DNA from: an uncultured Pelagibacteraceae bacterium
Lineage (GTDB): Bacteria; Pseudomonadota; Alphaproteobacteria; Pelagibacterales; Pelagibacteraceae
NCBI GenBank assembly: GCA_902619675.1
Contig: CACNFA010000006.1
Coordinates: 1 to 57,051 of the forward strand
Direction of reading: 5' to 3'
Length of the DNA: 57,051 bases
Shown here: positions 1-57,051 of the stretch, piece after piece
Layout of the letters: every line of letters begins with the position of its first letter
Numbering within the stretch: the stretch's first letter is position 1
Notes under the pieces: generated by a model
What the model was told of the DNA's origin: nothing
The model's input: the letters and a program-made list of their open reading frames with translations, nothing else
Database searches by the model: none
Program-made: the position numbers and the translations under genes

Positions 1-625
1 GCTCTTTAAATTTTTCAATGACTTTTTGTGTTTTAGCTAAATCACTATTAATCTGATTATGAAGTTTAATTTTCTTTTTTTCACCTTTAGATAGTTTATT
101 CTCTTTAATGGTTCCTTGAGCAAAAAGCTTACTCATTGTATAAAATACCTTCACTGCTTTTTCAGGTGAGTCTGTAATTGATAAACCAACTGCTTCTCTC
201 ATAGTTTTTCTTGCTTGGTTTAAATTAAAAATTTTTTGCATAGTATTTTTTGTTCTAAAAGATGGATAATTATCGGTGAAAGTTTCTAAATCTCTTTTAC
301 TATCCCTCAATGTTTGCATGTAAAAAAATTCAAAATATGCCATACCTAGCATCATTCTCTCTGGATATTTATTAAGTAAACCTTTTTGATTTATAAATAT
401 TTTAGATACCTTTTGCTGAGCTTTTTGAGCTCGAGGAAAGAAAGTTTTCAGATTTTTTGGAAATAGCCCATTTGGTATATTTTTAATTTCTTTAAATTGA
501 CCTATATCTTTTAAATCTTCAAGAAATACTCCTATTTCAATTTCATTTTCACTTCGTTCTTTAGATAGCAATATGTTAGAAAAAAACAAACTTAAAACTA
601 AGATCGCTAAAAGTTTTTTCATCAT
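1..625 (-). CDS. Exported protein of unknown function, 3' end cut by window edge
   Basis: The reverse strand reads open from ATG at 625 to the left edge, so about 208 residues are seen and the C-terminus is missing. The start MMKKLLAILVLSLFFSN looks like a signal peptide with a short basic n-region and a hydrophobic core to about residue 20. The rest is charged and helical in composition with many Lys, Glu and Asn, and I see no catalytic or metal-binding motif. A second ATG at 622 is an equally good start. It lies 56 bp downstream of the quinoprotein gene on the same strand, so the two may be co-transcribed. I do not recognise the family. The call rests on the long open frame, the signal sequence and codon use like its neighbours. 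Confidence 0.75.
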   Translation of the reverse strand, partial: MMKKLLAILVLSLFFSNILLSKERSENEIEIGVFLEDLKDIGQFKEIKNIPNGLFPKNLKTFFPRAQKAQQKVSKIFINQKGLLNKYPERMMLGMAYFEFFYMQTLRDSKRDLETFTDNYPSFRTKNTMQKIFNLNQARKTMREAVGLSITDSPEKAVKVFYTMSKLFAQGTIKENKLSKGEKKKIKLHNQINSDLAKTQKVIEKFKE

Positions 626-681
626 TTATTATTTTAAAAGATATTACCTTTTTGTCCTCTAGTCTGCAAAAATTAATTTTT

Positions 682-2673
682 TCAATTCAATGTGTAGCTT
701 AAAATTGTGTTGCCACCCTCTTCATATGTTGAGACAAGAACAAATTGTTTACCATCAACTTCATATATTGTGGGAGGAGAGGAACCAGGAGTTGGCAAGT
801 CATTGCTCCAGACTTCTTCCCCGTTAATTGAATTATAAGCCCTTAACTTTTTATCTCTTGTTCCTGATGCAAATATCAAGTTTCCTGAAGTAGCAGTAAT
901 CCCTGCTCTATTAAAATCTCCAGTATTGTTTAAACCATATTTTTCACCATCAGGAAATTTTCCAAAAGGAATTCGCCAAATTATTTTTCCTGTGTTCAAG
1001 TTTAAAGCAGTAATTGCTCCCCAGGGCGGTTTGATTGCCGGAAAACCCTTATCATCAATAAATTTTTCTTGAGTATACCCATATAAAAATTCAAATTTTT
1101 CATCTTTGAAAATTTTTATTATGTATGGATCCTGATCACTTGATACGTAGAGAATATTTTTTGTTGTATCTACAGAAGCCCCAGCCCATCTCACACAGCC
1201 TCCCATTATAATATTATTTTTCTCAAGTTGTGGAGGTGTGGGAAAACCACTTGTATAATTTTTAAGAATCTTTTTTATTTTGTCTGATTTTTTTGCCTCC
1301 GCAGTCAATTCATTTCTATTAAACTTTGTTCTACAAATCTTTTCAGGAAGTTCTTGTTTAATTTGATATGGAGCAGTTCTTTCACCTGGCACGTTTGATA
1401 TTGGTGTCCTTTCATATAATATATCAAAAATTGGCTCACCACTTTCTCTATCCAATATAATTGTGTTGCCCAATTTAGATACTCCAACTACTACATCTAT
1501 ATTTTTATTTTCTTTTTTTATCATCGTTAATATAGGAGGGGCTGCAAAGTCCATATTCCAAATATCGTGCTGTATTTCTTGAAAATACCATGCAATTTTT
1601 TTTTTACTTAAATCAAATGCAACTAAGCTATTAGCATGTAAGTTTTTTCCTTCTCTATCAACACCGCTATGATCTGGTGCAGGATTTCCAGTTGTAAAAA
1701 ATAATAAACCTCTTTTCTCATCTAGTGATAGACCTCCCCATGGGCTTCCTTTTTGAAAATTAAATAAAATAAAACTATTTTTTATGTCGTTAACTTTAAA
1801 TTTCCAATTGATTTTACCGGTGTATACATTGAATGAATAAATTATTGAGCTAGTATTAATACCTATTAATTGATTCTTATAAATTATAGGAGGAATAGGA
1901 GATACACCAATTTCCACTGAACCCTCTTTGCCAAAATCGTTTATCCTTTTTCCCGTCGTTGCGCTTATTGCAATTATCTTATTTCTATTATTTGTAAAAA
2001 AAATTCTTTTATCATCTTTTTTATTTGGATTTTCCCAAATTATAAGTCCTCTTCTCGCTGCTAAACCTTCTTCAACTTGATATTCCCAAATTTTTTTTCC
2101 ATTTAGTCCGTCCAGAGCTATAATTTTATTTTCAGTGTCTGGTGTGTAAATTATTCCATCGTCAAATATCGAGTTAGCTTGAATGTTATAAAGAGCTGAA
2201 GAAGTTGAGAGAATTTTTGATTTATAAGTCCAAGCTAATTTAAGATTTGATACGTTTGAAATATTTATTTGATTTAAATTAGAAAATCTAGTTGAAAAAT
2301 AATTTCCGTGACTTCGAAACCATCTATCTTTATTTAAATAATTATCTAGAGAATATTCGGGCTTACTGAAGTCTTTTTCTTTAGCGTATCTAATGTCTGT
2401 GAGTGGCAATTTGCTTCTCTTTGAAAAACTTTCGATCGACCACCTTTCATTAAAAGAACTTGGAAAGAAAAGTTTGTAATAGTAAAAATAGTAGTTTCTT
2501 ATATATCTGCTTAATTTTATTGAGTGTTTACTATTGAGATTCTTAATATCAAATTCTATAAAACTTTTGTTAACAAAATTAGTGTTTATTTTGGCCATAT
2601 CCACCATCAAGAGTAGAAACAAAACTAAAAATGTCAAAAAAATACTTAAAAAAGAAAATTTTATAATTTTCAT
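682..2673 (-). CDS. Membrane-anchored PQQ-dependent dehydrogenase (quinoprotein, glucose dehydrogenase-like)
   Basis: This 663-residue protein resembles the quinoprotein alcohol/glucose dehydrogenase family, eight-bladed propellers that bind pyrroloquinoline quinone and oxidise alcohols or sugars in the periplasm. One hydrophobic anchor spans about residues 5-24. The propeller begins near W118 (RWFRSHGN) with a KLAWTY strand at 145-150, and quinoprotein-type W repeats follow, such as IIALDGLNGKKIWEYQ at 184-199. The HDIWNMDF stretch at 369-376 matches the HDLWDxD signature of membrane glucose/quinate dehydrogenases. Unlike classical membrane GDH (five N-terminal helices, about 790 residues) it has a single anchor. 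No pqq biosynthesis gene is in the window. The substrate cannot be told from sequence; glucose, quinate or another polyol are options. It runs divergently from the GT9 gene with a 42-bp gap. Confidence 0.85.
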   Translation of the reverse strand: MKIIKFSFLSIFLTFLVLFLLLMVDMAKINTNFVNKSFIEFDIKNLNSKHSIKLSRYIRNYYFYYYKLFFPSSFNERWSIESFSKRSKLPLTDIRYAKEKDFSKPEYSLDNYLNKDRWFRSHGNYFSTRFSNLNQINISNVSNLKLAWTYKSKILSTSSALYNIQANSIFDDGIIYTPDTENKIIALDGLNGKKIWEYQVEEGLAARRGLIIWENPNKKDDKRIFFTNNRNKIIAISATTGKRINDFGKEGSVEIGVSPIPPIIYKNQLIGINTSSIIYSFNVYTGKINWKFKVNDIKNSFILFNFQKGSPWGGLSLDEKRGLLFFTTGNPAPDHSGVDREGKNLHANSLVAFDLSKKKIAWYFQEIQHDIWNMDFAAPPILTMIKKENKNIDVVVGVSKLGNTIILDRESGEPIFDILYERTPISNVPGERTAPYQIKQELPEKICRTKFNRNELTAEAKKSDKIKKILKNYTSGFPTPPQLEKNNIIMGGCVRWAGASVDTTKNILYVSSDQDPYIIKIFKDEKFEFLYGYTQEKFIDDKGFPAIKPPWGAITALNLNTGKIIWRIPFGKFPDGEKYGLNNTGDFNRAGITATSGNLIFASGTRDKKLRAYNSINGEEVWSNDLPTPGSSPPTIYEVDGKQFVLVSTYEEGGNTILSYTLN

Positions 2674-2715
2674 AAAATGGACTATATTTTTATTTACTGA
2701 ATAATCAAACGTAGA

Positions 2716-3681
2716 ATGGTAGCAGCTGTGAAAAAAATTTTAATTTATAACTCTGGAGGTGGATTAGGAGACGCTATTCAATTGTTTCCTTTATTAATTA
2801 GTTTAAAAAATCATTTTAAGAAATCAAAATTTTTTTACCTTGGTGCTCACGAAAATCATTATATAGGTAAATTAAAAGAGTATAACATAAACCTAGAGAC
2901 TGTAGATCTTGGGTTAAAATATTTTGGATTTAGATGGTGGCATATTTTATTTGCAAAAAGCAGGGTTTTAAAAAAAACTTATGGTAAATTTGATTTAATA
3001 TTAGACTTACAGAGTAAATTAAGAAACTCATTTATATTAAAAAGAATTCCACATAACTTGTTCTACTCAACAACATTTAAGGGTATTTTTTCATCAAAAA
3101 AAATTAATTCTAATAACAATAATCATTTTGAGAATTTAAGTTTATTTCTAGAAGAAGATATTATTGAGCAAGAATTTAAGGTTAATAAACTACCAAAACA
3201 AATAATTTCAGAGGCAAAAAAACTTCTACCTCATTCTAACTATGTAGGATTTTCCATTACTCAAGGTAATGAATACAGAAAGAAGAGTTGGTCAATTTAT
3301 AAATTTATTTCTTTAGCGAATAAAGTCACAACTAAAAACAAAATTCCTGTTTTTTTTATTGAAAAAAATAGATTCGACCTTATTGAAAAAATTAAAAATC
3401 AAGTACCCTCTGCAATTTTTCCTGAAAGCGTCTCAAATATTTCTTGTCCAGCACTCGTAACTGCATTGTCTTCAAGATTAGATACAGCTGTATCAATAGA
3501 TAATGGAATAATGCACATGATGTCTTTAGCAAAAATTCCCATGATAGTTTTATTTGGTCCGACAAGCTCTGAAAAATTTGCACCAAAGAATAGATATACA
3601 AAGATTTTAGATAGTAAAAAATTACATGATACTTCAGAAATAGATTCGATAGGAGTAGATGAAGTATTTAGTTTAATCTAA
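2716..3681 (+). CDS. Glycosyltransferase family 9 (heptosyltransferase-like)
   Basis: The 321-residue product looks like an ADP-heptose:LPS heptosyltransferase-type GT9 enzyme that would add a sugar to lipopolysaccharide core at the inner membrane. The N-terminal Rossmann half has the glycine-rich loop SGGGLGDAIQLFP at 13-25, and the C-terminal nucleotide-sugar half has SIDNGIMHMM at 260-269 followed by FGPTSS at 280-285, the usual GT9 signature region. Length is typical. The ATG at 2716 is taken; a GTG four codons in is possible. Its stop overlaps the stop of the convergent CinA-like gene by 4 bp. Donor and acceptor sugars are not predictable, and a second GT9 gene sits at 52541-53473. Confidence 0.85.
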   Translation: MVAAVKKILIYNSGGGLGDAIQLFPLLISLKNHFKKSKFFYLGAHENHYIGKLKEYNINLETVDLGLKYFGFRWWHILFAKSRVLKKTYGKFDLILDLQSKLRNSFILKRIPHNLFYSTTFKGIFSSKKINSNNNNHFENLSLFLEEDIIEQEFKVNKLPKQIISEAKKLLPHSNYVGFSITQGNEYRKKSWSIYKFISLANKVTTKNKIPVFFIEKNRFDLIEKIKNQVPSAIFPESVSNISCPALVTALSSRLDTAVSIDNGIMHMMSLAKIPMIVLFGPTSSEKFAPKNRYTKILDSKKLHDTSEIDSIGVDEVFSLI

Positions 3682-4436
3682 ATTTTTAAAATTTTTATTT
3701 TTTTTTCATTCACTAGTTTAATCAATTTTTTGTTAACTGCATTAAGTTTTCTTAATGATGTTGATCTCGAAACGATTGAAACACCAATTTTTCCTAATCT
3801 AAAAAAAGGATAGCTTCCAATATTTACGTCACTCACAAATTTTTTTTGAATTGTTTCTAATTTTTTAGAAATATTACTCTCTACTGTAAACAAATTTAAA
3901 GTTTTGCTATGAACTTTCGTGCCTTTAACAAGAAAATTCTTACAATTTTCAATCATTGAATTTAATATTGATGGTACCCCAGGTAGTGATAGCACATTCC
4001 TTGTTATAAATCCTGGAGCAGCACTTGAAGGATTGTAAATCAATTTTGCACCAGAAGGCATCTTTGCCATTTTTTTTCTACCATCATTAAACTTTTCTCT
4101 TCCATAATAATTCTCTAGAATTTTATATGCTTCTTCGTGATATTTGTATTTAAGTTTAAAAGCTTTTGCGATTGATTGAGCAGTTATATCATCATGTGTT
4201 GGTCCAATTCCACCAGTGGTAAATATATAGTTAAATTTTTTTGATAAAGATCTAATATTGTCAATAATAGTTTTTTCAACGTCAGGTATAATTCTTACTT
4301 CTAAAACTGTAATTCCACAATTTAAGTTAAGCCAATTACTTAAAAATGCAATATTTTTATCTTGTGTTCTACCAGATAAGATTTCATTTCCGATAATTAA
4401 AATTGCAGCATTTACTTTTTTCTTTTTTTTCTTCAT
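3678..4436 (-). CDS. CinA-like molybdopterin-binding-domain protein
   Basis: The 252-residue protein matches the N-terminal MoCF (MoaB/Mog-like) domain of CinA (COG1058). GNEILSGRTQDKN near residues 17-29 and TTGGIGPTHDDIT near 79-91 are the characteristic phosphate/molybdopterin-binding loops. The C-terminal nicotinamide-nucleotide amidase (PncC) domain of full CinA is absent, so this is the stand-alone form common in alphaproteobacteria. In some bacteria this domain has ADP-ribose pyrophosphatase activity, which may be its role here. A run of lysines follows the initiator Met. The ATG is only 16 bp from the divergent sfsA start. Confidence 0.82.
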   Translation of the reverse strand: MKKKKKKVNAAILIIGNEILSGRTQDKNIAFLSNWLNLNCGITVLEVRIIPDVEKTIIDNIRSLSKKFNYIFTTGGIGPTHDDITAQSIAKAFKLKYKYHEEAYKILENYYGREKFNDGRKKMAKMPSGAKLIYNPSSAAPGFITRNVLSLPGVPSILNSMIENCKNFLVKGTKVHSKTLNLFTVESNISKKLETIQKKFVSDVNIGSYPFFRLGKIGVSIVSRSTSLRKLNAVNKKLIKLVNEKKIKILKI

Positions 4437-4452
4437 AGGTTAATATTTATAC

Positions 4453-5151
4453 ATGAACTTTACAAAAAAATTAATAACAGGAGAATTCATAAAAAGATAT
4501 AAACGTTTTTTTGTAGATATTAAAGTTAACAATAACATTGTAACTGCACACTGCCCAAATACTGGTTCAATGATGGGTTTATTAAATAAAGGTAATAAAG
4601 TTTGGCTAAGCGAGTCTGATAACCCGAAAAGAAAATTAAAATATACTTTACAAATCATCGAAGATCAAAATTCAAAAGTTGGAGTCAATACACATTTGAC
4701 AAATAAAATTGTTTTAGATGCTCTTAATAATGAACTTATCAGAGATTTTGAAAATTTAAATTATTTAAAACAAGAGGTAAATTTCGGTGAAAATACTAGA
4801 TTTGATTTTCTTATCAAAAAAAAAACAAAAAAATATTTTATAGAGGTTAAAAATGTGACCCTCTCTAGAAAAAAAGGCGTAGCCGAATTCCCTGATGCAG
4901 TTACTTCTAGAGGTCAAAAACATATTTTAGAATTATTAAAAGCACGTAAAAAAGGTTATGAAATTTATCTTCTTTTTATAATCCAAAGAAATGATTGCTC
5001 TAGATTTGAGTTGGCTAAAGATTTAGATCCTGATTATTGTAATTTATTAATGAAGGCTGTTAAAAAAAAACTAAATATTCTTTGCTATGATTGTAAATTT
5101 TCATCAAAAGGAATAAAACTTAATCGTGAAATACAAATTAAAATAAAATGA
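4453..5151 (+). CDS. sfsA: SfsA, sugar fermentation stimulation protein homologue
   Basis: The 232-residue product is full length for SfsA, a PD-(D/E)XK-type fold protein reported to bind DNA and of uncertain physiological role. The motif AHCPNTGSMMGL near residues 32-43 and the nuclease-like core with FDFLI, then FIEVKNVTL near 135-143, are diagnostic. Start at ATG 4453 is fixed by the family's usual N-terminus. It heads the plus-strand operon, and its stop overlaps the map start as ATGA, implying translational coupling. Confidence 0.9.
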   Translation: MNFTKKLITGEFIKRYKRFFVDIKVNNNIVTAHCPNTGSMMGLLNKGNKVWLSESDNPKRKLKYTLQIIEDQNSKVGVNTHLTNKIVLDALNNELIRDFENLNYLKQEVNFGENTRFDFLIKKKTKKYFIEVKNVTLSRKKGVAEFPDAVTSRGQKHILELLKARKKGYEIYLLFIIQRNDCSRFELAKDLDPDYCNLLMKAVKKKLNILCYDCKFSSKGIKLNREIQIKIK

Positions 5152-5894
5152 AAATAAATTATAAAGAGGCTTTTGAAAAAACTAGGATAGCAGGCGCTAT
5201 TGCTGCTGGAGCATTAGACGAAGTTGCTAAAATTGCAAAACCAGGAATACGAACTGATGAGATTGATTATCTATGCTATGAATTTATAAATGACCATAAA
5301 GCATATTCTGCTCCATTATTTTATAGAGGTTTCCCTAAATCTTGTTGCACATCAACAAATCATATTGTTTGTCATGGAATACCCTCTGAAAAAGTATTAA
5401 AGGAGGGTGATATTGTTAATGTTGATGTAACCGCCTACAAAGAAGGATGGCATGGAGATACAAGTAGAACTTTTGAAATTGGGGAAGTTTCTATCAAAGC
5501 AAAAAGATTAGTTCAAACAACTCATGAGGCTTTGATGAATGCTATTAAAATTGTGAAGGATGACATTCACTTAGGCGATATTGGCGCGGAGATACAAAAC
5601 TATGTAGAAAAAAAAGGTTTTTCAGTTGTTCAAGATTTTTGTGGTCATGGTATTGGGCAACACTTTCATGAAGTGCCTAATATTTTACATTATGGAAAAA
5701 AAGGAACAGGAGAAAAGATTAAATCTGGAATGATATTTACTATAGAACCAATGATAAATCTTGGAAAATTTGAAACGAAAACACTAAATGATGGCTGGAC
5801 AGCTGTTACAAAAGATAAATCTTTATCTGCACAATTTGAACATACTATAGGTGTAACAGAAGAAGGTTGTGAAATTTTTACACTGCCTAAATAA
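5148..5894 (+). CDS. map: Methionine aminopeptidase, type I
   Basis: This 248-residue enzyme removes the initiator methionine from nascent proteins in the cytosol. The pita-bread fold ligands are all visible: NHIVCHGIP with the substrate-binding His, DVTAYKEGWHGDTSRTF with two metal Asp residues, HGIGQHFHEVPNI with the metal His, TIEPMIN with a Glu, and QFEHTIGVT with the last Glu. Length is typical of bacterial type I enzymes with no N-terminal extension. The start overlaps the sfsA stop (ATGA at 5148-5151), and the stop is followed directly by the purB ATG. Confidence 0.95.
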   Translation: MKINYKEAFEKTRIAGAIAAGALDEVAKIAKPGIRTDEIDYLCYEFINDHKAYSAPLFYRGFPKSCCTSTNHIVCHGIPSEKVLKEGDIVNVDVTAYKEGWHGDTSRTFEIGEVSIKAKRLVQTTHEALMNAIKIVKDDIHLGDIGAEIQNYVEKKGFSVVQDFCGHGIGQHFHEVPNILHYGKKGTGEKIKSGMIFTIEPMINLGKFETKTLNDGWTAVTKDKSLSAQFEHTIGVTEEGCEIFTLPK

Positions 5895-7193
5895 ATGATT
5901 GAAAGATATTCAAGAAAAGAAATAAGAGATATTTGGGAAGACAAAAACAAATATGCTATTTGGCTAGAAATTGAACTTGCTGCCGCCGAGGCTATGGAGA
6001 AATTAAAAATTATTCCAAAAGGTGTAACAAAAAAAGTGAGATCAAGAGCAAAAATAAATGTAAAAAGAATTTTAAAAATCGAAGATAAGGTTAAGCATGA
6101 TGTGATAGCTTTTTTAACTTCGATTACTGAAAGAGTTGGTAAGGAAGCAAGATATCTTCATAAAGGTATGACTTCATCTGATGTTTTAGATACCTGTTTT
6201 AATTTACAACTCAAACAATCAGGAGCTATCTTATTAAAGGATATTGACCAATTATTAGTTTCGATCAAACGGCAAGCTGTAAAACACAAGTACACTCTAT
6301 GTATTGGTAGAAGTCACGGTATACATGCAGAACCAATAACTTTTGGTTTTAAGATGTTAACTTTCTACCAAGAATTTTTAAGAAATAAAAAAAGGTTAGA
6401 AAATGCAATTAAAGAAATTTCTACGTGTGCGATATCGGGGGCAGTTGGAACTTTTGCTAACGTTGATCCTAAAATTGAAAGATATGTTGCTAAAAAACTA
6501 AAACTATCTGTAGAACCAATATCTACTCAAGTAATACCCAGAGATAGACATGCTCAATTTTTTTCCACTTTAGGGATTATAGCAAGTTCAATCGAGAGAT
6601 TTGCAATAGAGATAAGACATCTTCAGAGAACAGAGGTTTTAGAGGTTGAAGAATTCTTTGGAAAAAAGCAAAAAGGATCCTCTGCGATGCCACATAAAAA
6701 AAATCCAATTTTAAGTGAAAACTTAACTGGTTTATCAAGGCTTATCAGGTCTTCTGTTGTTCCTGCATTGGAAAATGTTGCTTTGTGGCACGAGAGAGAT
6801 ATTTCTCATTCTGCTGTTGAGAGAAATATTGGTCCAGATGCGACCATAGCTTTAGATTTTGCTTTAATCAGGTTAGCTAATGTCATAAAAAATTTAAGTA
6901 TTTATCCAAAAAAAATGCTGAAAAATCTCAATATTACAAATGGAATATTTTTCTCACAAAGGGTTTTACTTGAGCTTACCTCAGTAGGTTATACAAGAGA
7001 GGAAGCTTATAGAATTGTACAGAAAAATGCCATGAAAGCTTGGAAAAATAATTCTACCTTTGTAAGCAATATAATTTCAGATAAAGAAATTACTAATAAA
7101 ATACCTGTTAATAAAATTAAAAAGTTATTTAATTTTGGTTACCATACTAAAAAAATTAATATAATTTTTAATAGAAGTCTAAAAAATAAGTAA
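5895..7193 (+). CDS. purB: Adenylosuccinate lyase
   Basis: The 432-residue enzyme acts twice in purine synthesis, releasing fumarate from SAICAR and from adenylosuccinate. The fumarase-superfamily signature SSAMPHKKNP lies near residues 260-269, with GMTSSDVLDT near 90-99 and GRSHGIHAEP near 138-147 supplying the active-site His and Ser residues. Length matches the short bacterial PurB form. It follows the map stop with no gap and precedes purC by 4 bp, inside the purine operon. Confidence 0.95.
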   Translation: MIERYSRKEIRDIWEDKNKYAIWLEIELAAAEAMEKLKIIPKGVTKKVRSRAKINVKRILKIEDKVKHDVIAFLTSITERVGKEARYLHKGMTSSDVLDTCFNLQLKQSGAILLKDIDQLLVSIKRQAVKHKYTLCIGRSHGIHAEPITFGFKMLTFYQEFLRNKKRLENAIKEISTCAISGAVGTFANVDPKIERYVAKKLKLSVEPISTQVIPRDRHAQFFSTLGIIASSIERFAIEIRHLQRTEVLEVEEFFGKKQKGSSAMPHKKNPILSENLTGLSRLIRSSVVPALENVALWHERDISHSAVERNIGPDATIALDFALIRLANVIKNLSIYPKKMLKNLNITNGIFFSQRVLLELTSVGYTREEAYRIVQKNAMKAWKNNSTFVSNIISDKEITNKIPVNKIKKLFNFGYHTKKINIIFNRSLKNK

Positions 7194-7197
7194 TCAA

Positions 7198-7989
7198 ATG
7201 AATAAAGGCAATAAATTATACGAGGGAAAAGCGAAAATAATTTATGAAACTAAAGATAAAAATTTAGTTATTCAACATTTTAAAGATGATGCGACGGCTT
7301 TTAATAATTTAAAAAAAGCTAAAGTTGAAGGCAAAGGGGTTTTAAATAATCGTATATCTGAACACATACTTACTAATCTGTCTCAGTGTGGAATTAAAAC
7401 CCATTTTATTAAAAGATTAAATATGAGAGAACAATTAATTAAAAAAGCTGAAATTTATCCAATAGAATTTATCGTAAGAAATATAGCAACAGGCTCTCTA
7501 ACCAAAAGATTAGGTATACCCGAGGGAACAATATTAGAAAAACCATTGCTAGAATATTGTTACAAAAAAGATGAGTTAAATGATCCGCTTATTTCAAAAA
7601 ATCACATATTTTCATTTGGGTGGGCTACAGAAAGTGAAATTAAGATTATTGATAAAATGACCTTGAGAATAAACGATATTTTAACAGGTATGTTTAGAGC
7701 AATCGGTATTAAACTCGTAGATTTTAAAATTGAATATGGAAAAGCTTGGAACAAAGATACAGAAAAAAAGGAAATAGTATTAGCAGATGAAATTAGTCCA
7801 GATACATGTAGGTTGTGGGATGCAAAAACTGAAAAAAAATTAGATAAAGATAGGTTTAGAAAAGATTTAGGTAATATTATTCAAGCTTATCAAGACGTGG
7901 CTAGAAGACTTGGAATTATGCCAGAGGAAACTAATATTAGTGAAGTTAATTTTGGAAAAACTATCCCAATAAAATTTAAAAAAAAATAA
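7198..7989 (+). CDS. purC: SAICAR synthase (phosphoribosylaminoimidazole-succinocarboxamide synthase)
   Basis: The 263-residue enzyme couples CAIR and aspartate with ATP hydrolysis in purine synthesis. LYEGKAKIIYET near the N-terminus is the ATP-binding start, FIVRNIATGSLTKR near residues 91-104 is the conserved PurC block, and DEISPDTCRLWD near 198-209 binds the substrate. Length is slightly above the usual 235-255. It is flanked by purB and purS in a classical purCSQL order. Confidence 0.95.
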   Translation: MNKGNKLYEGKAKIIYETKDKNLVIQHFKDDATAFNNLKKAKVEGKGVLNNRISEHILTNLSQCGIKTHFIKRLNMREQLIKKAEIYPIEFIVRNIATGSLTKRLGIPEGTILEKPLLEYCYKKDELNDPLISKNHIFSFGWATESEIKIIDKMTLRINDILTGMFRAIGIKLVDFKIEYGKAWNKDTEKKEIVLADEISPDTCRLWDAKTEKKLDKDRFRKDLGNIIQAYQDVARRLGIMPEETNISEVNFGKTIPIKFKKK

Positions 7990-7990
7990 A

Positions 7991-8233
7991 TTGAAATTTT
8001 CAGTTACAGTAACACTTAAAAAGGACGTATTAGATCCACAAGGTAAAGTTGTTCAAAACACATTATTTAACCTTGGGCTCAAAAACTTGAAAAACATAAG
8101 ACAAGGAAAATACTTCGAAATAGAAATTAATGAGCAAGATGAAAAAAAAGCAGAAAACATGATAAATGAAATGTGTCAAAAACTTTTGGTTAATTTAATA
8201 ATTGAAGACTACCAAATTAATAAACTACAATGA
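7991..8233 (+). CDS. purS: PurS subunit of FGAM synthase
   Basis: This 80-residue small subunit bridges PurL and PurQ in the multi-subunit formylglycinamidine ribonucleotide synthase. The sequence has the family pattern: a first strand KFSVTVTLKKDVLDPQGKVV, then a central LGLKNLKNIRQGKYFEIEI block. The start codon is TTG at 7991, one base after the purC stop, because no ATG fits the conserved N-terminus. Its stop overlaps the purQ ATG (ATGA at 8230-8233). Confidence 0.93.
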   Translation: MKFSVTVTLKKDVLDPQGKVVQNTLFNLGLKNLKNIRQGKYFEIEINEQDEKKAENMINEMCQKLLVNLIIEDYQINKLQ

Positions 8234-8907
8234 AATCTTCAGTAATAGTATTTCCTGGATCAAATTGTGATCGAGATATAGCAGTTGCCCTTGAAAAAAT
8301 GCAATTTAAAAATCAAATGATTTGGCATAAAGAAACAACATTACCAAAATCAGACCTTATAGTCATTCCTGGTGGTTTTTCTTATGGGGATTATCTTAGA
8401 TCAGGCGCAATAGCCGGTAAATCATTAATAATTGATGAAGTTATAAAAGCAGCTAATGATGGATGTTTGATATTAGGTATTTGTAATGGCTTCCAAATTT
8501 TAACGGAAACAGGTTTGCTCAAAGGAACATTACTAAGAAATAAAAATCTTAAATTTATAAATAAAGATGTTCATGTAAAAGTAACAAATAACAAAACAAA
8601 ATTTTCATCAAAATATAAAATTAATCAAATATTGAAATTAAATGTTGCACATAATGAAGGTAATTATTTTACAGATAGTTTTCACCTTGAAACTTTGAAA
8701 AAAGAAAATCTTATCGCTTTTCAATATTGTGACAAATTTGGCAATATAAATAATCAAGCAAACCCTAATGGAGCTATTCAAAATATTGCAGGTATTTATA
8801 ATTCAAAAAAAAATATTTTAGGTATGATGCCACATCCAGAGAGAATGGTTGATAAACTAATTTCAAATACCGATGGTATAAATTTATTTTCAAGTTTAAT
8901 TAATTGA
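8230..8907 (+). CDS. purQ: FGAM synthase glutaminase subunit PurQ
   Basis: The 225-residue class I glutamine amidotransferase supplies ammonia to PurL. The nucleophile Cys is in ILGICNGFQIL near residues 79-89, and the catalytic His and Glu are in MMPHPERM near 199-206. The N-terminus SVIVFPGSNCDRD is typical for PurQ. It is full length and coupled to purS by an ATGA overlap; purL starts three bases after its stop. Confidence 0.95.
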   Translation: MKSSVIVFPGSNCDRDIAVALEKMQFKNQMIWHKETTLPKSDLIVIPGGFSYGDYLRSGAIAGKSLIIDEVIKAANDGCLILGICNGFQILTETGLLKGTLLRNKNLKFINKDVHVKVTNNKTKFSSKYKINQILKLNVAHNEGNYFTDSFHLETLKKENLIAFQYCDKFGNINNQANPNGAIQNIAGIYNSKKNILGMMPHPERMVDKLISNTDGINLFSSLIN

Positions 8908-8910
8908 TAT

Positions 8911-11109
8911 ATGCAAATTACAAATAAAATTATTGAAAAACACGGTCTAAAAATAGATGAATACAAAAAAATTCAAAAATTACTTAAAAGAGATCCTAAT
9001 TTGCTTGAGCTTGGTATTTTTTCTGCAATGTGGAATGAGCACTGTTCATATAAATCCTCAAGAATACATTTGAAAAAACTTCCTACTAAAGGAAAGCAAG
9101 TTATTCAAGGCCCGGGTGAGAACGCAGGAGTAATTGATATAGGAGATGATGATGCAATCATATTCAAGATAGAAAGCCACAATCATCCCTCTTATATCGA
9201 GCCATATCAAGGTGCTGCTACTGGAGTTGGGGGAATTTTGAGAGATGTTTTCACAATGGGTGCAAGACCTATAGCGCTTTTGAATTCTATACATTTTGGA
9301 GCACCTGATCACCCTAAAACTAAAAATCTTTTAAATGGTGTAGTTTCAGGAATAGGTGGTTACGGTAATTGTATTGGAGTACCTACCGTTGCTGGAGAAA
9401 CAAAATTTAATGAAACATATAATGAAAACATTTTAGTTAATGCTATGGCAGTCGGACATGCTAAAAAAAGTAAAATATTTTACTCTAAAGCAAAAGGAAT
9501 TAATAAAGCAGTAGTATATGTTGGATCTAAAACTGGTAGAGATGGTATACATGGTGCGTCAATGGCCTCAGCAGAATTTGATGAAAATTCTGATGAAAAA
9601 AAACCTACAGTTCAAGTTGGAGATCCGTTCACTGAAAAATTACTTTTAGAAGCTTGCTTAGAACTAATGAAGGATGACTCAATTATTGCCATCCAAGACA
9701 TGGGAGCTGCTGGTTTAACATCATCGAGCGTAGAAATGGCATCTAAAGGTTCTCTGGGAATAGAATTAGAATTAGATAAAGTTCCTTGCAGGGAGGAAAA
9801 TATGACACCTTACGAAATGATGCTTTCTGAAAGCCAAGAAAGAATGTTGATTATTTTGGAGGATGGAAAAGAAGAGCGTGCAAAAAAAATTTTTGATAAG
9901 TGGGATCTAGATTTTGTAATTATAGGTAAAACAACTAATACAAAAAATTTAACCATGAAATATAAAAATATAATTCATGGAGAAATTCCGATTGATGCAT
10001 TAGCTACAAAAGCTCCGATTTACGATAGAAAATGGATAAGAAAAAAACCTTCAAAGTGCGAAGTAAACTTAAAAAATCTAAAGAAAATTAAATTAGAAGA
10101 GGGTTTGATCAAAGTTTTGTCCTCACCAAATCATTCAAATAAAAGTTGGATTACAAATCAATACGATCAGATGGTGATGTGCGATACTGTACAAAGATCT
10201 GGCTCAGATGCAGCAATAATAAGAATACATAATACAGAAAAAGCTATAGCTGTAACTGTTGACTCCTCTGCGAATTATTGCAAGTCACATCCAATTTCTG
10301 GCGGAAAACAAATTGTTTGCGAAAATTGGAGAAACTTGATTTCAGTTGGTGCAAAACCTTTAGCTATCACTAATTGTTTAAACTTTGGAAATCCTGAAAA
10401 TAGTGAAATTATGGGTGAGTTTGCAGAATGCTTAAGTGGGATAAAAGAAGCATGTGAATTTTTAAATTATCCTATAGTGTCTGGAAATGTTTCTTTTTAT
10501 AATGGAACAAATAAAAAAAATATTTTTCCAACACCAGTAATAGGCGGTGTAGGTTTAATCTCTAAATTAAAAAAACCTATAGGCCAATATTTTAAAGCTG
10601 AAAATAGTTTCATAATTGTTGTGGGAAAAACCTTTGGACACATTGAACAAAGCTGTTTTTTGAAAGAAAACTTCTCAATAACTGATGGGTCTCCTCCTGA
10701 AACAAATCTTACAAATGAGAAAAATAATGGTGAAGCTGTGCTTAATTTAATCAATAAGGATTTAGTTCTTACTGCACATGATGTGTCAAGCGGAGGGTTA
10801 ATAATTGGGCTTTGCGAAATGTCTATTTACTCTGGGGTAGGTATTAAAATTAATAAACCAAAAATTTTGAGCAACTTGATTGAATATTTCTTTGGAGAGG
10901 ATCAGGGCAGATATATTTTAGAAGTTAATACTGAAAATATCAATAAAGTTGAAAAAATTCTAAAATCAAACAATATTTATTATGAAAATATTGGTAAAAC
11001 GCAAAGTAAATATTTTGAAATAGAGGGAGAAATGAAATCGGACATTAATGAATTGTATAAAATCAATAATCAATGGTATAATGATTTTAATGCCGTTACC
11101 AATAAATGA
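8911..11109 (+). CDS. purL: FGAM synthase large subunit PurL (small-PurL type)
   Basis: The 732-residue ATP-dependent synthase converts FGAR to FGAM using ammonia from PurQ. It is the short PurL type that needs separate PurS and PurQ, both present immediately upstream. Visible blocks include [10 protein letters not shown] near residues 41-50, the substrate/Mg block [11 protein letters not shown] near 88-98, [12 protein letters not shown] just after it and, in the second half, the related [11 protein letters not shown] segment. It ends in TGA at 11107-11109, within which the downstream bolA frame has already begun. Confidence 0.95.
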
Positions 11110-11320
11110 AATAAAAAAACTAATTTTAGAAAGTATTCCAGATGCTACGATTGAGATAAAAGATCTTATGGGTGATAATAATCATTATTCGGCTGTGATA
11201 AAATCAAAATTATTTAATAATTTAAATAAGATTGATCAACATAAATTAGTTTATAAATCTTTAAAAGGTAAAATGGGTAATGAGTTACATGCCCTATCAA
11301 TTACTACGGAGGGGAAATAA
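11090..11320 (+). CDS. bolA: BolA family protein
   Basis: The small protein (76 residues from ATG 11090) has the BolA fold: [19 protein letters not shown], then a strand with DNNHYSAVI and a final HALSI segment. Such proteins partner CGFS monothiol glutaredoxins in iron-sulfur cluster handling, and a grxD gene follows directly. The frame opens upstream to 11048, but homologues start near the MPLP segment, so the start is ATG 11090 or ATG 11081. Either way the coding region begins inside the purL 3' end. The stop shares bases with the grxD start (TAATG). Confidence 0.9.
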
Positions 11321-11637
11321 TGGAAATTAAAGAAAGTATTAAAAAAACAATTAGTGAAAACGATGTCTGTCTCTTTATGAAGGGAACGCCTGACTCACCA
11401 CAATGTGGTTTCTCAATGGCCGTCTCTAATGTGCTAAAACATATGAATGTTTCATTTAAAGGTGTTAATGTCTTGGAAGATGAAAATTTACGAAAAGGTA
11501 TAAAAGAATTCAGCGACTGGCCAACTATTCCTCAACTTTATGTTAAGGGGGAATTTATAGGCGGTTGTGATATCGTTAAAGAAATGTTTGAAAAGGGTGA
11601 ATTAAAAAAACTTTTTGAAAAAAAAAAAATAATCTAA
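11320..11637 (+). CDS. grxD: Monothiol glutaredoxin, Grx4/GrxD family
   Basis: The 105-residue protein carries the monothiol active site CGFS at residues 29-32 and the glutathione-binding segments WPTIPQLYVKGEFIGGCDI. Family members bind a [2Fe-2S] cluster with glutathione and deliver it, usually together with BolA, which is encoded just upstream. Length is typical. It is the last gene of the plus-strand operon and abuts the convergent methyltransferase gene with one base between stops, so no terminator hairpin fits between them. Confidence 0.95.
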   Translation: MEIKESIKKTISENDVCLFMKGTPDSPQCGFSMAVSNVLKHMNVSFKGVNVLEDENLRKGIKEFSDWPTIPQLYVKGEFIGGCDIVKEMFEKGELKKLFEKKKII

Positions 11638-11638
11638 T

Positions 11639-12382
11639 TTATTTTTTTTTTAAAAAACAAATGTCAGAGTCATCTAAATTTCCTTTGAATATTTCAAGAT
11701 TTTCAATATTCTTCATTAAAAACTTTTGATCTTCTTTGCTAAGCAAATTTGAATTAAAAAATACATTATTTTTTAATTTCTTAAGCATTTCATCTATAAA
11801 TAATTCATTAGTATCTTTGTTATAATTGTAATAATTAGGATGTTTGAAATCTTCAATAATATAAATTCCCTTATTATTTAAATACTTAAAAAAAAAATTC
11901 AAACTTATAATAATATCGCTTAATAGATGAGATCCATCGTCAATTATAATATCAAACTTACTAAAGTTATTTGAGATAAATATTTTATTTAAAGTTTTCA
12001 ATAGATTTTTACGATTGTTGACATCTAAGCCGTAAACAAAAATTTTTTTAGAAGAATATTTGAAATTTGAAATATTTATATCAAAACAAAAAATTTTTGA
12101 ATTACGAAAATATTTGGCGAACGAAGCTGCAGAAGCTCCTGCAAATGAACCTATTTCTAAAATATTAAGTCTTTTTTCTCGGTAATCTTTTAATTCAGAC
12201 GTATAAAATTTTGAAAATCCATGTCCTTTTTTATTATTTTTTTTGAAAATATTTGCCTTATCACTTCCGTAATAATAAAATAATTCATCTAATGATTTGT
12301 TTTCAAAGTCGTCCCTATCTATAGATATTTTTTTTTTTAATTTGTATATTAGTTTTCTTTTAAAGAGGCTAAAAAAATTCAA
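11639..12382 (-). CDS. Class I SAM-dependent methyltransferase, substrate unknown
   Basis: The 247-residue protein has the Rossmann methyltransferase core: ILEIGSFAGASAASFAKYF (SAM loop, near residues 75-93), FCFDIN for the acidic residue after strand 2, and IIIDDGSHLLSD near 145-156. The N-terminal LDELFYYYGSDKA and GHGFSKFYTSELK blocks resemble MycE-like sugar O-methyltransferases found in glycan and secondary-metabolite clusters. It follows rpsD on the same strand with no gap. The acceptor is not predictable; envelope glycan is a reasonable guess. Confidence 0.75.
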   Translation of the reverse strand: MNFFSLFKRKLIYKLKKKISIDRDDFENKSLDELFYYYGSDKANIFKKNNKKGHGFSKFYTSELKDYREKRLNILEIGSFAGASAASFAKYFRNSKIFCFDINISNFKYSSKKIFVYGLDVNNRKNLLKTLNKIFISNNFSKFDIIIDDGSHLLSDIIISLNFFFKYLNNKGIYIIEDFKHPNYYNYNKDTNELFIDEMLKKLKNNVFFNSNLLSKEDQKFLMKNIENLEIFKGNLDDSDICFLKKK

Positions 12383-13000
12383 TTATCTTGAATAGTATTC
12401 TATTACTAAATTTGGTTCCATTATTACTGGATAAGGTACTTCTGAAAATTTTGGAACTCTGACTAATTTTACAGTTTTGTTTTTGTTATCTAATTGAATG
12501 TACTCTGGAATTTCTCTCTCTTTGCTCTGAATAGACCCTTCAATCACATTAAGTTTTTTAGATTTGTCTCTTACTTCAATTAAATCTGACCCCCTCACAA
12601 TGTAACTTGAAATATTAACTCTTTTTTTATTTACTTTAATGTGGCCGTGGTTAATCATTTGACGCGCAGAAAATACTGTAGGTGCTAATTTAGCTCTGTA
12701 TACTACGGTATCAAGTCTGCTTTCAAGGATAGCTATTAAATTTTCAGTAGTGTCTCCTTTTTTTGAAAGTGCTTTTCTATATATATTTCTAAATTGACGT
12801 TCGTTTATATTTCCGTAATAAGCTTTTAATTTCTGTTTAGCTTGGAGTTGAATTCCATAATCTGTTGGCTTTCCCTTTTTATTTTGACCATGTTGGCCTG
12901 GTGGGTATGCTCTTGAATTAAACGGGCTTTTAGGTCTTCCCCAAATATTAGCTTTTAACCTTCGGTCGACTTTATGTTTTGATTTTAGTCTTTTTGTCAT
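12383..13000 (-). CDS. rpsD: 30S ribosomal protein S4
   Basis: The 205-residue protein nucleates 30S assembly by binding the 5' domain of 16S rRNA. The N-terminal basic region, RAYPPGQHGQNKKGK near residues 31-45 and the S4 RNA-binding domain ESRLDTVVYRAKLAPT near 93-108 are diagnostic. It lacks the N-terminal zinc-finger cysteines (a C-minus form). It sits as a lone ribosomal protein gene in the minus-strand group after the TrmJ-like gene. Confidence 0.97.
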   Translation of the reverse strand: MTKRLKSKHKVDRRLKANIWGRPKSPFNSRAYPPGQHGQNKKGKPTDYGIQLQAKQKLKAYYGNINERQFRNIYRKALSKKGDTTENLIAILESRLDTVVYRAKLAPTVFSARQMINHGHIKVNKKRVNISSYIVRGSDLIEVRDKSKKLNVIEGSIQSKEREIPEYIQLDNKNKTVKLVRVPKFSEVPYPVIMEPNLVIEYYSR

Positions 13001-13052
13001 AATTTATAATTTTGTGTTTATAAGGTTTCAAATTTATTTGTCAATTACGGTT

Positions 13053-13769
13053 TTAATTTTTTTTGCTCAATACGCTTATAATACTAGCTAAAACCCTCAA
13101 TTCTTTGTCATTTGGCTCAAGTCTGTAAATAAGGTTATGAATATTTAATATCATAGAGTGTTTTTTTTCTAATGGAAGAAAAAAATCTTTTTTCTCCAGT
13201 AATTTAATCAAATGTTTAACTATTGAGGAAATTTTTAACTTAGATGAAATTTTTATTTCTTTTCCTTTTTTTTCAAAAATATTTTTATTTAAAAATTTAA
13301 ATATTTCATAACATATTAATGTAACTGAGTGTGATAAATTTAAAGATTTGAAATTTTTTGAAGTTGGAATTTTTAATAAGAAATTTGAATATGAAAGATC
13401 TTTATTAGATAGACCAGAGGCCTCTGGTCCAAACATTAGGCCAATTTTTAAATTTCTATATTTTTTTAAAATTTTTAAAAAATCTCTCATAGTTATGTGT
13501 TTTTTATTAACATCCCTAGACCTAGCACTTAGAGAGATTACTACGTCATATTGGTTAACAGCTTCTTCAGTGCTATGAAATACTTTTGCATTATTAATTA
13601 TATCATAAGCTCCAACAGAAGTTGCTTTAGTTTTATGATTGGGAAAAGTAAATTTAGGCGAAACAATATTTAATTTTAAGAATCCAAAATTTTTCATTGA
13701 GCGAGCACAAGCGCCAATATTTTCACCTAATTGAGGTTTTATGAGTATAAACCCAAACTTATTCTTCAT
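13053..13769 (-). CDS. trmJ: tRNA 2'-O-methyltransferase, TrmJ/TrmH (SPOUT) family
   Basis: The 238-residue protein has the SPOUT-knot features of TrmJ: the N-terminal FILIKPQLGENIGACARSM, the SAM-binding loop LMFGPEASGLSNKDL near residues 114-128 and the knot segment SLNLSHSVTLICYEIF near 143-158. TrmJ methylates the ribose of nucleotide 32 in tRNA. The C-terminal helical extension fits TrmJ better than the short TrmL type. Its start overlaps the cimA stop by 11 bp on the same strand. Confidence 0.85.
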   Translation of the reverse strand: MKNKFGFILIKPQLGENIGACARSMKNFGFLKLNIVSPKFTFPNHKTKATSVGAYDIINNAKVFHSTEEAVNQYDVVISLSARSRDVNKKHITMRDFLKILKKYRNLKIGLMFGPEASGLSNKDLSYSNFLLKIPTSKNFKSLNLSHSVTLICYEIFKFLNKNIFEKKGKEIKISSKLKISSIVKHLIKLLEKKDFFLPLEKKHSMILNIHNLIYRLEPNDKELRVLASIISVLSKKN

Positions 13770-15363
13770 TCAAATTTGCGGGGGCTTTTTCTTTAAATAA
13801 TTTGTAATCTAAACTATCAATCAAAGCTTTGAATGAAGCTTCAATTATATTAGGTGAAACTCCAACAGTAAACCAACTTACTCCTGATTTATCTGTACTT
13901 TCAATCAATACTCTTGTTGTCGCTTCGGTACCGGTATTTAAAATTCTTACTTTATAATCAAGTAATTTTAAATCAGAGAAATAGTTATAATACTTAGTTA
14001 CTTTTTTAAAATTATTTCTTATCGCATTGTCTAAAGCATTTACAGGTCCATTCCCTTCTCCATTACATTCTATTTCTTTCCCATCAATTAAAAAAGTTAC
14101 ATTGGCTTTAGTTTGTATATCCTTGGATTTAGAAACATTTACATTATAACTTTTAACTTTTAAATATTCAGGAACCTTGTCTAATAATCTATTAGCAAGC
14201 AATTCAAAAGAAGCATCAGCACCATCATAAGAATATCCACTAAATTCTCTGTCTTTCACTTCATCAAGAATTTTTTGGACTTTAGAGTCTTTCGAGTCTA
14301 TTTGAACGCCATATTTCTCTAGTCTTGATAATATATTAGATCTTCCTGCTTGATTAGAAACTATTATATTTCTATGATTTCCAATTATTTTTGGGTCTAT
14401 ATGTTCATAGGTTTTAGGATCTTTTTTTACAGCTGAAACATGAAGACCCCCTTTATGTGAAAATGCTGAAGCTCCCACATAGGCCATACTTTTATTAGGT
14501 TTTCTGTTAAGTATTTCGTCAAGTAATCGTGAGCACTCAGTTAGTGATGATAATTTTTCTTTTTTAATATTAATTTCATATCTGTCACTAAAAGATTTTT
14601 TAAGACACAGATTTGGTATAATAGACATTAAATTTGCATTACCGCATCTTTCACCTAATCCATTAATTGTTCCTTGAACGTGTCTAACTCCACACTCTAT
14701 TGCAACTAGAGAATTTGCAACTGCATTTTCTGTATCGTTATGTGCATGTATTCCGAGATTACTTCCAGGAATTTTTTTTGTAACTTTTGAGACAATTTCT
14801 CTTACCTCATTTGGTAATGTGCCACCATTAGTGTCGCATAACACAACCCACCTTGCACCGTTATCATAAGCCTCTTTTAAACAATTAAGCGCATATTCAG
14901 AATTGGCTTTGTAACCATCAAAAAAATGCTCTGCATCAAATAAAAACTCTTTATTATTTTTGACAAAATGTCTTGCAGTTTCTCTTATATTTTCTAAATT
15001 TTCCTCATTTTTAATTCCCAAAGCAACTTTGACATGAAAATCCCATGACTTTCCGACTACACACACAGCTGGAGTATTAGCATTTAATAATGAAGATAAA
15101 CCAGGATCATTATCTGCGCTTCTACCGGTTTTTTTTGTCATACCAAAAGCAGTAAACAATGTATTTTTCATTTTAGGAGGGTTGGTAAAAAAGTTAGTAT
15201 CAACCGGATTAGCCCCTGGCCAACCACCTTCAATGTAGTCGACACCAATGTCAGACAAAACTCGAGCTATTTTGTTTTTGTCTTCAATCGTAAAGTCCAC
15301 ACCTTCTGTCTGTGCGCCATCTCTTAAAGTTGTATCAAAAATATATATTTTTTCTTTACTCAT
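13759..15363 (-). CDS. cimA: (R)-citramalate synthase
   Basis: The 534-residue enzyme condenses acetyl-CoA and pyruvate to citramalate for threonine-independent isoleucine synthesis. DTTLRDGAQTEGVDFT near residues 10-25 holds the metal and pyruvate-binding residues, GIHAHNDTENAVANS supplies the HxH metal ligands, GLGERCGNANL follows, and the long C-terminal half is the LeuA dimer regulatory domain. DGAQTEGV in place of DGEQ favours CimA over 2-isopropylmalate synthase. Its start overlaps the cysS stop (ATGA). Confidence 0.9.
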   Translation of the reverse strand: MSKEKIYIFDTTLRDGAQTEGVDFTIEDKNKIARVLSDIGVDYIEGGWPGANPVDTNFFTNPPKMKNTLFTAFGMTKKTGRSADNDPGLSSLLNANTPAVCVVGKSWDFHVKVALGIKNEENLENIRETARHFVKNNKEFLFDAEHFFDGYKANSEYALNCLKEAYDNGARWVVLCDTNGGTLPNEVREIVSKVTKKIPGSNLGIHAHNDTENAVANSLVAIECGVRHVQGTINGLGERCGNANLMSIIPNLCLKKSFSDRYEINIKKEKLSSLTECSRLLDEILNRKPNKSMAYVGASAFSHKGGLHVSAVKKDPKTYEHIDPKIIGNHRNIIVSNQAGRSNILSRLEKYGVQIDSKDSKVQKILDEVKDREFSGYSYDGADASFELLANRLLDKVPEYLKVKSYNVNVSKSKDIQTKANVTFLIDGKEIECNGEGNGPVNALDNAIRNNFKKVTKYYNYFSDLKLLDYKVRILNTGTEATTRVLIESTDKSGVSWFTVGVSPNIIEASFKALIDSLDYKLFKEKAPANLNEE

Positions 15364-16712
15364 TTATAGTTCCAGGTTGTTTTATCTTTAATGTCCTTAA
15401 TATCAATACCTTCTTCATTAAGTTCTTTTCTTATTTTATCAGCGAGATCGTAATTTCCAGTTTTTTTTGCATCTTCTCTATCTTTTATTTTGCTTAAGAT
15501 CTCTTTCTCAGATATTTTAATTTTGCTTTTTTTAAATTTATCTCTTTCAATATTTGTTTCGTGAAATAATCCTACTAACCTACAAGCTCTATTAAACTCT
15601 TTAATTTTTTCTTTATTACCATCTTGTGCTTGATTGAATAAATCATGTAATTTAGAAATATAAAGAGGTGTATTTAAATCATCAAGTAAATGATTGAAAC
15701 ATTCAGGCAATTTTTCACTATAGTCTTTTGAATATATTGAGTACCACTTATCTAATACCTTGGATTGAGTTTTCAATAATTCATCACTCCAATCTAAAGG
15801 CTGTTTGTAATGAGAACTAAGTAAAGCAAGTCTTAATACTTGGCCTGAATATTTTTTTTCTGCTTCTGTGATTGTAGAAATATTTCCAAGGGACTTGGAC
15901 ATTTTTTCTTTATCAAAAGTTACAAATCCATTGTGTACCCAATAATTTGCTAATTTTTCAGTTTTATTGTTCACACACGATTGAGCTATTTCATTTTCAT
16001 GATGGGGGAAAATTAAATCTAGTCCTCCTCCATGAATATCAAATTGACTACCTAAATATTTTTCACTCATTACTGAGCACTCTAGGTGCCATCCTGGTCT
16101 GCCTCTACCCCATGGAGAATCCCAACCAGGCTCATCCTTTTTTGAAGGTTTCCATAAAACGAAATCCAAAGGATCTTTTTTTAATTCGGATACTTCAACT
16201 CTAGCTCCAATTTTAAGCTCGTCAATTTTTTTATTTGATAGTTTGCCGTAATTTTTGAAGGAAGACACTGCAAAATATACATGATCTTTTTTCTCATAAG
16301 CTGCATTTAATTTAATTAAATTTTTAATCATTGAAATCATTTCTTCTACATGATCTGTTGCTTTAGGTTCAAAAGTTGGTTGAGTACAATATAAAGATTG
16401 GCAATTTAAATGAAACTCTTTTGTAATTTCATTAGTGAGTTGTGATATTGGTACACCTTTTTTTTTTGAAGTTTCAATAATTTTATCGTCTATATCCGTA
16501 ATATTTCTCACATAAGTTACTTTATTCTTGCCATAAATTTCTTTTAAAACTCTATATAAAATATCAAAAACTACTAAAGCTCTAGCATTTCCAACATGGG
16601 GTTTATCGTAAACAGTAGGTCCGCAAGCATATAAAGAAATTTTTTCAGGGTTAATTGGTTTAAAAATTTCTTTTTTTTTAGTTAAAGAATTTGATAAATA
16701 AAGATTATTCAT
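15360..16712 (-). CDS. cysS: Cysteinyl-tRNA synthetase
   Basis: The 450-residue class I synthetase shows YACGPTVYDKPHVGNARA (zinc Cys and the HIGH-like HVGN), HLECSVM and FPHHENEIAQ with further zinc ligands, and KEKMSKSLGN (KMSKS loop). Length fits the family. It lies between nadE and cimA in a tightly packed minus-strand group, overlapping nadE by 8 bp and cimA by 4 bp. Confidence 0.96.
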   Translation of the reverse strand: MNNLYLSNSLTKKKEIFKPINPEKISLYACGPTVYDKPHVGNARALVVFDILYRVLKEIYGKNKVTYVRNITDIDDKIIETSKKKGVPISQLTNEITKEFHLNCQSLYCTQPTFEPKATDHVEEMISMIKNLIKLNAAYEKKDHVYFAVSSFKNYGKLSNKKIDELKIGARVEVSELKKDPLDFVLWKPSKKDEPGWDSPWGRGRPGWHLECSVMSEKYLGSQFDIHGGGLDLIFPHHENEIAQSCVNNKTEKLANYWVHNGFVTFDKEKMSKSLGNISTITEAEKKYSGQVLRLALLSSHYKQPLDWSDELLKTQSKVLDKWYSIYSKDYSEKLPECFNHLLDDLNTPLYISKLHDLFNQAQDGNKEKIKEFNRACRLVGLFHETNIERDKFKKSKIKISEKEILSKIKDREDAKKTGNYDLADKIRKELNEEGIDIKDIKDKTTWNYK

Positions 16713-17442
16713 TAAATGTACAAACTGGTATCGGTTTCATCTTGTGTAAATTTTTTTCTCTTATTTCTAAATATTTTTGGTAATTAGGATCATTTTTATC
16801 TTTCATAGCTTTTTCAAGATCTTCATAAGACATTCCAAGTTGCTCTACATCATTCCTTCCATCATTCCATAATCCGTCAGTGGGTGGAGTATTAATGATT
16901 TCGTCGGAAACCCCTAGGTATCTTCCTAGCTCCCAAACTTGTGTCTTTGTACAATCAGCTATTGGAGATATATCAACTCCTCCATCACCATATTTAGTAT
17001 AAAACCCAACGCCAAAATCCTCAACTTTGTTACCTGTTCCAACAACTATTCCCGAATTGGCAGCTGCAACTTGATACAATGTTGCCATTCTCAACCTAGC
17101 TCTGGAGTTAGCGTATCCATGCTCATTATTAAAGTTACTTAACACTTCAGAAAATGAATTGAAAATTTTATCCATTTCTAACAAATGATGATCTACATTT
17201 TTATATTTACCTTTTAACCATTTTGCATGTAATAAGCTTAAGTCATGTTGAGACTTAATTTGTTTTATTGGCATTGTTAACACAATAGTTTTACGTCCAG
17301 TATTTGCACACAAAGTACTAACAACAGATGAATCAATACCACCTGAAATTCCAACAACTAAAGCTCTCGGTTTATAAGACTCCGAATCACAATATTTGTT
17401 AATCCAGTCTGTGATAATTTTTGCTCTTTTTTTTACATCCAT
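16705..17442 (-). CDS. nadE: NAD synthase, ammonia-dependent
   Basis: The 245-residue enzyme amidates deamido-NAD. The PP-loop VGISGGIDSSVVS near residues 29-41 binds ATP, GTGNKVEDFGVGFYTKYGDG gives the conserved NaAD-binding block and ISPIADCTKTQVWELGRYL follows. There is no N-terminal glutaminase domain, so it should use free ammonia. It is separated from the upstream DAHP synthase gene by 54 bp holding a strong hairpin, and may be the first gene of the nadE-cysS-cimA-trmJ-rpsD group. Confidence 0.93.
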   Translation of the reverse strand: MDVKKRAKIITDWINKYCDSESYKPRALVVGISGGIDSSVVSTLCANTGRKTIVLTMPIKQIKSQHDLSLLHAKWLKGKYKNVDHHLLEMDKIFNSFSEVLSNFNNEHGYANSRARLRMATLYQVAAANSGIVVGTGNKVEDFGVGFYTKYGDGGVDISPIADCTKTQVWELGRYLGVSDEIINTPPTDGLWNDGRNDVEQLGMSYEDLEKAMKDKNDPNYQKYLEIREKNLHKMKPIPVCTFNE

Positions 17443-17474
17443 AATTAATACCTTACCTATCTTTTTAAGGTTTG

Positions 17475-17503
17475 GTCTTAATAATTACAATAATTATTAA
17501 GAC
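17475..17503. terminator. 13-bp perfect hairpin at the DAHP synthase 3' end
   Basis: GTCTTAATAATTA at 17475-17487 and its exact reverse complement at 17491-17503 flank a 3-base loop. The right arm includes the TAA stop of the minus-strand DAHP synthase gene. In the minus direction the hairpin is not followed by a U-run, so it is not a classical intrinsic terminator; an attenuating or 3'-end stabilising role is as likely. Confidence 0.45.
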
Positions 17504-18879
17504 GCGGCTTGAATAATTTTGTTTGATATTTTTGAATTTTTCTTAATTTCGTCTGAAATTAAGAAAGCTAGCTCTAAAGCCTGGTCTGCATTTAGCCTTG
17601 GATCACAATGAGTCCTATATCTATTAGAAAGGTCATTTTCTGATATTTTTTGTGCTCCCCCAGTGCATTCTGTTACATCTTGTCCAGTCATCTCAATATG
17701 GAGACCGCCGGCATAACTTCTTTCCGCCTGACTCACTGAAAAGAAATTTTTAACTTCTTTTAAAACACTTTCGAAAGGTCTTGTCTTAAAACCAGTTGTT
17801 GCTTTTATAGTGTTACCATGCATAGGATCACATGACCAAACTACTTTAAGACCTTCTTTTTGAATAGATCTCATTAATTTAGGTAAATATTTTTCAACAT
17901 TATCTGCACCGAATCTTGAAATTAAAGTCAATCTTCCTGCTTCATTATCCGGATTTAATATATTGCATAATTTGATTAATTCTTCTGGTTTTAATGTTGG
18001 GCCACATTTTAAACCAATAGGATTTTTAATACCTCTGCAAAACTCAACATGCGCTCCATCAATTTGTCTTGTTCGATCACCTATCCAAACAAAATGAGCA
18101 GATGTATCGTGGTGCTCACCTGTAGTGGAGTCTATTCTAGTCATAGACTCTTCAAATGGTAAATGTAGTGCTTCATGAGAAGTATAAAAATTTACAGTTC
18201 TTAATCTACGATTGTTATCTGAATTTATTCCGCAAGCTTCCATAAAAGCAAGAGAGTCACTAATTTTATCTTCTATTTCTTTATACTTGCCTTTTGTTTT
18301 ATCTTTAATAAATCCAAGATTCCACAAATGAACTTGTCTGAGATCAGCAAATCCACCTTGAGAAAAAGCTCTCAATAAATTTAAAGTTGAAGCTGATTGT
18401 GAATAAGCTCTAAATAATCTTTTTGCATCAGGTATTCTTGCTTTCTCGGAAAATTCCATACCGTTGATATTGTCACCTAGATAACTGGGTAATTCCTTGC
18501 CATTTTTTTTTTCAGTTGGTGCACTTCTTGGTTTAGAAAATTGTCCCGCGATTCTTCCTACTTTCACAACTGGCATTGAAGCTGATGCAGTTAAAACCAA
18601 AGACATTTGCAATAAAACTTTAAAAGTATCTCTTATATTATCTGGATGAAATTCTGCAAAACTCTCAGCACAATCTCCTCCTTGTAACAAGAAAGCTTTG
18701 CCTTCTGTCACATCTGCAAGTGCTTTTTTTAAAGACCTAGACTCCCCAGCAAAGACTAAAGGGGGGTATTTTTTTATTTTGCTCAAAACTAAGTCTAATT
18801 CTTTTTTATCCTGATAAACTGGCAAATGTTTAGCAGGTAATTTAGTCCAACTATTTAAAGTCCATTTTTTCATTTTCAA
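17497..18879 (-). CDS. 3-deoxy-7-phosphoheptulonate (DAHP) synthase, class II
   Basis: The 460-residue plant-type (class II) enzyme makes the first intermediate of the shikimate pathway from PEP and erythrose-4-phosphate. [14 protein letters not shown] near residues 81-94, [35 protein letters not shown] and [17 protein letters not shown] are characteristic; the conserved Cys, His, Glu and Asp metal ligands are present. Length is typical. The hydrophilic start [20 protein letters not shown] matches the family. The 67-bp upstream gap is a divergent promoter region with pgl. Confidence 0.93.
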
Positions 18880-18946
18880 CTTATGGTATATATATAATGG
18901 TATTAGTAATATTCCAAGTCAGAATTTACATTAAAATAAGTAATTT

Positions 18947-19615
18947 ATGAGAAATATTAAAAAAAAAAATGAAAATTCATTGATTAATCATTTCATTGAA
19001 ATCTTTAAAAGAGAAATAGAAAAAAAAAATAGGAATAAAAAAAGATTAAGTTTTGTTTTAACAGGGGGTTCAAGTCCGGTAAACTTATATAAAAAACTAG
19101 CTAAATCACAGATAGATTGGTCTAATGTTGACTTATTCTGGGGTGATGAAAGATTTGTCTCAAAAGACTCCAAATACTCAAACTACAAGCTTGCTTATGA
19201 TTTGTTGATTAAAAAAATAAAGATCAACGATTTAAATTTATTTCCATACCAAACTAATAATATTGAAATAAGAAAAAGCTCCTTAAAATATCGAGACGAA
19301 ATTAAAAAATATTTTAAAAAAAAAAAAATTAGGTTTAATATATTTTTACTTGGGATGGGAGATGATGGGCATGTAGCATCTATTTTCCCAAATTCAAAAG
19401 AGTTAACGCAAAAATTTATCATAAAGCCAATTTTTAGAAAAGATTTTAAAAGGCTAACTTTCAGTCTAAATGTAATTAATGACTCAGATAAGATTTTTTT
19501 ATGGCTTAATACTAAAAAAAAAACATCTATTTATAATAAATTAAAAATAAAAGGAAAAAAAATCACTGTAAATAATTTGAATAAGAAAAAATTATTTTGT
19601 TTTTCTATTAATTAA
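18947..19615 (+). CDS. pgl: 6-phosphogluconolactonase
   Basis: The 222-residue product resembles the SugB/GlmB-like 6-phosphogluconolactonase family, which hydrolyses 6-phosphogluconolactone in the oxidative pentose phosphate or Entner-Doudoroff route. VLTGGSSPVNLYKKL near residues 37-51, DLFWGDERFV near 62-71 and LGMGDDGHVASIFP near 135-148 are the three family blocks. It is very lysine-rich, with poly-A tracts in the DNA. No zwf or edd gene is in the window. Its 3' end overlaps the convergent carbonic-anhydrase-like gene by 8 bp. Confidence 0.88.
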   Translation: MRNIKKKNENSLINHFIEIFKREIEKKNRNKKRLSFVLTGGSSPVNLYKKLAKSQIDWSNVDLFWGDERFVSKDSKYSNYKLAYDLLIKKIKINDLNLFPYQTNNIEIRKSSLKYRDEIKKYFKKKKIRFNIFLLGMGDDGHVASIFPNSKELTQKFIIKPIFRKDFKRLTFSLNVINDSDKIFLWLNTKKKTSIYNKLKIKGKKITVNNLNKKKLFCFSIN

Positions 19616-20033
19616 ATATTTCAATTTTTTTATTTAAAGAAATTAAAATTAATTCAATTTGAAGATTGGGATATTTTTTTTTTAAAGTTTTTTTTAATTC
19701 TTGGAAAGATTTTTGATGAATTTTCGTTTCATTATCAAAATTAAAATTTTTTTTTCCACTTATAATTTTAGCTACACCACAATCACGATGATTTATAACA
19801 ATTAATTTTTTAATTTTATGAAGTTTAACGGATATATGAATATTATCCCAGAAAGTTTTATGCCATTTTTTAAATTTTTTTTCTGTAATTCCAATTGCAG
19901 ATCCTGCTATTGTAAAAGAACTATATTTCCCCCTCAATTTTCTTTTATTTAAATAGTTAAAAACAATCGGTTGAAACCTTGGGTCTATACAAGATAAAAC
20001 CATTGCTTCATATTTAAAAGACATTTTACTCAA
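19608..20033 (-). CDS. Small beta-carbonic-anhydrase-like protein
   Basis: The 141-residue protein carries the complete beta-CA metal site: CIDPR (Cys15, Asp17, Arg19) and HRDC (His82, Cys85). It is much shorter than typical beta-CAs (about 200-220 residues), lacking the N-terminal arm and part of the C-terminal sheet. It could hydrate CO2, or be a divergent zinc protein. It follows glmS with an 8-bp overlap on the same strand. The assignment to the fold is good; activity is uncertain. Confidence 0.7.
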   Translation of the reverse strand: MSKMSFKYEAMVLSCIDPRFQPIVFNYLNKRKLRGKYSSFTIAGSAIGITEKKFKKWHKTFWDNIHISVKLHKIKKLIVINHRDCGVAKIISGKKNFNFDNETKIHQKSFQELKKTLKKKYPNLQIELILISLNKKIEIFN

Positions 20034-21843
20034 CTGTAACAGATTTAGCTAAGTTTCTAGGCTTATCAATATCACAGCTTTTTAATAATGCTACATGATA
20101 AGCCAATAATTGCAAAGGTATAGTTAATAAGATTGGAGATAAAAAATTATCTAAGTGTGGCACTCTTAACCTGAGTCTTATATTTGTACTTAAAAGCCTT
20201 TTTTTTATATCAGTGATAAAAAAAATTTTTCCTCCTCTAGCTATAACTTCCTGTGTATTTGAGAGTGTTTTTTCAAAATATTTATCTTTAGGAGCTATAA
20301 CTATTACAGGTAAACCTTCTTCTATAAGAGCTAACGGGCCGTGCTTCATTTCACCTGCTGGATAACCTTCAGCATGAAGATACGAAAGCTCTTTTAATTT
20401 CAAAGCTCCTTCTAGTGCAATTGGAAAAGAGCTTCCTCTACCTAAAAACATAGATCCTCTAGCCTTTAAAAATTCTTGCGCCATTATTTGTATATCACCT
20501 TCTGATTTTAGAGTTTTAGCTATAGCGTCAGGAAGTTTTTTTAAATTCTCAATATTAATATTATAACTTTTTTTATCTATATCGTTTCGTACAGAGGAGA
20601 GTTTTAAACATAAAATATATAAAACTATTAATTGTCCTAAAAATGCCTTTGTAGATGCAACACCTATCTCGGGGCCTGCGTGAATAGGTAAAACCCAATC
20701 AGAGTTCCTTGCTATTGTGCTTTCTACGACATTAACAACTGAACAAGTTTTAACTTTATTCTTTTTGCAAATCTCCAATGCCGCTGCTGTGTCAGCTGTC
20801 TCACCAGATTGAGATACAAAAATATATAAATTTTTTGTACTAAATTTTAAATTTCTATACCTAAATTCTGAAGCAATATCTATCTCAACTTCAATACTAG
20901 TTAGTTCCTCGAACCAGTATTTTGCTACTAAGCATGAATGATAAGCTGTACCACATCCAATCAAAATAATTTTTTCAATTTCGCCCGGAGTTATTGGAAA
21001 ATTATAAATATTTATATCCTTTTTGAGACTATCAATGTACTCACTGACACATTTTTTTGCAGTGTTTGGTTGTTCAAAGATTTCTTTGGACATAAAATTT
21101 TTATAATCTCCTTTATCAGCAGTATTTTCATCGTCAGATACAATATGTATCTTTTTATTGATTTTGTTTTGATTGGCATCGAAAAAAGAAATTTCACTTT
21201 TGGATAAAACACAAATTTCACCGTCATCTAAATAGGAAATCTTATTTGTCATTGATTTTAGAGCATAAGAGTCTGAACCAAGATAGTTTTCCTCTTTAGA
21301 ATAACCTACTGCAAGTGGGCTTCCTCTTCTTGCGCCAATAATAATATCAGTATGGTTTTTAAAAATAATACCTAAAGCAAAACTTCCTTTTAGTTTTTTA
21401 AGTGTTTTAAATACTGACTCTAGAGGATCTGATTTTTTTAACGACTCTGTAACTAACAATGTTATAACCTCAGTATCAGTTTCTGATTTAAACTTAAAAC
21501 CTTTTTCTTCTAGAGTTTTTTTTAATTCATCTGAATTTTCAATAATCCCATTATGTACAACGGAAACCTTCTCTGATGAATGTGGGTGAGCATTTAAAGT
21601 ATTAGGTATTCCATGTGTTGCCCATCGTACATGTCCTATGCCAACGTTACCTTCTGAAGGGTTTTTGAATAAAATTTTTTCAAGCTCCTCTACTCTCCCG
21701 GAACATTTTTTTTCATTTATTGTGTTATTGGTAAGAGTGGCTATTCCGGCTGAGTCATACCCCCTATACTCCAATTTCTTTAATGAATTAATGATATTCA
21801 TAGAAACTGACTTGTTGCTAGCTATTCCGATTATTCCGCACAT
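20026..21843 (-). CDS. glmS: Glutamine--fructose-6-phosphate aminotransferase
   Basis: The 605-residue enzyme makes glucosamine-6-phosphate, the first committed step to UDP-GlcNAc. After Met removal Cys1 (MCGIIGIAS) is the glutaminase nucleophile. HVRWATHGIPN and GDKxD-type blocks of the amidotransferase domain follow, then two SIS isomerase domains with GCGTAYHSC and VSQSGETADTAA, and the C-terminal KPRNLAKSVTVE that closes the active site. It begins exactly where the GlmU-type gene ends (the ATG and stop share bases), pairing two steps of the same pathway. Confidence 0.96.
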   Translation of the reverse strand: MCGIIGIASNKSVSMNIINSLKKLEYRGYDSAGIATLTNNTINEKKCSGRVEELEKILFKNPSEGNVGIGHVRWATHGIPNTLNAHPHSSEKVSVVHNGIIENSDELKKTLEEKGFKFKSETDTEVITLLVTESLKKSDPLESVFKTLKKLKGSFALGIIFKNHTDIIIGARRGSPLAVGYSKEENYLGSDSYALKSMTNKISYLDDGEICVLSKSEISFFDANQNKINKKIHIVSDDENTADKGDYKNFMSKEIFEQPNTAKKCVSEYIDSLKKDINIYNFPITPGEIEKIILIGCGTAYHSCLVAKYWFEELTSIEVEIDIASEFRYRNLKFSTKNLYIFVSQSGETADTAAALEICKKNKVKTCSVVNVVESTIARNSDWVLPIHAGPEIGVASTKAFLGQLIVLYILCLKLSSVRNDIDKKSYNINIENLKKLPDAIAKTLKSEGDIQIMAQEFLKARGSMFLGRGSSFPIALEGALKLKELSYLHAEGYPAGEMKHGPLALIEEGLPVIVIAPKDKYFEKTLSNTQEVIARGGKIFFITDIKKRLLSTNIRLRLRVPHLDNFLSPILLTIPLQLLAYHVALLKSCDIDKPRNLAKSVTVE

Positions 21844-22490
21844 TATTTTCGTTTTTTTCTTTTATAATTTTTAATTTTAATCTGAGAAGATCTTGTAAGT
21901 GCTAAGGATTTTTTTTCTACATTTTTTGTAATTACAGATCCAGCTCCTATAATACTACCTTCACCTAATTTAACTGGTGCTACTAAAGATGAGTTTGAAC
22001 CTACAAATACATTGTTGGAAATTTTTGTTTTTGATTTTTTTAAACCATCATAGTTACAAGTAATTGTTCCAGCTCCTATATTAGAATTTTTTCCAATTGA
22101 AGTGTCACCAATGTAAGATAAATGGTTTACTTTTGAATTTTTATTTATACTAGATTTTTTAGTTTCTACAAAATTTCCAATTTTAGTATTTTCTTTTAAA
22201 ACAGTTCCTTCTCTCAATCTTGCATATGGACCTATGACAACATTTTTTTCAATTTTAGTTCCGTGTAAATGACTAAAAGATTTAATGTATGAATTATCAC
22301 CTATCTTAACTTTTGGCCCAAAAACAACATAAGGCTCAACAGTTACATTTTTTCCAAATAAAGTATCTTTTGATAAAAAAATGGTCTCTGGAGCAATTAA
22401 ATTCACACCTTTTGTTAAAGCTTTATTTCTTAAGATTTCTTGTGAAAGCCGATAAGCATTAACTTGTTTTAATTTATTATTTCTTTTCAT
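21843..22490 (-). CDS. Stand-alone GlmU-type glucosamine-1-phosphate acetyltransferase domain
   Basis: The 215 residues match only the C-terminal half of bifunctional GlmU: the linker helix region at the start, then a left-handed beta-helix of hexapeptide repeats. [30 protein letters not shown] (with the catalytic His), [11 protein letters not shown] and [11 protein letters not shown] follow the GlmU order. The N-terminal uridylyltransferase half (about 230 residues, LAAGxGTRM loop) is absent, and the 69 bp upstream leave no room for it. It should acetylate glucosamine-1-phosphate; the uridylyl transfer must be encoded elsewhere. It is coupled to glmS downstream. Confidence 0.85.
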
Positions 22491-22559
22491 TTAAAATTTC
22501 TTTACATTAATAATGATACTGAAATAAGTCACAAAATATTTCTTTTTAATACTTTTAAA

Positions 22560-23222
22560 ATGACTCAAATTTATACAATTCTTTTCGATTTAGATGGGAC
22601 CATTGTCAATACGGCTCCTGATTTAATGGCAGCTCATAATCATGTTATGAAGAAATTTGGTCATGCTGAAAAAAAATTAGAAGATATTAAATCTTTAGCA
22701 GGCAAAGGTGCCTGGGTTATGATGCAAAGATCTTTTAAAGAAGAAATAAAAGATGAAAAATTAAAAAAAGAAATGACTAAAGAATTTATAGATTATTACT
22801 CGAAAAATATTGACCAACATAGTCGACCGTTAAAAGGATCAATTGAATTTTTCAATTGGGCAAAAAAAAAGAATATTTCAATGGGAGTGTGTACCAATAA
22901 ACAAGAAAAGTTGGCGATAGATCTTTTAAAGAAATTAGATATGTATAAATATTTTGAATATATTGCCGGAAGTGACACCTTCACGTTTAATAAACCTGAT
23001 CCTCGACACTTGACAAATGTAGTTGAAATAATTGGTGGAAATTTAAAAAAAACAATTATGATTGGCGATAGTGAGGTCGATGCCAATTCAGCTCTTAATG
23101 CCAATTTGCCATTTGTATTAGTAAAAGATGGATACACTGAAAAATCTGAAAATGAAATTAAACATGATGAATTAATTAGTGACTTCATAGGTTTTGAAAA
23201 AATAATAGAAAAATATTTATGA
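22560..23222 (+). CDS. gph: HAD-family phosphatase, phosphoglycolate phosphatase-like
   Basis: The 220-residue protein is a HAD subfamily IA hydrolase with nucleophile motif ILFDLDGTIVNT (Asp10, Asp12), motif II VCTNK, the Lys of NKPDPRH and motif IV MIGDSEVDANSA. The cap inserted after motif I is helical, as in phosphoglycolate phosphatase Gph. Specificity is not fixed by sequence alone. The stop overlaps the LysE-type gene start (ATGA). Confidence 0.8.
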   Translation: MTQIYTILFDLDGTIVNTAPDLMAAHNHVMKKFGHAEKKLEDIKSLAGKGAWVMMQRSFKEEIKDEKLKKEMTKEFIDYYSKNIDQHSRPLKGSIEFFNWAKKKNISMGVCTNKQEKLAIDLLKKLDMYKYFEYIAGSDTFTFNKPDPRHLTNVVEIIGGNLKKTIMIGDSEVDANSALNANLPFVLVKDGYTEKSENEIKHDELISDFIGFEKIIEKYL

Positions 23223-23818
23223 TTTCTTTTGCTCTATTTTCAGCGTTATCTGCGTTTTATTTTACAATGTTTTTCACTCCCGGCCCTAATAATGCAATGC
23301 TAACAGCATCTGGAATGAAGTTTGGTTTTGTGAGAACATTGCCTCATTTAATCGGAATTCCGTTAGGTCATATTTTACAAATTGGCTTAACTTGTTTCGG
23401 CCTAGCAAATTTATTTTTACTTTACCCTCAGGTACAATTCTATATGAAAATTTTATGTTTCGTATATTTAGTTTATTTAGGTTGGAAAATGATTGGTTCG
23501 TTTAGCATGACTCAAAAAGAGACTGGTAGACCATTAAAATTTTATGAAGCTTCGTTATTTCAGTTTATAAATCCAAAAGCATGGTCAATAGCCGTAACTG
23601 TTGCATCAGGTTTTTTTCCAACTAAAGAAAATATTTTTATTGGACTGGCGTTTGTAACAATTACAGCTGCAGTCATATGTTTTCCAACAATAAGTTTATG
23701 GGCACTTTTTGGAAGTGGCTTAAGAAAATTTATCACAGACACCAAAGTAAAAAAAATTATTGAATATTTACTTGCAGTTTTATTAGTTTTAACTGGTTTA
23801 TTCATCCTCTTCAAATAA
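23219..23818 (+). CDS. LysE/RhtB family amino-acid exporter
   Basis: The 199-residue inner-membrane protein has about six hydrophobic segments and the family signature FTPGPNNAMLTASGMKFG near residues 20-37, with FINPKAW in the middle. LysE/RhtB proteins export basic or neutral amino acids and small metabolites. Its ATG overlaps the end of gph, suggesting co-expression. The exported compound is not predictable. Confidence 0.85.
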   Translation: MISFALFSALSAFYFTMFFTPGPNNAMLTASGMKFGFVRTLPHLIGIPLGHILQIGLTCFGLANLFLLYPQVQFYMKILCFVYLVYLGWKMIGSFSMTQKETGRPLKFYEASLFQFINPKAWSIAVTVASGFFPTKENIFIGLAFVTITAAVICFPTISLWALFGSGLRKFITDTKVKKIIEYLLAVLLVLTGLFILFK

Positions 23819-23858
23819 TCTTTGATTTTTATATTATGCTCTAATATAAATCTTCAAG

Positions 23859-24755
23859 ATGCACTTCACTAAAAAAACAATCACAGAAAAAAGATTAAAT
23901 TTAGTCCAAAGTTTAAAATCAAAAAAATTACTAAGATTTCCTGGTGCTTATAATCCCCTATGCGCAAAATTAATTGCTGAAATAGGTTTTGACGGTGTTT
24001 ATGTCTCAGGTGGAGTTATGTCCAACGATCTTGGGTTACCTGATATAGGGTTAACAACTTTAAATCAGGTTAGTTACAGAAGTGGACAGATAGCTAGAGT
24101 TACCGACCTTCCAACTATTGTAGATATTGATACAGGATTTGGAAACTGCAAAAAAACAATCGAAGTATTTGAAAATAAAGGTTTAGCTGGATGTCATTTA
24201 GAAGATCAAATAGCTGAAAAAAGATGTGGTCATTTAGATAATAAAGAACTTATATCTAAAGAAGAAATGGTAAAAAAGATTAAAGACTCAGTAAAATCTC
24301 GAAAAGATAAAAATTTTTTAATAATTGCGAGAACTGATGCTAATTCAGTTGAGGGATTAGATAAAACATTAGAAAGAATAAAGGCTTATGAAGATGCAGG
24401 TGCGGATATGATTTTTCCAGAAGCCATGAAAAATGAAAATGAATTTGAAAAAGTAAGAAAAATAGCAAAAGGGTATTTGCTTGCAAACATGACCGAGTTT
24501 GGAAAATCTAAGTTATTAAATAAAAAACAATTAGAAAATCTAGGCTATAATCTTGTAATTTATCCTGTGAGTACACAACGACTTGCAATGCAAAATGTAG
24601 AAATAGGTTTAAAATCAATATTTAATGATGGTCATCAAAATAATATTATTGACAAAATGCAGACTAGAAAAAGGTTGTACGAGTTAGTAGAATATGAGAA
24701 GTACAATACACCAGATAAAAAAATAACTGACTTTTCTACAGAAGGACACGAATAA
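23859..24755 (+). CDS. prpB: 2-methylisocitrate lyase
   Basis: The 298-residue enzyme of the isocitrate lyase/PEP mutase superfamily cleaves methylisocitrate to pyruvate and succinate. VSGGVMSNDLGLPDIGLTT near residues 50-68, DIDTGFGN near 89-96 with the Mg-binding Asp, HLEDQIAEKRCGH (the KRCGH catalytic loop with its Cys) near 112-124 and IIARTDANSVEG are as in PrpB. It is immediately followed by prpC with a TAATG overlap, supporting the 2-methylcitrate pathway for propionyl-CoA. No prpD/acnD is nearby. Confidence 0.9.
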   Translation: MHFTKKTITEKRLNLVQSLKSKKLLRFPGAYNPLCAKLIAEIGFDGVYVSGGVMSNDLGLPDIGLTTLNQVSYRSGQIARVTDLPTIVDIDTGFGNCKKTIEVFENKGLAGCHLEDQIAEKRCGHLDNKELISKEEMVKKIKDSVKSRKDKNFLIIARTDANSVEGLDKTLERIKAYEDAGADMIFPEAMKNENEFEKVRKIAKGYLLANMTEFGKSKLLNKKQLENLGYNLVIYPVSTQRLAMQNVEIGLKSIFNDGHQNNIIDKMQTRKRLYELVEYEKYNTPDKKITDFSTEGHE

Positions 24756-25879
24756 TGAGTGAAGAAATTAAAAAAGGTTTACTAGGTATTGTTGTTGATG
24801 AAACAACTATTTCACAAGTAGTACCTGAGTTAAGCGCACTAACTTACAGAGGTTACACAGTTCAAGAACTTTGTGACAAATGTGACTTTGAAGAAGTTGC
24901 TTACCTAGTATTAAACGGAGAGTTGCCAAATAAAAGTCAGCTTAAAAAATTTATTAAACAAGAAAGATCTGAGAGAAAACTTTCTAAGCAAATATTAAAC
25001 GACATCAAAAAAATGCCTCGTAATGCACATCCCATGGATGTTATTAGAACTTGCGTAAGTTTAATGTCGCTGGAAGATAAAGACACAAAAGATAATTCTC
25101 CTAAGGCTAATATGAGAAAAGCTATGAGAATTTTTGCCAAAACTCCAACTGCAGTAGCTGCTTATTTTAGAAGTAGAAAAGGAAAATCAATTATCGCACC
25201 AAGTAAAAAATTATCATTCTCAGAAAATTTCTTTAAGATGATGTTTAATAAGGTCCCAGATAAAGATATTGTAAGAGCCTTTGATATTTCTTTAATATTA
25301 TACGCAGAGCACAGTTTTAATGTTTCTACTTTTACAGCGAGAACAATTACATCTAGTTTATCAGATCTACATGGTGCAATTACTGGTGCAATCGCATCTT
25401 TGAAAGGTCCTTTGCATGGTGGTGCAAATGAGGCTGTTATGCATATGATGAAAGAAATTGGAAAACCGGAAAAGGCCAAAGCATGGATTGAAAATGCTCT
25501 TGCTAAGAAAAAAGTAGTAATGGGATTTGGTCATAGAGTTTATAGAACTGGTGACTCCAGGGTTCCAACAATGAAACACTACATGTTTAAAGTAGCTAAA
25601 CTTTTGAAAAAAGAAAAATATACAAGAATGTATGAAATTTTAGAAAAAGTAATGATAGAGAAAAAAAATATTCATCCAAATGTAGATTTTCCCTGTGGCC
25701 CGACATATTACATGATGGGAATTGATATAGATTTCTATACTCCAATATTTGTTATGTCTCGAATTACTGGTTGGTCTGCACACATTATGGAGCAACATGC
25801 TTCGAATAAACTTATTAGGCCTTTATCTAAATACAGGGGTGCTGAAGTAAGAGAAGTAATGTTATTAAATCAAAGATAA
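24755..25879 (+). CDS. prpC: 2-methylcitrate synthase
   Basis: The 374-residue citrate-synthase-fold enzyme condenses propionyl-CoA with oxaloacetate. YAEHSFNVSTFTAR with the catalytic His, LHGGANEAVM with the second His and FGHRVYRTGDSR are all present, with the catalytic Asp in NVDFPCGPTYYMMGID. The short length and pairing with prpB favour methylcitrate synthase over the TCA citrate synthase, although some activity with acetyl-CoA would be expected. The next small gene starts on the base after its stop. Confidence 0.9.
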   Translation: MSEEIKKGLLGIVVDETTISQVVPELSALTYRGYTVQELCDKCDFEEVAYLVLNGELPNKSQLKKFIKQERSERKLSKQILNDIKKMPRNAHPMDVIRTCVSLMSLEDKDTKDNSPKANMRKAMRIFAKTPTAVAAYFRSRKGKSIIAPSKKLSFSENFFKMMFNKVPDKDIVRAFDISLILYAEHSFNVSTFTARTITSSLSDLHGAITGAIASLKGPLHGGANEAVMHMMKEIGKPEKAKAWIENALAKKKVVMGFGHRVYRTGDSRVPTMKHYMFKVAKLLKKEKYTRMYEILEKVMIEKKNIHPNVDFPCGPTYYMMGIDIDFYTPIFVMSRITGWSAHIMEQHASNKLIRPLSKYRGAEVREVMLLNQR

Positions 25880-26065
25880 ATGACTTTAACTAATTTACTT
25901 TTATTTTTAATCTTAGTTACGCTAGCTACATATACATTTATGCCTTGGAAGGGTATTGATAAAGGTTCATTGACAAAAGTAGCTTCTCAATGGTTTATGT
26001 GGTTTGCTATTTTTGTGATCATAGTTTTAATATCTACTTTTTTTGGAATTGAAGTTTCTGGATAA
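25880..26065 (+). CDS. Small two-helix membrane protein of unknown function
   Basis: The 61-residue product has two hydrophobic segments (about residues 4-20 and 39-56) separated by a basic loop with a KGIDKGSLTKV stretch. It starts on the base after the prpC stop and its end overlaps the next gene by about 20 bp, so it behaves like a real operon member. I do not recognise the family. It resembles small uncharacterised inner-membrane proteins of alphaproteobacteria. Confidence 0.6.
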   Translation: MTLTNLLLFLILVTLATYTFMPWKGIDKGSLTKVASQWFMWFAIFVIIVLISTFFGIEVSG

Positions 26066-26951
26066 TAATTTTTTTCAACAAACAAGAATTTTAGATGGAG
26101 GTATGGGCCAAGAGCTACTTAACCGTGGAGTAAAACCTCACGGAACTCTTTGGGGAGCCTCAGCTTTATATAAAAGGAAATACCATAGAACGGTTATCAA
26201 AACTCATTTAGATTTTATAAAAGCTGGAGCAGAAATTATAGTAACTAATAGCTTTGGTAGCAGAAAACGAAGGTTGATCGAGAATGGTTTAGTAAAAGAA
26301 TATAAAAACCTGAACGTTTTAGCAGGAAAATTGGCTAAAAAAGCTGTGGCCATATCTAAAAAAAAAGTTTTGATTGCTGGGAGTCTACCGCCTCAAAACT
26401 TTACTTATTTTGCCGATCTTGGAAAAGATCTTAACTTTATAAAAGAAAGTTTTAGATCTCAGGCAAAATATCTTAATCCATTTGTAGATTTTTTTTACTT
26501 AGATGTAATGAGTAGTTGGAAAGAGTGTTCATTAGGTTTTAGTGCAATAAAAGAATTCAAAAAAAAATTTATAGTAGGTATACATATTAGGAGTAAAGGT
26601 CTGTTACCATCAGGTGAAAAATTTATAACTGTAGCAAAGAAAGTCCAAAAATATAAACCTATTGGTATTATGGCTTCTTGTGTTTCATTTGAGGATCTGA
26701 ATGAAGTGATTAAAGATGCAAAAAAACTTAAAGTTCCATTTGGATTTAAAATCAATGCTTTTAAACATATTCCGCCGGGATGGAAACCTGACTCTAATAA
26801 TCCTAAGGTTCAGCTTGGAAAAAGAAAAGATCTCACTCCCAAAAAGTTCTTTGAAATTTGTAAAAAATTAAAGAATAAAGGAGCAAAAATTATTGGAGGA
26901 TGTTGTGAAATTACTCCAAAACACATTGAAAAATTAAAGTCTTTAGTGTGA
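26043..26951 (+). CDS. Homocysteine S-methyltransferase family protein (betaine-homocysteine methyltransferase-like)
   Basis: The roughly 302-residue zinc enzyme has the family layout: ILDGGMGQELLNRG near residues 16-29, IVTNSFG near 65-71, ASCVSFED near 216-223 (first zinc Cys) and IGGCCEITPKHI near the end (two zinc Cys). Such enzymes move a methyl group from glycine betaine, S-methylmethionine or similar to homocysteine. Location next to a betaine-type transporter supports betaine as donor. No ATG is available near the conserved N-terminus, so the start is TTG at 26043 or TTG at 26049, both inside the previous gene. The 3' end overlaps the convergent permease gene by 9 bp. Confidence 0.85.
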   Translation: MELKFLDNNFFQQTRILDGGMGQELLNRGVKPHGTLWGASALYKRKYHRTVIKTHLDFIKAGAEIIVTNSFGSRKRRLIENGLVKEYKNLNVLAGKLAKKAVAISKKKVLIAGSLPPQNFTYFADLGKDLNFIKESFRSQAKYLNPFVDFFYLDVMSSWKECSLGFSAIKEFKKKFIVGIHIRSKGLLPSGEKFITVAKKVQKYKPIGIMASCVSFEDLNEVIKDAKKLKVPFGFKINAFKHIPPGWKPDSNNPKVQLGKRKDLTPKKFFEICKKLKNKGAKIIGGCCEITPKHIEKLKSLV

Positions 26952-27794
26952 TTTAATTATTTTTTGCGTAATTCTATCTAAAATAATTGCTAGAATTACA
27001 ATTCCTGTTCCGCCAACAACTGCAGAACCAACATCAAGTCTACCAAGTGCAATATATACAGTTAAACCTAGCCCTCCAGCACCTATAAGAGCTGCAATAA
27101 CCACCATCGACAATGCAAGCATCAATGTTTGATTAACTCCTGCCATTATAGTTTTTAAAGATAAAGGAATTTCAATTTTGATTAGTATTAAAAATTTTGT
27201 AAGTCCTAAGCTAGATCCTGCCTCTTTAAATCCTTTACCAACTTGCCTTATACCTAAATTTGTTAATCGAATAATTGGCGGTAAAGCAAATATAATGGTA
27301 GCAACCACTCCAGGAGTCAAACCAACTCCAAAAAGCATAACTACAGGTATTAGATAAACAAAACTTGGTATTGTTTGCATTATATCGAGTATTGGACGTA
27401 AAATTATTTCAAAAGTATTACTTCTTGAGGCAATGATACCAAGTGGAACTCCGATTAACATACAAAATAAAACTGCAGTAAATATCATTGCTAATGTGGT
27501 CATACTTTCTGACCAAAGATCAACAAGATCAATAAAAACTAAACTTATAAAAGAAAAGATTGCAAACTTTAAACCGTTAGTTCTATAAGCAAAAAAAACA
27601 AATATTAAAAGAATTATTGGAAAAGGAATAAAATTAAAAAGAGAGTCTAAACTATTTAGAACAGTGTCAATTGGTGCTGAAATTTTTTTAAAGAGTGGCC
27701 TTTGTTCAAACAGCCACTCTTTAATGTTACCTTCTATCCATTCACCTATTGGAATGTATATTTCGTAATCTGAAGGGGCTAATTTTAAACTCAT
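26943..27794 (-). CDS. Glycine betaine/proline-type ABC transporter permease
   Basis: The 283-residue inner-membrane subunit resembles ProW/OpuAB: several hydrophobic helices, GVPLGIIASRS near residues 116-126 and the EAA loop GKGFKEAGSSLGLTKFLILI near 186-205 that contacts the ATPase. It lies 18 bp after the first of two binding-protein genes on the same strand. No gene for the ATPase (ProV/OpuAA) is present in the window. Substrate range is inferred from family and neighbours. Confidence 0.88.
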   Translation of the reverse strand: MSLKLAPSDYEIYIPIGEWIEGNIKEWLFEQRPLFKKISAPIDTVLNSLDSLFNFIPFPIILLIFVFFAYRTNGLKFAIFSFISLVFIDLVDLWSESMTTLAMIFTAVLFCMLIGVPLGIIASRSNTFEIILRPILDIMQTIPSFVYLIPVVMLFGVGLTPGVVATIIFALPPIIRLTNLGIRQVGKGFKEAGSSLGLTKFLILIKIEIPLSLKTIMAGVNQTLMLALSMVVIAALIGAGGLGLTVYIALGRLDVGSAVVGGTGIVILAIILDRITQKIIKSH

Positions 27795-27812
27795 TAAAAT
27801 TAACCTGAACCT

Positions 27813-28754
27813 TTACTTGATCCAACTATCAAATGTACTTTGATTAGCTTTTATCCATTCAGCTGCGTGTTTCTTAATAGCCTTTTCACTTTTCTCACCC
27901 TTGTTCATTTTCAAGTTCTGAGCTGCAATATCTCCGAGAGGTATAGAAGCTTTTTTAAGCATCTTCTCTACTTTTGGATTTGCTTTAAGAAAATCTACAT
28001 TTGCTGCCGGTCTAATATCATCAGCGCCAAAACCTAAATTTACTTTAGACTTTGTAGCATTAGCTATCTTAGTTGGTTTTGTTTTACTGTATGGAACTTC
28101 AATCCAAACTACATCTTTACCAAGTTTTAAAGCGCCAACTGTCCAGTTAGGTGTCCATGTATAAAATAGAATTGATTTTCCATTTTTGTATTTAGACACT
28201 GCGTCTGCCATCGAAGCAGAGTAGTCTGCTTTTACTGGATTGATAAATTCACCTAATCCTAGTTCATCAAAGTGTTTAGTGATTTGTTTTTCACAACCCC
28301 AACCTGGAGGGCAAGCAACCATGTCTGCTTTTCCATCTCCATTTGAGTCGAACTCTTTTGCATGTTTTTTGATATCCATTACGCTTTTGATACCAAATTT
28401 ATCTGCTGATTTTTTATCAATTAAGTAACCTTGGGCTCCTCCACCCTTCATTACATAACCAACTGGTTTAACTTTTCCTTTAGACTCAGATATGTAACCA
28501 TCATGAGTGCCGAACCAACCGTTCACCCATAAATCAACATCCCCTGATGTTGCAGCTACATAAAACACTTGAGGTTTCATTACAGTTGGGCCTGAAACTT
28601 TGTAACCCATTTTCTCAAGAGCCGCCTTATAGATCTCAGCCTGAAAATAACCCGTATCCCAGTCTGCCTTACCCATTTTGATCTCGTTGGCAAATACAGC
28701 ACTACTAATAGTAAGAGCTGCAATTATTGATACTAAATGTTTTAAATATCTCAT
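27813..28754 (-). CDS. ProX/OpuAC-type betaine binding protein, copy 1
   Basis: The 313-residue periplasmic protein starts with a signal peptide (cleavage likely after SSAVFA, residue 22). It has a type II periplasmic binding fold with several Trp residues (DLWVNGWFG, FYTWTPNWTVG), typical of quaternary-amine binding. A calcium-loop-like stretch DSNGDGKAD at 136-144 is followed by a Cys pair (Cys148, Cys154) that could form a disulfide. The start is supported by a strong Shine-Dalgarno, GGAGGG four bases upstream of the ATG, unusual among neighbours. The paralogue lies 128 bp upstream. Confidence 0.9.
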   Translation of the reverse strand: MRYLKHLVSIIAALTISSAVFANEIKMGKADWDTGYFQAEIYKAALEKMGYKVSGPTVMKPQVFYVAATSGDVDLWVNGWFGTHDGYISESKGKVKPVGYVMKGGGAQGYLIDKKSADKFGIKSVMDIKKHAKEFDSNGDGKADMVACPPGWGCEKQITKHFDELGLGEFINPVKADYSASMADAVSKYKNGKSILFYTWTPNWTVGALKLGKDVVWIEVPYSKTKPTKIANATKSKVNLGFGADDIRPAANVDFLKANPKVEKMLKKASIPLGDIAAQNLKMNKGEKSEKAIKKHAAEWIKANQSTFDSWIK

Positions 28755-28836
28755 TTTCCCTCCTAAATTTAAAAAATTTTAACATGTATGACTTTTTAAT
28801 GTAACCGTAATACAACTAAAAAGTGAGATATGTCTT

Positions 28837-28860
28837 ATATGCGCACGAGAGTGCGCATAT
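28837..28860. repeat. GC-rich 10-bp perfect hairpin between the two binding-protein genes
   Basis: ATATGCGCAC (28837-28846) and its exact complement (28851-28860) enclose the loop GAGA. It stands out in an AT-rich background. In the minus-strand transcript it lies just after the upstream binding-protein gene and before its paralogue. No U-run follows in that direction, so mRNA stabilisation or partial termination between the genes fits better than a full terminator. Confidence 0.6.
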
Positions 28861-28882
28861 TTTCTTATTTGCTAAATTATTC

Positions 28883-29824
28883 TTAATTTATCCAATTATT
28901 AAAAGTTTTTTGATTTGCTTTAATCCACTCTTCAGCATGTTTCTTTATTGCTTTTTCACTTTTCTCACCCTTATTCATTTTTAAGTTCTGAGCAGCAATA
29001 TCAGCTAAAGGTATAGATGCTTTTTTTAAAAACTTTTCTACTTTTGGATTAGCTTTTAAAAAATCGACATTTGCAGCTGGTCTAATGTCGTTTACACCAA
29101 ATCCCATATTAAGTTTTGACTTTGTTGCATTTGGTACGCTAACCACTTTTGTTTCACTAAAAGGAGCTTCGATCCAAACTACATCTTCACCTAATTTTAA
29201 AGTACCAACTGTCCAGTTCGGAGTCCAAGTATAAAATAAAACAGATTTACCGTTTTTATATCTTGAAATTATATCTGCCATAGCAGCTGAGTAATCTGCT
29301 TTTATTGGATTAATAAATTCACCCAGACCAAGCTCTTCAAAATGTCTTGATATAATTTTTTCACAACCCCATCCAGGATGACAAGCAACCATATCTGCTT
29401 TACCATCGCCATTTGAGTCAAACTCTTTAACGTGATTTTTTATATCCATTACAGATTTTATATTAAATTTGTCTGCTGTTTTTTTGTCAATTAGGTAACC
29501 TTGTAAGCCACCACTTTTTGCAACATAGCCTACAGGTTTAACTTTACCCATAGCCTCTTTTACATAAGAGTCGTGGTTTCCAAACCATCCATTCACCCAA
29601 AGATCCATATCTCCTGCTGCTGCCGCAACATAGAACACCTGAGGCTTCATAACAGTTGGGCCAGTAACTTTATAACCCATTTTTTCTAGTGCTTTTTTAT
29701 AAACTTCTGCTTGGAAATAACCGGTATCCCAATCAGCTTTACCCATTTTTATTTCTTTTGCGTTTGTTGATAAACTTAATGCTGAAACAAAAACTATAGT
29801 TAATAATGTTTTAAATAATTTCAT
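28883..29824 (-). CDS. ProX/OpuAC-type betaine binding protein, copy 2
   Basis: This 313-residue protein is a close paralogue of the 27813-28754 product, identical at about four positions in five by eye, including the DSNGDGKAD loop, the DLWVNGWFG and FYTWTPNWTVG blocks and the Cys pair. It has its own signal peptide (MKLFKTLLTIVFVSALSLST, cleavage probably near TNA). Differences cluster in the signal peptide and in a few loop residues, so ligand range may differ slightly. As the promoter-proximal gene of the operon it is probably the more highly expressed copy. Confidence 0.9.
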   Translation of the reverse strand: MKLFKTLLTIVFVSALSLSTNAKEIKMGKADWDTGYFQAEVYKKALEKMGYKVTGPTVMKPQVFYVAAAAGDMDLWVNGWFGNHDSYVKEAMGKVKPVGYVAKSGGLQGYLIDKKTADKFNIKSVMDIKNHVKEFDSNGDGKADMVACHPGWGCEKIISRHFEELGLGEFINPIKADYSAAMADIISRYKNGKSVLFYTWTPNWTVGTLKLGEDVVWIEAPFSETKVVSVPNATKSKLNMGFGVNDIRPAANVDFLKANPKVEKFLKKASIPLADIAAQNLKMNKGEKSEKAIKKHAEEWIKANQKTFNNWIN

Positions 29825-29911
29825 AATTATCCCTTTGTTATTAATATATTAAATTATAAAAATTTTAATGAAAAGAGAGTATTGTCGCAGAAGTATTTTT
29901 TATGATGTAAT

Positions 29912-30310
29912 CTAATCTTTTTTACACTTTTTACAAATACCAAAAAATTCTAGATTAAATCTTTTAAATTTCATTCCTTTTTTATGATTAAAACCTGATA
30001 AATATTTTGAGAGCTTGGTATCACTGATTTCATCAACCATTTCACAACTTTCACAGATAGAAAATGCAGTTGCTTTCGAAATTTCACAATCTGAGCTTCT
30101 ACATGCAACAAAAGCATTTTTACTTTCTATTTTATGAATTTTACCCATTTCAATCAACTTATCTAGAGCTCTATAAATTTGCTGAGGTGCGTTAATTCCT
30201 TTTTTTTGTACATTAAATAATATGGAATAAGCTTTTAAAGGACCTTTTGCCTTTTCAATAATATCTAAAACTATTTGTTGGTTTCTAGAAAGTGTTTGTA
30301 CTCGTGCCAT
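29912..30310 (-). CDS. zur: Fur-family zinc uptake regulator
   Basis: The 132-residue regulator has an N-terminal winged helix (RNQQIVLDIIEKAKGPLKAY, then APQQIYRALDKL) and a metal-binding C-terminal half with CESC and CKKC pairs for the structural zinc. Co-location with znuB, znuC and znuA identifies it as Zur rather than Fur. It would repress zinc uptake when zinc is bound, acting at the palindromes at 31911-31940. It is separated from znuB by 23 bp on the same strand, so it may be translated from the znuCB message. Confidence 0.88.
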   Translation of the reverse strand: MARVQTLSRNQQIVLDIIEKAKGPLKAYSILFNVQKKGINAPQQIYRALDKLIEMGKIHKIESKNAFVACRSSDCEISKATAFSICESCEMVDEISDTKLSKYLSGFNHKKGMKFKRFNLEFFGICKKCKKD

Positions 30311-30333
30311 AAATATAATTTACTAATTAATTA

Positions 30334-31137
30334 TCATTTTTTCAATTCGGAATATTTTTTAAACTTAATAAGTGAAAAACAAAAAAGTATTAAAGCTGCG
30401 GTTATTATTGATGGACCTGATGCGGTATTAAATTCTAAAGAAGAAAATAATCCTATTAAAATAGATAATAGTCCACCAATTGTCGATAAAATAACCATCT
30501 GTAATGGATTGTTAGATATATTTCTTGAAAGAGCTGCGGGAATTATTAGCATTCCAGTTATTAAAAGAAGTCCGACTATTTTAATTGAAATAGCAATTAT
30601 TGCTGCCATCAAAATTGTGAATATTGCATTATACCTATCAGGGTTCATTCCTTCTGCTTTAGCTAAATCATAATTAATTGTGGAAGCAAACAAAGGTTTC
30701 CAAATAATCTTTAAAATTATTAAAATAAATACGCCGCCACCCCAGATTAATAACAAATCACTTTGACTTACAGCTAATATATCGCCAAATAACAATCCCA
30801 TAACATCAAATCTAATAGTTGTTAAAAATCCAATGATTACAAGTCCTATTGCTAGCGATGAATGGGCTAATAAACCTAACAAAGCATCATTAGGAAGATT
30901 TGTTTTAGTTTGTAATTGAAGGAGAAAAATTGCTAAAACTGCTGATATTAAAAAAACTGAAAAAGCAATATTAAGTTCAAATACCAAAGCCATAGTTACA
31001 CCTAATAAAGCTGAATGTGCAAGTGTACCTGCAAAAAAAGACAATCTTCTCCAAATTACAAAGCATCCTATTGGACCTGTTATTAAAGCTATTCCAATTC
31101 CTGCAAGTAAAGCTCTTATAAAAAAATCATCAAGCAT
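30334..31137 (-). CDS. znuB: Zinc ABC transporter permease
   Basis: The 267-residue inner-membrane protein of the ABC-3 family has about seven to eight hydrophobic segments, beginning FFIRALLAGIGIALITGPIG and including FAGTLAHSALLGV and AEGMNPDRYNAIF, the usual ZnuB blocks. It ends two bases from znuC on the same strand and would pair with ZnuC and ZnuA to import zinc. Confidence 0.92.
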   Translation of the reverse strand: MLDDFFIRALLAGIGIALITGPIGCFVIWRRLSFFAGTLAHSALLGVTMALVFELNIAFSVFLISAVLAIFLLQLQTKTNLPNDALLGLLAHSSLAIGLVIIGFLTTIRFDVMGLLFGDILAVSQSDLLLIWGGGVFILIILKIIWKPLFASTINYDLAKAEGMNPDRYNAIFTILMAAIIAISIKIVGLLLITGMLIIPAALSRNISNNPLQMVILSTIGGLLSILIGLFSSLEFNTASGPSIITAALILFCFSLIKFKKYSELKK

Positions 31138-31138
31138 A

Positions 31139-31885
31139 TTATTTTTGATCTATCGTTCCATCTTGAGAGTGAGTATGATCATGTTTATGCTCATATAAAG
31201 ATAAGATATTGGAAGCTCTATCTCCGAACAATTCCTTATATTTACTATCTTTAACGACTTTATGAGGTGCTCCTGAACAACATACATGTCCATTTAAACA
31301 TAATACAAAATCAGTTGCAGACATTACTACATGTAGATCATGTGAAATTAAAAGAATTCCACATTTCATTTTTTCTGAAATTTGTTTGATTAATTCATAT
31401 AAAGCAATTTCACCTTTAAAATCAACGCCTTGTACTGGCTCATCAAGAACTAATAATTCTGGTTTTTTAGAAATAGCTCTTGCTATCAAAACTCTTTGGA
31501 ACTCTCCTCCAGATAAATTACTTAAACTTTTATCTTTTAGGTGTTCAACGCCAGTTAAATTTAAAGCAATATTAATTTGATCTTGAGTTAATTCTTCTGT
31601 CAAAGTCATAAAATCCAATACTCTTATTGGCAAGGTCCAATCTATTGAAATTTTTTGAGGCACGTATCCAATTTTGTCAGTATATTTTTTAACTTTGCCA
31701 TCTATCTTTTTATAAATCCCTAAAGCAATTTTTGCTGTTGTTGATTTCCCAGAGCCATTTGGACCTATCAAAGTGACTATCTCGCCTTGTTTAATCTCAA
31801 ATGAAACTCCTTTAACTAAAGATTTGTCATTTATAGAAACGCCAGCATTTTCAACCTTTAGTAGAACTTTATTTTTATTTTCCAT
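31139..31885 (-). CDS. znuC: Zinc ABC transporter ATPase
   Basis: The ATPase shows Walker A IGPNGSGKSTTAK, signature LSGGEFQRVLIA, Walker B LLVLDEPVQGVD and the switch His in LISHDLH. The His-rich C-terminus (EHKHDHTHSQDG) is a common ZnuC feature. The frame extends to a TTG at 31906, but ATG at 31885 gives the expected N-terminus MENKNKVLLKVENAGV, so 31885 is chosen (248 residues). It reads divergently from znuA across the palindromic operator. Confidence 0.93.
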   Translation of the reverse strand: MENKNKVLLKVENAGVSINDKSLVKGVSFEIKQGEIVTLIGPNGSGKSTTAKIALGIYKKIDGKVKKYTDKIGYVPQKISIDWTLPIRVLDFMTLTEELTQDQINIALNLTGVEHLKDKSLSNLSGGEFQRVLIARAISKKPELLVLDEPVQGVDFKGEIALYELIKQISEKMKCGILLISHDLHVVMSATDFVLCLNGHVCCSGAPHKVVKDSKYKELFGDRASNILSLYEHKHDHTHSQDGTIDQK

Positions 31886-31896
31886 AATAAAAAACC

Positions 31897-31940
31897 TTGA
31901 CCTCAAATATGTTATATTATAACAAACGTTATATTATAAC
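31897..31940. promoter_or_regulatory. znuCB/znuA divergent control region with two Zur-box-like palindromes
   Basis: The 13-bp palindrome GTTATATTATAAC occurs twice, at 31911-31923 and 31928-31940, 17 bp apart start to start. The sequence resembles alphaproteobacterial Zur operators (AT-rich with GTTATA/TATAAC arms). A TTGACC at 31897-31902 and TATAAC at 31918-31923 could form a weak znuA promoter with a 15-bp spacer. The second palindrome ends three bases before the znuA ATG, so no Shine-Dalgarno fits. Confidence 0.7.
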
Positions 31941-31943
31941 ACC

Positions 31944-32978
31944 ATGATAAACAAATTTATTAAGCTTACAATTGCTTTATTTTTTACATTAACTCTTAGT
32001 TTTTCTGCTAATGCAGATATTAAAGTTGTGGCTTCTATTAAACCAATACATTCACTAGCTAGTTATTTGATGGATGGAGTGGGTAAACCAGATTTAATTG
32101 TTGATGGATATAATTCTCCACATGGATTTGCATTAAAACCATCACACGCTAAAATGTTGCAAAATGCTGACTTAATATTTTGGGTTGGCGAAGACTTAGA
32201 AACTTTTTTAGAAAAACCATTAAAATCAATAGCAAAAAAAGCTGAAAAAATAGAATTAATGGAAATCAAGAGTTTAAAAAAATTAGAATTCAGAGAAAGA
32301 AACATATTCGAAGGGCATGATGATCACGGACACGATGATCATAAAGAACATGGTCATAAAGAGGATAAACATGATGATCATAAAGAACATGGTCATAAAG
32401 AGGATAAACATGATGATCATAAAAAACATGGTCATAAAGAGGATAAACATGATGATCATCACGAGCATGCTCACGGTGAACACGATCCGCACATTTGGCT
32501 TGATCCAATAAACGCAAAAGCAATCTTAAGTGAGATGGCAGAGCATTTAATTGAAAAAGATCCAAACAACGCACCTGTTTATAAAGCTAATTTAAAGAAG
32601 GCTCATAAAGCTTTAGACAATCTTACAAAAAAAGTTAAATCTGAATTAAAAGGAGATTTTAAATCTATTGTCTTCCATGATGCCTATCAGTACTTTGAAA
32701 AAAGATTTGATGTGAATGTTTTAGGAGCTTTTACAGTTAATACAGATGTATTACCAGGAGCTGAACAATTGTCTGAAATCAGAGAGATAATTGAACATGA
32801 AAAAGTAACTTGTGTATTTTCAGAACCTCAATTTAATCCAGATATTATAAAAGCAGTTGCAAAAGATACCAATATAAAGACCGGAGTTATAGATCCATTA
32901 GGAGCGACTCTTGATCCAGGAAAAGATTTATACTTTGATTTAATTAGAAATATGTATGCTTCTTTTAAGAGTTGTTAA
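31944..32978 (+). CDS. znuA: Zinc ABC transporter substrate-binding protein
   Basis: The 344-residue periplasmic protein starts with a signal peptide (to about SANA, residue 24). Zinc ligands of the ZnuA fold are visible: a His in KPIHSLASYL, another in HIWLDPINA, a third in VFHDAYQYF and an Asp in TGVIDPLG. A His/Asp-rich loop of about 60 residues contains three 13-residue repeats (DDHKEHGHKEDKH and variants) that may gather zinc ions. Length is usual for ZnuA with this loop. Expression is probably repressed by Zur with zinc. Confidence 0.95.
   Translation: MINKFIKLTIALFFTLTLSFSANADIKVVASIKPIHSLASYLMDGVGKPDLIVDGYNSPHGFALKPSHAKMLQNADLIFWVGEDLETFLEKPLKSIAKKAEKIELMEIKSLKKLEFRERNIFEGHDDHGHDDHKEHGHKEDKHDDHKEHGHKEDKHDDHKKHGHKEDKHDDHHEHAHGEHDPHIWLDPINAKAILSEMAEHLIEKDPNNAPVYKANLKKAHKALDNLTKKVKSELKGDFKSIVFHDAYQYFEKRFDVNVLGAFTVNTDVLPGAEQLSEIREIIEHEKVTCVFSEPQFNPDIIKAVAKDTNIKTGVIDPLGATLDPGKDLYFDLIRNMYASFKSC
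32334..32450 (+). repeat. Three 39-bp tandem repeats coding the ZnuA His-rich loop
   Basis: Units at 32334-32372, 32373-32411 and 32412-32450 are almost identical at DNA level (the third has one visible change, GAA to AAA), each coding 13 residues. A partial fourth unit follows. The in-frame length means copy number can change without a frameshift. Confidence 0.9.
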
Positions 32979-33023
32979 GAATATTTAAAATAAAAACTTA
33001 AGTTTGAAATCGTATTATTTGAA

Positions 33024-33042
33024 AAGACTCAATTTGGGTTTT
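33024..33042. terminator. Candidate bidirectional terminator between znuA and the GT81-like gene
   Basis: An imperfect 8-bp stem with one or two G-U pairs (AAGACTCA with TGGGTTTT around a 3-base loop) lies in the 83-bp gap between two convergent genes. T-rich sequence follows on the plus strand and CTTTTC on the minus strand. The stem is weak, so support is moderate. Confidence 0.4.
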
Positions 33043-33061
33043 ACTAATATTAATAATAAAA

Positions 33062-34282
33062 TTATTTAAAATTTTTATTATCTTCATTAATTGCATCTTT
33101 AAGTCTTTTTAAATAATCAGGGATAGCGCTTTTAACTCTGCTCCAGGTGGGTATGAATGGGGTATCCATAGGACTTTTTAAGAAAGAGTCGCCGGCCTTT
33201 ATTATATTTAAAGCAAATAACTCAACTGTTTTTTCCTCAGTATGAGAGTCAAATTTAAAACCATTCATTTCAGCATCACTTCTATAAATATCGATTAAAT
33301 CTAATGCATATCGATAATACGTAGCTTTTAATGATCTAAAATATTCAGGGCTAAATGTATTTCCTTGTGTTGCTAGTTTTCTTATTAATGTTTTGATTAT
33401 ATCTAAAGACATCCTTGATAATCCTTTGTTTTCATTATTTGCTGATAAGTCCTGATGTTTGTGATCATACCTGTCTGCTAAATCAACCTGACAAATGTTT
33501 TGAGGAGAAAAATTTCTTTGCATTTCTGATAGAATACCTACTTCAATACCCCAGTCAGATGATATTCTTAGCTCTGGTAAAACGTTTCTTCTAAAGGAGA
33601 ACTCTCCCGCAAGGGGATATTTAAATGATTTCATAAAATCTAAATAATCACTTCTTCCAATAGTTTTTTCTAAAGCATTCAATAAAGGAGATACTAGTAA
33701 TCTTGCAACTCTACCATTCATTTTTCCGTTAGATATTCTTGGATAATATCCCTTACAAAACTCAAAATTAAAAAAAGGATTTACAACAGGATAGAATAAC
33801 TTTCCTAACATTCTTCTGTCATAAGTTTTGATATCACAATCGTGAAGGGCAACAGATCTAGCTTCATCTCGTGCTATACACATGCCAAGACAATACCAAA
33901 CATTTCTTCCCTTTCCCATCTCTCCCGGTGCTAAATCTTTTTCTTTAAGTTCTTCATGTAATTTTTTTAATCTAGGTCCATCATTCCATAAAATTGTAAA
34001 AGGTGTATTTAATTTTTTAAAAAATTTCCAAGCTTGAATAGCCTCAGCTTTTGAAGCCCTGTCTAAACCAATAATAATATGATTTAGATATTTTGTTTCA
34101 CTAACCTGTTTTACAATATTAGGTAAGGCATCTCCTTTTAACTCTGAATATAAACTTGGTAAAATTAATTCCATTTTTCTTTCTTTAGAAAATTTTTCTA
34201 ATTCTTTTTCTATATCAGCTGTAGTTTTAGTTCCAAAATCGTGAAGATTTGAAATTATTCCATTTTGAGAAAAATCACCCAT
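33062..34282 (-). CDS. Glucosyl-3-phosphoglycerate synthase-like glycosyltransferase (GT81 type)
   Basis: The 406-residue GT-A enzyme resembles GpgS/MpgS-type retaining transferases that join an NDP-sugar to 3-phosphoglycerate. ILPSLYSE near residues 40-47 starts the nucleotide fold, GEMGKGRNVWY lies at 120-130, the acidic metal motif HDCD at 147-150, a PRISNGKMNGRVARLL block at 181-196, then LAGEFSFRR at 224-232 and SDWGIEVG at 242-249; these match the GpgS acceptor-binding order. The next gene upstream encodes the matching phosphatase, which supports a two-step glucosylglycerate (or mannosylglycerate) osmolyte pathway. Sugar identity is not proven by the sequence. Confidence 0.8.
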   Translation of the reverse strand: MGDFSQNGIISNLHDFGTKTTADIEKELEKFSKERKMELILPSLYSELKGDALPNIVKQVSETKYLNHIIIGLDRASKAEAIQAWKFFKKLNTPFTILWNDGPRLKKLHEELKEKDLAPGEMGKGRNVWYCLGMCIARDEARSVALHDCDIKTYDRRMLGKLFYPVVNPFFNFEFCKGYYPRISNGKMNGRVARLLVSPLLNALEKTIGRSDYLDFMKSFKYPLAGEFSFRRNVLPELRISSDWGIEVGILSEMQRNFSPQNICQVDLADRYDHKHQDLSANNENKGLSRMSLDIIKTLIRKLATQGNTFSPEYFRSLKATYYRYALDLIDIYRSDAEMNGFKFDSHTEEKTVELFALNIIKAGDSFLKSPMDTPFIPTWSRVKSAIPDYLKRLKDAINEDNKNFK

Positions 34283-34299
34283 AACAAAATTTATTCCTT

Positions 34300-35100
34300 T
34301 TATTTAATTTTTTCTAGTGCCAATTTGACTATCTCTACCCAACCTTCTGGTGCTGCTTGTTTTGATACTATCAAATTTTTAATTTGTAAGTTTTTTTTTA
34401 AAAACTTATCATTTTTTACTAAACAAGGAATATCTGAATTTTGAAGCATCTCTAAATCATTATGATTGTCACCCACTGCTATAGTTTTTGGCTTACATTT
34501 AAATTTAGTTTCAAGCATTTGAATTATTTTTTTCATGGCGTCCGCTTTGTTTACTCTATCACCTAAATTTAAAACTCTACCACCTTCCATATAATCTAAA
34601 CCAATTTTTAATAATAGATTTTTTAAACTTAATTTTTCTTCATTATTTCCCTCAAATATTATGGGTATTGTACATGATCTCTTAAAAACTTTTTTAAGTT
34701 TATTTTCAGGTAAACCAAAAATTTGAGTTTGTTCGGAAATTGTAAGGTTAGAAATAACTTTACATTTTGATTTTAAATCTTGACTTATATTTTTATCAAA
34801 AATTTTTTGAATTTCATGAATATTTTTAGCTAGCATAATTTTATCAGGGAATTCGTGGTTTAAAAAATTAAGGTTATGAATAATTGACCCATTTTCACTG
34901 ATAAATGGAAATTGAAAATTAGCTTCATTATTAAACTCAATTATTTCGTCTTCAGTTTTACTTGAATTAGGTATAATTATAATATCTTTATTTATAAGCT
35001 CTTTAAGAAAAGGTTTGATGCTGTCAAACTCAAAAGTATCTCTATTTAAAAGTGTTCCATCAAGATCAGTAAATATTAAAATGGACGAATTTGAGAACAT
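34300..35100 (-). CDS. Mannosyl/glucosyl-3-phosphoglycerate phosphatase-like HAD hydrolase
   Basis: The 266-residue HAD-IIB protein has the nucleophile motif FTDLDGTLLN (Asp12, Asp14), the family block PNSSKTEDE near residues 44-52, FISENGSIIH near 67-76 and the Mg motif VGDNHNDLEML near the C-terminus. The SSKT and ENG blocks are typical of MpgP. It should remove phosphate from the product of the GT81-like enzyme 17 bp downstream. It lies between that gene and the ATP-grasp gene on the same strand. Confidence 0.82.
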   Translation of the reverse strand: MFSNSSILIFTDLDGTLLNRDTFEFDSIKPFLKELINKDIIIIPNSSKTEDEIIEFNNEANFQFPFISENGSIIHNLNFLNHEFPDKIMLAKNIHEIQKIFDKNISQDLKSKCKVISNLTISEQTQIFGLPENKLKKVFKRSCTIPIIFEGNNEEKLSLKNLLLKIGLDYMEGGRVLNLGDRVNKADAMKKIIQMLETKFKCKPKTIAVGDNHNDLEMLQNSDIPCLVKNDKFLKKNLQIKNLIVSKQAAPEGWVEIVKLALEKIK

Positions 35101-35129
35101 TTTAACATTTTAGCACAAAAATTTTAAGA

Positions 35130-36572
35130 TTATACTTCAATAACCATAGTATCTTTAGAGCCACCACCTTGAGAACTGTTCACGATAGTGCTTCCTTTTT
35201 TAAGAGCTACTCTAGTAAGTCCACCTGTTGTAACCCAAGATTTTTTACCAGTTAAGACAAATGGTCTAAGATCTAAATGTCTTGGTTCAATTCCTTCTTC
35301 AGATATTGTTGGCGTTGTAGATAAAATTTCTAATGGTTGAGCAATATAATCACTTGGCTTAGATTTAATTTTATCAATCATATTTTCTCTCTCTTCCTTT
35401 GAGGCTTTAGGACCAATCAATATTCCATTACCGCCCGATCCATTTGTAGGTTTAACGACTAGTTTTGAAATATTTTCGATGACATGATCTTTATGAATTT
35501 TTTTTCTACACAAAAAAGTTTGGACCTGTTTTAGTTTTGGTTCCTCATCTAAATAAAATTTAATCATTTTATCAACATATGAGTATATAGCTTTATCATC
35601 AGCAATCCCCGTACCAGGTGCATTTACAATACCAACATTACCTTTACGCCAACATTTAAATAAACCGGGCACTCCTAGTAAAGAATGTTTGTAAAAAACT
35701 TTTGGATCTAAGAAGTTGTCGTCTATTCTTCTATAAATACAATCAACTTTCATTGGGCCTGTAACAGTTTTCATATAGACAAAATCTTTTTCAACAAATA
35801 AGTCTTTCCCCTCTACAAGTGCAATCCCCATTTGTTCAGCTAAAAATCTATGTTCGAAAAAAGCTGAGTTATATCTTCCTGGAGTTAAAACACACATATG
35901 TGGGTTTCTTGTTTTTCGAGGGACACATTCAAGCATACAGTGATATAATTTGTTTGGATATTGATGAACTGAAGAAACTTTATATTTTGTAAATAATTCG
36001 GGAAAGACATCTCGCATTACCATTCGGTTCTCAAGCATGTAAGAAACTCCTGATGGAACACGTAAGTTATCTTCTAGAACCATGAACTCACCATTGATAT
36101 TTCTAATTAAATCAATTCCTGAAATATTTGACCAAGCTTTATATTTTGGTGAAAATCCATAACATTCTCTTAAATAGAATGGTGAATTAAAAACTAGTTC
36201 CTCAGGTATAATATTGTCTTTAAAAATTTTCCTGTCGTTGTAAACATCGTCTATAAAAAGGTTAAGAGCTTTTACCCTTTGAAGTAATCCTTTTGAAACC
36301 TTAGCCCAATCTTTTTTAAGAATAATTCTAGGAATAATATCTAAAGGCCACTTTTTTTCTTGGAGTTTTTTTCCAGAAGAATAAACTCGAAAATTTATTC
36401 CCCTAGCATTTATTGTACTTGCACAATTTTTTTCAATTTCATTTAATTTCTTGATGCCATGTCTCTCTAAAATATGAGAGATAATAACAGCTTGCTTACG
36501 CAACTTATGGTCAGAGTTTAGATACTCATCATAAGTTTTTTTAGAGTCGTATTTTTTCCACAAATTAACCAT
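35130..36572 (-). CDS. Circularly permuted ATP-grasp protein (DUF404/DUF407 type)
   Basis: The 480-residue protein has the signature VLEDNLRVPSGVSYMLENR at 165-183, the glycine-rich ATP loop KPTNGSGGNGILIG, and HLDLRPFVL with GGLTRVAL at the end, as in the circularly permuted ATP-grasp family proposed to act as amidoligase. In many proteobacteria this gene sits with an alpha-E protein, a transglutaminase-like peptidase and the Anbu peptidase. Here Anbu is present (divergent, 105 bp away) but the alpha-E and transglutaminase partners are not in the window. Substrate is unknown. Confidence 0.85.
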   Translation of the reverse strand: MVNLWKKYDSKKTYDEYLNSDHKLRKQAVIISHILERHGIKKLNEIEKNCASTINARGINFRVYSSGKKLQEKKWPLDIIPRIILKKDWAKVSKGLLQRVKALNLFIDDVYNDRKIFKDNIIPEELVFNSPFYLRECYGFSPKYKAWSNISGIDLIRNINGEFMVLEDNLRVPSGVSYMLENRMVMRDVFPELFTKYKVSSVHQYPNKLYHCMLECVPRKTRNPHMCVLTPGRYNSAFFEHRFLAEQMGIALVEGKDLFVEKDFVYMKTVTGPMKVDCIYRRIDDNFLDPKVFYKHSLLGVPGLFKCWRKGNVGIVNAPGTGIADDKAIYSYVDKMIKFYLDEEPKLKQVQTFLCRKKIHKDHVIENISKLVVKPTNGSGGNGILIGPKASKEERENMIDKIKSKPSDYIAQPLEILSTTPTISEEGIEPRHLDLRPFVLTGKKSWVTTGGLTRVALKKGSTIVNSSQGGGSKDTMVIEV

Positions 36573-36677
36573 TAGATAATTCTTTATAGTTTAGTAGCTT
36601 TATCAAATGCACAAATTCGATAATAGCTATGATAATTAAGAATTGAATATTTACTGATTTTTAAATAAGAATTCACC

Positions 36678-37397
36678 ATGACATATTGTATTGGAATTAA
36701 GACTAATGAAGGCGTTGTCTTGGCTTCTGACTCTAGAACAAACGCGGGTTTAGACAACGTTAACATATATTCTAAAATGCTTACTTACGATGTAGGTGAC
36801 AGAACAGTTGTGATTGTGACTTCAGGAAATTTGGCAACGTCTCAGGCAGTTTTTAAGTCCATTGAAAAAGATATTAAAGAAAATTCTGGTTTAAATCTTA
36901 ATAAATGCAAAGATTTTGAGCAAATAGCTTCGTATGTAGGCAAACTGACGATTAAACATTCATCTCCAGACGGAGTGAACACAGATAGCCTTGCTTTAGG
37001 AGCTACATTTATTATTGGAGGGCAAATAAGAGGTCAAGATTTAGAATTGTACTTAGTTTATCCTCAAGGAAATTATATAAGACCAGCTGATAGTAAACCT
37101 TATTTAGTAATTGGTGAAGTAAAGTACGGTAAACCAATACTCGATAGAGTGATAACTCCAAAAGTATCCATAGGTGATGCATCGAGGTGTGCACTGATCT
37201 CTATGGACTCTACACTTAAAAGTGATTTAACAGTTGGTCCACCCATAGATATCGCAGTTTATAAAAAAGATCAAAAAAAGTTATCTTATCTCAAATGTCT
37301 AAATACATCTGACGAAGATTATAAAAAAATTTGCAATCAGTGGTCTGATAAGGTTTTGCAAGTTTTTGATACTTTTCCTAAATTTAATTGGGAATAA
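36678..37397 (+). CDS. Anbu, proteasome-like ancestral beta-subunit peptidase
   Basis: The 239-residue protein begins MTYCIGIKTNEGVVLASDSR, an Ntn-hydrolase start. Removal of Met exposes Thr1, and Asp18 and Lys33 (of the unprocessed chain) complete the proteasome-type catalytic set (SDSRTNAG, YSKML). Family members form helical or ring assemblies and are distinct from HslV. Length matches Anbu (about 240). Its divergent partner is the ATP-grasp gene, the classical Anbu neighbour. The natural substrate of Anbu is not established. Confidence 0.87.
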   Translation: MTYCIGIKTNEGVVLASDSRTNAGLDNVNIYSKMLTYDVGDRTVVIVTSGNLATSQAVFKSIEKDIKENSGLNLNKCKDFEQIASYVGKLTIKHSSPDGVNTDSLALGATFIIGGQIRGQDLELYLVYPQGNYIRPADSKPYLVIGEVKYGKPILDRVITPKVSIGDASRCALISMDSTLKSDLTVGPPIDIAVYKKDQKKLSYLKCLNTSDEDYKKICNQWSDKVLQVFDTFPKFNWE

Positions 37398-37412
37398 AAT
37401 ATAATTTAAAAA

Positions 37413-38672
37413 TTACCTAAAATTATAGAATTTTATTTTATATATTCCTTTTTTATCAGCGGATACATATATATTTCCACTTTTATCTTCATAAAGAATA
37501 TTCTTATCATCAGTTACAAAGTGCCTTAAAACTAGATTTCCTAATTGAATTTTTTCAATAGATTCTACTTTATTTAACTTATTATTAAGTAAAAAAATAA
37601 TTAATGAATGTCCTTTTCTTAAATTATTTCCATAAAGTGACAATGCAATTAAACAATTTTTTTTATAATAATCTTTAATAACTTGAGGACAATTATTCAA
37701 ACTTGAAATTCCTACTGAAGGCACAAATGCAAAAAGTGGTTCCTCAAAATTATTTTGCTCATGATTTATACTAAATGATGAACCGTCCCCACCATTGTCT
37801 TTTAAATAATTTGTGCCATAAGAAACTTTGGGCCAACCATAGTTTTTTCCCTCTTCAACTTTATTTAATTCATCTCCTCCTTTTGGCCCATGTTCAACAT
37901 TAAATACTTCATTGTTAAGTACAGTTAACCCTTGAGGCACTCTGTGCCCTTTAGAGAATATACTTATTTCTAAATTATTTGATGAATTATTAATTGTATT
38001 TTTTAATTTGTCTTTATTGATTTGAAGTATCTTTCCAAACTTTGAATTATCCAATTGTGCTAATAAACTATTTTTACTTGCATGTTTTTCTGGCGTTCCT
38101 AAAGAAAATAAAATTTTATTTTCGTAATGAACATTTGAACTACCTAAGCCATTAAAATCATTATTTTTTGCGACTTCAGGCAAACAAGCGCTTCTGAAAA
38201 GTTCTTTTTTATCATTAATCAAAAATAAAGAAGCAAAAAAGCAATTTTTTTCTCTAGAAGAGATTAATGCTATTCTTTTTTCATTATATGAAATAATAGT
38301 TTTTACTCCTCCGTTTCTTTGTAAAGTAAAATTATCTGGAAAATTAATTTTTTTTGGCTTTAAATTTTTGATTAACATTCCGTTTTGAGTAAAAATTTCT
38401 AATTTCTTTTCATCAAAAATATCATTTTTATCTTTGTAAATTAAAAACGCGGTTTTCTCACTTAGATCTAAAACTTTCTCTGCTTTTATGCTAAATGAAT
38501 TCGCAATAAATTCTTGGGTATTTTTATCTGGTATTTTTATTTCTGGTATTTTTTCTTTTTCAAAAATACCTTTTACTATTTCAACTTTTTCAGGATTTTC
38601 AAAAGTCCATACTATAGCTATCAAAATGGTAATTATCCAAATGAATGTAAATACTAAAATTTTTTTAATCAT
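37413..38672 (-). CDS. PQQ-dependent aldose dehydrogenase-like propeller protein, membrane anchored
   Basis: The 419-residue protein has an N-terminal anchor (about residues 4-23) and a six-bladed soluble-GDH/aldose dehydrogenase fold: GHRVPQGLT at 242-250, HGPKGGDELN at 261-270 and NYGWPKVSYGTNY at 277-289 are the family blocks for PQQ and calcium. The segment expected to read H-x-G-S/G-R, which holds the catalytic base His, appears as GLGSSNVHY near 165-173, so His and Arg look replaced. It may be a divergent oxidase or a non-catalytic relative. It overlaps nothing but starts on the base before the stop of the upstream methyltransferase gene. Confidence 0.75.
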   Translation of the reverse strand: MIKKILVFTFIWIITILIAIVWTFENPEKVEIVKGIFEKEKIPEIKIPDKNTQEFIANSFSIKAEKVLDLSEKTAFLIYKDKNDIFDEKKLEIFTQNGMLIKNLKPKKINFPDNFTLQRNGGVKTIISYNEKRIALISSREKNCFFASLFLINDKKELFRSACLPEVAKNNDFNGLGSSNVHYENKILFSLGTPEKHASKNSLLAQLDNSKFGKILQINKDKLKNTINNSSNNLEISIFSKGHRVPQGLTVLNNEVFNVEHGPKGGDELNKVEEGKNYGWPKVSYGTNYLKDNGGDGSSFSINHEQNNFEEPLFAFVPSVGISSLNNCPQVIKDYYKKNCLIALSLYGNNLRKGHSLIIFLLNNKLNKVESIEKIQLGNLVLRHFVTDDKNILYEDKSGNIYVSADKKGIYKIKFYNFR

Positions 38673-39320
38673 TTACAATATTAATTCTGCAAACCTGTTT
38701 TCTATTATTTTAATTTTAATATTATTTTTGTTTGAAAAATCATCAATTGCATTTTTAACATCTTGGATAAAACTTTCAGCTCCATAATCATCGCACAAGA
38801 TGACTTTATTTTTTCCCTTTAAAACCTCATATATTATTTTTAAATCATTGATAACTGTATTATAACTATGCCCTCCATCCAAAAAAATATAATCTACATT
38901 ACTTATATCTGTCTTTTTCAAGACCTCGTTGGTGTCTCCTGCAATTAATTTTACATTTTTCTTAAATTTTTTTAGTAAATTTCGATTGCTTTCTATAGAG
39001 TTTAAATTCTCTTTTTTTATATAGTTATAATAAAGATTTTTTAGGGGATTTGAAAAAGTTTGATTTTTTAGAAAATTAGGTTCTATCTCGTCAATTTGAG
39101 ATTTTTTATCTCCTCCAAATAAATCTATTCCAATATAACTAAAAGAATTTCCGTGTAATTTGTTTAAATATTCACAAGTGTTTCTTGCTGTTACACCGCA
39201 GAACACTCCTATCTCGAGAAAATTTTTTGGTTTAAAAGTATTTAGGTGATTTAAGTAAATGTCACCCCATTTACCCTTAAGTCCGGTTTTGCGCCAATAA
39301 CTTTTGTATTTAAGTATCAA
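38673..39320 (-). CDS. Class I SAM-dependent methyltransferase (Methyltransf_24-like)
   Basis: The 215-residue protein shows FLEIGVFCGVTARNTCEYL (SAM loop, near residues 34-52), IGIDLFGGDKKS for the acidic strand-2 end, LIAGDTNEVLKK, and IFLDGGHSYNTVINDL, followed by VILCDDYG. These are hallmarks of sugar or small-molecule O-methyltransferases related to the Methyltransf_24 group. It lies between nrdB and the aldose-dehydrogenase-like gene in the same strand run. The substrate is unknown. Confidence 0.75.
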   Translation of the reverse strand: MILKYKSYWRKTGLKGKWGDIYLNHLNTFKPKNFLEIGVFCGVTARNTCEYLNKLHGNSFSYIGIDLFGGDKKSQIDEIEPNFLKNQTFSNPLKNLYYNYIKKENLNSIESNRNLLKKFKKNVKLIAGDTNEVLKKTDISNVDYIFLDGGHSYNTVINDLKIIYEVLKGKNKVILCDDYGAESFIQDVKNAIDDFSNKNNIKIKIIENRFAELIL

Positions 39321-39323
39321 GTA

Positions 39324-40334
39324 TTAAGCAAATACTTCGCCCCATGTACCTTTAGTTGAAGCTTTAGAATACTCTGTTGCTCTACCTTCAAAGAAGTTCA
39401 TGTGCTCAACCCCGTTAAGCATTGTATCCAACCAAGTTAATGGATTTTTCTTAACGTCGTAAATAGGATTTAAACCTAATTGCTCTAATCTTCTATTACC
39501 AATAAATCTAATGTATTGCTTAACTTCATCTGCCGTTAAACCTTGCATTGGACCCATTTGAAAAGCTAGATCTATAAATGCATCCTCATGATGAACAATT
39601 GTTTTACATGCTTCATAAATTTCATTTTTTAATTTGTCATTCCAAATTTGTGGTTCTTCTTTAATAAAATCTCTAAAGAGTCTGATCATTGAATTACAAT
39701 GCAAAGTTTCATCTCTTACTGACCAAGTTACTATTTGGCCCATACCTTTCATTTTATTAAATCTTGGGAAGTTTAATAAAATTGCGAAACTTGCAAATAA
39801 TTGTAAACCCTCTGTGAACGCAGAGAATACAGCCATCGTCATTGCGATGTTATGTTTTGATTTAACATCAAAGCCTTGCATATAGTCGTATTTATCTTTC
39901 ATTTCTTTATACTGTAAAAACGCTGAATATTCTGTCTCAGGCATTCCTATAGTATCTAATAGGTGAGAATAAGCAGCGATATGCACTGTTTCCATTGCTG
40001 CAAAGGCTGTCATCATCATTAAAACTTCTGTTGGTTTAAATACTGTTGTGTAGTGTCTTAAATAACAATTATTTACTTCAACATCTGCTTGAGTAAAAAA
40101 TCTAAATATGTGTGTTAAAAGATTTTTTTCTTCAACTGATAAGTTTTTCTGCCAGTCTCTGACATCATCTCCTAATGGCACTTCTTCTGGTAACCAATGG
40201 ATTCTTTGTTGAGTTAACCAAGCATCGTAACACCACGGATATCTAAATGGTTTGTATACTGGATTTTCTACTAATAAGCCCATTTTATTATTAGGCTGGA
40301 TTATTGTTGGTTTAGTTTTTTCTGCTACTGACAT
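39324..40334 (-). CDS. nrdB: Ribonucleotide reductase class Ia, beta subunit
   Basis: From the ATG at 40334 the protein has 336 residues. Iron ligands and radical site are complete: Asp84, Glu115, His118 and Tyr122, then Glu in FTEGLQLFASF and Glu/His in RDETLHCNSM. The frame extends three codons to a GTG at 40343, but that GTG overlaps the strong Shine-Dalgarno GAGGAG placed eight bases before ATG 40334, so the ATG is preferred. It overlaps the nrdA stop by 10 bp and supplies the tyrosyl radical to NrdA for dNTP synthesis. Confidence 0.95.
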   Translation of the reverse strand: MSVAEKTKPTIIQPNNKMGLLVENPVYKPFRYPWCYDAWLTQQRIHWLPEEVPLGDDVRDWQKNLSVEEKNLLTHIFRFFTQADVEVNNCYLRHYTTVFKPTEVLMMMTAFAAMETVHIAAYSHLLDTIGMPETEYSAFLQYKEMKDKYDYMQGFDVKSKHNIAMTMAVFSAFTEGLQLFASFAILLNFPRFNKMKGMGQIVTWSVRDETLHCNSMIRLFRDFIKEEPQIWNDKLKNEIYEACKTIVHHEDAFIDLAFQMGPMQGLTADEVKQYIRFIGNRRLEQLGLNPIYDVKKNPLTWLDTMLNGVEHMNFFEGRATEYSKASTKGTWGEVFA

Positions 40335-42274
40335 GATAAACACTCCTCATAGTTATTGCTTTCATTATTTGATTCTTGTTTTCCAGAGTAAACATTTTTT
40401 GTCACATCTGTTGAAGATCCATTATTTACATTTTCAGCTCTCTGGATTGATTTGGATCTACAGTAATAAAGGCTTTTCAGACCTTTTTTCCATGCTTGAA
40501 AATGAATGTCGTGAAGTTCTTTTTTATGTATATCTGCGGGAACAAAGATATTTACCGATTGTGCTTGTGAAATATGGGGCGTTCTATCTGCGCCAAGTTC
40601 AACAATCCATCTTTGATCGATTTCAAAAGCGGTTTTAAAAGTATCTTTTTCATTAGCAGTTAAAAAATTTAAATGAGACACGGATCCTTGATTAGTTGTT
40701 ATTGTTGACCATACTTCATCGGTATCCTTATTATATTTTTGAAGTATCTTTTTTAAATACTTATTTCTTACATTAAAAGAACCCGATAGCGTTTTATGAG
40801 TGTAACTATTAGCAGCAATTGGTTCTATCCCTGGAGAAGATCCACCACAAATAATTGAGATAGAGGCTGTTGGAGCTATTGCGGTTTTGTTTGAAAATCT
40901 TTCTTTCATTCCATACTCTGCAGCATCGGGGCATGAACCTCTCTCTTCGGCTAAGATTTTTGAAGCTGCGTCTACCTTTTCTTGAATATTCTGAAATATT
41001 TTTTTGTTCCAAACTTTACTCATTACTGAGCCAAAAGGAATATTTTTCTGTTGAAAGTATGAGTGTAATCCCATAACACCAAGACCAACGCTTCTTTCTC
41101 TCATGGCTGAATATTTTGCATGAGCGAATTCATCTGGCGCTCTGTTGATAAAGTCTGTCATGACATTATCTAAAAATCTCATTACATCCTCTACAAATTG
41201 TGTGTCGTCTTTCCACTGTTCGTAAGTATCTAAATTTAAAGATGATAAACAACAGACAGCTGTCCTTTGATTTCCCTCATTGTCTACCCCTGTAGGTAAT
41301 GTAATTTCACTGCAAAGATTGGAAGTTTTAACTTTCAAACCAGCAAGTTTATGATGTTGAGGAATTTGTCTGTTAACAGTGTCTATATATACAATGTAAG
41401 GCTCACCTGTTTCAATTCTTGCTGTCAATAATCTAATCCATAAATTTCTAGCTGGTATAGTTTGTTGAACAGATCCATCATAAGGACTTCTTAATGCCCA
41501 TTGACCTCCTGTCTCAACTGCTCTCATAAATTCGTCGGTGACTAAAACACCATGATGGAGATTTAAGGATCTTCTATTAACGTCACCACCTGTTGGTCTT
41601 CTCATCTCAATAAACTCTTCGATCTCTGGATGATCAATTTGTAAATAACAAGCTGCTGATCCTCTTCTCAATGAACCTTGGCTAATTGCTAAAGTTAAAG
41701 AATCCATAACTTTGATGAATGGAATTATTCCAGATGTCTTTCCAACTTTGCCGATTTTTTCACCAATAGATCTTAGATTTCCCCAATAACTTCCTATTCC
41801 TCCACCCCTTGCAGCAAGCCAAACATTTTCTTCCCAAAGATTTGTAATACCCTCTAAACTATCGCTGGCTTCGTTTAGAAAACATGAAATCGGTAACCCT
41901 CTTTCAGTGCCTCCATTCGACAAAACTGGTGTTGCTGGCATGAACCAAAGATTACTGATGTAATTATATATTCTTTGAGCATGTAAATTGTTGTCTGCGT
42001 AAACACTAGCAACTCTTGCAAATAAATCTTGAAAACTTTCATTTTGACCAAGGTATCTGTCTGTTAGGGTTGCTTTTCCAAAATCAGTTAAATTTTCGTC
42101 TCTAGATCTATCGATCTTTATTGTTATGCCTTTCTCATTTTGAAATAATTCTGTTTCCCCTGAAAGAGAGAATAAGTCTGGTTTTTTTGGACCATTATTC
42201 TTTAGTTCGTTTTGGTTTTTTTGATTTAAAGAGTCGACAGCTTTCTCTATTGCCAATGATACACTTTTATTCAT
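40325..42274 (-). CDS. nrdA: Ribonucleotide reductase class Ia, alpha subunit, no ATP-cone
   Basis: The 649-residue catalytic subunit has the redox Cys in GLPISCFLNEASDS, the thiyl radical Cys with its Glu in TSNLCSEITLPTG, the partner Cys in AVCCLSSLNL and the C-terminal shuttle pair CLSC (Cys645, Cys648). It is about 110 residues shorter than E. coli NrdA and the N-terminal ATP-cone is not recognisable, so activity may not be shut off by dATP in the classic way. It is first in the nrdA-nrdB run, with a candidate NrdR box pair upstream. Confidence 0.95.
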   Translation of the reverse strand: MNKSVSLAIEKAVDSLNQKNQNELKNNGPKKPDLFSLSGETELFQNEKGITIKIDRSRDENLTDFGKATLTDRYLGQNESFQDLFARVASVYADNNLHAQRIYNYISNLWFMPATPVLSNGGTERGLPISCFLNEASDSLEGITNLWEENVWLAARGGGIGSYWGNLRSIGEKIGKVGKTSGIIPFIKVMDSLTLAISQGSLRRGSAACYLQIDHPEIEEFIEMRRPTGGDVNRRSLNLHHGVLVTDEFMRAVETGGQWALRSPYDGSVQQTIPARNLWIRLLTARIETGEPYIVYIDTVNRQIPQHHKLAGLKVKTSNLCSEITLPTGVDNEGNQRTAVCCLSSLNLDTYEQWKDDTQFVEDVMRFLDNVMTDFINRAPDEFAHAKYSAMRERSVGLGVMGLHSYFQQKNIPFGSVMSKVWNKKIFQNIQEKVDAASKILAEERGSCPDAAEYGMKERFSNKTAIAPTASISIICGGSSPGIEPIAANSYTHKTLSGSFNVRNKYLKKILQKYNKDTDEVWSTITTNQGSVSHLNFLTANEKDTFKTAFEIDQRWIVELGADRTPHISQAQSVNIFVPADIHKKELHDIHFQAWKKGLKSLYYCRSKSIQRAENVNNGSSTDVTKNVYSGKQESNNESNNYEECLSCQ

Positions 42275-42308
42275 ATTTTCCTTGTTTTTACTTGATTTGT
42301 TAACAAAA

Positions 42309-42355
42309 CAACTACATGTTGTGTTACAGATATGTTAATATACTATATAACATCG
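42309..42355. promoter_or_regulatory. Candidate NrdR box pair upstream of nrdA
   Basis: Box 1 at 42309-42324 (CAACTACATGTTGTGT) agrees at most positions with the palindromic NrdR consensus ACACWATATATWGTGT. A second site at 42340-42355 (ATACTATATAACATCG) matches mainly in one half. Their centres are 31 bp apart, three DNA turns, which is the spacing typical of NrdR pairs. They lie 35-81 bp before the nrdA ATG, overlapping the likely promoter. The rest of the 186-bp gap (42275-42460) shows no further clear element. Confidence 0.6.
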
Positions 42356-42460
42356 AAATCAATAGAACATTATAAGAACATATGATTAATTTTGCAAGTG
42401 GAAAGTTTTGTTAATAAACATTTAATGAAAAATGCCTATATTCTCTAGTATTTATTACTG

Positions 42461-43903
42461 ATGAAAATCAATACAAATGGTTTTAGAGAGTACGACGCAA
42501 GGTGGGTCTTTGAAAAAGATATCGATATTGAGGGAATCACTGCTTTAGGCAAAGGCTTAGGAACTCAAATAATCAGCCATACCAAAAAAAATAATCCAAG
42601 GGTAATAGTTGGTCATGATTACAGATCTTACAGTGAGAAAATCAAAAAAGCTTTAATTGAAGGTTTGGTTTCAACGGGATGCAATGTTGAAGATATAGGG
42701 TTATCTCTTTCTCCGATGGTTTATTTTGCTCAGTTCAATTTAAACTCAGACGCAATTGCCATGGTAACTGCCAGCCATAATGAAAACGGTTGGACAGGAG
42801 TAAAAATGGGTATTCAAAAGGGTTTAACTCATGCTCCTGAAGAAATGTCTGAGTTAAAAAAAATTACGTTAAATCAAAAATTCACAACCGGCAGAGGTAA
42901 TCTTAAAAAGATAGATAACTTTAAAAAAAAGTATATTGAGGATTTAATTAATAAAAACAAAATTAATAAAAAAATTAAAGCGGTTGTTGCATGCGGAAAT
43001 GGCACAGCTGGGGTTTTTGCCCCTGAGATTTTAAGAAAAGTTGGTTGTGAGGTGATTGAATTAGATTGTGAGCTTGACTGGTCGTTTCCAAAATACAATC
43101 CAAATCCAGAGGATTTAAAAATGCTTCATGCTATTGCTAACGCCGTAAAAAATAATAATGCCGATATTGGTTTTGGATTTGACGGGGATGGTGATAGATG
43201 TGGAGTAATTGATGAAAAAGGAAATGAAATTTTTTCAGATAAGATAGGTTTATTAATTGCCAGGAATTTAGCACCTAAACATAAAAATTCTAAATTTGTT
43301 GTAGATGTGAAATCGACTGGCCTTTATTCGAAAGATAAAGTTCTGAACAATAATAAATGTAAAACTATTTATTGGAAAACTGGTCATTCGCATATTAAAA
43401 GAAAAGTCAATATTGAAAAAGCATTAGCCGGTTTTGAAAAAAGTGGACATTTCTTTTTCAATAAACCATTAGGATATGGATATGACGATGGAATTAACTC
43501 TGCAATACAAGTTTGTCACTTGTTAAACGATCAAAATAAAAAAATAAGTGAATTAATGGAGGAGTTACCCAATACATTTCAAACACCTACCATGGCTCCA
43601 TTCTGTAAAGATGAAGAAAAGTACAAAGTTGTTGATGATATGGTGAAAGAAGTACAAAAACTCCAAAAAGAAAATACTAAAATTGATGGCCAATTAATTA
43701 CTGAAGTTTTAACGGTAAATGGTATAAGATTTTCTTTGAAAGATGGCTCTTGGGGTTTAATTAGAGCTTCATCGAATAAACCTTCTTTAGTTGTAGTTAC
43801 AGAAAGTCCATCATCAAATATCCGAAAAAAGAAAATTTTTGAATTTATTGATAATTTATTACAAAAGACTGGTAAAGTTGGAAAATACGATCAAAAAATT
43901 TAA
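42461..43903 (+). CDS. Phosphomannomutase/phosphoglucomutase
   Basis: The 480-residue alpha-D-phosphohexomutase has the phosphoserine loop VTASHNENGWTG near residues 107-118, the Mg loop GFDGDGDRCGV near 244-254, a sugar-binding loop FEKSGHFFF near 325-333 and the phosphate-binding C-terminal segment with IRASSNKP near 440-447. It interconverts 1- and 6-phosphates of mannose and/or glucose, feeding envelope polysaccharide and possibly glucosylglycerate donors. AlgC-type dual specificity is likely but not provable. The end overlaps the convergent TauE gene by 4 bp. Confidence 0.9.
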   Translation: MKINTNGFREYDARWVFEKDIDIEGITALGKGLGTQIISHTKKNNPRVIVGHDYRSYSEKIKKALIEGLVSTGCNVEDIGLSLSPMVYFAQFNLNSDAIAMVTASHNENGWTGVKMGIQKGLTHAPEEMSELKKITLNQKFTTGRGNLKKIDNFKKKYIEDLINKNKINKKIKAVVACGNGTAGVFAPEILRKVGCEVIELDCELDWSFPKYNPNPEDLKMLHAIANAVKNNNADIGFGFDGDGDRCGVIDEKGNEIFSDKIGLLIARNLAPKHKNSKFVVDVKSTGLYSKDKVLNNNKCKTIYWKTGHSHIKRKVNIEKALAGFEKSGHFFFNKPLGYGYDDGINSAIQVCHLLNDQNKKISELMEELPNTFQTPTMAPFCKDEEKYKVVDDMVKEVQKLQKENTKIDGQLITEVLTVNGIRFSLKDGSWGLIRASSNKPSLVVVTESPSSNIRKKKIFEFIDNLLQKTGKVGKYDQKI

Positions 43904-44730
43904 AGATTGAAATATTCATAAAGAAATCTAGTTCCTATAACAACTAAAAATAACCCAAAATATCTTGTCATTTTCTTTTTATTAATTCGATGACTAGCTT
44001 TAGCCCCTAGCCTAGCCATAAAAGCTGTTATTGGAAAAAAAATAAGAAAAGCTGGAATGTTTAAAAACCCAATACTCAAAGGTAATTGAGCATTTAAATA
44101 TGAACCAGATATTAAAAAACCTACAGCTCCAAATAAGGCAATAATAAACCCTATTGCAGCTGCACTTCCTATTGCTTTGTTTATTGGGTATCCAAAGAAC
44201 TTTAATATTGGAACATTCATAACCGCTCCACCTATCCCCATTGGTGCAGATATAAAACCACTCACTATTCCAGCGATTATCCTTGCTGGAAAACTCATTT
44301 TCACATCTAAGTTTTCCTCCCTTTCTTTAAGAAAAAGCAAATAAAAAGCTAAAAAGTATACAACGATTGTGAAAAATAAAATTAAAGGTTTTGTTTTTAA
44401 ACTTGCTGCTAAAATTGTTCCCAAGATTACTCCTGTGGCAACAAATATTCCATAACCTTTTACAATATTAAAATCTACTGCTTTATGTTGATGATGAGTC
44501 ATCACTGAAACTATAGAAGTTGGAATTATAATTCCAAATGAAGTTCCAACTGCTAAATGCATTAAATAATTAGGTTCTATTCCTGAGGTGCTAAAAATAT
44601 AAAATAAAATTGGAACTGTAATTAGACCGCCACCAATTCCAAATAGCCCTGCTGCAAAACCAGCTGGAACTGCTGTAATTATCATTATAAAGATTAGATA
44701 AATAATTTCTGACTGTGATAGAATATCCAA
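43900..44730 (-). CDS. TauE/SafE family anion permease (sulfite exporter-like)
   Basis: The 276-residue membrane protein has about eight hydrophobic segments in two related halves, each with the family motif: GFAAGLFGIGGGLITVPIL near residues 24-42 and SGFISAPMGIGGAVMNVPIL near 158-177. Members export sulfite, sulfoacetate or other organic anions. It follows dusA by 2 bp on the same strand. Confidence 0.88.
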   Translation of the reverse strand: MDILSQSEIIYLIFIMIITAVPAGFAAGLFGIGGGLITVPILFYIFSTSGIEPNYLMHLAVGTSFGIIIPTSIVSVMTHHQHKAVDFNIVKGYGIFVATGVILGTILAASLKTKPLILFFTIVVYFLAFYLLFLKEREENLDVKMSFPARIIAGIVSGFISAPMGIGGAVMNVPILKFFGYPINKAIGSAAAIGFIIALFGAVGFLISGSYLNAQLPLSIGFLNIPAFLIFFPITAFMARLGAKASHRINKKKMTRYFGLFLVVIGTRFLYEYFNL

Positions 44731-44732
44731 AA

Positions 44733-45716
44733 TTATCTTTCTAGCGAAAATGGACTTGTGTTTTTAACATGATCCATAATGTGATTTACTTTTTGAAGAT
44801 CTGCATCTCTAATGCAAATATTTTTTGAAAGATATTGTTTCCAAATTTTTGAACCGTTTTGTCCATGAAATAAACCAACTGTGTGTCTCATAATATGATT
44901 CAATTGAGTTCCTTTTGATGTTTCTTCTTGAATATAAGGAATTAAATTCTCCATGACTTCAGATCTTGTTGGAACATTTTTGTTACCAAATATTTCTTTT
45001 TCAATATCTGCCAGAAAATATGGAGAGTGATAAATAGCTCTTCCAATCATAACGCCATCAACTTTTTGTAAATGATCTTTGATTTCTTTGGTTGATTTTA
45101 CGCCTCCATTAATAATAATTTCATCATTTTTAAAATGACTTTTAAGCTTGTAAACAAAGTCATATTTCAACGGAGGAATATTCAAATTTTCTTTAGGGCT
45201 TAATTTTTTCAATAATGCTTTCCTAGCATGGATAATAAACTTTTGAGAGCCTGCATCTTTTGTTGTTTGAATAAATGATTTTAAAAAATCAAAATTTTCA
45301 ACATCATTATAACCAATTCTTGTTTTAATTGTAATTGGTAAATTAGTTGCTTTAGTCATTGCTTGTAAGCATCTAGCTACAAGATCAGGTTCTTGCATTA
45401 AACATGCTCCAAATTTATTTTTTTGAACTTTTTTGCTGGGGCAACCTAAATTCAAATTAATTTCTTTATAACCAAAATCTTCAGAAATTTTACATGCCTC
45501 TGCTAAATCATTTGGATTTGATCCACCAAGCTGTAGCGTCACTGGATTAGAAATCTTTTTAAATGATAATAATTTTTTTCTATCGCCCCTGATGATTGCA
45601 TTAGCAACAATCATCTCGGTATATATATGAATATTTTTACTAATAAGACTTAAAAAATAAATTTCGTGCCTATCAGTGCAATCCATCATAGGTGCGACTG
45701 ATACAGTTTTCCTCAT
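44733..45716 (-). CDS. dusA: tRNA-dihydrouridine synthase A
   Basis: The 327-residue flavoenzyme reduces uridines 20/20a of tRNA. VAPMMDCTDRHEIYFL at the N-terminus, LQLGGSNPNDLAEA near residues 61-74, NLNLGCPSKKVQKNKFGACL with the catalytic Cys near 93-112, and ITIKTRIG are the DusA blocks; HTVGLFHGQNGSKIWKQYL near the end is also typical. It sits directly after rpoZ with a 3-bp gap. Confidence 0.93.
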   Translation of the reverse strand: MRKTVSVAPMMDCTDRHEIYFLSLISKNIHIYTEMIVANAIIRGDRKKLLSFKKISNPVTLQLGGSNPNDLAEACKISEDFGYKEINLNLGCPSKKVQKNKFGACLMQEPDLVARCLQAMTKATNLPITIKTRIGYNDVENFDFLKSFIQTTKDAGSQKFIIHARKALLKKLSPKENLNIPPLKYDFVYKLKSHFKNDEIIINGGVKSTKEIKDHLQKVDGVMIGRAIYHSPYFLADIEKEIFGNKNVPTRSEVMENLIPYIQEETSKGTQLNHIMRHTVGLFHGQNGSKIWKQYLSKNICIRDADLQKVNHIMDHVKNTSPFSLER

Positions 45717-45719
45717 GAT

Positions 45720-46220
45720 TTACTCTGGTTTAGTTTCTTCTTCTGTTGGAACCTCTTCACTGAGTTCTAGAGGCGACTCTTCCGTATCTAAACTCTCTTC
45801 TTTGATTTCTGGTTGTTCAGCTTTTAATTCAGAAAGAGCTTCGTCTGCTAAACTCGGTTTTTTGACTTCAGGTATTCGTCTGGTTCTTTTAGAGGGTAAA
45901 ATAGCAACACCACTTTTAGATACTTGTCCTTTATATAAATTCTCAAAATCATCATTTGTTTCTTCTTCTATTTCTTCTTGCTCCTCTGCCTCATCTGGTT
46001 CTTTTCTCAATCTTTTGATCGCATTTGCCTCTACTTCTTTTACATCAATTTTACCATCGCCAATCTCCCTCAAAGAAATGATTGTTCGTTTATCATTATC
46101 CTCTTCAACTAACATAGGAGCTCCTGCATTCAATTGAACAGTTCTCTCCTTAGCTAATAAAACTAAATCATATTGATTATCGACTTTTTCTAAGCAATCT
46201 TCTACGGTAATTCTTGCCAT
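45720..46220 (-). CDS. rpoZ: RNA polymerase omega subunit with long acidic tail
   Basis: The N-terminal MARITVEDCLEKVDNQYDL and the helix that follows match RpoZ, which helps assemble RNA polymerase beta-prime. The protein has 166 residues, against about 90-130 for most omega subunits. The extra C-terminal part is very rich in Glu with few hydrophobic residues, apart from a basic patch SKRTRRIPEVKK near residues 109-120. It is probably disordered. The tail is in frame with no stop and keeps codon use similar to the rest. Confidence 0.9.
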   Translation of the reverse strand: MARITVEDCLEKVDNQYDLVLLAKERTVQLNAGAPMLVEEDNDKRTIISLREIGDGKIDVKEVEANAIKRLRKEPDEAEEQEEIEEETNDDFENLYKGQVSKSGVAILPSKRTRRIPEVKKPSLADEALSELKAEQPEIKEESLDTEESPLELSEEVPTEEETKPE

Positions 46221-46258
46221 GATGCAGAGTATATATTCAAATAATCTTAATAAATCAA

Positions 46259-47473
46259 TTATTTTTTAAGCTTTATGGGCTCTAAATTATTTCTAATCAT
46301 TACGAGAAGAGTTAGCGATAAAAGAATATAAATGCCTGCAATAAATGCGATATTTTCAATAGAGAAGCCTTTGTCTATCAATAGCCCAAACACTGCAGTT
46401 CCAAATGCTGTTGAGAAAACCATAAGTGCTGTAGTTAAGGCTTTAATTGAACCAATAAACTTAACTCCATAAATTTCAGCCCAAGTAGAAGATCCTAGAA
46501 CATTAGCTAATCCATTCGATATACCTACTAAACCTAAAAAAACGAATGCTGAAATTTCTTGTTTAAAATAAAACAGAACAATCATAGCTAATAGCAATGG
46601 TATATTCATTATTGTAATTAATTTTCTACTAGTAAACTTGTCAACTAAAAAACCAGAAAAAAATAGAGTTATGATTGAAGCTAAAGAGTAGGACATGAAA
46701 GCCTTTGGAATAGTGTAGATAGTCCACATTTTTGAGTCAGAAATAAATGATTGGTAAACAAATATTCCAGTAGCTATCCAAGGCATGGCTAACATGTTTA
46801 AAGATAAAATATAAAATCTATAATCTTTGATTACTTCTCTTCTCCTCCAGCTTTTAATGTTAATATTCTTTTTAGGATTTAAATCCTTCTCTCTTGAGTC
46901 TAATTTAATAGTTTTTATAGTATTTAAAATTATAATTGGTAAAAATAAAATAATTAAAATTGCAATACCTTGCCAAACTGATCTCCAAGAATAAACTACA
47001 AATAAATAAGTTATTAAGACTGGCAAAATAAATTCAGCTGATGATAATCCAAACCAAATAGCACTAAGAGCTTTTCCTCTTGATCTTTCAAAAAATCGAG
47101 AGATAGTGGTTGTTGAAGTGTGACTCATTAATCCTTGGCCAGAAAATCTCATCAAAAATATTCCAATCGCTAAAAAATATATACTGTTAATGAATGAAAA
47201 CATGAGCGATGAAAAAAATAATAAAAATACAACAAAAAAAGAATAATAAATAATTTGATAATCATCTATTTTTTTTCCAACCCATATGAGTAAAAGACTA
47301 GAAAAAATTGTTGCTGTTGCATAAATATTTCCAAATTGACCATGTGTGATACCTAGCTCATCTCTCAATGGTGCGTTAAACAAACCCAAAAAAAAGCTCT
47401 GTCCAAAACTAGAAAAAAATGTAAAAATAAACCCAAAAATTATTACTTTTTTATTTAGAGAAAGGTTTATCAT
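46259..47473 (-). CDS. MFS transporter, substrate unknown
   Basis: The 404-residue inner-membrane protein has about twelve hydrophobic helices in two bundles, with the cytoplasmic loop motif GKKIDD after helix 2 and FLVDKFTSRK after helix 8, both major facilitator features. The central basic loop (SWRRREV) separates the halves. It resembles general metabolite/drug MFS proteins and no substrate is indicated by neighbours. Its ATG is only two bases from the divergent dehydrogenase ATG. Confidence 0.85.
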   Translation of the reverse strand: MINLSLNKKVIIFGFIFTFFSSFGQSFFLGLFNAPLRDELGITHGQFGNIYATATIFSSLLLIWVGKKIDDYQIIYYSFFVVFLLFFSSLMFSFINSIYFLAIGIFLMRFSGQGLMSHTSTTTISRFFERSRGKALSAIWFGLSSAEFILPVLITYLFVVYSWRSVWQGIAILIILFLPIIILNTIKTIKLDSREKDLNPKKNINIKSWRRREVIKDYRFYILSLNMLAMPWIATGIFVYQSFISDSKMWTIYTIPKAFMSYSLASIITLFFSGFLVDKFTSRKLITIMNIPLLLAMIVLFYFKQEISAFVFLGLVGISNGLANVLGSSTWAEIYGVKFIGSIKALTTALMVFSTAFGTAVFGLLIDKGFSIENIAFIAGIYILLSLTLLVMIRNNLEPIKLKK

Positions 47474-47475
47474 TT

Positions 47476-48345
47476 ATGAGTTGTAACGTTAGTTTCATAG
47501 GTTTGGGTGTAATGGGCTATCCCATGGCTGGATATATATCAAAAGCAGGTCATAATGTAACTGTTTATAATCGAACCAAAGCAAAAGCAGAGAAATGGAT
47601 TACGGAATATAAAGGTAAAATAGCTGATACTCCAATGGAAGCTGCTAAAGATTGTGATTTCGTATTTACATGCGTTGGTAATGACAAAGATTTAGAGGAG
47701 GTAACAATTGGTAAACAAGGAATTTATAATACTATTAAAAAAGGCGCAGTACACATTGATAACACAACAGCATCCGCAATTATTGCAAGAAAATTATATG
47801 CAAACTCTAAAGCGCATGGTTGGGGTTTCTTAGATGCACCAATATCTGGTGGTCAAGCAGGCGCAGAAGGTGGAACTTTAACAGTAATGGTTGGTGGGGA
47901 CCAATCAGATTACGATAAAGCTTTACCAGTTATAGATTGCTATAGCAAAAAAGTTAAACTAATGGGTCCAGCTGGAAATGGTCAATTAACCAAAATGGTG
48001 AACCAAATTTGTATCGCAGGTTTAGTGCAAGGATTATCTGAAGCAATAAATTTTGGAATGAACGCAGGATTAAATATGCACGATGTTATTGAAGTTATCT
48101 CAAAAGGCGCTGCTCAGTCATGGCAAATGGAAAATAGACACAAAACAATGATTGAGGATAAATTTGATTATGGTTTTGCCGTTGATTGGATGAGAAAAGA
48201 TTTAAAAATAGCAATGGATGAAGCAAAAAAAAATAATTCACCCCTGCCTATCACAAAAATAATTGATGAATATTATGCAGAAGTACAAAAAATGGGTGGT
48301 CAAAGATGGGATACCTCAAGCCTAATTAAAAGATTTAGAAAATAA
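47476..48345 (+). CDS. 3-hydroxyisobutyrate dehydrogenase-like NAD(P) oxidoreductase
   Basis: The 289-residue beta-hydroxyacid dehydrogenase has the Rossmann start FIGLGVMGYPMAGYISKAGH near residues 7-26, DAPISGGQAGAEGGTLTVMV with the substrate-binding block near 115-134, and the catalytic Lys in GNGQLTKMVNQ near 168-178. FAVDWMRKDLKIAMDEA follows near 235. It could act on 3-hydroxyisobutyrate, tartronate semialdehyde, or related hydroxy acids. It is followed by a flavoprotein gene at a 3-bp gap. Confidence 0.88.
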   Translation: MSCNVSFIGLGVMGYPMAGYISKAGHNVTVYNRTKAKAEKWITEYKGKIADTPMEAAKDCDFVFTCVGNDKDLEEVTIGKQGIYNTIKKGAVHIDNTTASAIIARKLYANSKAHGWGFLDAPISGGQAGAEGGTLTVMVGGDQSDYDKALPVIDCYSKKVKLMGPAGNGQLTKMVNQICIAGLVQGLSEAINFGMNAGLNMHDVIEVISKGAAQSWQMENRHKTMIEDKFDYGFAVDWMRKDLKIAMDEAKKNNSPLPITKIIDEYYAEVQKMGGQRWDTSSLIKRFRK

Positions 48346-48348
48346 GTT

Positions 48349-48957
48349 GTGTCAGAAACAGTAAGCTACTACGAAAATTCAAAAGAAATTGAAAAAAAAA
48401 TATGGAGCCTTTTAACTAAAGCAGTTAAAGATAGATCTTCAGAGTTTAGAACGCCTGTATTTATTTGCGGAAATGATAAAGATCTAGATGGAAGAGTTGT
48501 TGTTTTAAGAAAAGCAGATCAACAAAATAAGTCTATTCAATATCATAGTGATATTAGATCATCAAAAATTGAAAAAATTAAAAAAAATCCAAAATGTTCA
48601 ATTTTATTCTATGGTAAAGAGGAAAAAATACAGCTTAGAGTTAAAGCTGAGTGTGAAGTAAATTACAATAATGATGTTGCAAAAGAGTCTTGGGAAAAAA
48701 CAGGGCATATCAGTAGAAAATGTTACTTAGTTACTAAAGGACCTGGGACAGAGTCTAAAAAACCAACGTCAGGTTTAGAAAATAAATTTGATAACTTTAA
48801 TTTTACAAAAGAAGAAAGTGAAGTGGGCTATAAGAACTTTTGTGTAATTAGATGTAAAATTAAAAGTATTGAGTGGCTTTATTTAGCTGCAAAAGGTCAT
48901 CGAAGAGCTTTAATTGATTTGAATGGATCTAAAAAATTTACTTGGTTAGTGCCTTAA
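48349..48957 (+). CDS. Pyridoxamine 5'-phosphate oxidase-family flavoprotein
   Basis: The 202-residue product has the FMN-binding split-barrel pattern of the PdxH superfamily: GRVVVLRKAD near residues 49-58, YHSDIRSSKIEKIKKNPK near 66-83, then the strand FYGKEEKIQLRVKAECEV and a C-terminal IEWLYLAAKGHRRA. Whether it oxidises pyridoxamine phosphate or is a general FMN/F420-type oxidoreductase cannot be told. The start codon is GTG at 48349, just after the dehydrogenase stop. Confidence 0.75.
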   Translation: MSETVSYYENSKEIEKKIWSLLTKAVKDRSSEFRTPVFICGNDKDLDGRVVVLRKADQQNKSIQYHSDIRSSKIEKIKKNPKCSILFYGKEEKIQLRVKAECEVNYNNDVAKESWEKTGHISRKCYLVTKGPGTESKKPTSGLENKFDNFNFTKEESEVGYKNFCVIRCKIKSIEWLYLAAKGHRRALIDLNGSKKFTWLVP

Positions 48958-48958
48958 A

Positions 48959-50398
48959 TTATTGAGTATAACCTTTTAAAGACTTTGCGTCTTTCTTATC
49001 GACAATAATTGATTTTACATCGGACCAAAATTGTTTTGCACCATATTCTTCATAGCCTTGCAGAGTTCCTTTATCAATACAATTTTCTCCAAACCATTTT
49101 TTTTGATCTTTTTTATATCCTTGTTTTTCTCCGTTCCATTCTTTTGATCCGTCTCTCCTTTTAATAATCTGGTGTAAATTAGATTTATAATTTAACGAAC
49201 ATGTTGGAAGTGCATGTGCACTCTCAGTATCGTATCTTGAAGGTGGATACATTCTGCTTTCAAAATGATGTCCGCCAGAGTAAGTTAAAAGATATAAATT
49301 AGGATTTTTGGAAGATTCTTTTAAATTTTTACAGACCCACGGAGGTGTTGACTCATCTTGTTTCCCATTGATCGCAAACATTTTAATTTTATTACTATAA
49401 TTAACTTCTGATATATCAGGACAAGCAGCATTAATCATAAAACCCTTGGAAATTAAGTTCAAAGAGGGATATTTATCTCTAAAATCTTGCCAGCCTGCTT
49501 TAAATATAGCTAATGAACCTGTTGAGGATCCAATTAAAATTACTTCTTTAGTTTTTCCGTATTGTTTTGTTACTTCGTCTATAGTTGCTATAGCATCATA
49601 AAGGATCATTGAGCTTGTATACGATCCGGTAAACTTCTTTTGGTACCTTGGTTCGGCGCCGTATACTATAGCAGTTGCATATCCATGTTTACTTACTTGA
49701 TTTTCATAATAAATCTCATCATCCATGTTAGGGGTACTTGAGGGAACTACAATTATTAAACCATTTGAGATTGACTCAAGATTTCTTAATTCTACTCTTA
49801 CTTTTTGATCCTTACCTTCGTTATTTAATAAAGTAAGATCGTCTATTGTATTTTTTGAATTTATAGTTATTTCCGTGACCTTCCTATCATCTTTTGAAAC
49901 AACTTTTTTAGGCACATCTCCAATTCTTTTAAAATTAATAACACAAGGAACATAGTCACTATCTCCTTTATATTTTCTTTTCATTTTTAGATTCCCGTAT
50001 TGTTTGTCTCCATAGTAATGTGATTTACCACCTACTTTCCTTTTAAATTGATAAACAGAATATTTTTTTTCATCATTATTTAAGTTACCTGTGATGATAC
50101 TTTTATTGCCTCGTCTTTCACCCTTAATATAAATTTTACCTTTTTCATCAACTTTTGATTTTTTTTCGTCTAGCACCCATCTTCCAGCTCCTCCTCTGTC
50201 ATTTGTAACCATCCCGTCTTTAATTATAAATTGACTACCGTCGTAAGCATTACTATTTTTACTACCTCTACAATAATCGCTAAAGGTATATGCTCCATCA
50301 TACTTAGGTGAGGGCTTTCCAACCTTTGCAAAAGTATTTGAAGTAAGTAAAATTAAAATTAGTAAACTATTTTTTATATTTTTTGAAATTTTCAACAT
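48959..50398 (-). CDS. Exported alpha/beta hydrolase-like protein with an extra N-terminal module
   Basis: From ATG 50398 the protein has 479 residues. A signal peptide (LLILILLTSNTFA) ends near residue 24. Residues about 30-165 form a strand-rich module I do not recognise, with several Tyr and Gly and two Cys. The C-terminal half looks like an alpha/beta hydrolase: IGSSTGS (nucleophile Ser), INGKQDEST (acid Asp) and GGHHF (His). The open frame reaches 50437, but the first 13 codons lie deeper inside the upstream gene and the ATG at 50398 directly precedes the signal peptide. Substrate unknown; a periplasmic esterase is possible. Confidence 0.7.
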   Translation of the reverse strand: MLKISKNIKNSLLILILLTSNTFAKVGKPSPKYDGAYTFSDYCRGSKNSNAYDGSQFIIKDGMVTNDRGGAGRWVLDEKKSKVDEKGKIYIKGERRGNKSIITGNLNNDEKKYSVYQFKRKVGGKSHYYGDKQYGNLKMKRKYKGDSDYVPCVINFKRIGDVPKKVVSKDDRKVTEITINSKNTIDDLTLLNNEGKDQKVRVELRNLESISNGLIIVVPSSTPNMDDEIYYENQVSKHGYATAIVYGAEPRYQKKFTGSYTSSMILYDAIATIDEVTKQYGKTKEVILIGSSTGSLAIFKAGWQDFRDKYPSLNLISKGFMINAACPDISEVNYSNKIKMFAINGKQDESTPPWVCKNLKESSKNPNLYLLTYSGGHHFESRMYPPSRYDTESAHALPTCSLNYKSNLHQIIKRRDGSKEWNGEKQGYKKDQKKWFGENCIDKGTLQGYEEYGAKQFWSDVKSIIVDKKDAKSLKGYTQ

Positions 50399-50870
50399 AG
50401 TCTCTAGCGTTTTCTTTAATATGTTCAATTTCTTCATCCGTAACTTGTCTTACTACTTTACCTGGACTTCCAAGTACTAATGATCTCTCTGGTATAATTT
50501 TATTTTCAGTTACTAAAGAGTTAGCTCCAATAATACAATTTTTTCCAATTTTTGTTTTATTTAAAATTGTTGAACCAATTCCTATTAAACAATCATCTGC
50601 AATTTCACATCCATGAAGCATAACCATATGGCCTACAGTTACGCCATTACCTACAATTGTGGGGCAGCCTGGATCAGTATGAATGACACTTCCATCTTGA
50701 ATATTGGAATTTTCACCAATAATGATGGGCTCAAGGTCTCCTCTTAAAGTTGTATTAAACCAAATGTTAGAATTTTTTTTCAGTTCTACTCTTCCAATAA
50801 CAACGGCATTAGAAGCTACCCAGCTACCTGGATCTATTTTGGGAGTATTGCCTTCAAAATCATAAATCAT
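50367..50870 (-). CDS. Gamma-carbonic-anhydrase-like hexapeptide protein (YrdA/CaiE type)
   Basis: The 167-residue left-handed beta-helix protein shows the hexapeptide pattern and the trimer metal site His residues: SVIHTDPG, VTVGHMVMLHGCEI (His and His), then LIGIGSTILNKTKIG and LGSPGKVVR near the end. It belongs to the gamma-CA-like group that binds zinc or iron; many members lack measured CA activity. It ends 32 bp inside the start of the following exported hydrolase gene on the same strand. Confidence 0.88.
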   Translation of the reverse strand: MIYDFEGNTPKIDPGSWVASNAVVIGRVELKKNSNIWFNTTLRGDLEPIIIGENSNIQDGSVIHTDPGCPTIVGNGVTVGHMVMLHGCEIADDCLIGIGSTILNKTKIGKNCIIGANSLVTENKIIPERSLVLGSPGKVVRQVTDEEIEHIKENARDYVENFKKYKK

Positions 50871-50911
50871 AAAATTGCTGTAATGTAATATTAATTAATT
50901 TATAATACATT

Positions 50912-51469
50912 ATGGCTCTGACTAAAACCCCAGTTTGTGATTTTGGAACAAAAGCCAAAGATTTCAAACTTAAATCAATTAATAATGAAATGATCACTTT
51001 AAATGATATTAAAGGTCAAAATGCTACTTTAATAATGTTTATTTGCAATCATTGCCCTTACGTAAAAGCAATAATCAAAGATTTAGCTAAAGATTGCAAT
51101 GATCTAAAAAGAGATGGGATTAATACAGTCGCGATAATGTCGAATGATACTAAAATTTATCCAGAAGATTCTTTTTATAATATGGTTCAATTTGCCAAAG
51201 AAAATGAATTTAAAGAAATAGATTATTTAATAGATGAAACGCAAGATATAGCAAGAAAATATGGGGCAGTTTGTACTCCAGATTTTTTTGGTTACAACAA
51301 AGATTTAGAATTACAATACAGAGGTAGATACAAAGAACTTAAAGATTTAAAACCCGTAAATGATAATGAAAGTGATTTAAAATTAGCAATGAAAACAATA
51401 GCTAAGACTAATAAAGGGCCTATTGAACAAATTCCAAGTATGGGCTGCAACATTAAGTGGTTTAAATAA
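50912..51469 (+). CDS. Thioredoxin-fold redoxin family protein
   Basis: The 185-residue protein has the AhpC/TSA-redoxin layout, with CNHCPYV near residues 45-51 (a CxxC-like pair) in the usual active-site position after strand 1, AIMSNDTKIYPEDS near 67-80 and CTPDFFGYNKDLELQY near 108-123. No signal peptide is seen, so it is probably cytosolic. It could be a peroxidase or disulfide-exchange protein. Its TAA overlaps the ATG of the following glycosyltransferase gene (TAATG). Confidence 0.82.
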   Translation: MALTKTPVCDFGTKAKDFKLKSINNEMITLNDIKGQNATLIMFICNHCPYVKAIIKDLAKDCNDLKRDGINTVAIMSNDTKIYPEDSFYNMVQFAKENEFKEIDYLIDETQDIARKYGAVCTPDFFGYNKDLELQYRGRYKELKDLKPVNDNESDLKLAMKTIAKTNKGPIEQIPSMGCNIKWFK

Positions 51470-52554
51470 TGTTTTTAGTTTCTACTAGAAATTTTCCGCC
51501 TGAATTGGGTGGCATACAAAACCTTATAGAAGGTTTATCTATTTCTCTACTGAACCACGGACCTGTGAAAGTGTTTGCCGAAGCTGATGACCACGCAAAA
51601 AATTATGATCAAAATTCTAAATTAAATATAGAAAGGGTTTCTGGGTTTAAAATTTTTAGAAAATATAGAAAAGCTAATCTTGTAAAAGAATTTTTAAATC
51701 AAAATCAAATAAGAGCATGTTTTTTTGATCACTGGAAAAGCATCGAAAATATTGACTTAAGCTCTTTAAGAAAAACTAAATCTTTTTGTTTAATTCACTC
51801 AAAGGAAATTAATCATCCTTTAGGTTCGTCATTAAACAATAGAGTTCTTAAAGCATTATCAAAAGCAGACTTTGTTATTGCTAATTCAAGATTTACAAAA
51901 GAACTTGCGATGAGCTTGGGTGTTAAAGATGTAACTGTTATTAATCCGGGATGCAGTTATCCGATAGATGTTAGTGACTCTGCAAAAGAATTTGCAAAAA
52001 AAATTTATGGTAATTCTTCTCCAAAAATGATCACAGTTTCAAGGTTAGATGGAAGGAAAAGTCATCAAAACATACTGATGACAGTAAAAAATCTTTTACC
52101 GAAGTTCCCTAATCTAAAATATGTTTCATTAGGTGACGGAGATGAAAGAAAAAATCTTGAAAAACTAAGAAAAGAATTAGATTTAGAAAAAAATGTAGAA
52201 TTAATATTTAAATCTTCGGAACAAGAAAAAGTGGGATTGCTTGAACAATCGGATATTTTTGTAATGCCGTCAGTTGTATATAAAAAATCAGTTGAGGGCT
52301 TCGGTATCTCTTACATTGAGGCAGCATCTTACGGGAAAGCTTCTATTGGGGGAATATATGGAGGTGAAGGAGATGCTATCAAGAGTGGTAAAACCGGATA
52401 TTTATGTAATGGAAATGATTTAAATGCAATTTATGAAAATCTATTGAAAATTCTTACTAATGAAAAGTATAAAGAACTTGGCTCTAATGCATTAGAGTTT
52501 TCAAAAGATTTCAGATGGGAAAAAATTATTAAAAAATATATTAATTTAATTTAG
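51469..52554 (+). CDS. Glycosyltransferase family 4
   Basis: The 361-residue GT-B enzyme starts VSTRNFPPELGGIQNLIEGL (residues 4-23), as in GT4 acceptor domains. The donor half has VSRLDGRKSHQNIL near 190-203, GDGDERKNLEKL near 222-233, and the E-x7-E type loop EGFGISYIEAASYGKASI near 278-295. Sugar and acceptor are unknown. The convergent GT9 gene overlaps its end by 14 bp, and both may serve the cell-surface glycan. Confidence 0.88.
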   Translation: MFLVSTRNFPPELGGIQNLIEGLSISLLNHGPVKVFAEADDHAKNYDQNSKLNIERVSGFKIFRKYRKANLVKEFLNQNQIRACFFDHWKSIENIDLSSLRKTKSFCLIHSKEINHPLGSSLNNRVLKALSKADFVIANSRFTKELAMSLGVKDVTVINPGCSYPIDVSDSAKEFAKKIYGNSSPKMITVSRLDGRKSHQNILMTVKNLLPKFPNLKYVSLGDGDERKNLEKLRKELDLEKNVELIFKSSEQEKVGLLEQSDIFVMPSVVYKKSVEGFGISYIEAASYGKASIGGIYGGEGDAIKSGKTGYLCNGNDLNAIYENLLKILTNEKYKELGSNALEFSKDFRWEKIIKKYINLI

Positions 52555-53473
52555 ATTTTATTGCGTGTAAAACTTCGTCAACGCTTAGACTTTTAAGATC
52601 TTTTACACTGATCGCTTTAAAGTTATAATTTTCAATACTTACTTTTTTTGGTGAAGTATGTTTGCCAAATAAAACAATACCTTTTTTATCTAGGTGGGAA
52701 GCAATATGTGCTGGCCCAGTATCGTTAGCCACAATAAACTTTGCATTACTTATAAGAGAAATTAGTGTTTTTATATTTACTGGCTCATTTTTATCTAAAA
52801 CAACTTTTGCGTTTAATTTATTTGCCTCATCAACTTCATTTGGACCAGGGGCTAATAGAATTGGATATTTATTTTTATATTCTTGCTTTAATTTTAAGAT
52901 TAACTCCTTAAAAAAAGGCCACTTTTTTTGTGGAAGTTTTTTTGAACAAAAAGGAAAAATCAAAATATACTCACTATTAGAGTACTGTCTTAATAATCTT
53001 GAAATATCTATTTTGGTCCAGGTTAAATCAATGTTTTTAACAAACTCTGTTTCGATACCACTTTTTTTAAGCTGAATTTCCATTCTATCTAAAACGGGTT
53101 CTTGATCAAAATCTTTTTTTTTTTGACCTGGCTCTAGAGAGCTTTCAGATGATGACCATTCAACATTTTTAATTATGAATCTTTTATAGAATTTTGTTCT
53201 GCTAGAATTTTGTAAATCGAAAACTTTTGAAAAATTATATTTATTTAAAATTTTTTTTAAATTATTTAAATAAAGCAAGTTCCATCTTGGTAGTCTTTTA
53301 TCTATTATTACACCATCAATGTAAGGACATTCAGACATAAATATTGCATAAGGTTGGGCCGTAAGCAAAAATACTTTTCTATTTTGATAAAAGTTTTTAA
53401 TGTCTTTAATAGCTCCGTTGGCTTGGATTAAATCACCTAAAGAGCCATGTTTTATTATTAATATATTTGACAT
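52541..53473 (-). CDS. Glycosyltransferase family 9 (heptosyltransferase-like), second copy in the window
   Basis: The 310-residue protein has ILIIKHGSLGDLIQANGAI near residues 4-22 (GT9 start), an AQPYAIFM segment, and the donor-site block VANDTGPAHIASHLDKKG near 247-264 with LFGKHTSPKK after it. It is a GT9 enzyme likely acting on lipopolysaccharide core. It differs from the 2716-3681 copy at most positions, so they probably add different residues. It diverges from the DUF6165 gene with a short gap of about 57 bp. Confidence 0.88.
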   Translation of the reverse strand: MSNILIIKHGSLGDLIQANGAIKDIKNFYQNRKVFLLTAQPYAIFMSECPYIDGVIIDKRLPRWNLLYLNNLKKILNKYNFSKVFDLQNSSRTKFYKRFIIKNVEWSSSESSLEPGQKKKDFDQEPVLDRMEIQLKKSGIETEFVKNIDLTWTKIDISRLLRQYSNSEYILIFPFCSKKLPQKKWPFFKELILKLKQEYKNKYPILLAPGPNEVDEANKLNAKVVLDKNEPVNIKTLISLISNAKFIVANDTGPAHIASHLDKKGIVLFGKHTSPKKVSIENYNFKAISVKDLKSLSVDEVLHAIKSKLN

Positions 53474-53530
53474 TATTATTTCGAATTATATTTAATGATT
53501 GATATAGTCAAATATAATATGGTCAGAAAT

Positions 53531-53914
53531 ATGGACAAAATATTGGCAGAAATATCGGCTGGTGAATTAGTTGATAAAATAACTATTCTTGAAATTAAAA
53601 AAGAAAAAATATCTAGTAGTAAAAAATTAGTTGAAGTAGAAAAGGAATTAGCATCTTTAAATGAATCTATGAAAAAATTTATCCCAGATCAAAGTGGTAT
53701 TATGGATTTAAAAAAAGACCTTAAAAATATTAATTTAAAACTTTGGGATATAGAGGACAGTAAGAGAAATGCTGAAAAGAAAAATAAATTTGATGAAAAA
53801 TTTATTGAGCTAGCCCGAAATGTATATAAATTCAATGACAAAAGAGCAAAAATTAAACTGACTATAAACAATACTTTAGGTTCAAATATAAAAGAAGTTA
53901 AATCTTACGACTAA
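53531..53914 (+). CDS. DUF6165 family protein
   Basis: From ATG 53531 the protein has 127 residues. The pattern AEISAGELVDKITILEIKKE near the start, KLWDIED in the middle and FIELARNVYKFNDKRAKIK near the end fits the family as I recall it from glycan gene clusters. It is charged and mostly helical (coiled-coil-like) with no catalytic motif. Two upstream ATGs at 53495 and 53519 extend the frame, but homologues begin with a short lead before EISAGEL, so 53531 is chosen. Location beside GT4 and GT9 genes suggests a role with surface glycan. Confidence 0.75.
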   Translation: MDKILAEISAGELVDKITILEIKKEKISSSKKLVEVEKELASLNESMKKFIPDQSGIMDLKKDLKNINLKLWDIEDSKRNAEKKNKFDEKFIELARNVYKFNDKRAKIKLTINNTLGSNIKEVKSYD

Positions 53915-54712
53915 TTAATCGCCTTTTAAACTTGGAATTCTTGATCTTAAATATTTAGGTAATTTAGGATTGATTGTTGCAGTAATTACTCCCTCTGATT
54001 TTTTTAACTCCTTAATAATTTCACCATCAGGAGAAATTATCAAAGAATGTCCAAAAGTTTTTCTTCCGTTGTAATGCTTTCCGCCTTGAGCTGGAGCAAA
54101 AACATAACAGAAATTTTCTATCGCTCTTGCTCTTAATAAAGAATGCCAGTGCTTTTTTCCTGTTGTCTCTGTAAAAGCTGATGGAACAGATACAAATAAA
54201 GAACCTGCTTTTGAAAGTTTTCTATAAAGATTTGGAAATCTTAAATCATAACAAATACTTAATCCTAATTTACCCCAGGGTAATTTAAATATTTTTATAC
54301 TTTTTCCAGAAGTGAAACTTTTTGACTCAAAATATTTTTCTTTTTTGCTCAATACAACATCGTACATATGGATTTTATCGTAATAAGTTCTTACTTTTCC
54401 GTTTTTATCGATTAATACTGATCTATTTACTAATTTATTTTTCGAAATCTTTATTATTAATGACCCTATCAAAATCCATTTCTTATATTTTTTTGCAAGT
54501 TTCTTAATTCCATTTAGATATATATCTCTCTGCATGTTGGTGCATACTTTAAGTAATTCATTTTTATTCAAAGAGAATTGAGATGAAACTTCAGGGGTTA
54601 AAATAAAATCCGTTTTTTGTTTGATTGCCTTAATTATAAGCTTTTTAGTCTTCTTTAGATTATTATGAATACTATTGTTCGATCTTAATTGAATACAAGA
54701 AACACGAAACAT
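53915..54712 (-). CDS. Carbon-nitrogen hydrolase (nitrilase superfamily, Nit1/YbeM-like)
   Basis: From ATG 54712 the protein has 265 residues with the catalytic triad in place: Glu41 (ILTPEVSS), Lys113 (YYDKIHMYD) and Cys154 (GLSICYDLRFP). The C-terminus with YLRSRIPSLKG and the DLRFPNLYRKL block look like deaminated-glutathione amidase/Nit1-type proteins; an N-carbamoylputrescine amidase is a less likely alternative despite the polyamine gene upstream. The frame opens to 54742, but the ATG at 54712 shares bases with the stop of the SpeD-SpeE gene (TAATG), so it is preferred. Confidence 0.85.
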   Translation of the reverse strand: MFRVSCIQLRSNNSIHNNLKKTKKLIIKAIKQKTDFILTPEVSSQFSLNKNELLKVCTNMQRDIYLNGIKKLAKKYKKWILIGSLIIKISKNKLVNRSVLIDKNGKVRTYYDKIHMYDVVLSKKEKYFESKSFTSGKSIKIFKLPWGKLGLSICYDLRFPNLYRKLSKAGSLFVSVPSAFTETTGKKHWHSLLRARAIENFCYVFAPAQGGKHYNGRKTFGHSLIISPDGEIIKELKKSEGVITATINPKLPKYLRSRIPSLKGD

Positions 54713-55752
54713 TACTTCATTATAGATGAAGCAAAATTCCAATTACAGTCAAAACTTGGTATATAGGCGCCTGTTAATTTAACGTTTCCAAAGCTTTTTT
54801 CTAAAACTTTACACCAGTTTACAACTTGTTTTGGCTTTTTGTTTTGACTTCCAACTTGTGCGGTAATTACCCCGCCTTTTTTTAGAATTCTTTTTAATCC
54901 CCTCATATTTTTTCGAGCAAGATCTATGCAGTATTGATCATCATTTAAATCAACAAAAATTTTGTCATATTTTGAGTCCTCAATTTCTTTTATACTTTTA
55001 AAAGCATCACCCCAAAAAGTTTTTATTTTATTGCTTTTTTTAACTTTTGAGCAAACTTTTGGTAAATGACGATAACAAACATCTACTATCTCTGGATCTA
55101 ATTCAAACCAATCAATATAATTGGAGTTATTTTCTAGACACGCTCTAGCAACTCCGCCGTCCCCACCGCCAATAATCGCAACATTATTATTTTTTTTGCT
55201 TAAATCATAACTTGATTTAAAAAAATTTGAGCTATAGATTTTTTCATCTTTTTCAGCTACTTGAATTTCATGATCTATGAATAACGCGTGCCCAAATTCT
55301 TCTAGATCCATGATTTCAACAAATTGACCAACTTTAGATGTAAATTTTTCTAAAATATCTTTTACAACATAAAATTTTTTTTGACCCGGTGTGCTATAAA
55401 TATCATCATAAAGACCTAGACTGCTTCTATCAAAAGTATTTGTTACTACTCTCTTATGATCAATTTCTTTCCTTAAAATTTTAAGCGCAACCTTAGGGTT
55501 AACTCTAGCGCAAGTAAAAAAATCAAAGCTAACAACTTCTTTTTCCGGAAATGTATGAAAACTAAAATGACTTTCTGCAAGTAAAGCAACTAAAGTAAAC
55601 CCCTGCGGTTCAAATTTATGAGATACTACATTTAGTATCTCTACTTTTGCAGCTTTGGCAATTTTATATATTACTTTTTCGTAAAATTCTGGCGAATAGT
55701 CTTTTTTAACACCAAGAAAATCAATGGTAATGTGCTCACCAACCTTAATCAT
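54712..55752 (-). CDS. S-adenosylmethionine decarboxylase / spermidine synthase fusion (SpeD-SpeE)
   Basis: The 346 residues join two polyamine enzymes. Residues 1 to about 120 match a small bacterial AdoMet decarboxylase: the LLAESHFSFHTFPE block holds the self-cleavage site Glu60/Ser61 (pyruvoyl formation), His66 is the processing residue and Cys81 (FFTCA) the proton donor. Residues about 130-346 match an aminopropyltransferase: GQFVEIMDLEEFGHALFID, IIGGGDGGVARACLE near 194-208, WFELDPEIVDVC and VDLNDDQYC. The usual YHE motif before the glycine loop reads YSS, and the catalytic D-C-T-D-P block reads DLNDD. It should make decarboxylated AdoMet and transfer its aminopropyl group to a diamine. 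Confidence 0.88.
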   Translation of the reverse strand: MIKVGEHITIDFLGVKKDYSPEFYEKVIYKIAKAAKVEILNVVSHKFEPQGFTLVALLAESHFSFHTFPEKEVVSFDFFTCARVNPKVALKILRKEIDHKRVVTNTFDRSSLGLYDDIYSTPGQKKFYVVKDILEKFTSKVGQFVEIMDLEEFGHALFIDHEIQVAEKDEKIYSSNFFKSSYDLSKKNNNVAIIGGGDGGVARACLENNSNYIDWFELDPEIVDVCYRHLPKVCSKVKKSNKIKTFWGDAFKSIKEIEDSKYDKIFVDLNDDQYCIDLARKNMRGLKRILKKGGVITAQVGSQNKKPKQVVNWCKVLEKSFGNVKLTGAYIPSFDCNWNFASSIMK

Positions 55753-55758
55753 AAAAAA

Positions 55759-56403
55759 CTATCCTTTTTTATAATTTTTAAATTTCCCTAAAACTATTTT
55801 CATTTCTTTTTTTGAAAGAATCTTAGGTATTCCAATTCTTAGGGCATTTATATATTGATGGCAAATATTTTCGATTTCTTGAGCAAGCTCAAAAGTCTTT
55901 TCTAAATTTTCTCCAAAAGCAACCTGACCGTGATTGGCAATTAAACAAGCTGTTCTATTTTTTAGTGCTTTAATAATATTTCTTGAGAGATTTTTTGTTC
56001 CAAAAGTTGCATATTTACTGCATTTAATGTCTTCTCCTCCAGCCACTGCAACCATATAGTGAAATGCTGGAATACTTTTTTGATGAGTAGAAACAGCCGT
56101 AGCACAAGTAGAGTGAGCGTGAACAATAGCTTTAGCCTCTTTTTTATTCACATAAATATCTTGATGAAATCTCCATTCCGATGATGGTTTACCCTTTTTT
56201 TTATCGTAAACACCTTTAAGGGAAACAAAGATGATATCTTTTGTTTTTAAAGACGAATACTTTCTCCCTGATGGAGTTATATAAAAACCATCCACACCTT
56301 TTTCTTTTGCTCTTGCAGAGATATTTCCTGATCTTAAAGCAGATAAATTAGTAATATTTAATTTTTTAGAATATTTTATTACCTCTGACTTTAGCTTACT
56401 CAT
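55759..56403 (-). CDS. Class II aldolase/adducin family protein
   Basis: The 214-residue zinc enzyme has SGNIS at 25-29 (phosphate loop), Glu76 in PSSEWRFH, zinc His95 and His97 in VHAHST and His158 in IANHGQV. Length matches L-fuculose-phosphate aldolase and methylthioribulose-1-phosphate dehydratase/aldolase relatives. Its position between a hydrolase and the SpeD-SpeE fusion makes a link to methylthioadenosine disposal plausible, but a general sugar-phosphate aldolase is equally possible. Its ATG shares bases with the stop of the upstream hydrolase gene (TAATG), and 6 bp separate it from the fusion gene. Confidence 0.82.
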   Translation of the reverse strand: MSKLKSEVIKYSKKLNITNLSALRSGNISARAKEKGVDGFYITPSGRKYSSLKTKDIIFVSLKGVYDKKKGKPSSEWRFHQDIYVNKKEAKAIVHAHSTCATAVSTHQKSIPAFHYMVAVAGGEDIKCSKYATFGTKNLSRNIIKALKNRTACLIANHGQVAFGENLEKTFELAQEIENICHQYINALRIGIPKILSKKEMKIVLGKFKNYKKG

Positions 56404-57051
56404 TATATTCTGGAAGATATATAATCTAAGATTTTTGGATTATAATATTGAAAACAGGTAGCATGATCCATTCTGTGACCATCTTTAACTGGCTCTTTTT
56501 CATTGGCATGTTCCTTAAAACATTTTTGACCGTTGATTGTATAGTCTTCCGAAATAACAATTCTTTCCAAACCAGGTATCTCATCAAGCCAGTCAGACAA
56601 TAATCCTTCGTAACTATCTTTTGGATGTGTAAATGCAAGTAAAGGCAAGTTTTTAGAACTTTTTATTTCATCAATTTGTAACTGTCTTACAACTGAGGGT
56701 CCTGGTTTTTTTTTTTTAAAACTCTCTAAAGCTGCTTTTGGTCCAACTTTTTCGGCTTTATATTTTTTTGAAATTTTGCCATAACAAGCTTGATTGAGAG
56801 AAATGCCTCCGCCTGCTGCATTAGGATATTTAGCAAATAGCATAAGCGTCATAAGCCCACCACAGGAATGCCCAGTGACTATTATTTGTTTTTTTGGAAC
56901 ACCCATACTAACTAATTGCTCTATAAGTTTGATGTTTGCATCAACCCTTTTTTCTAGTTTATGTTTTCCTTTATAGGGTCCTACGTATTTTTTGTGCCAT
57001 AAAGGGTATTTTTCTAACATTTGATCACCTTCTAAATGATTAGTACAAAAA
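56403..57051 (-). CDS. Alpha/beta hydrolase (dienelactone hydrolase-like), 5' end beyond the window
   Basis: About 216 residues are visible. The frame stays open past the ATG at 57020 to the window edge, and the nucleophile elbow VTGHSCGGL lies only about 60 residues in, whereas such enzymes usually have about 100 residues before it, so the true start is probably outside. An internal ATG at 57020 could start a 205-residue form. A C-terminal His is in KDGHRMDHATCF. Substrate unknown. It would be the first gene seen of the operon with the aldolase, SpeD-SpeE and nitrilase genes. Confidence 0.72.
   Translation of the reverse strand, partial: FCTNHLEGDQMLEKYPLWHKKYVGPYKGKHKLEKRVDANIKLIEQLVSMGVPKKQIIVTGHSCGGLMTLMLFAKYPNAAGGGISLNQACYGKISKKYKAEKVGPKAALESFKKKKPGPSVVRQLQIDEIKSSKNLPLLAFTHPKDSYEGLLSDWLDEIPGLERIVISEDYTINGQKCFKEHANEKEPVKDGHRMDHATCFQYYNPKILDYISSRI

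Follow-up and report, generated by a model that had tools for sequence, protein, structure and literature searches.

An acetyltransferase-only GlmU in SAR11 bacteria and the candidate enzymes for its missing uridylyltransferase step

In the textbook pathway, bacterial synthesis of UDP-GlcNAc ends with the bifunctional GlmU, which is also a drug target. The enzymes of peptidoglycan and lipid A synthesis (MurA, MurG, LpxA) need UDP-GlcNAc. In SAR11, which is among the most abundant groups of ocean bacteria, we came upon a glmU gene that is too short for both of its activities. The gene lies in the window, that is, in the whole 57,051-nucleotide stretch that was analysed from an uncultured Pelagibacteraceae bacterium (contig CACNFA010000006.1). 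Which enzyme, then, uridylylates GlcNAc-1-P in this bacterium and its relatives? The locus has the following features.

21843–22490, reverse strand: acetyltransferase half of glmU (GlmU-C), 215 aa, a predicted monofunctional glucosamine-1-phosphate N-acetyltransferase.
20026–21843, reverse strand: glmS, glutamine-fructose-6-phosphate transaminase, 605 aa (TIGR01135, 754 bits, above cut-off).
22491–22559: gap of 69 bp between glmU-C and the upstream divergent gene; no in-frame remnant of the N-domain was seen in it.
22560–23222, forward strand: HAD phosphatase, the divergent neighbour of glmU; its best models are phosphoglycolate phosphatases, below cut-off.

The glmU-C reading frame starts with an ATG, and a TAA stands in frame immediately 5' of it. 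The 215-aa protein covers positions 224–452 of the 452 in the glmU model TIGR01173 (250 bits, E 4.3e-74); it begins at the linker helix between the two GlmU domains, where the original prediction had placed the start of the gene. The curated cut-off of 366.85 is not reached, and therefore the model does not count the protein as a full GlmU. PRK14353 matches it over positions 230–436 of 453 (E 2.9e-93), and the C-domains of solved GlmU structures match it with a best E of 9.4e-48. Retention of the catalytic block, which had also been proposed, was borne out by the alignment with E. coli GlmU: all 13 C-domain residues checked are identical. The compared positions are R333, E349, K351, H363, Y366, N377, A380, N386, Y387, K392, S405, A423 and R440. 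The N-terminal pyrophosphorylase domain is absent from the gene and from the gap in front of it, and the 69 bp before the HAD gene leave no room for it, as had been expected. The proposed coupling to glmS is seen in the 1-bp overlap, since base 21843 is the end of glmU-C and also belongs to glmS. By sequence, the product is the acetyltransferase half of GlmU. The conserved residues and the GlmS and GlmM context predict that it acetylates GlcN-1-P using acetyl-CoA.

The surroundings of glmS were also read. Just 3' of it lies a 141-aa ORF of PF20393, a putative carbonic anhydrase (19608–20033, reverse strand). On the opposite strand to this ORF, a 6-phosphogluconolactonase gene precedes a class II DAHP synthase gene in the window, and at several other loci an apparent DAHP synthase gene directly follows glmS. 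In genus g5, an 821-aa open frame that could be taken for a fusion of glmU-C with glmS (genome G005, L213 2221–4662) turned out to be a read-through; there are two ORFs with a TAG stop between them.

The assembly to which the window belongs has 958,907 bases in 36 contigs and is 80.69% complete. Its glmU-C is the only strong match to TIGR01173, and the seven others are all weaker than E 3.5e-15. A scan for relatives, which favours near copies of the short form, gave 139 stretches encoding close relatives, and the best 80 of the 139 are all Pelagibacteraceae (SAR11) records. A C-half ORF of 182–241 aa, in some cases truncated where the contig stops, is present in all of these 80 loci. In the DNA around the C-half, none of the 80 has an N-domain match at E≤1e-5; for at least two of them, L063 and L103, this DNA is shortened by the end of a contig, which in L103 falls upstream. 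Searching 118 Pelagibacteraceae genomes with TIGR01173, we found a full-length glmU in 12, six of genus g9 and six of genus g12. The C-half alone gave a strong match in 89, and 17 have no strong match, as tallied from the listed matches. Among the 45 genomes with completeness of at least 90% and contamination of at most 5% (good genomes below, tallied from rounded values), seven have the full gene, one of them (G040) in two pieces, 37 have the short one, and G015 has no strong match. Only the short form occurs in 11 of the 14 genera; the single genome of genus g8 gave no strong match to GlmU, and genus g9 includes one short-form genome, G054. Eight short-form genomes, given as 99–100% complete, are single contigs (G003, G005, G017, G026, G035, G043, G063, G078). 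The G040 genome (genus g12) is also a single contig. Its full-length glmU is broken in two frames (L018, G040:C1 1127763–1129063), which is possibly a sequencing error or a fresh lesion of the N-domain.

The gene order indicates how the short form may have arisen. In genera g9 and g12 the order is gph, full glmU, glmS, with an N-domain of about 225 aa between gph and the C-half. The short-form loci that were read have the order gph, glmU-C, glmS, as far as their contigs extend. No remnant of the N-domain was found upstream in the ten short-form loci read, except for possibly three residues in G054. In genus g7, in G019 and in G054, the short gene starts at the Met of the motif M-Q-x-[KR]-L-R, which lies within the longer g9 gene. 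No orthologue of the N-domain was found in the short-form genomes searched, as described below; on these sequences, therefore, glmU was not split into two genes, and its N-half was dropped in place. Thus, of the earlier idea of a split at the domain boundary, the cut at the linker stands, and the division of the gene into two does not.

We also asked how many times the domain was lost. In the GlmU-C+GlmS tree, the full/short label takes four changes, three of them forced by well-supported branches; without E. coli it takes three, two of them forced. The short-form G054 is nested in the full-length genus g9 with support of 100/100. Genus g7 adjoins g9 in the tree of a MurU-like protein (98/93) and in the GalU tree (92/84), and in the latter g7 and g9 group with g12 (98/96). 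On the GlmU-C+GlmS data alone, g9 and g12 as a single clade are not rejected (AU p 0.22). For this reason, the count of losses rests on the MurU-like and GalU trees. These suggest that, if regain never occurs, the N-domain was lost at least three times, in G054, in g7 and in the main short-form clade with or without g5. One main loss plus that of G054 fits the GlmU-C+GlmS data and is disfavoured by the two other trees, which place g7 with g9. It is possible that the full gene was regained or transferred instead of the N-domain being lost repeatedly. The frame-broken glmU of G040 was excluded from the N-domain profile and from the trees, the genes of G048 and G066 were excluded from the trees, and E. 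coli was excluded from the second tree. Genus g4, with g14, groups with g9, g12 and g7 in the GlmU-C+GlmS tree and with g1–g3 in the MurU-like and GalU trees. This conflict (loci L263–L269 and L278) may stem from a tree artefact, or the glmU-glmS locus may have been exchanged.

GlmM is present in all 45 good genomes and in the assembly of the window, so GlcNAc-1-P can be formed. For the step that follows, the original prediction had expected a separate GlmU N-terminal-like gene elsewhere in the genome. We built an N-domain profile from the family. In genomes with the full gene it scores 410 and 384 bits in two, and 265 plus 98 bits for the two pieces in G040. In 16 short-form genomes the best score is 40.7 bits and no GlmU N-domain orthologue was found, so the expected gene did not turn up there. 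The weak matches that were inspected are other nucleotidyltransferases (IspDF, KdsB, RmlA, RfbF-like, ManC-like and CBS-domain types); they are a part of all weak matches, and a 253-aa protein in L191, for example, is outside this part. The names were given by length, start and context; model scores were obtained for the GalU, MurU-like and AmgK-like proteins only. In the assembly of the window, the nucleotidyltransferases (ManC-like, RfbF-like, KdsB, IspDF) were considered as candidates, and by sequence and context none resembles the missing enzyme. The UAP1-type family PF01704 is above cut-off in none of the 118 family genomes and weak in one (E 7.5e-4); none of the 14 controls was positive either, which makes this a weak test. 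Two nucleotidyltransferases, the MurU-like protein and GalU, each occur in all 45 good genomes, also where GlmU is full-length. This universality was counted for these two; ManC, RmlA and MobA-like proteins were left out of the count, and IspDF and KdsB were met repeatedly. Neither the MurU-like protein nor GalU was found in the window's own assembly, which is 80.69% complete. Most likely, the missing step falls to an older paralogue.

We propose the following route. GlmS would form GlcN-6-P, GlmM would convert it to GlcN-1-P, and GlmU-C, judging by its family and conserved residues, would convert this to GlcNAc-1-P. GlcNAc-1-P would then leave GlmU-C, and an older nucleotidyltransferase, one that every good genome has, would uridylylate it in trans. 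In the main short-form clade, which includes the genus of the window, this enzyme is most likely GalU with altered uridine and sugar motifs, a function read from its substitutions. We put the probability that GlmU-C makes GlcNAc-1-P and GalU uridylylates it in the main clade at about 0.5. Loss of the N-domain would have been possible because the second activity was already in the ancestor, and an ancestral second activity would therefore also account for the apparent repeated losses. Only as a tentative extension do we suggest that the main-clade GalU is a dual UDP-glucose/UDP-GlcNAc pyrophosphorylase and that such a backup is the reason why the N-domain was lost at least three times in the family.

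We compared 17 GalUs of the main clade (genera g1, g2, g3, g4, g6, g13 and g14) with 19 other GalUs of the family. It turned out that K21S, G31N, L109T, Y168W and Q227H (numbering of the G027 protein) are present in 17/17 of the main-clade sequences, at columns that are invariant in the 19 others. At these columns the E. coli enzyme carries K, V, L, Y and Q and so agrees with the other family GalUs at four of them; thus, four of the five changes leave a residue common to both. The motifs GLGxA, xYG and E[IL]Q[IL]TD are altered in all 17. The G027 protein scores 246 bits with TIGR01099, below the cut-off of 326.8, yet this is by far its best model. In B. subtilis YngB, Gly110 binds uridine and Gly172 binds glucose (PMC7961091). 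Matched by residue spacing only, Gly108 of GalU, which precedes L109T, corresponds to Gly110 of YngB, and Gly169, which follows Y168W, corresponds to Gly172. In a profile alignment, the new Thr of L109T is aligned with that of the GlmU motif GTGHAV, recreating Gly-Thr-Gly. Thr89 is one of the pocket residues that PMC9105790 discusses for M. tuberculosis GlmU; judged by how the residues given there (Gln83, Gly88, Thr89) are spaced, it should be the Thr of Gly-Thr-Gly. In addition, E. coli GalU converts GlcNAc-1-P with UTP in vitro, within a range of 39–48% for three sugar phosphates in 120 min (PMC4340641).

Changes fixed in the clade are more frequent in GalU (5 of 76 columns) than in the MurU-like protein (1/48), AmgK (0/28), GlmS (0/210) and GlmU-C (0/69). 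The excess is significant against these four proteins pooled (Fisher p 0.0008) and not against the MurU-like protein alone (p 0.40); the zeros of GlmS and GlmU-C are partly expected, because their tree does not hold the main clade together. The GalU branch below the main clade is long (0.47), so several of its changes may be unrelated. Against GalU, the position of G31N varies (E. coli has V there), and Y168W does not bring the protein closer to GlmU. PMC3888555 describes the pockets of UDP-glucose pyrophosphorylases, that of H. pylori GalU (3JUK) among them, as lacking room for the N-acetyl group. The remaining short-form lineages, g5, g7 and G054, do not have these GalU changes. Thus, the altered GalU cannot be the general answer, and the step may be solved differently in these three. 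We also considered divergence rates as a means to discriminate between GalU and the MurU-like protein. By the within-genus median ratio of GalU to AmgK divergence, GalU is slow in g4 (0.39, 15 pairs) compared with the full-length genera g9 (0.63) and g12 (0.87). However, the ratio is 0.6 in g1 (3 pairs), no slower than in g9, and 2.54 in g5 (one pair), in the opposite direction. With these exceptions the GalU/AmgK rates only hint, and the test was set aside as suggestive.

The second candidate is the MurU-like enzyme of the cluster ahcY-tsaE-amgK-murU-gpmA, which would serve both MurNAc recycling and the de novo synthesis of UDP-GlcNAc by uridylylating GlcNAc-1-P. We regard this as rather unlikely, although several facts speak for it. 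The protein is present in 45/45 good genomes, each with E 7.6e-74 or better among the matches listed, and it is also present in g5 and g7, where GalU is unchanged. The known substrate of MurU is likewise an N-acetylated sugar 1-phosphate, used with UTP (PMC5371407). S109P, beside the presumed metal-binding Asp, is fixed in 28/28 of the main-clade sequences. The cluster region of a same-genus genome, from ahcY to gpmA, was used as the query for the assembly of the window, with 40 of 292 candidate stretches scored. The one match was to its far end, at bases 4–707 of contig C3 (L260). Since only this end matches, and at the start of the contig, a gap in the assembly probably accounts for the missing cluster.

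The retention of the MurU-like protein, on the other hand, is accounted for by the recycling set. AnmK is present in all 45 good genomes, which contradicts the idea that AmgK and MurU had lost their recycling role; an AmgK-like gene is adjacent, and the neighbour of glmU is MupP-like. In Caulobacter, CCNA_02390, which adjoins the GlmU gene CCNA_02389, is tabulated as a MupP homologue (PMC13046382). As the MurU-like protein keeps its recycling partners, its retention needs no second job, though one is possible. It is not slowed relative to AmgK in the short-form lineages, where the median ratio is 1.08 (62 pairs), as against 0.87 (30 pairs) in the full-length ones. For these rates, an AmgK ORF was missing, under the rule used, from 5 of the 47 MurU loci. 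In the alignment of the MurU-like proteins, g12_G023 was entered without 30 residues upstream. The best models of the protein are MurU and those of the adjacent gene are AmgK, in both cases below cut-off; with the two NCBIfam MurU models, the MurU-like protein scores 127.5 bits against a cut-off of 250 and 133 bits against one of 370, far too low in each case. In the literature searched, as far as its text was available, we found no report of a MurU assayed on GlcNAc-1-P.

The step could also be performed by a dedicated uridylyltransferase that is lineage-specific, unrecognised or outside the families searched. G054 may serve as an illustration; like g5 and g7, it is short-form and lacks the GalU changes. 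Its contig C6 encodes a 238-aa protein (L261 2943–3659, reverse strand) that matches TIGR01173 over positions 3–228, along the GlmU N-domain, and among solved structures those of GlmU are closest to it (E 6.9e-6, residues 9–232). The gene adjoins a glycosyltransferase-like gene in an apparent surface-glycan cluster. The protein may be that genome's own replacement, or it may be a surface-glycan enzyme. However, G054 is just 76% complete and stands outside the 16 short-form genomes searched with the N-domain profile, where nothing comparable was seen at up to 40.7 bits (not every weak match is named), and the gene for an essential step would be expected to be conserved. We consider a dedicated enzyme improbable. 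Least of all do we credit a different sugar acetyltransferase, with a full-length GlmU hidden by incomplete assemblies: the window's assembly is incomplete, but no full-length glmU was found in it or in the eight single-contig short-form genomes, which carry the half alone, and the short gene with its 13 conserved residues occupies the place of the full-length glmU of g9 and g12, so that the reading of a distinct acetyltransferase, against which the original prediction had to be weighed, is largely refuted.

We found no earlier report of the short GlmU of SAR11 in the open-licence literature searched. Compared with the bifunctional GlmU (E. coli glmU b3730, TIGR01173), the SAR11 protein has the same C-terminal hexapeptide acetyltransferase domain, the same checked residues and the adjoining glmS; it differs in lacking the whole N-terminal uridylyltransferase domain and in scoring below the curated cut-off. 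A one-domain GlmU in a reduced alphaproteobacterium has already been published for Rickettsia (PMC5615194). That case is the mirror image, since the uridylyltransferase was kept and the acetyltransferase domain was lost, and import of host GlcNAc-1-P was proposed. In the eukaryotic route, acetyl and uridylyl transfer are likewise on two proteins, with UAP1 as the pyrophosphorylase, but the sugar is acetylated as the 6-phosphate (PMC3888555), and the 118 family genomes have no PF01704 protein above cut-off. The recycling systems of the Pseudomonas type (AmgK/MurU, PMC5371407) and of Caulobacter (MurU shunt, PMC13046382) resemble SAR11 in that it has AnmK, AmgK-like and MurU-like proteins. The known MurU forms UDP-MurNAc. 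In the literature searched, we met no MurU that takes part in the synthesis of UDP-GlcNAc, so such a role would be new. The single-contig genomes narrow the candidates, and the question can be tested with three purified proteins. GalU, the UDP-glucose pyrophosphorylase (E. coli b1236), shares with its SAR11 counterpart the family and the size, and it is found in all good genomes; the E. coli enzyme accepts GlcNAc-1-P in vitro (PMC4340641). The GalU of the main SAR11 clade differs from it by the five substitutions, four of them at positions where E. coli matches the other family GalUs. If GalU of the main clade does have the dual role suggested above, a single enzyme would supply glycans built on glucose as well as the cell-wall polymers of amino sugars, and GlmU would act as an acetyltransferase only.
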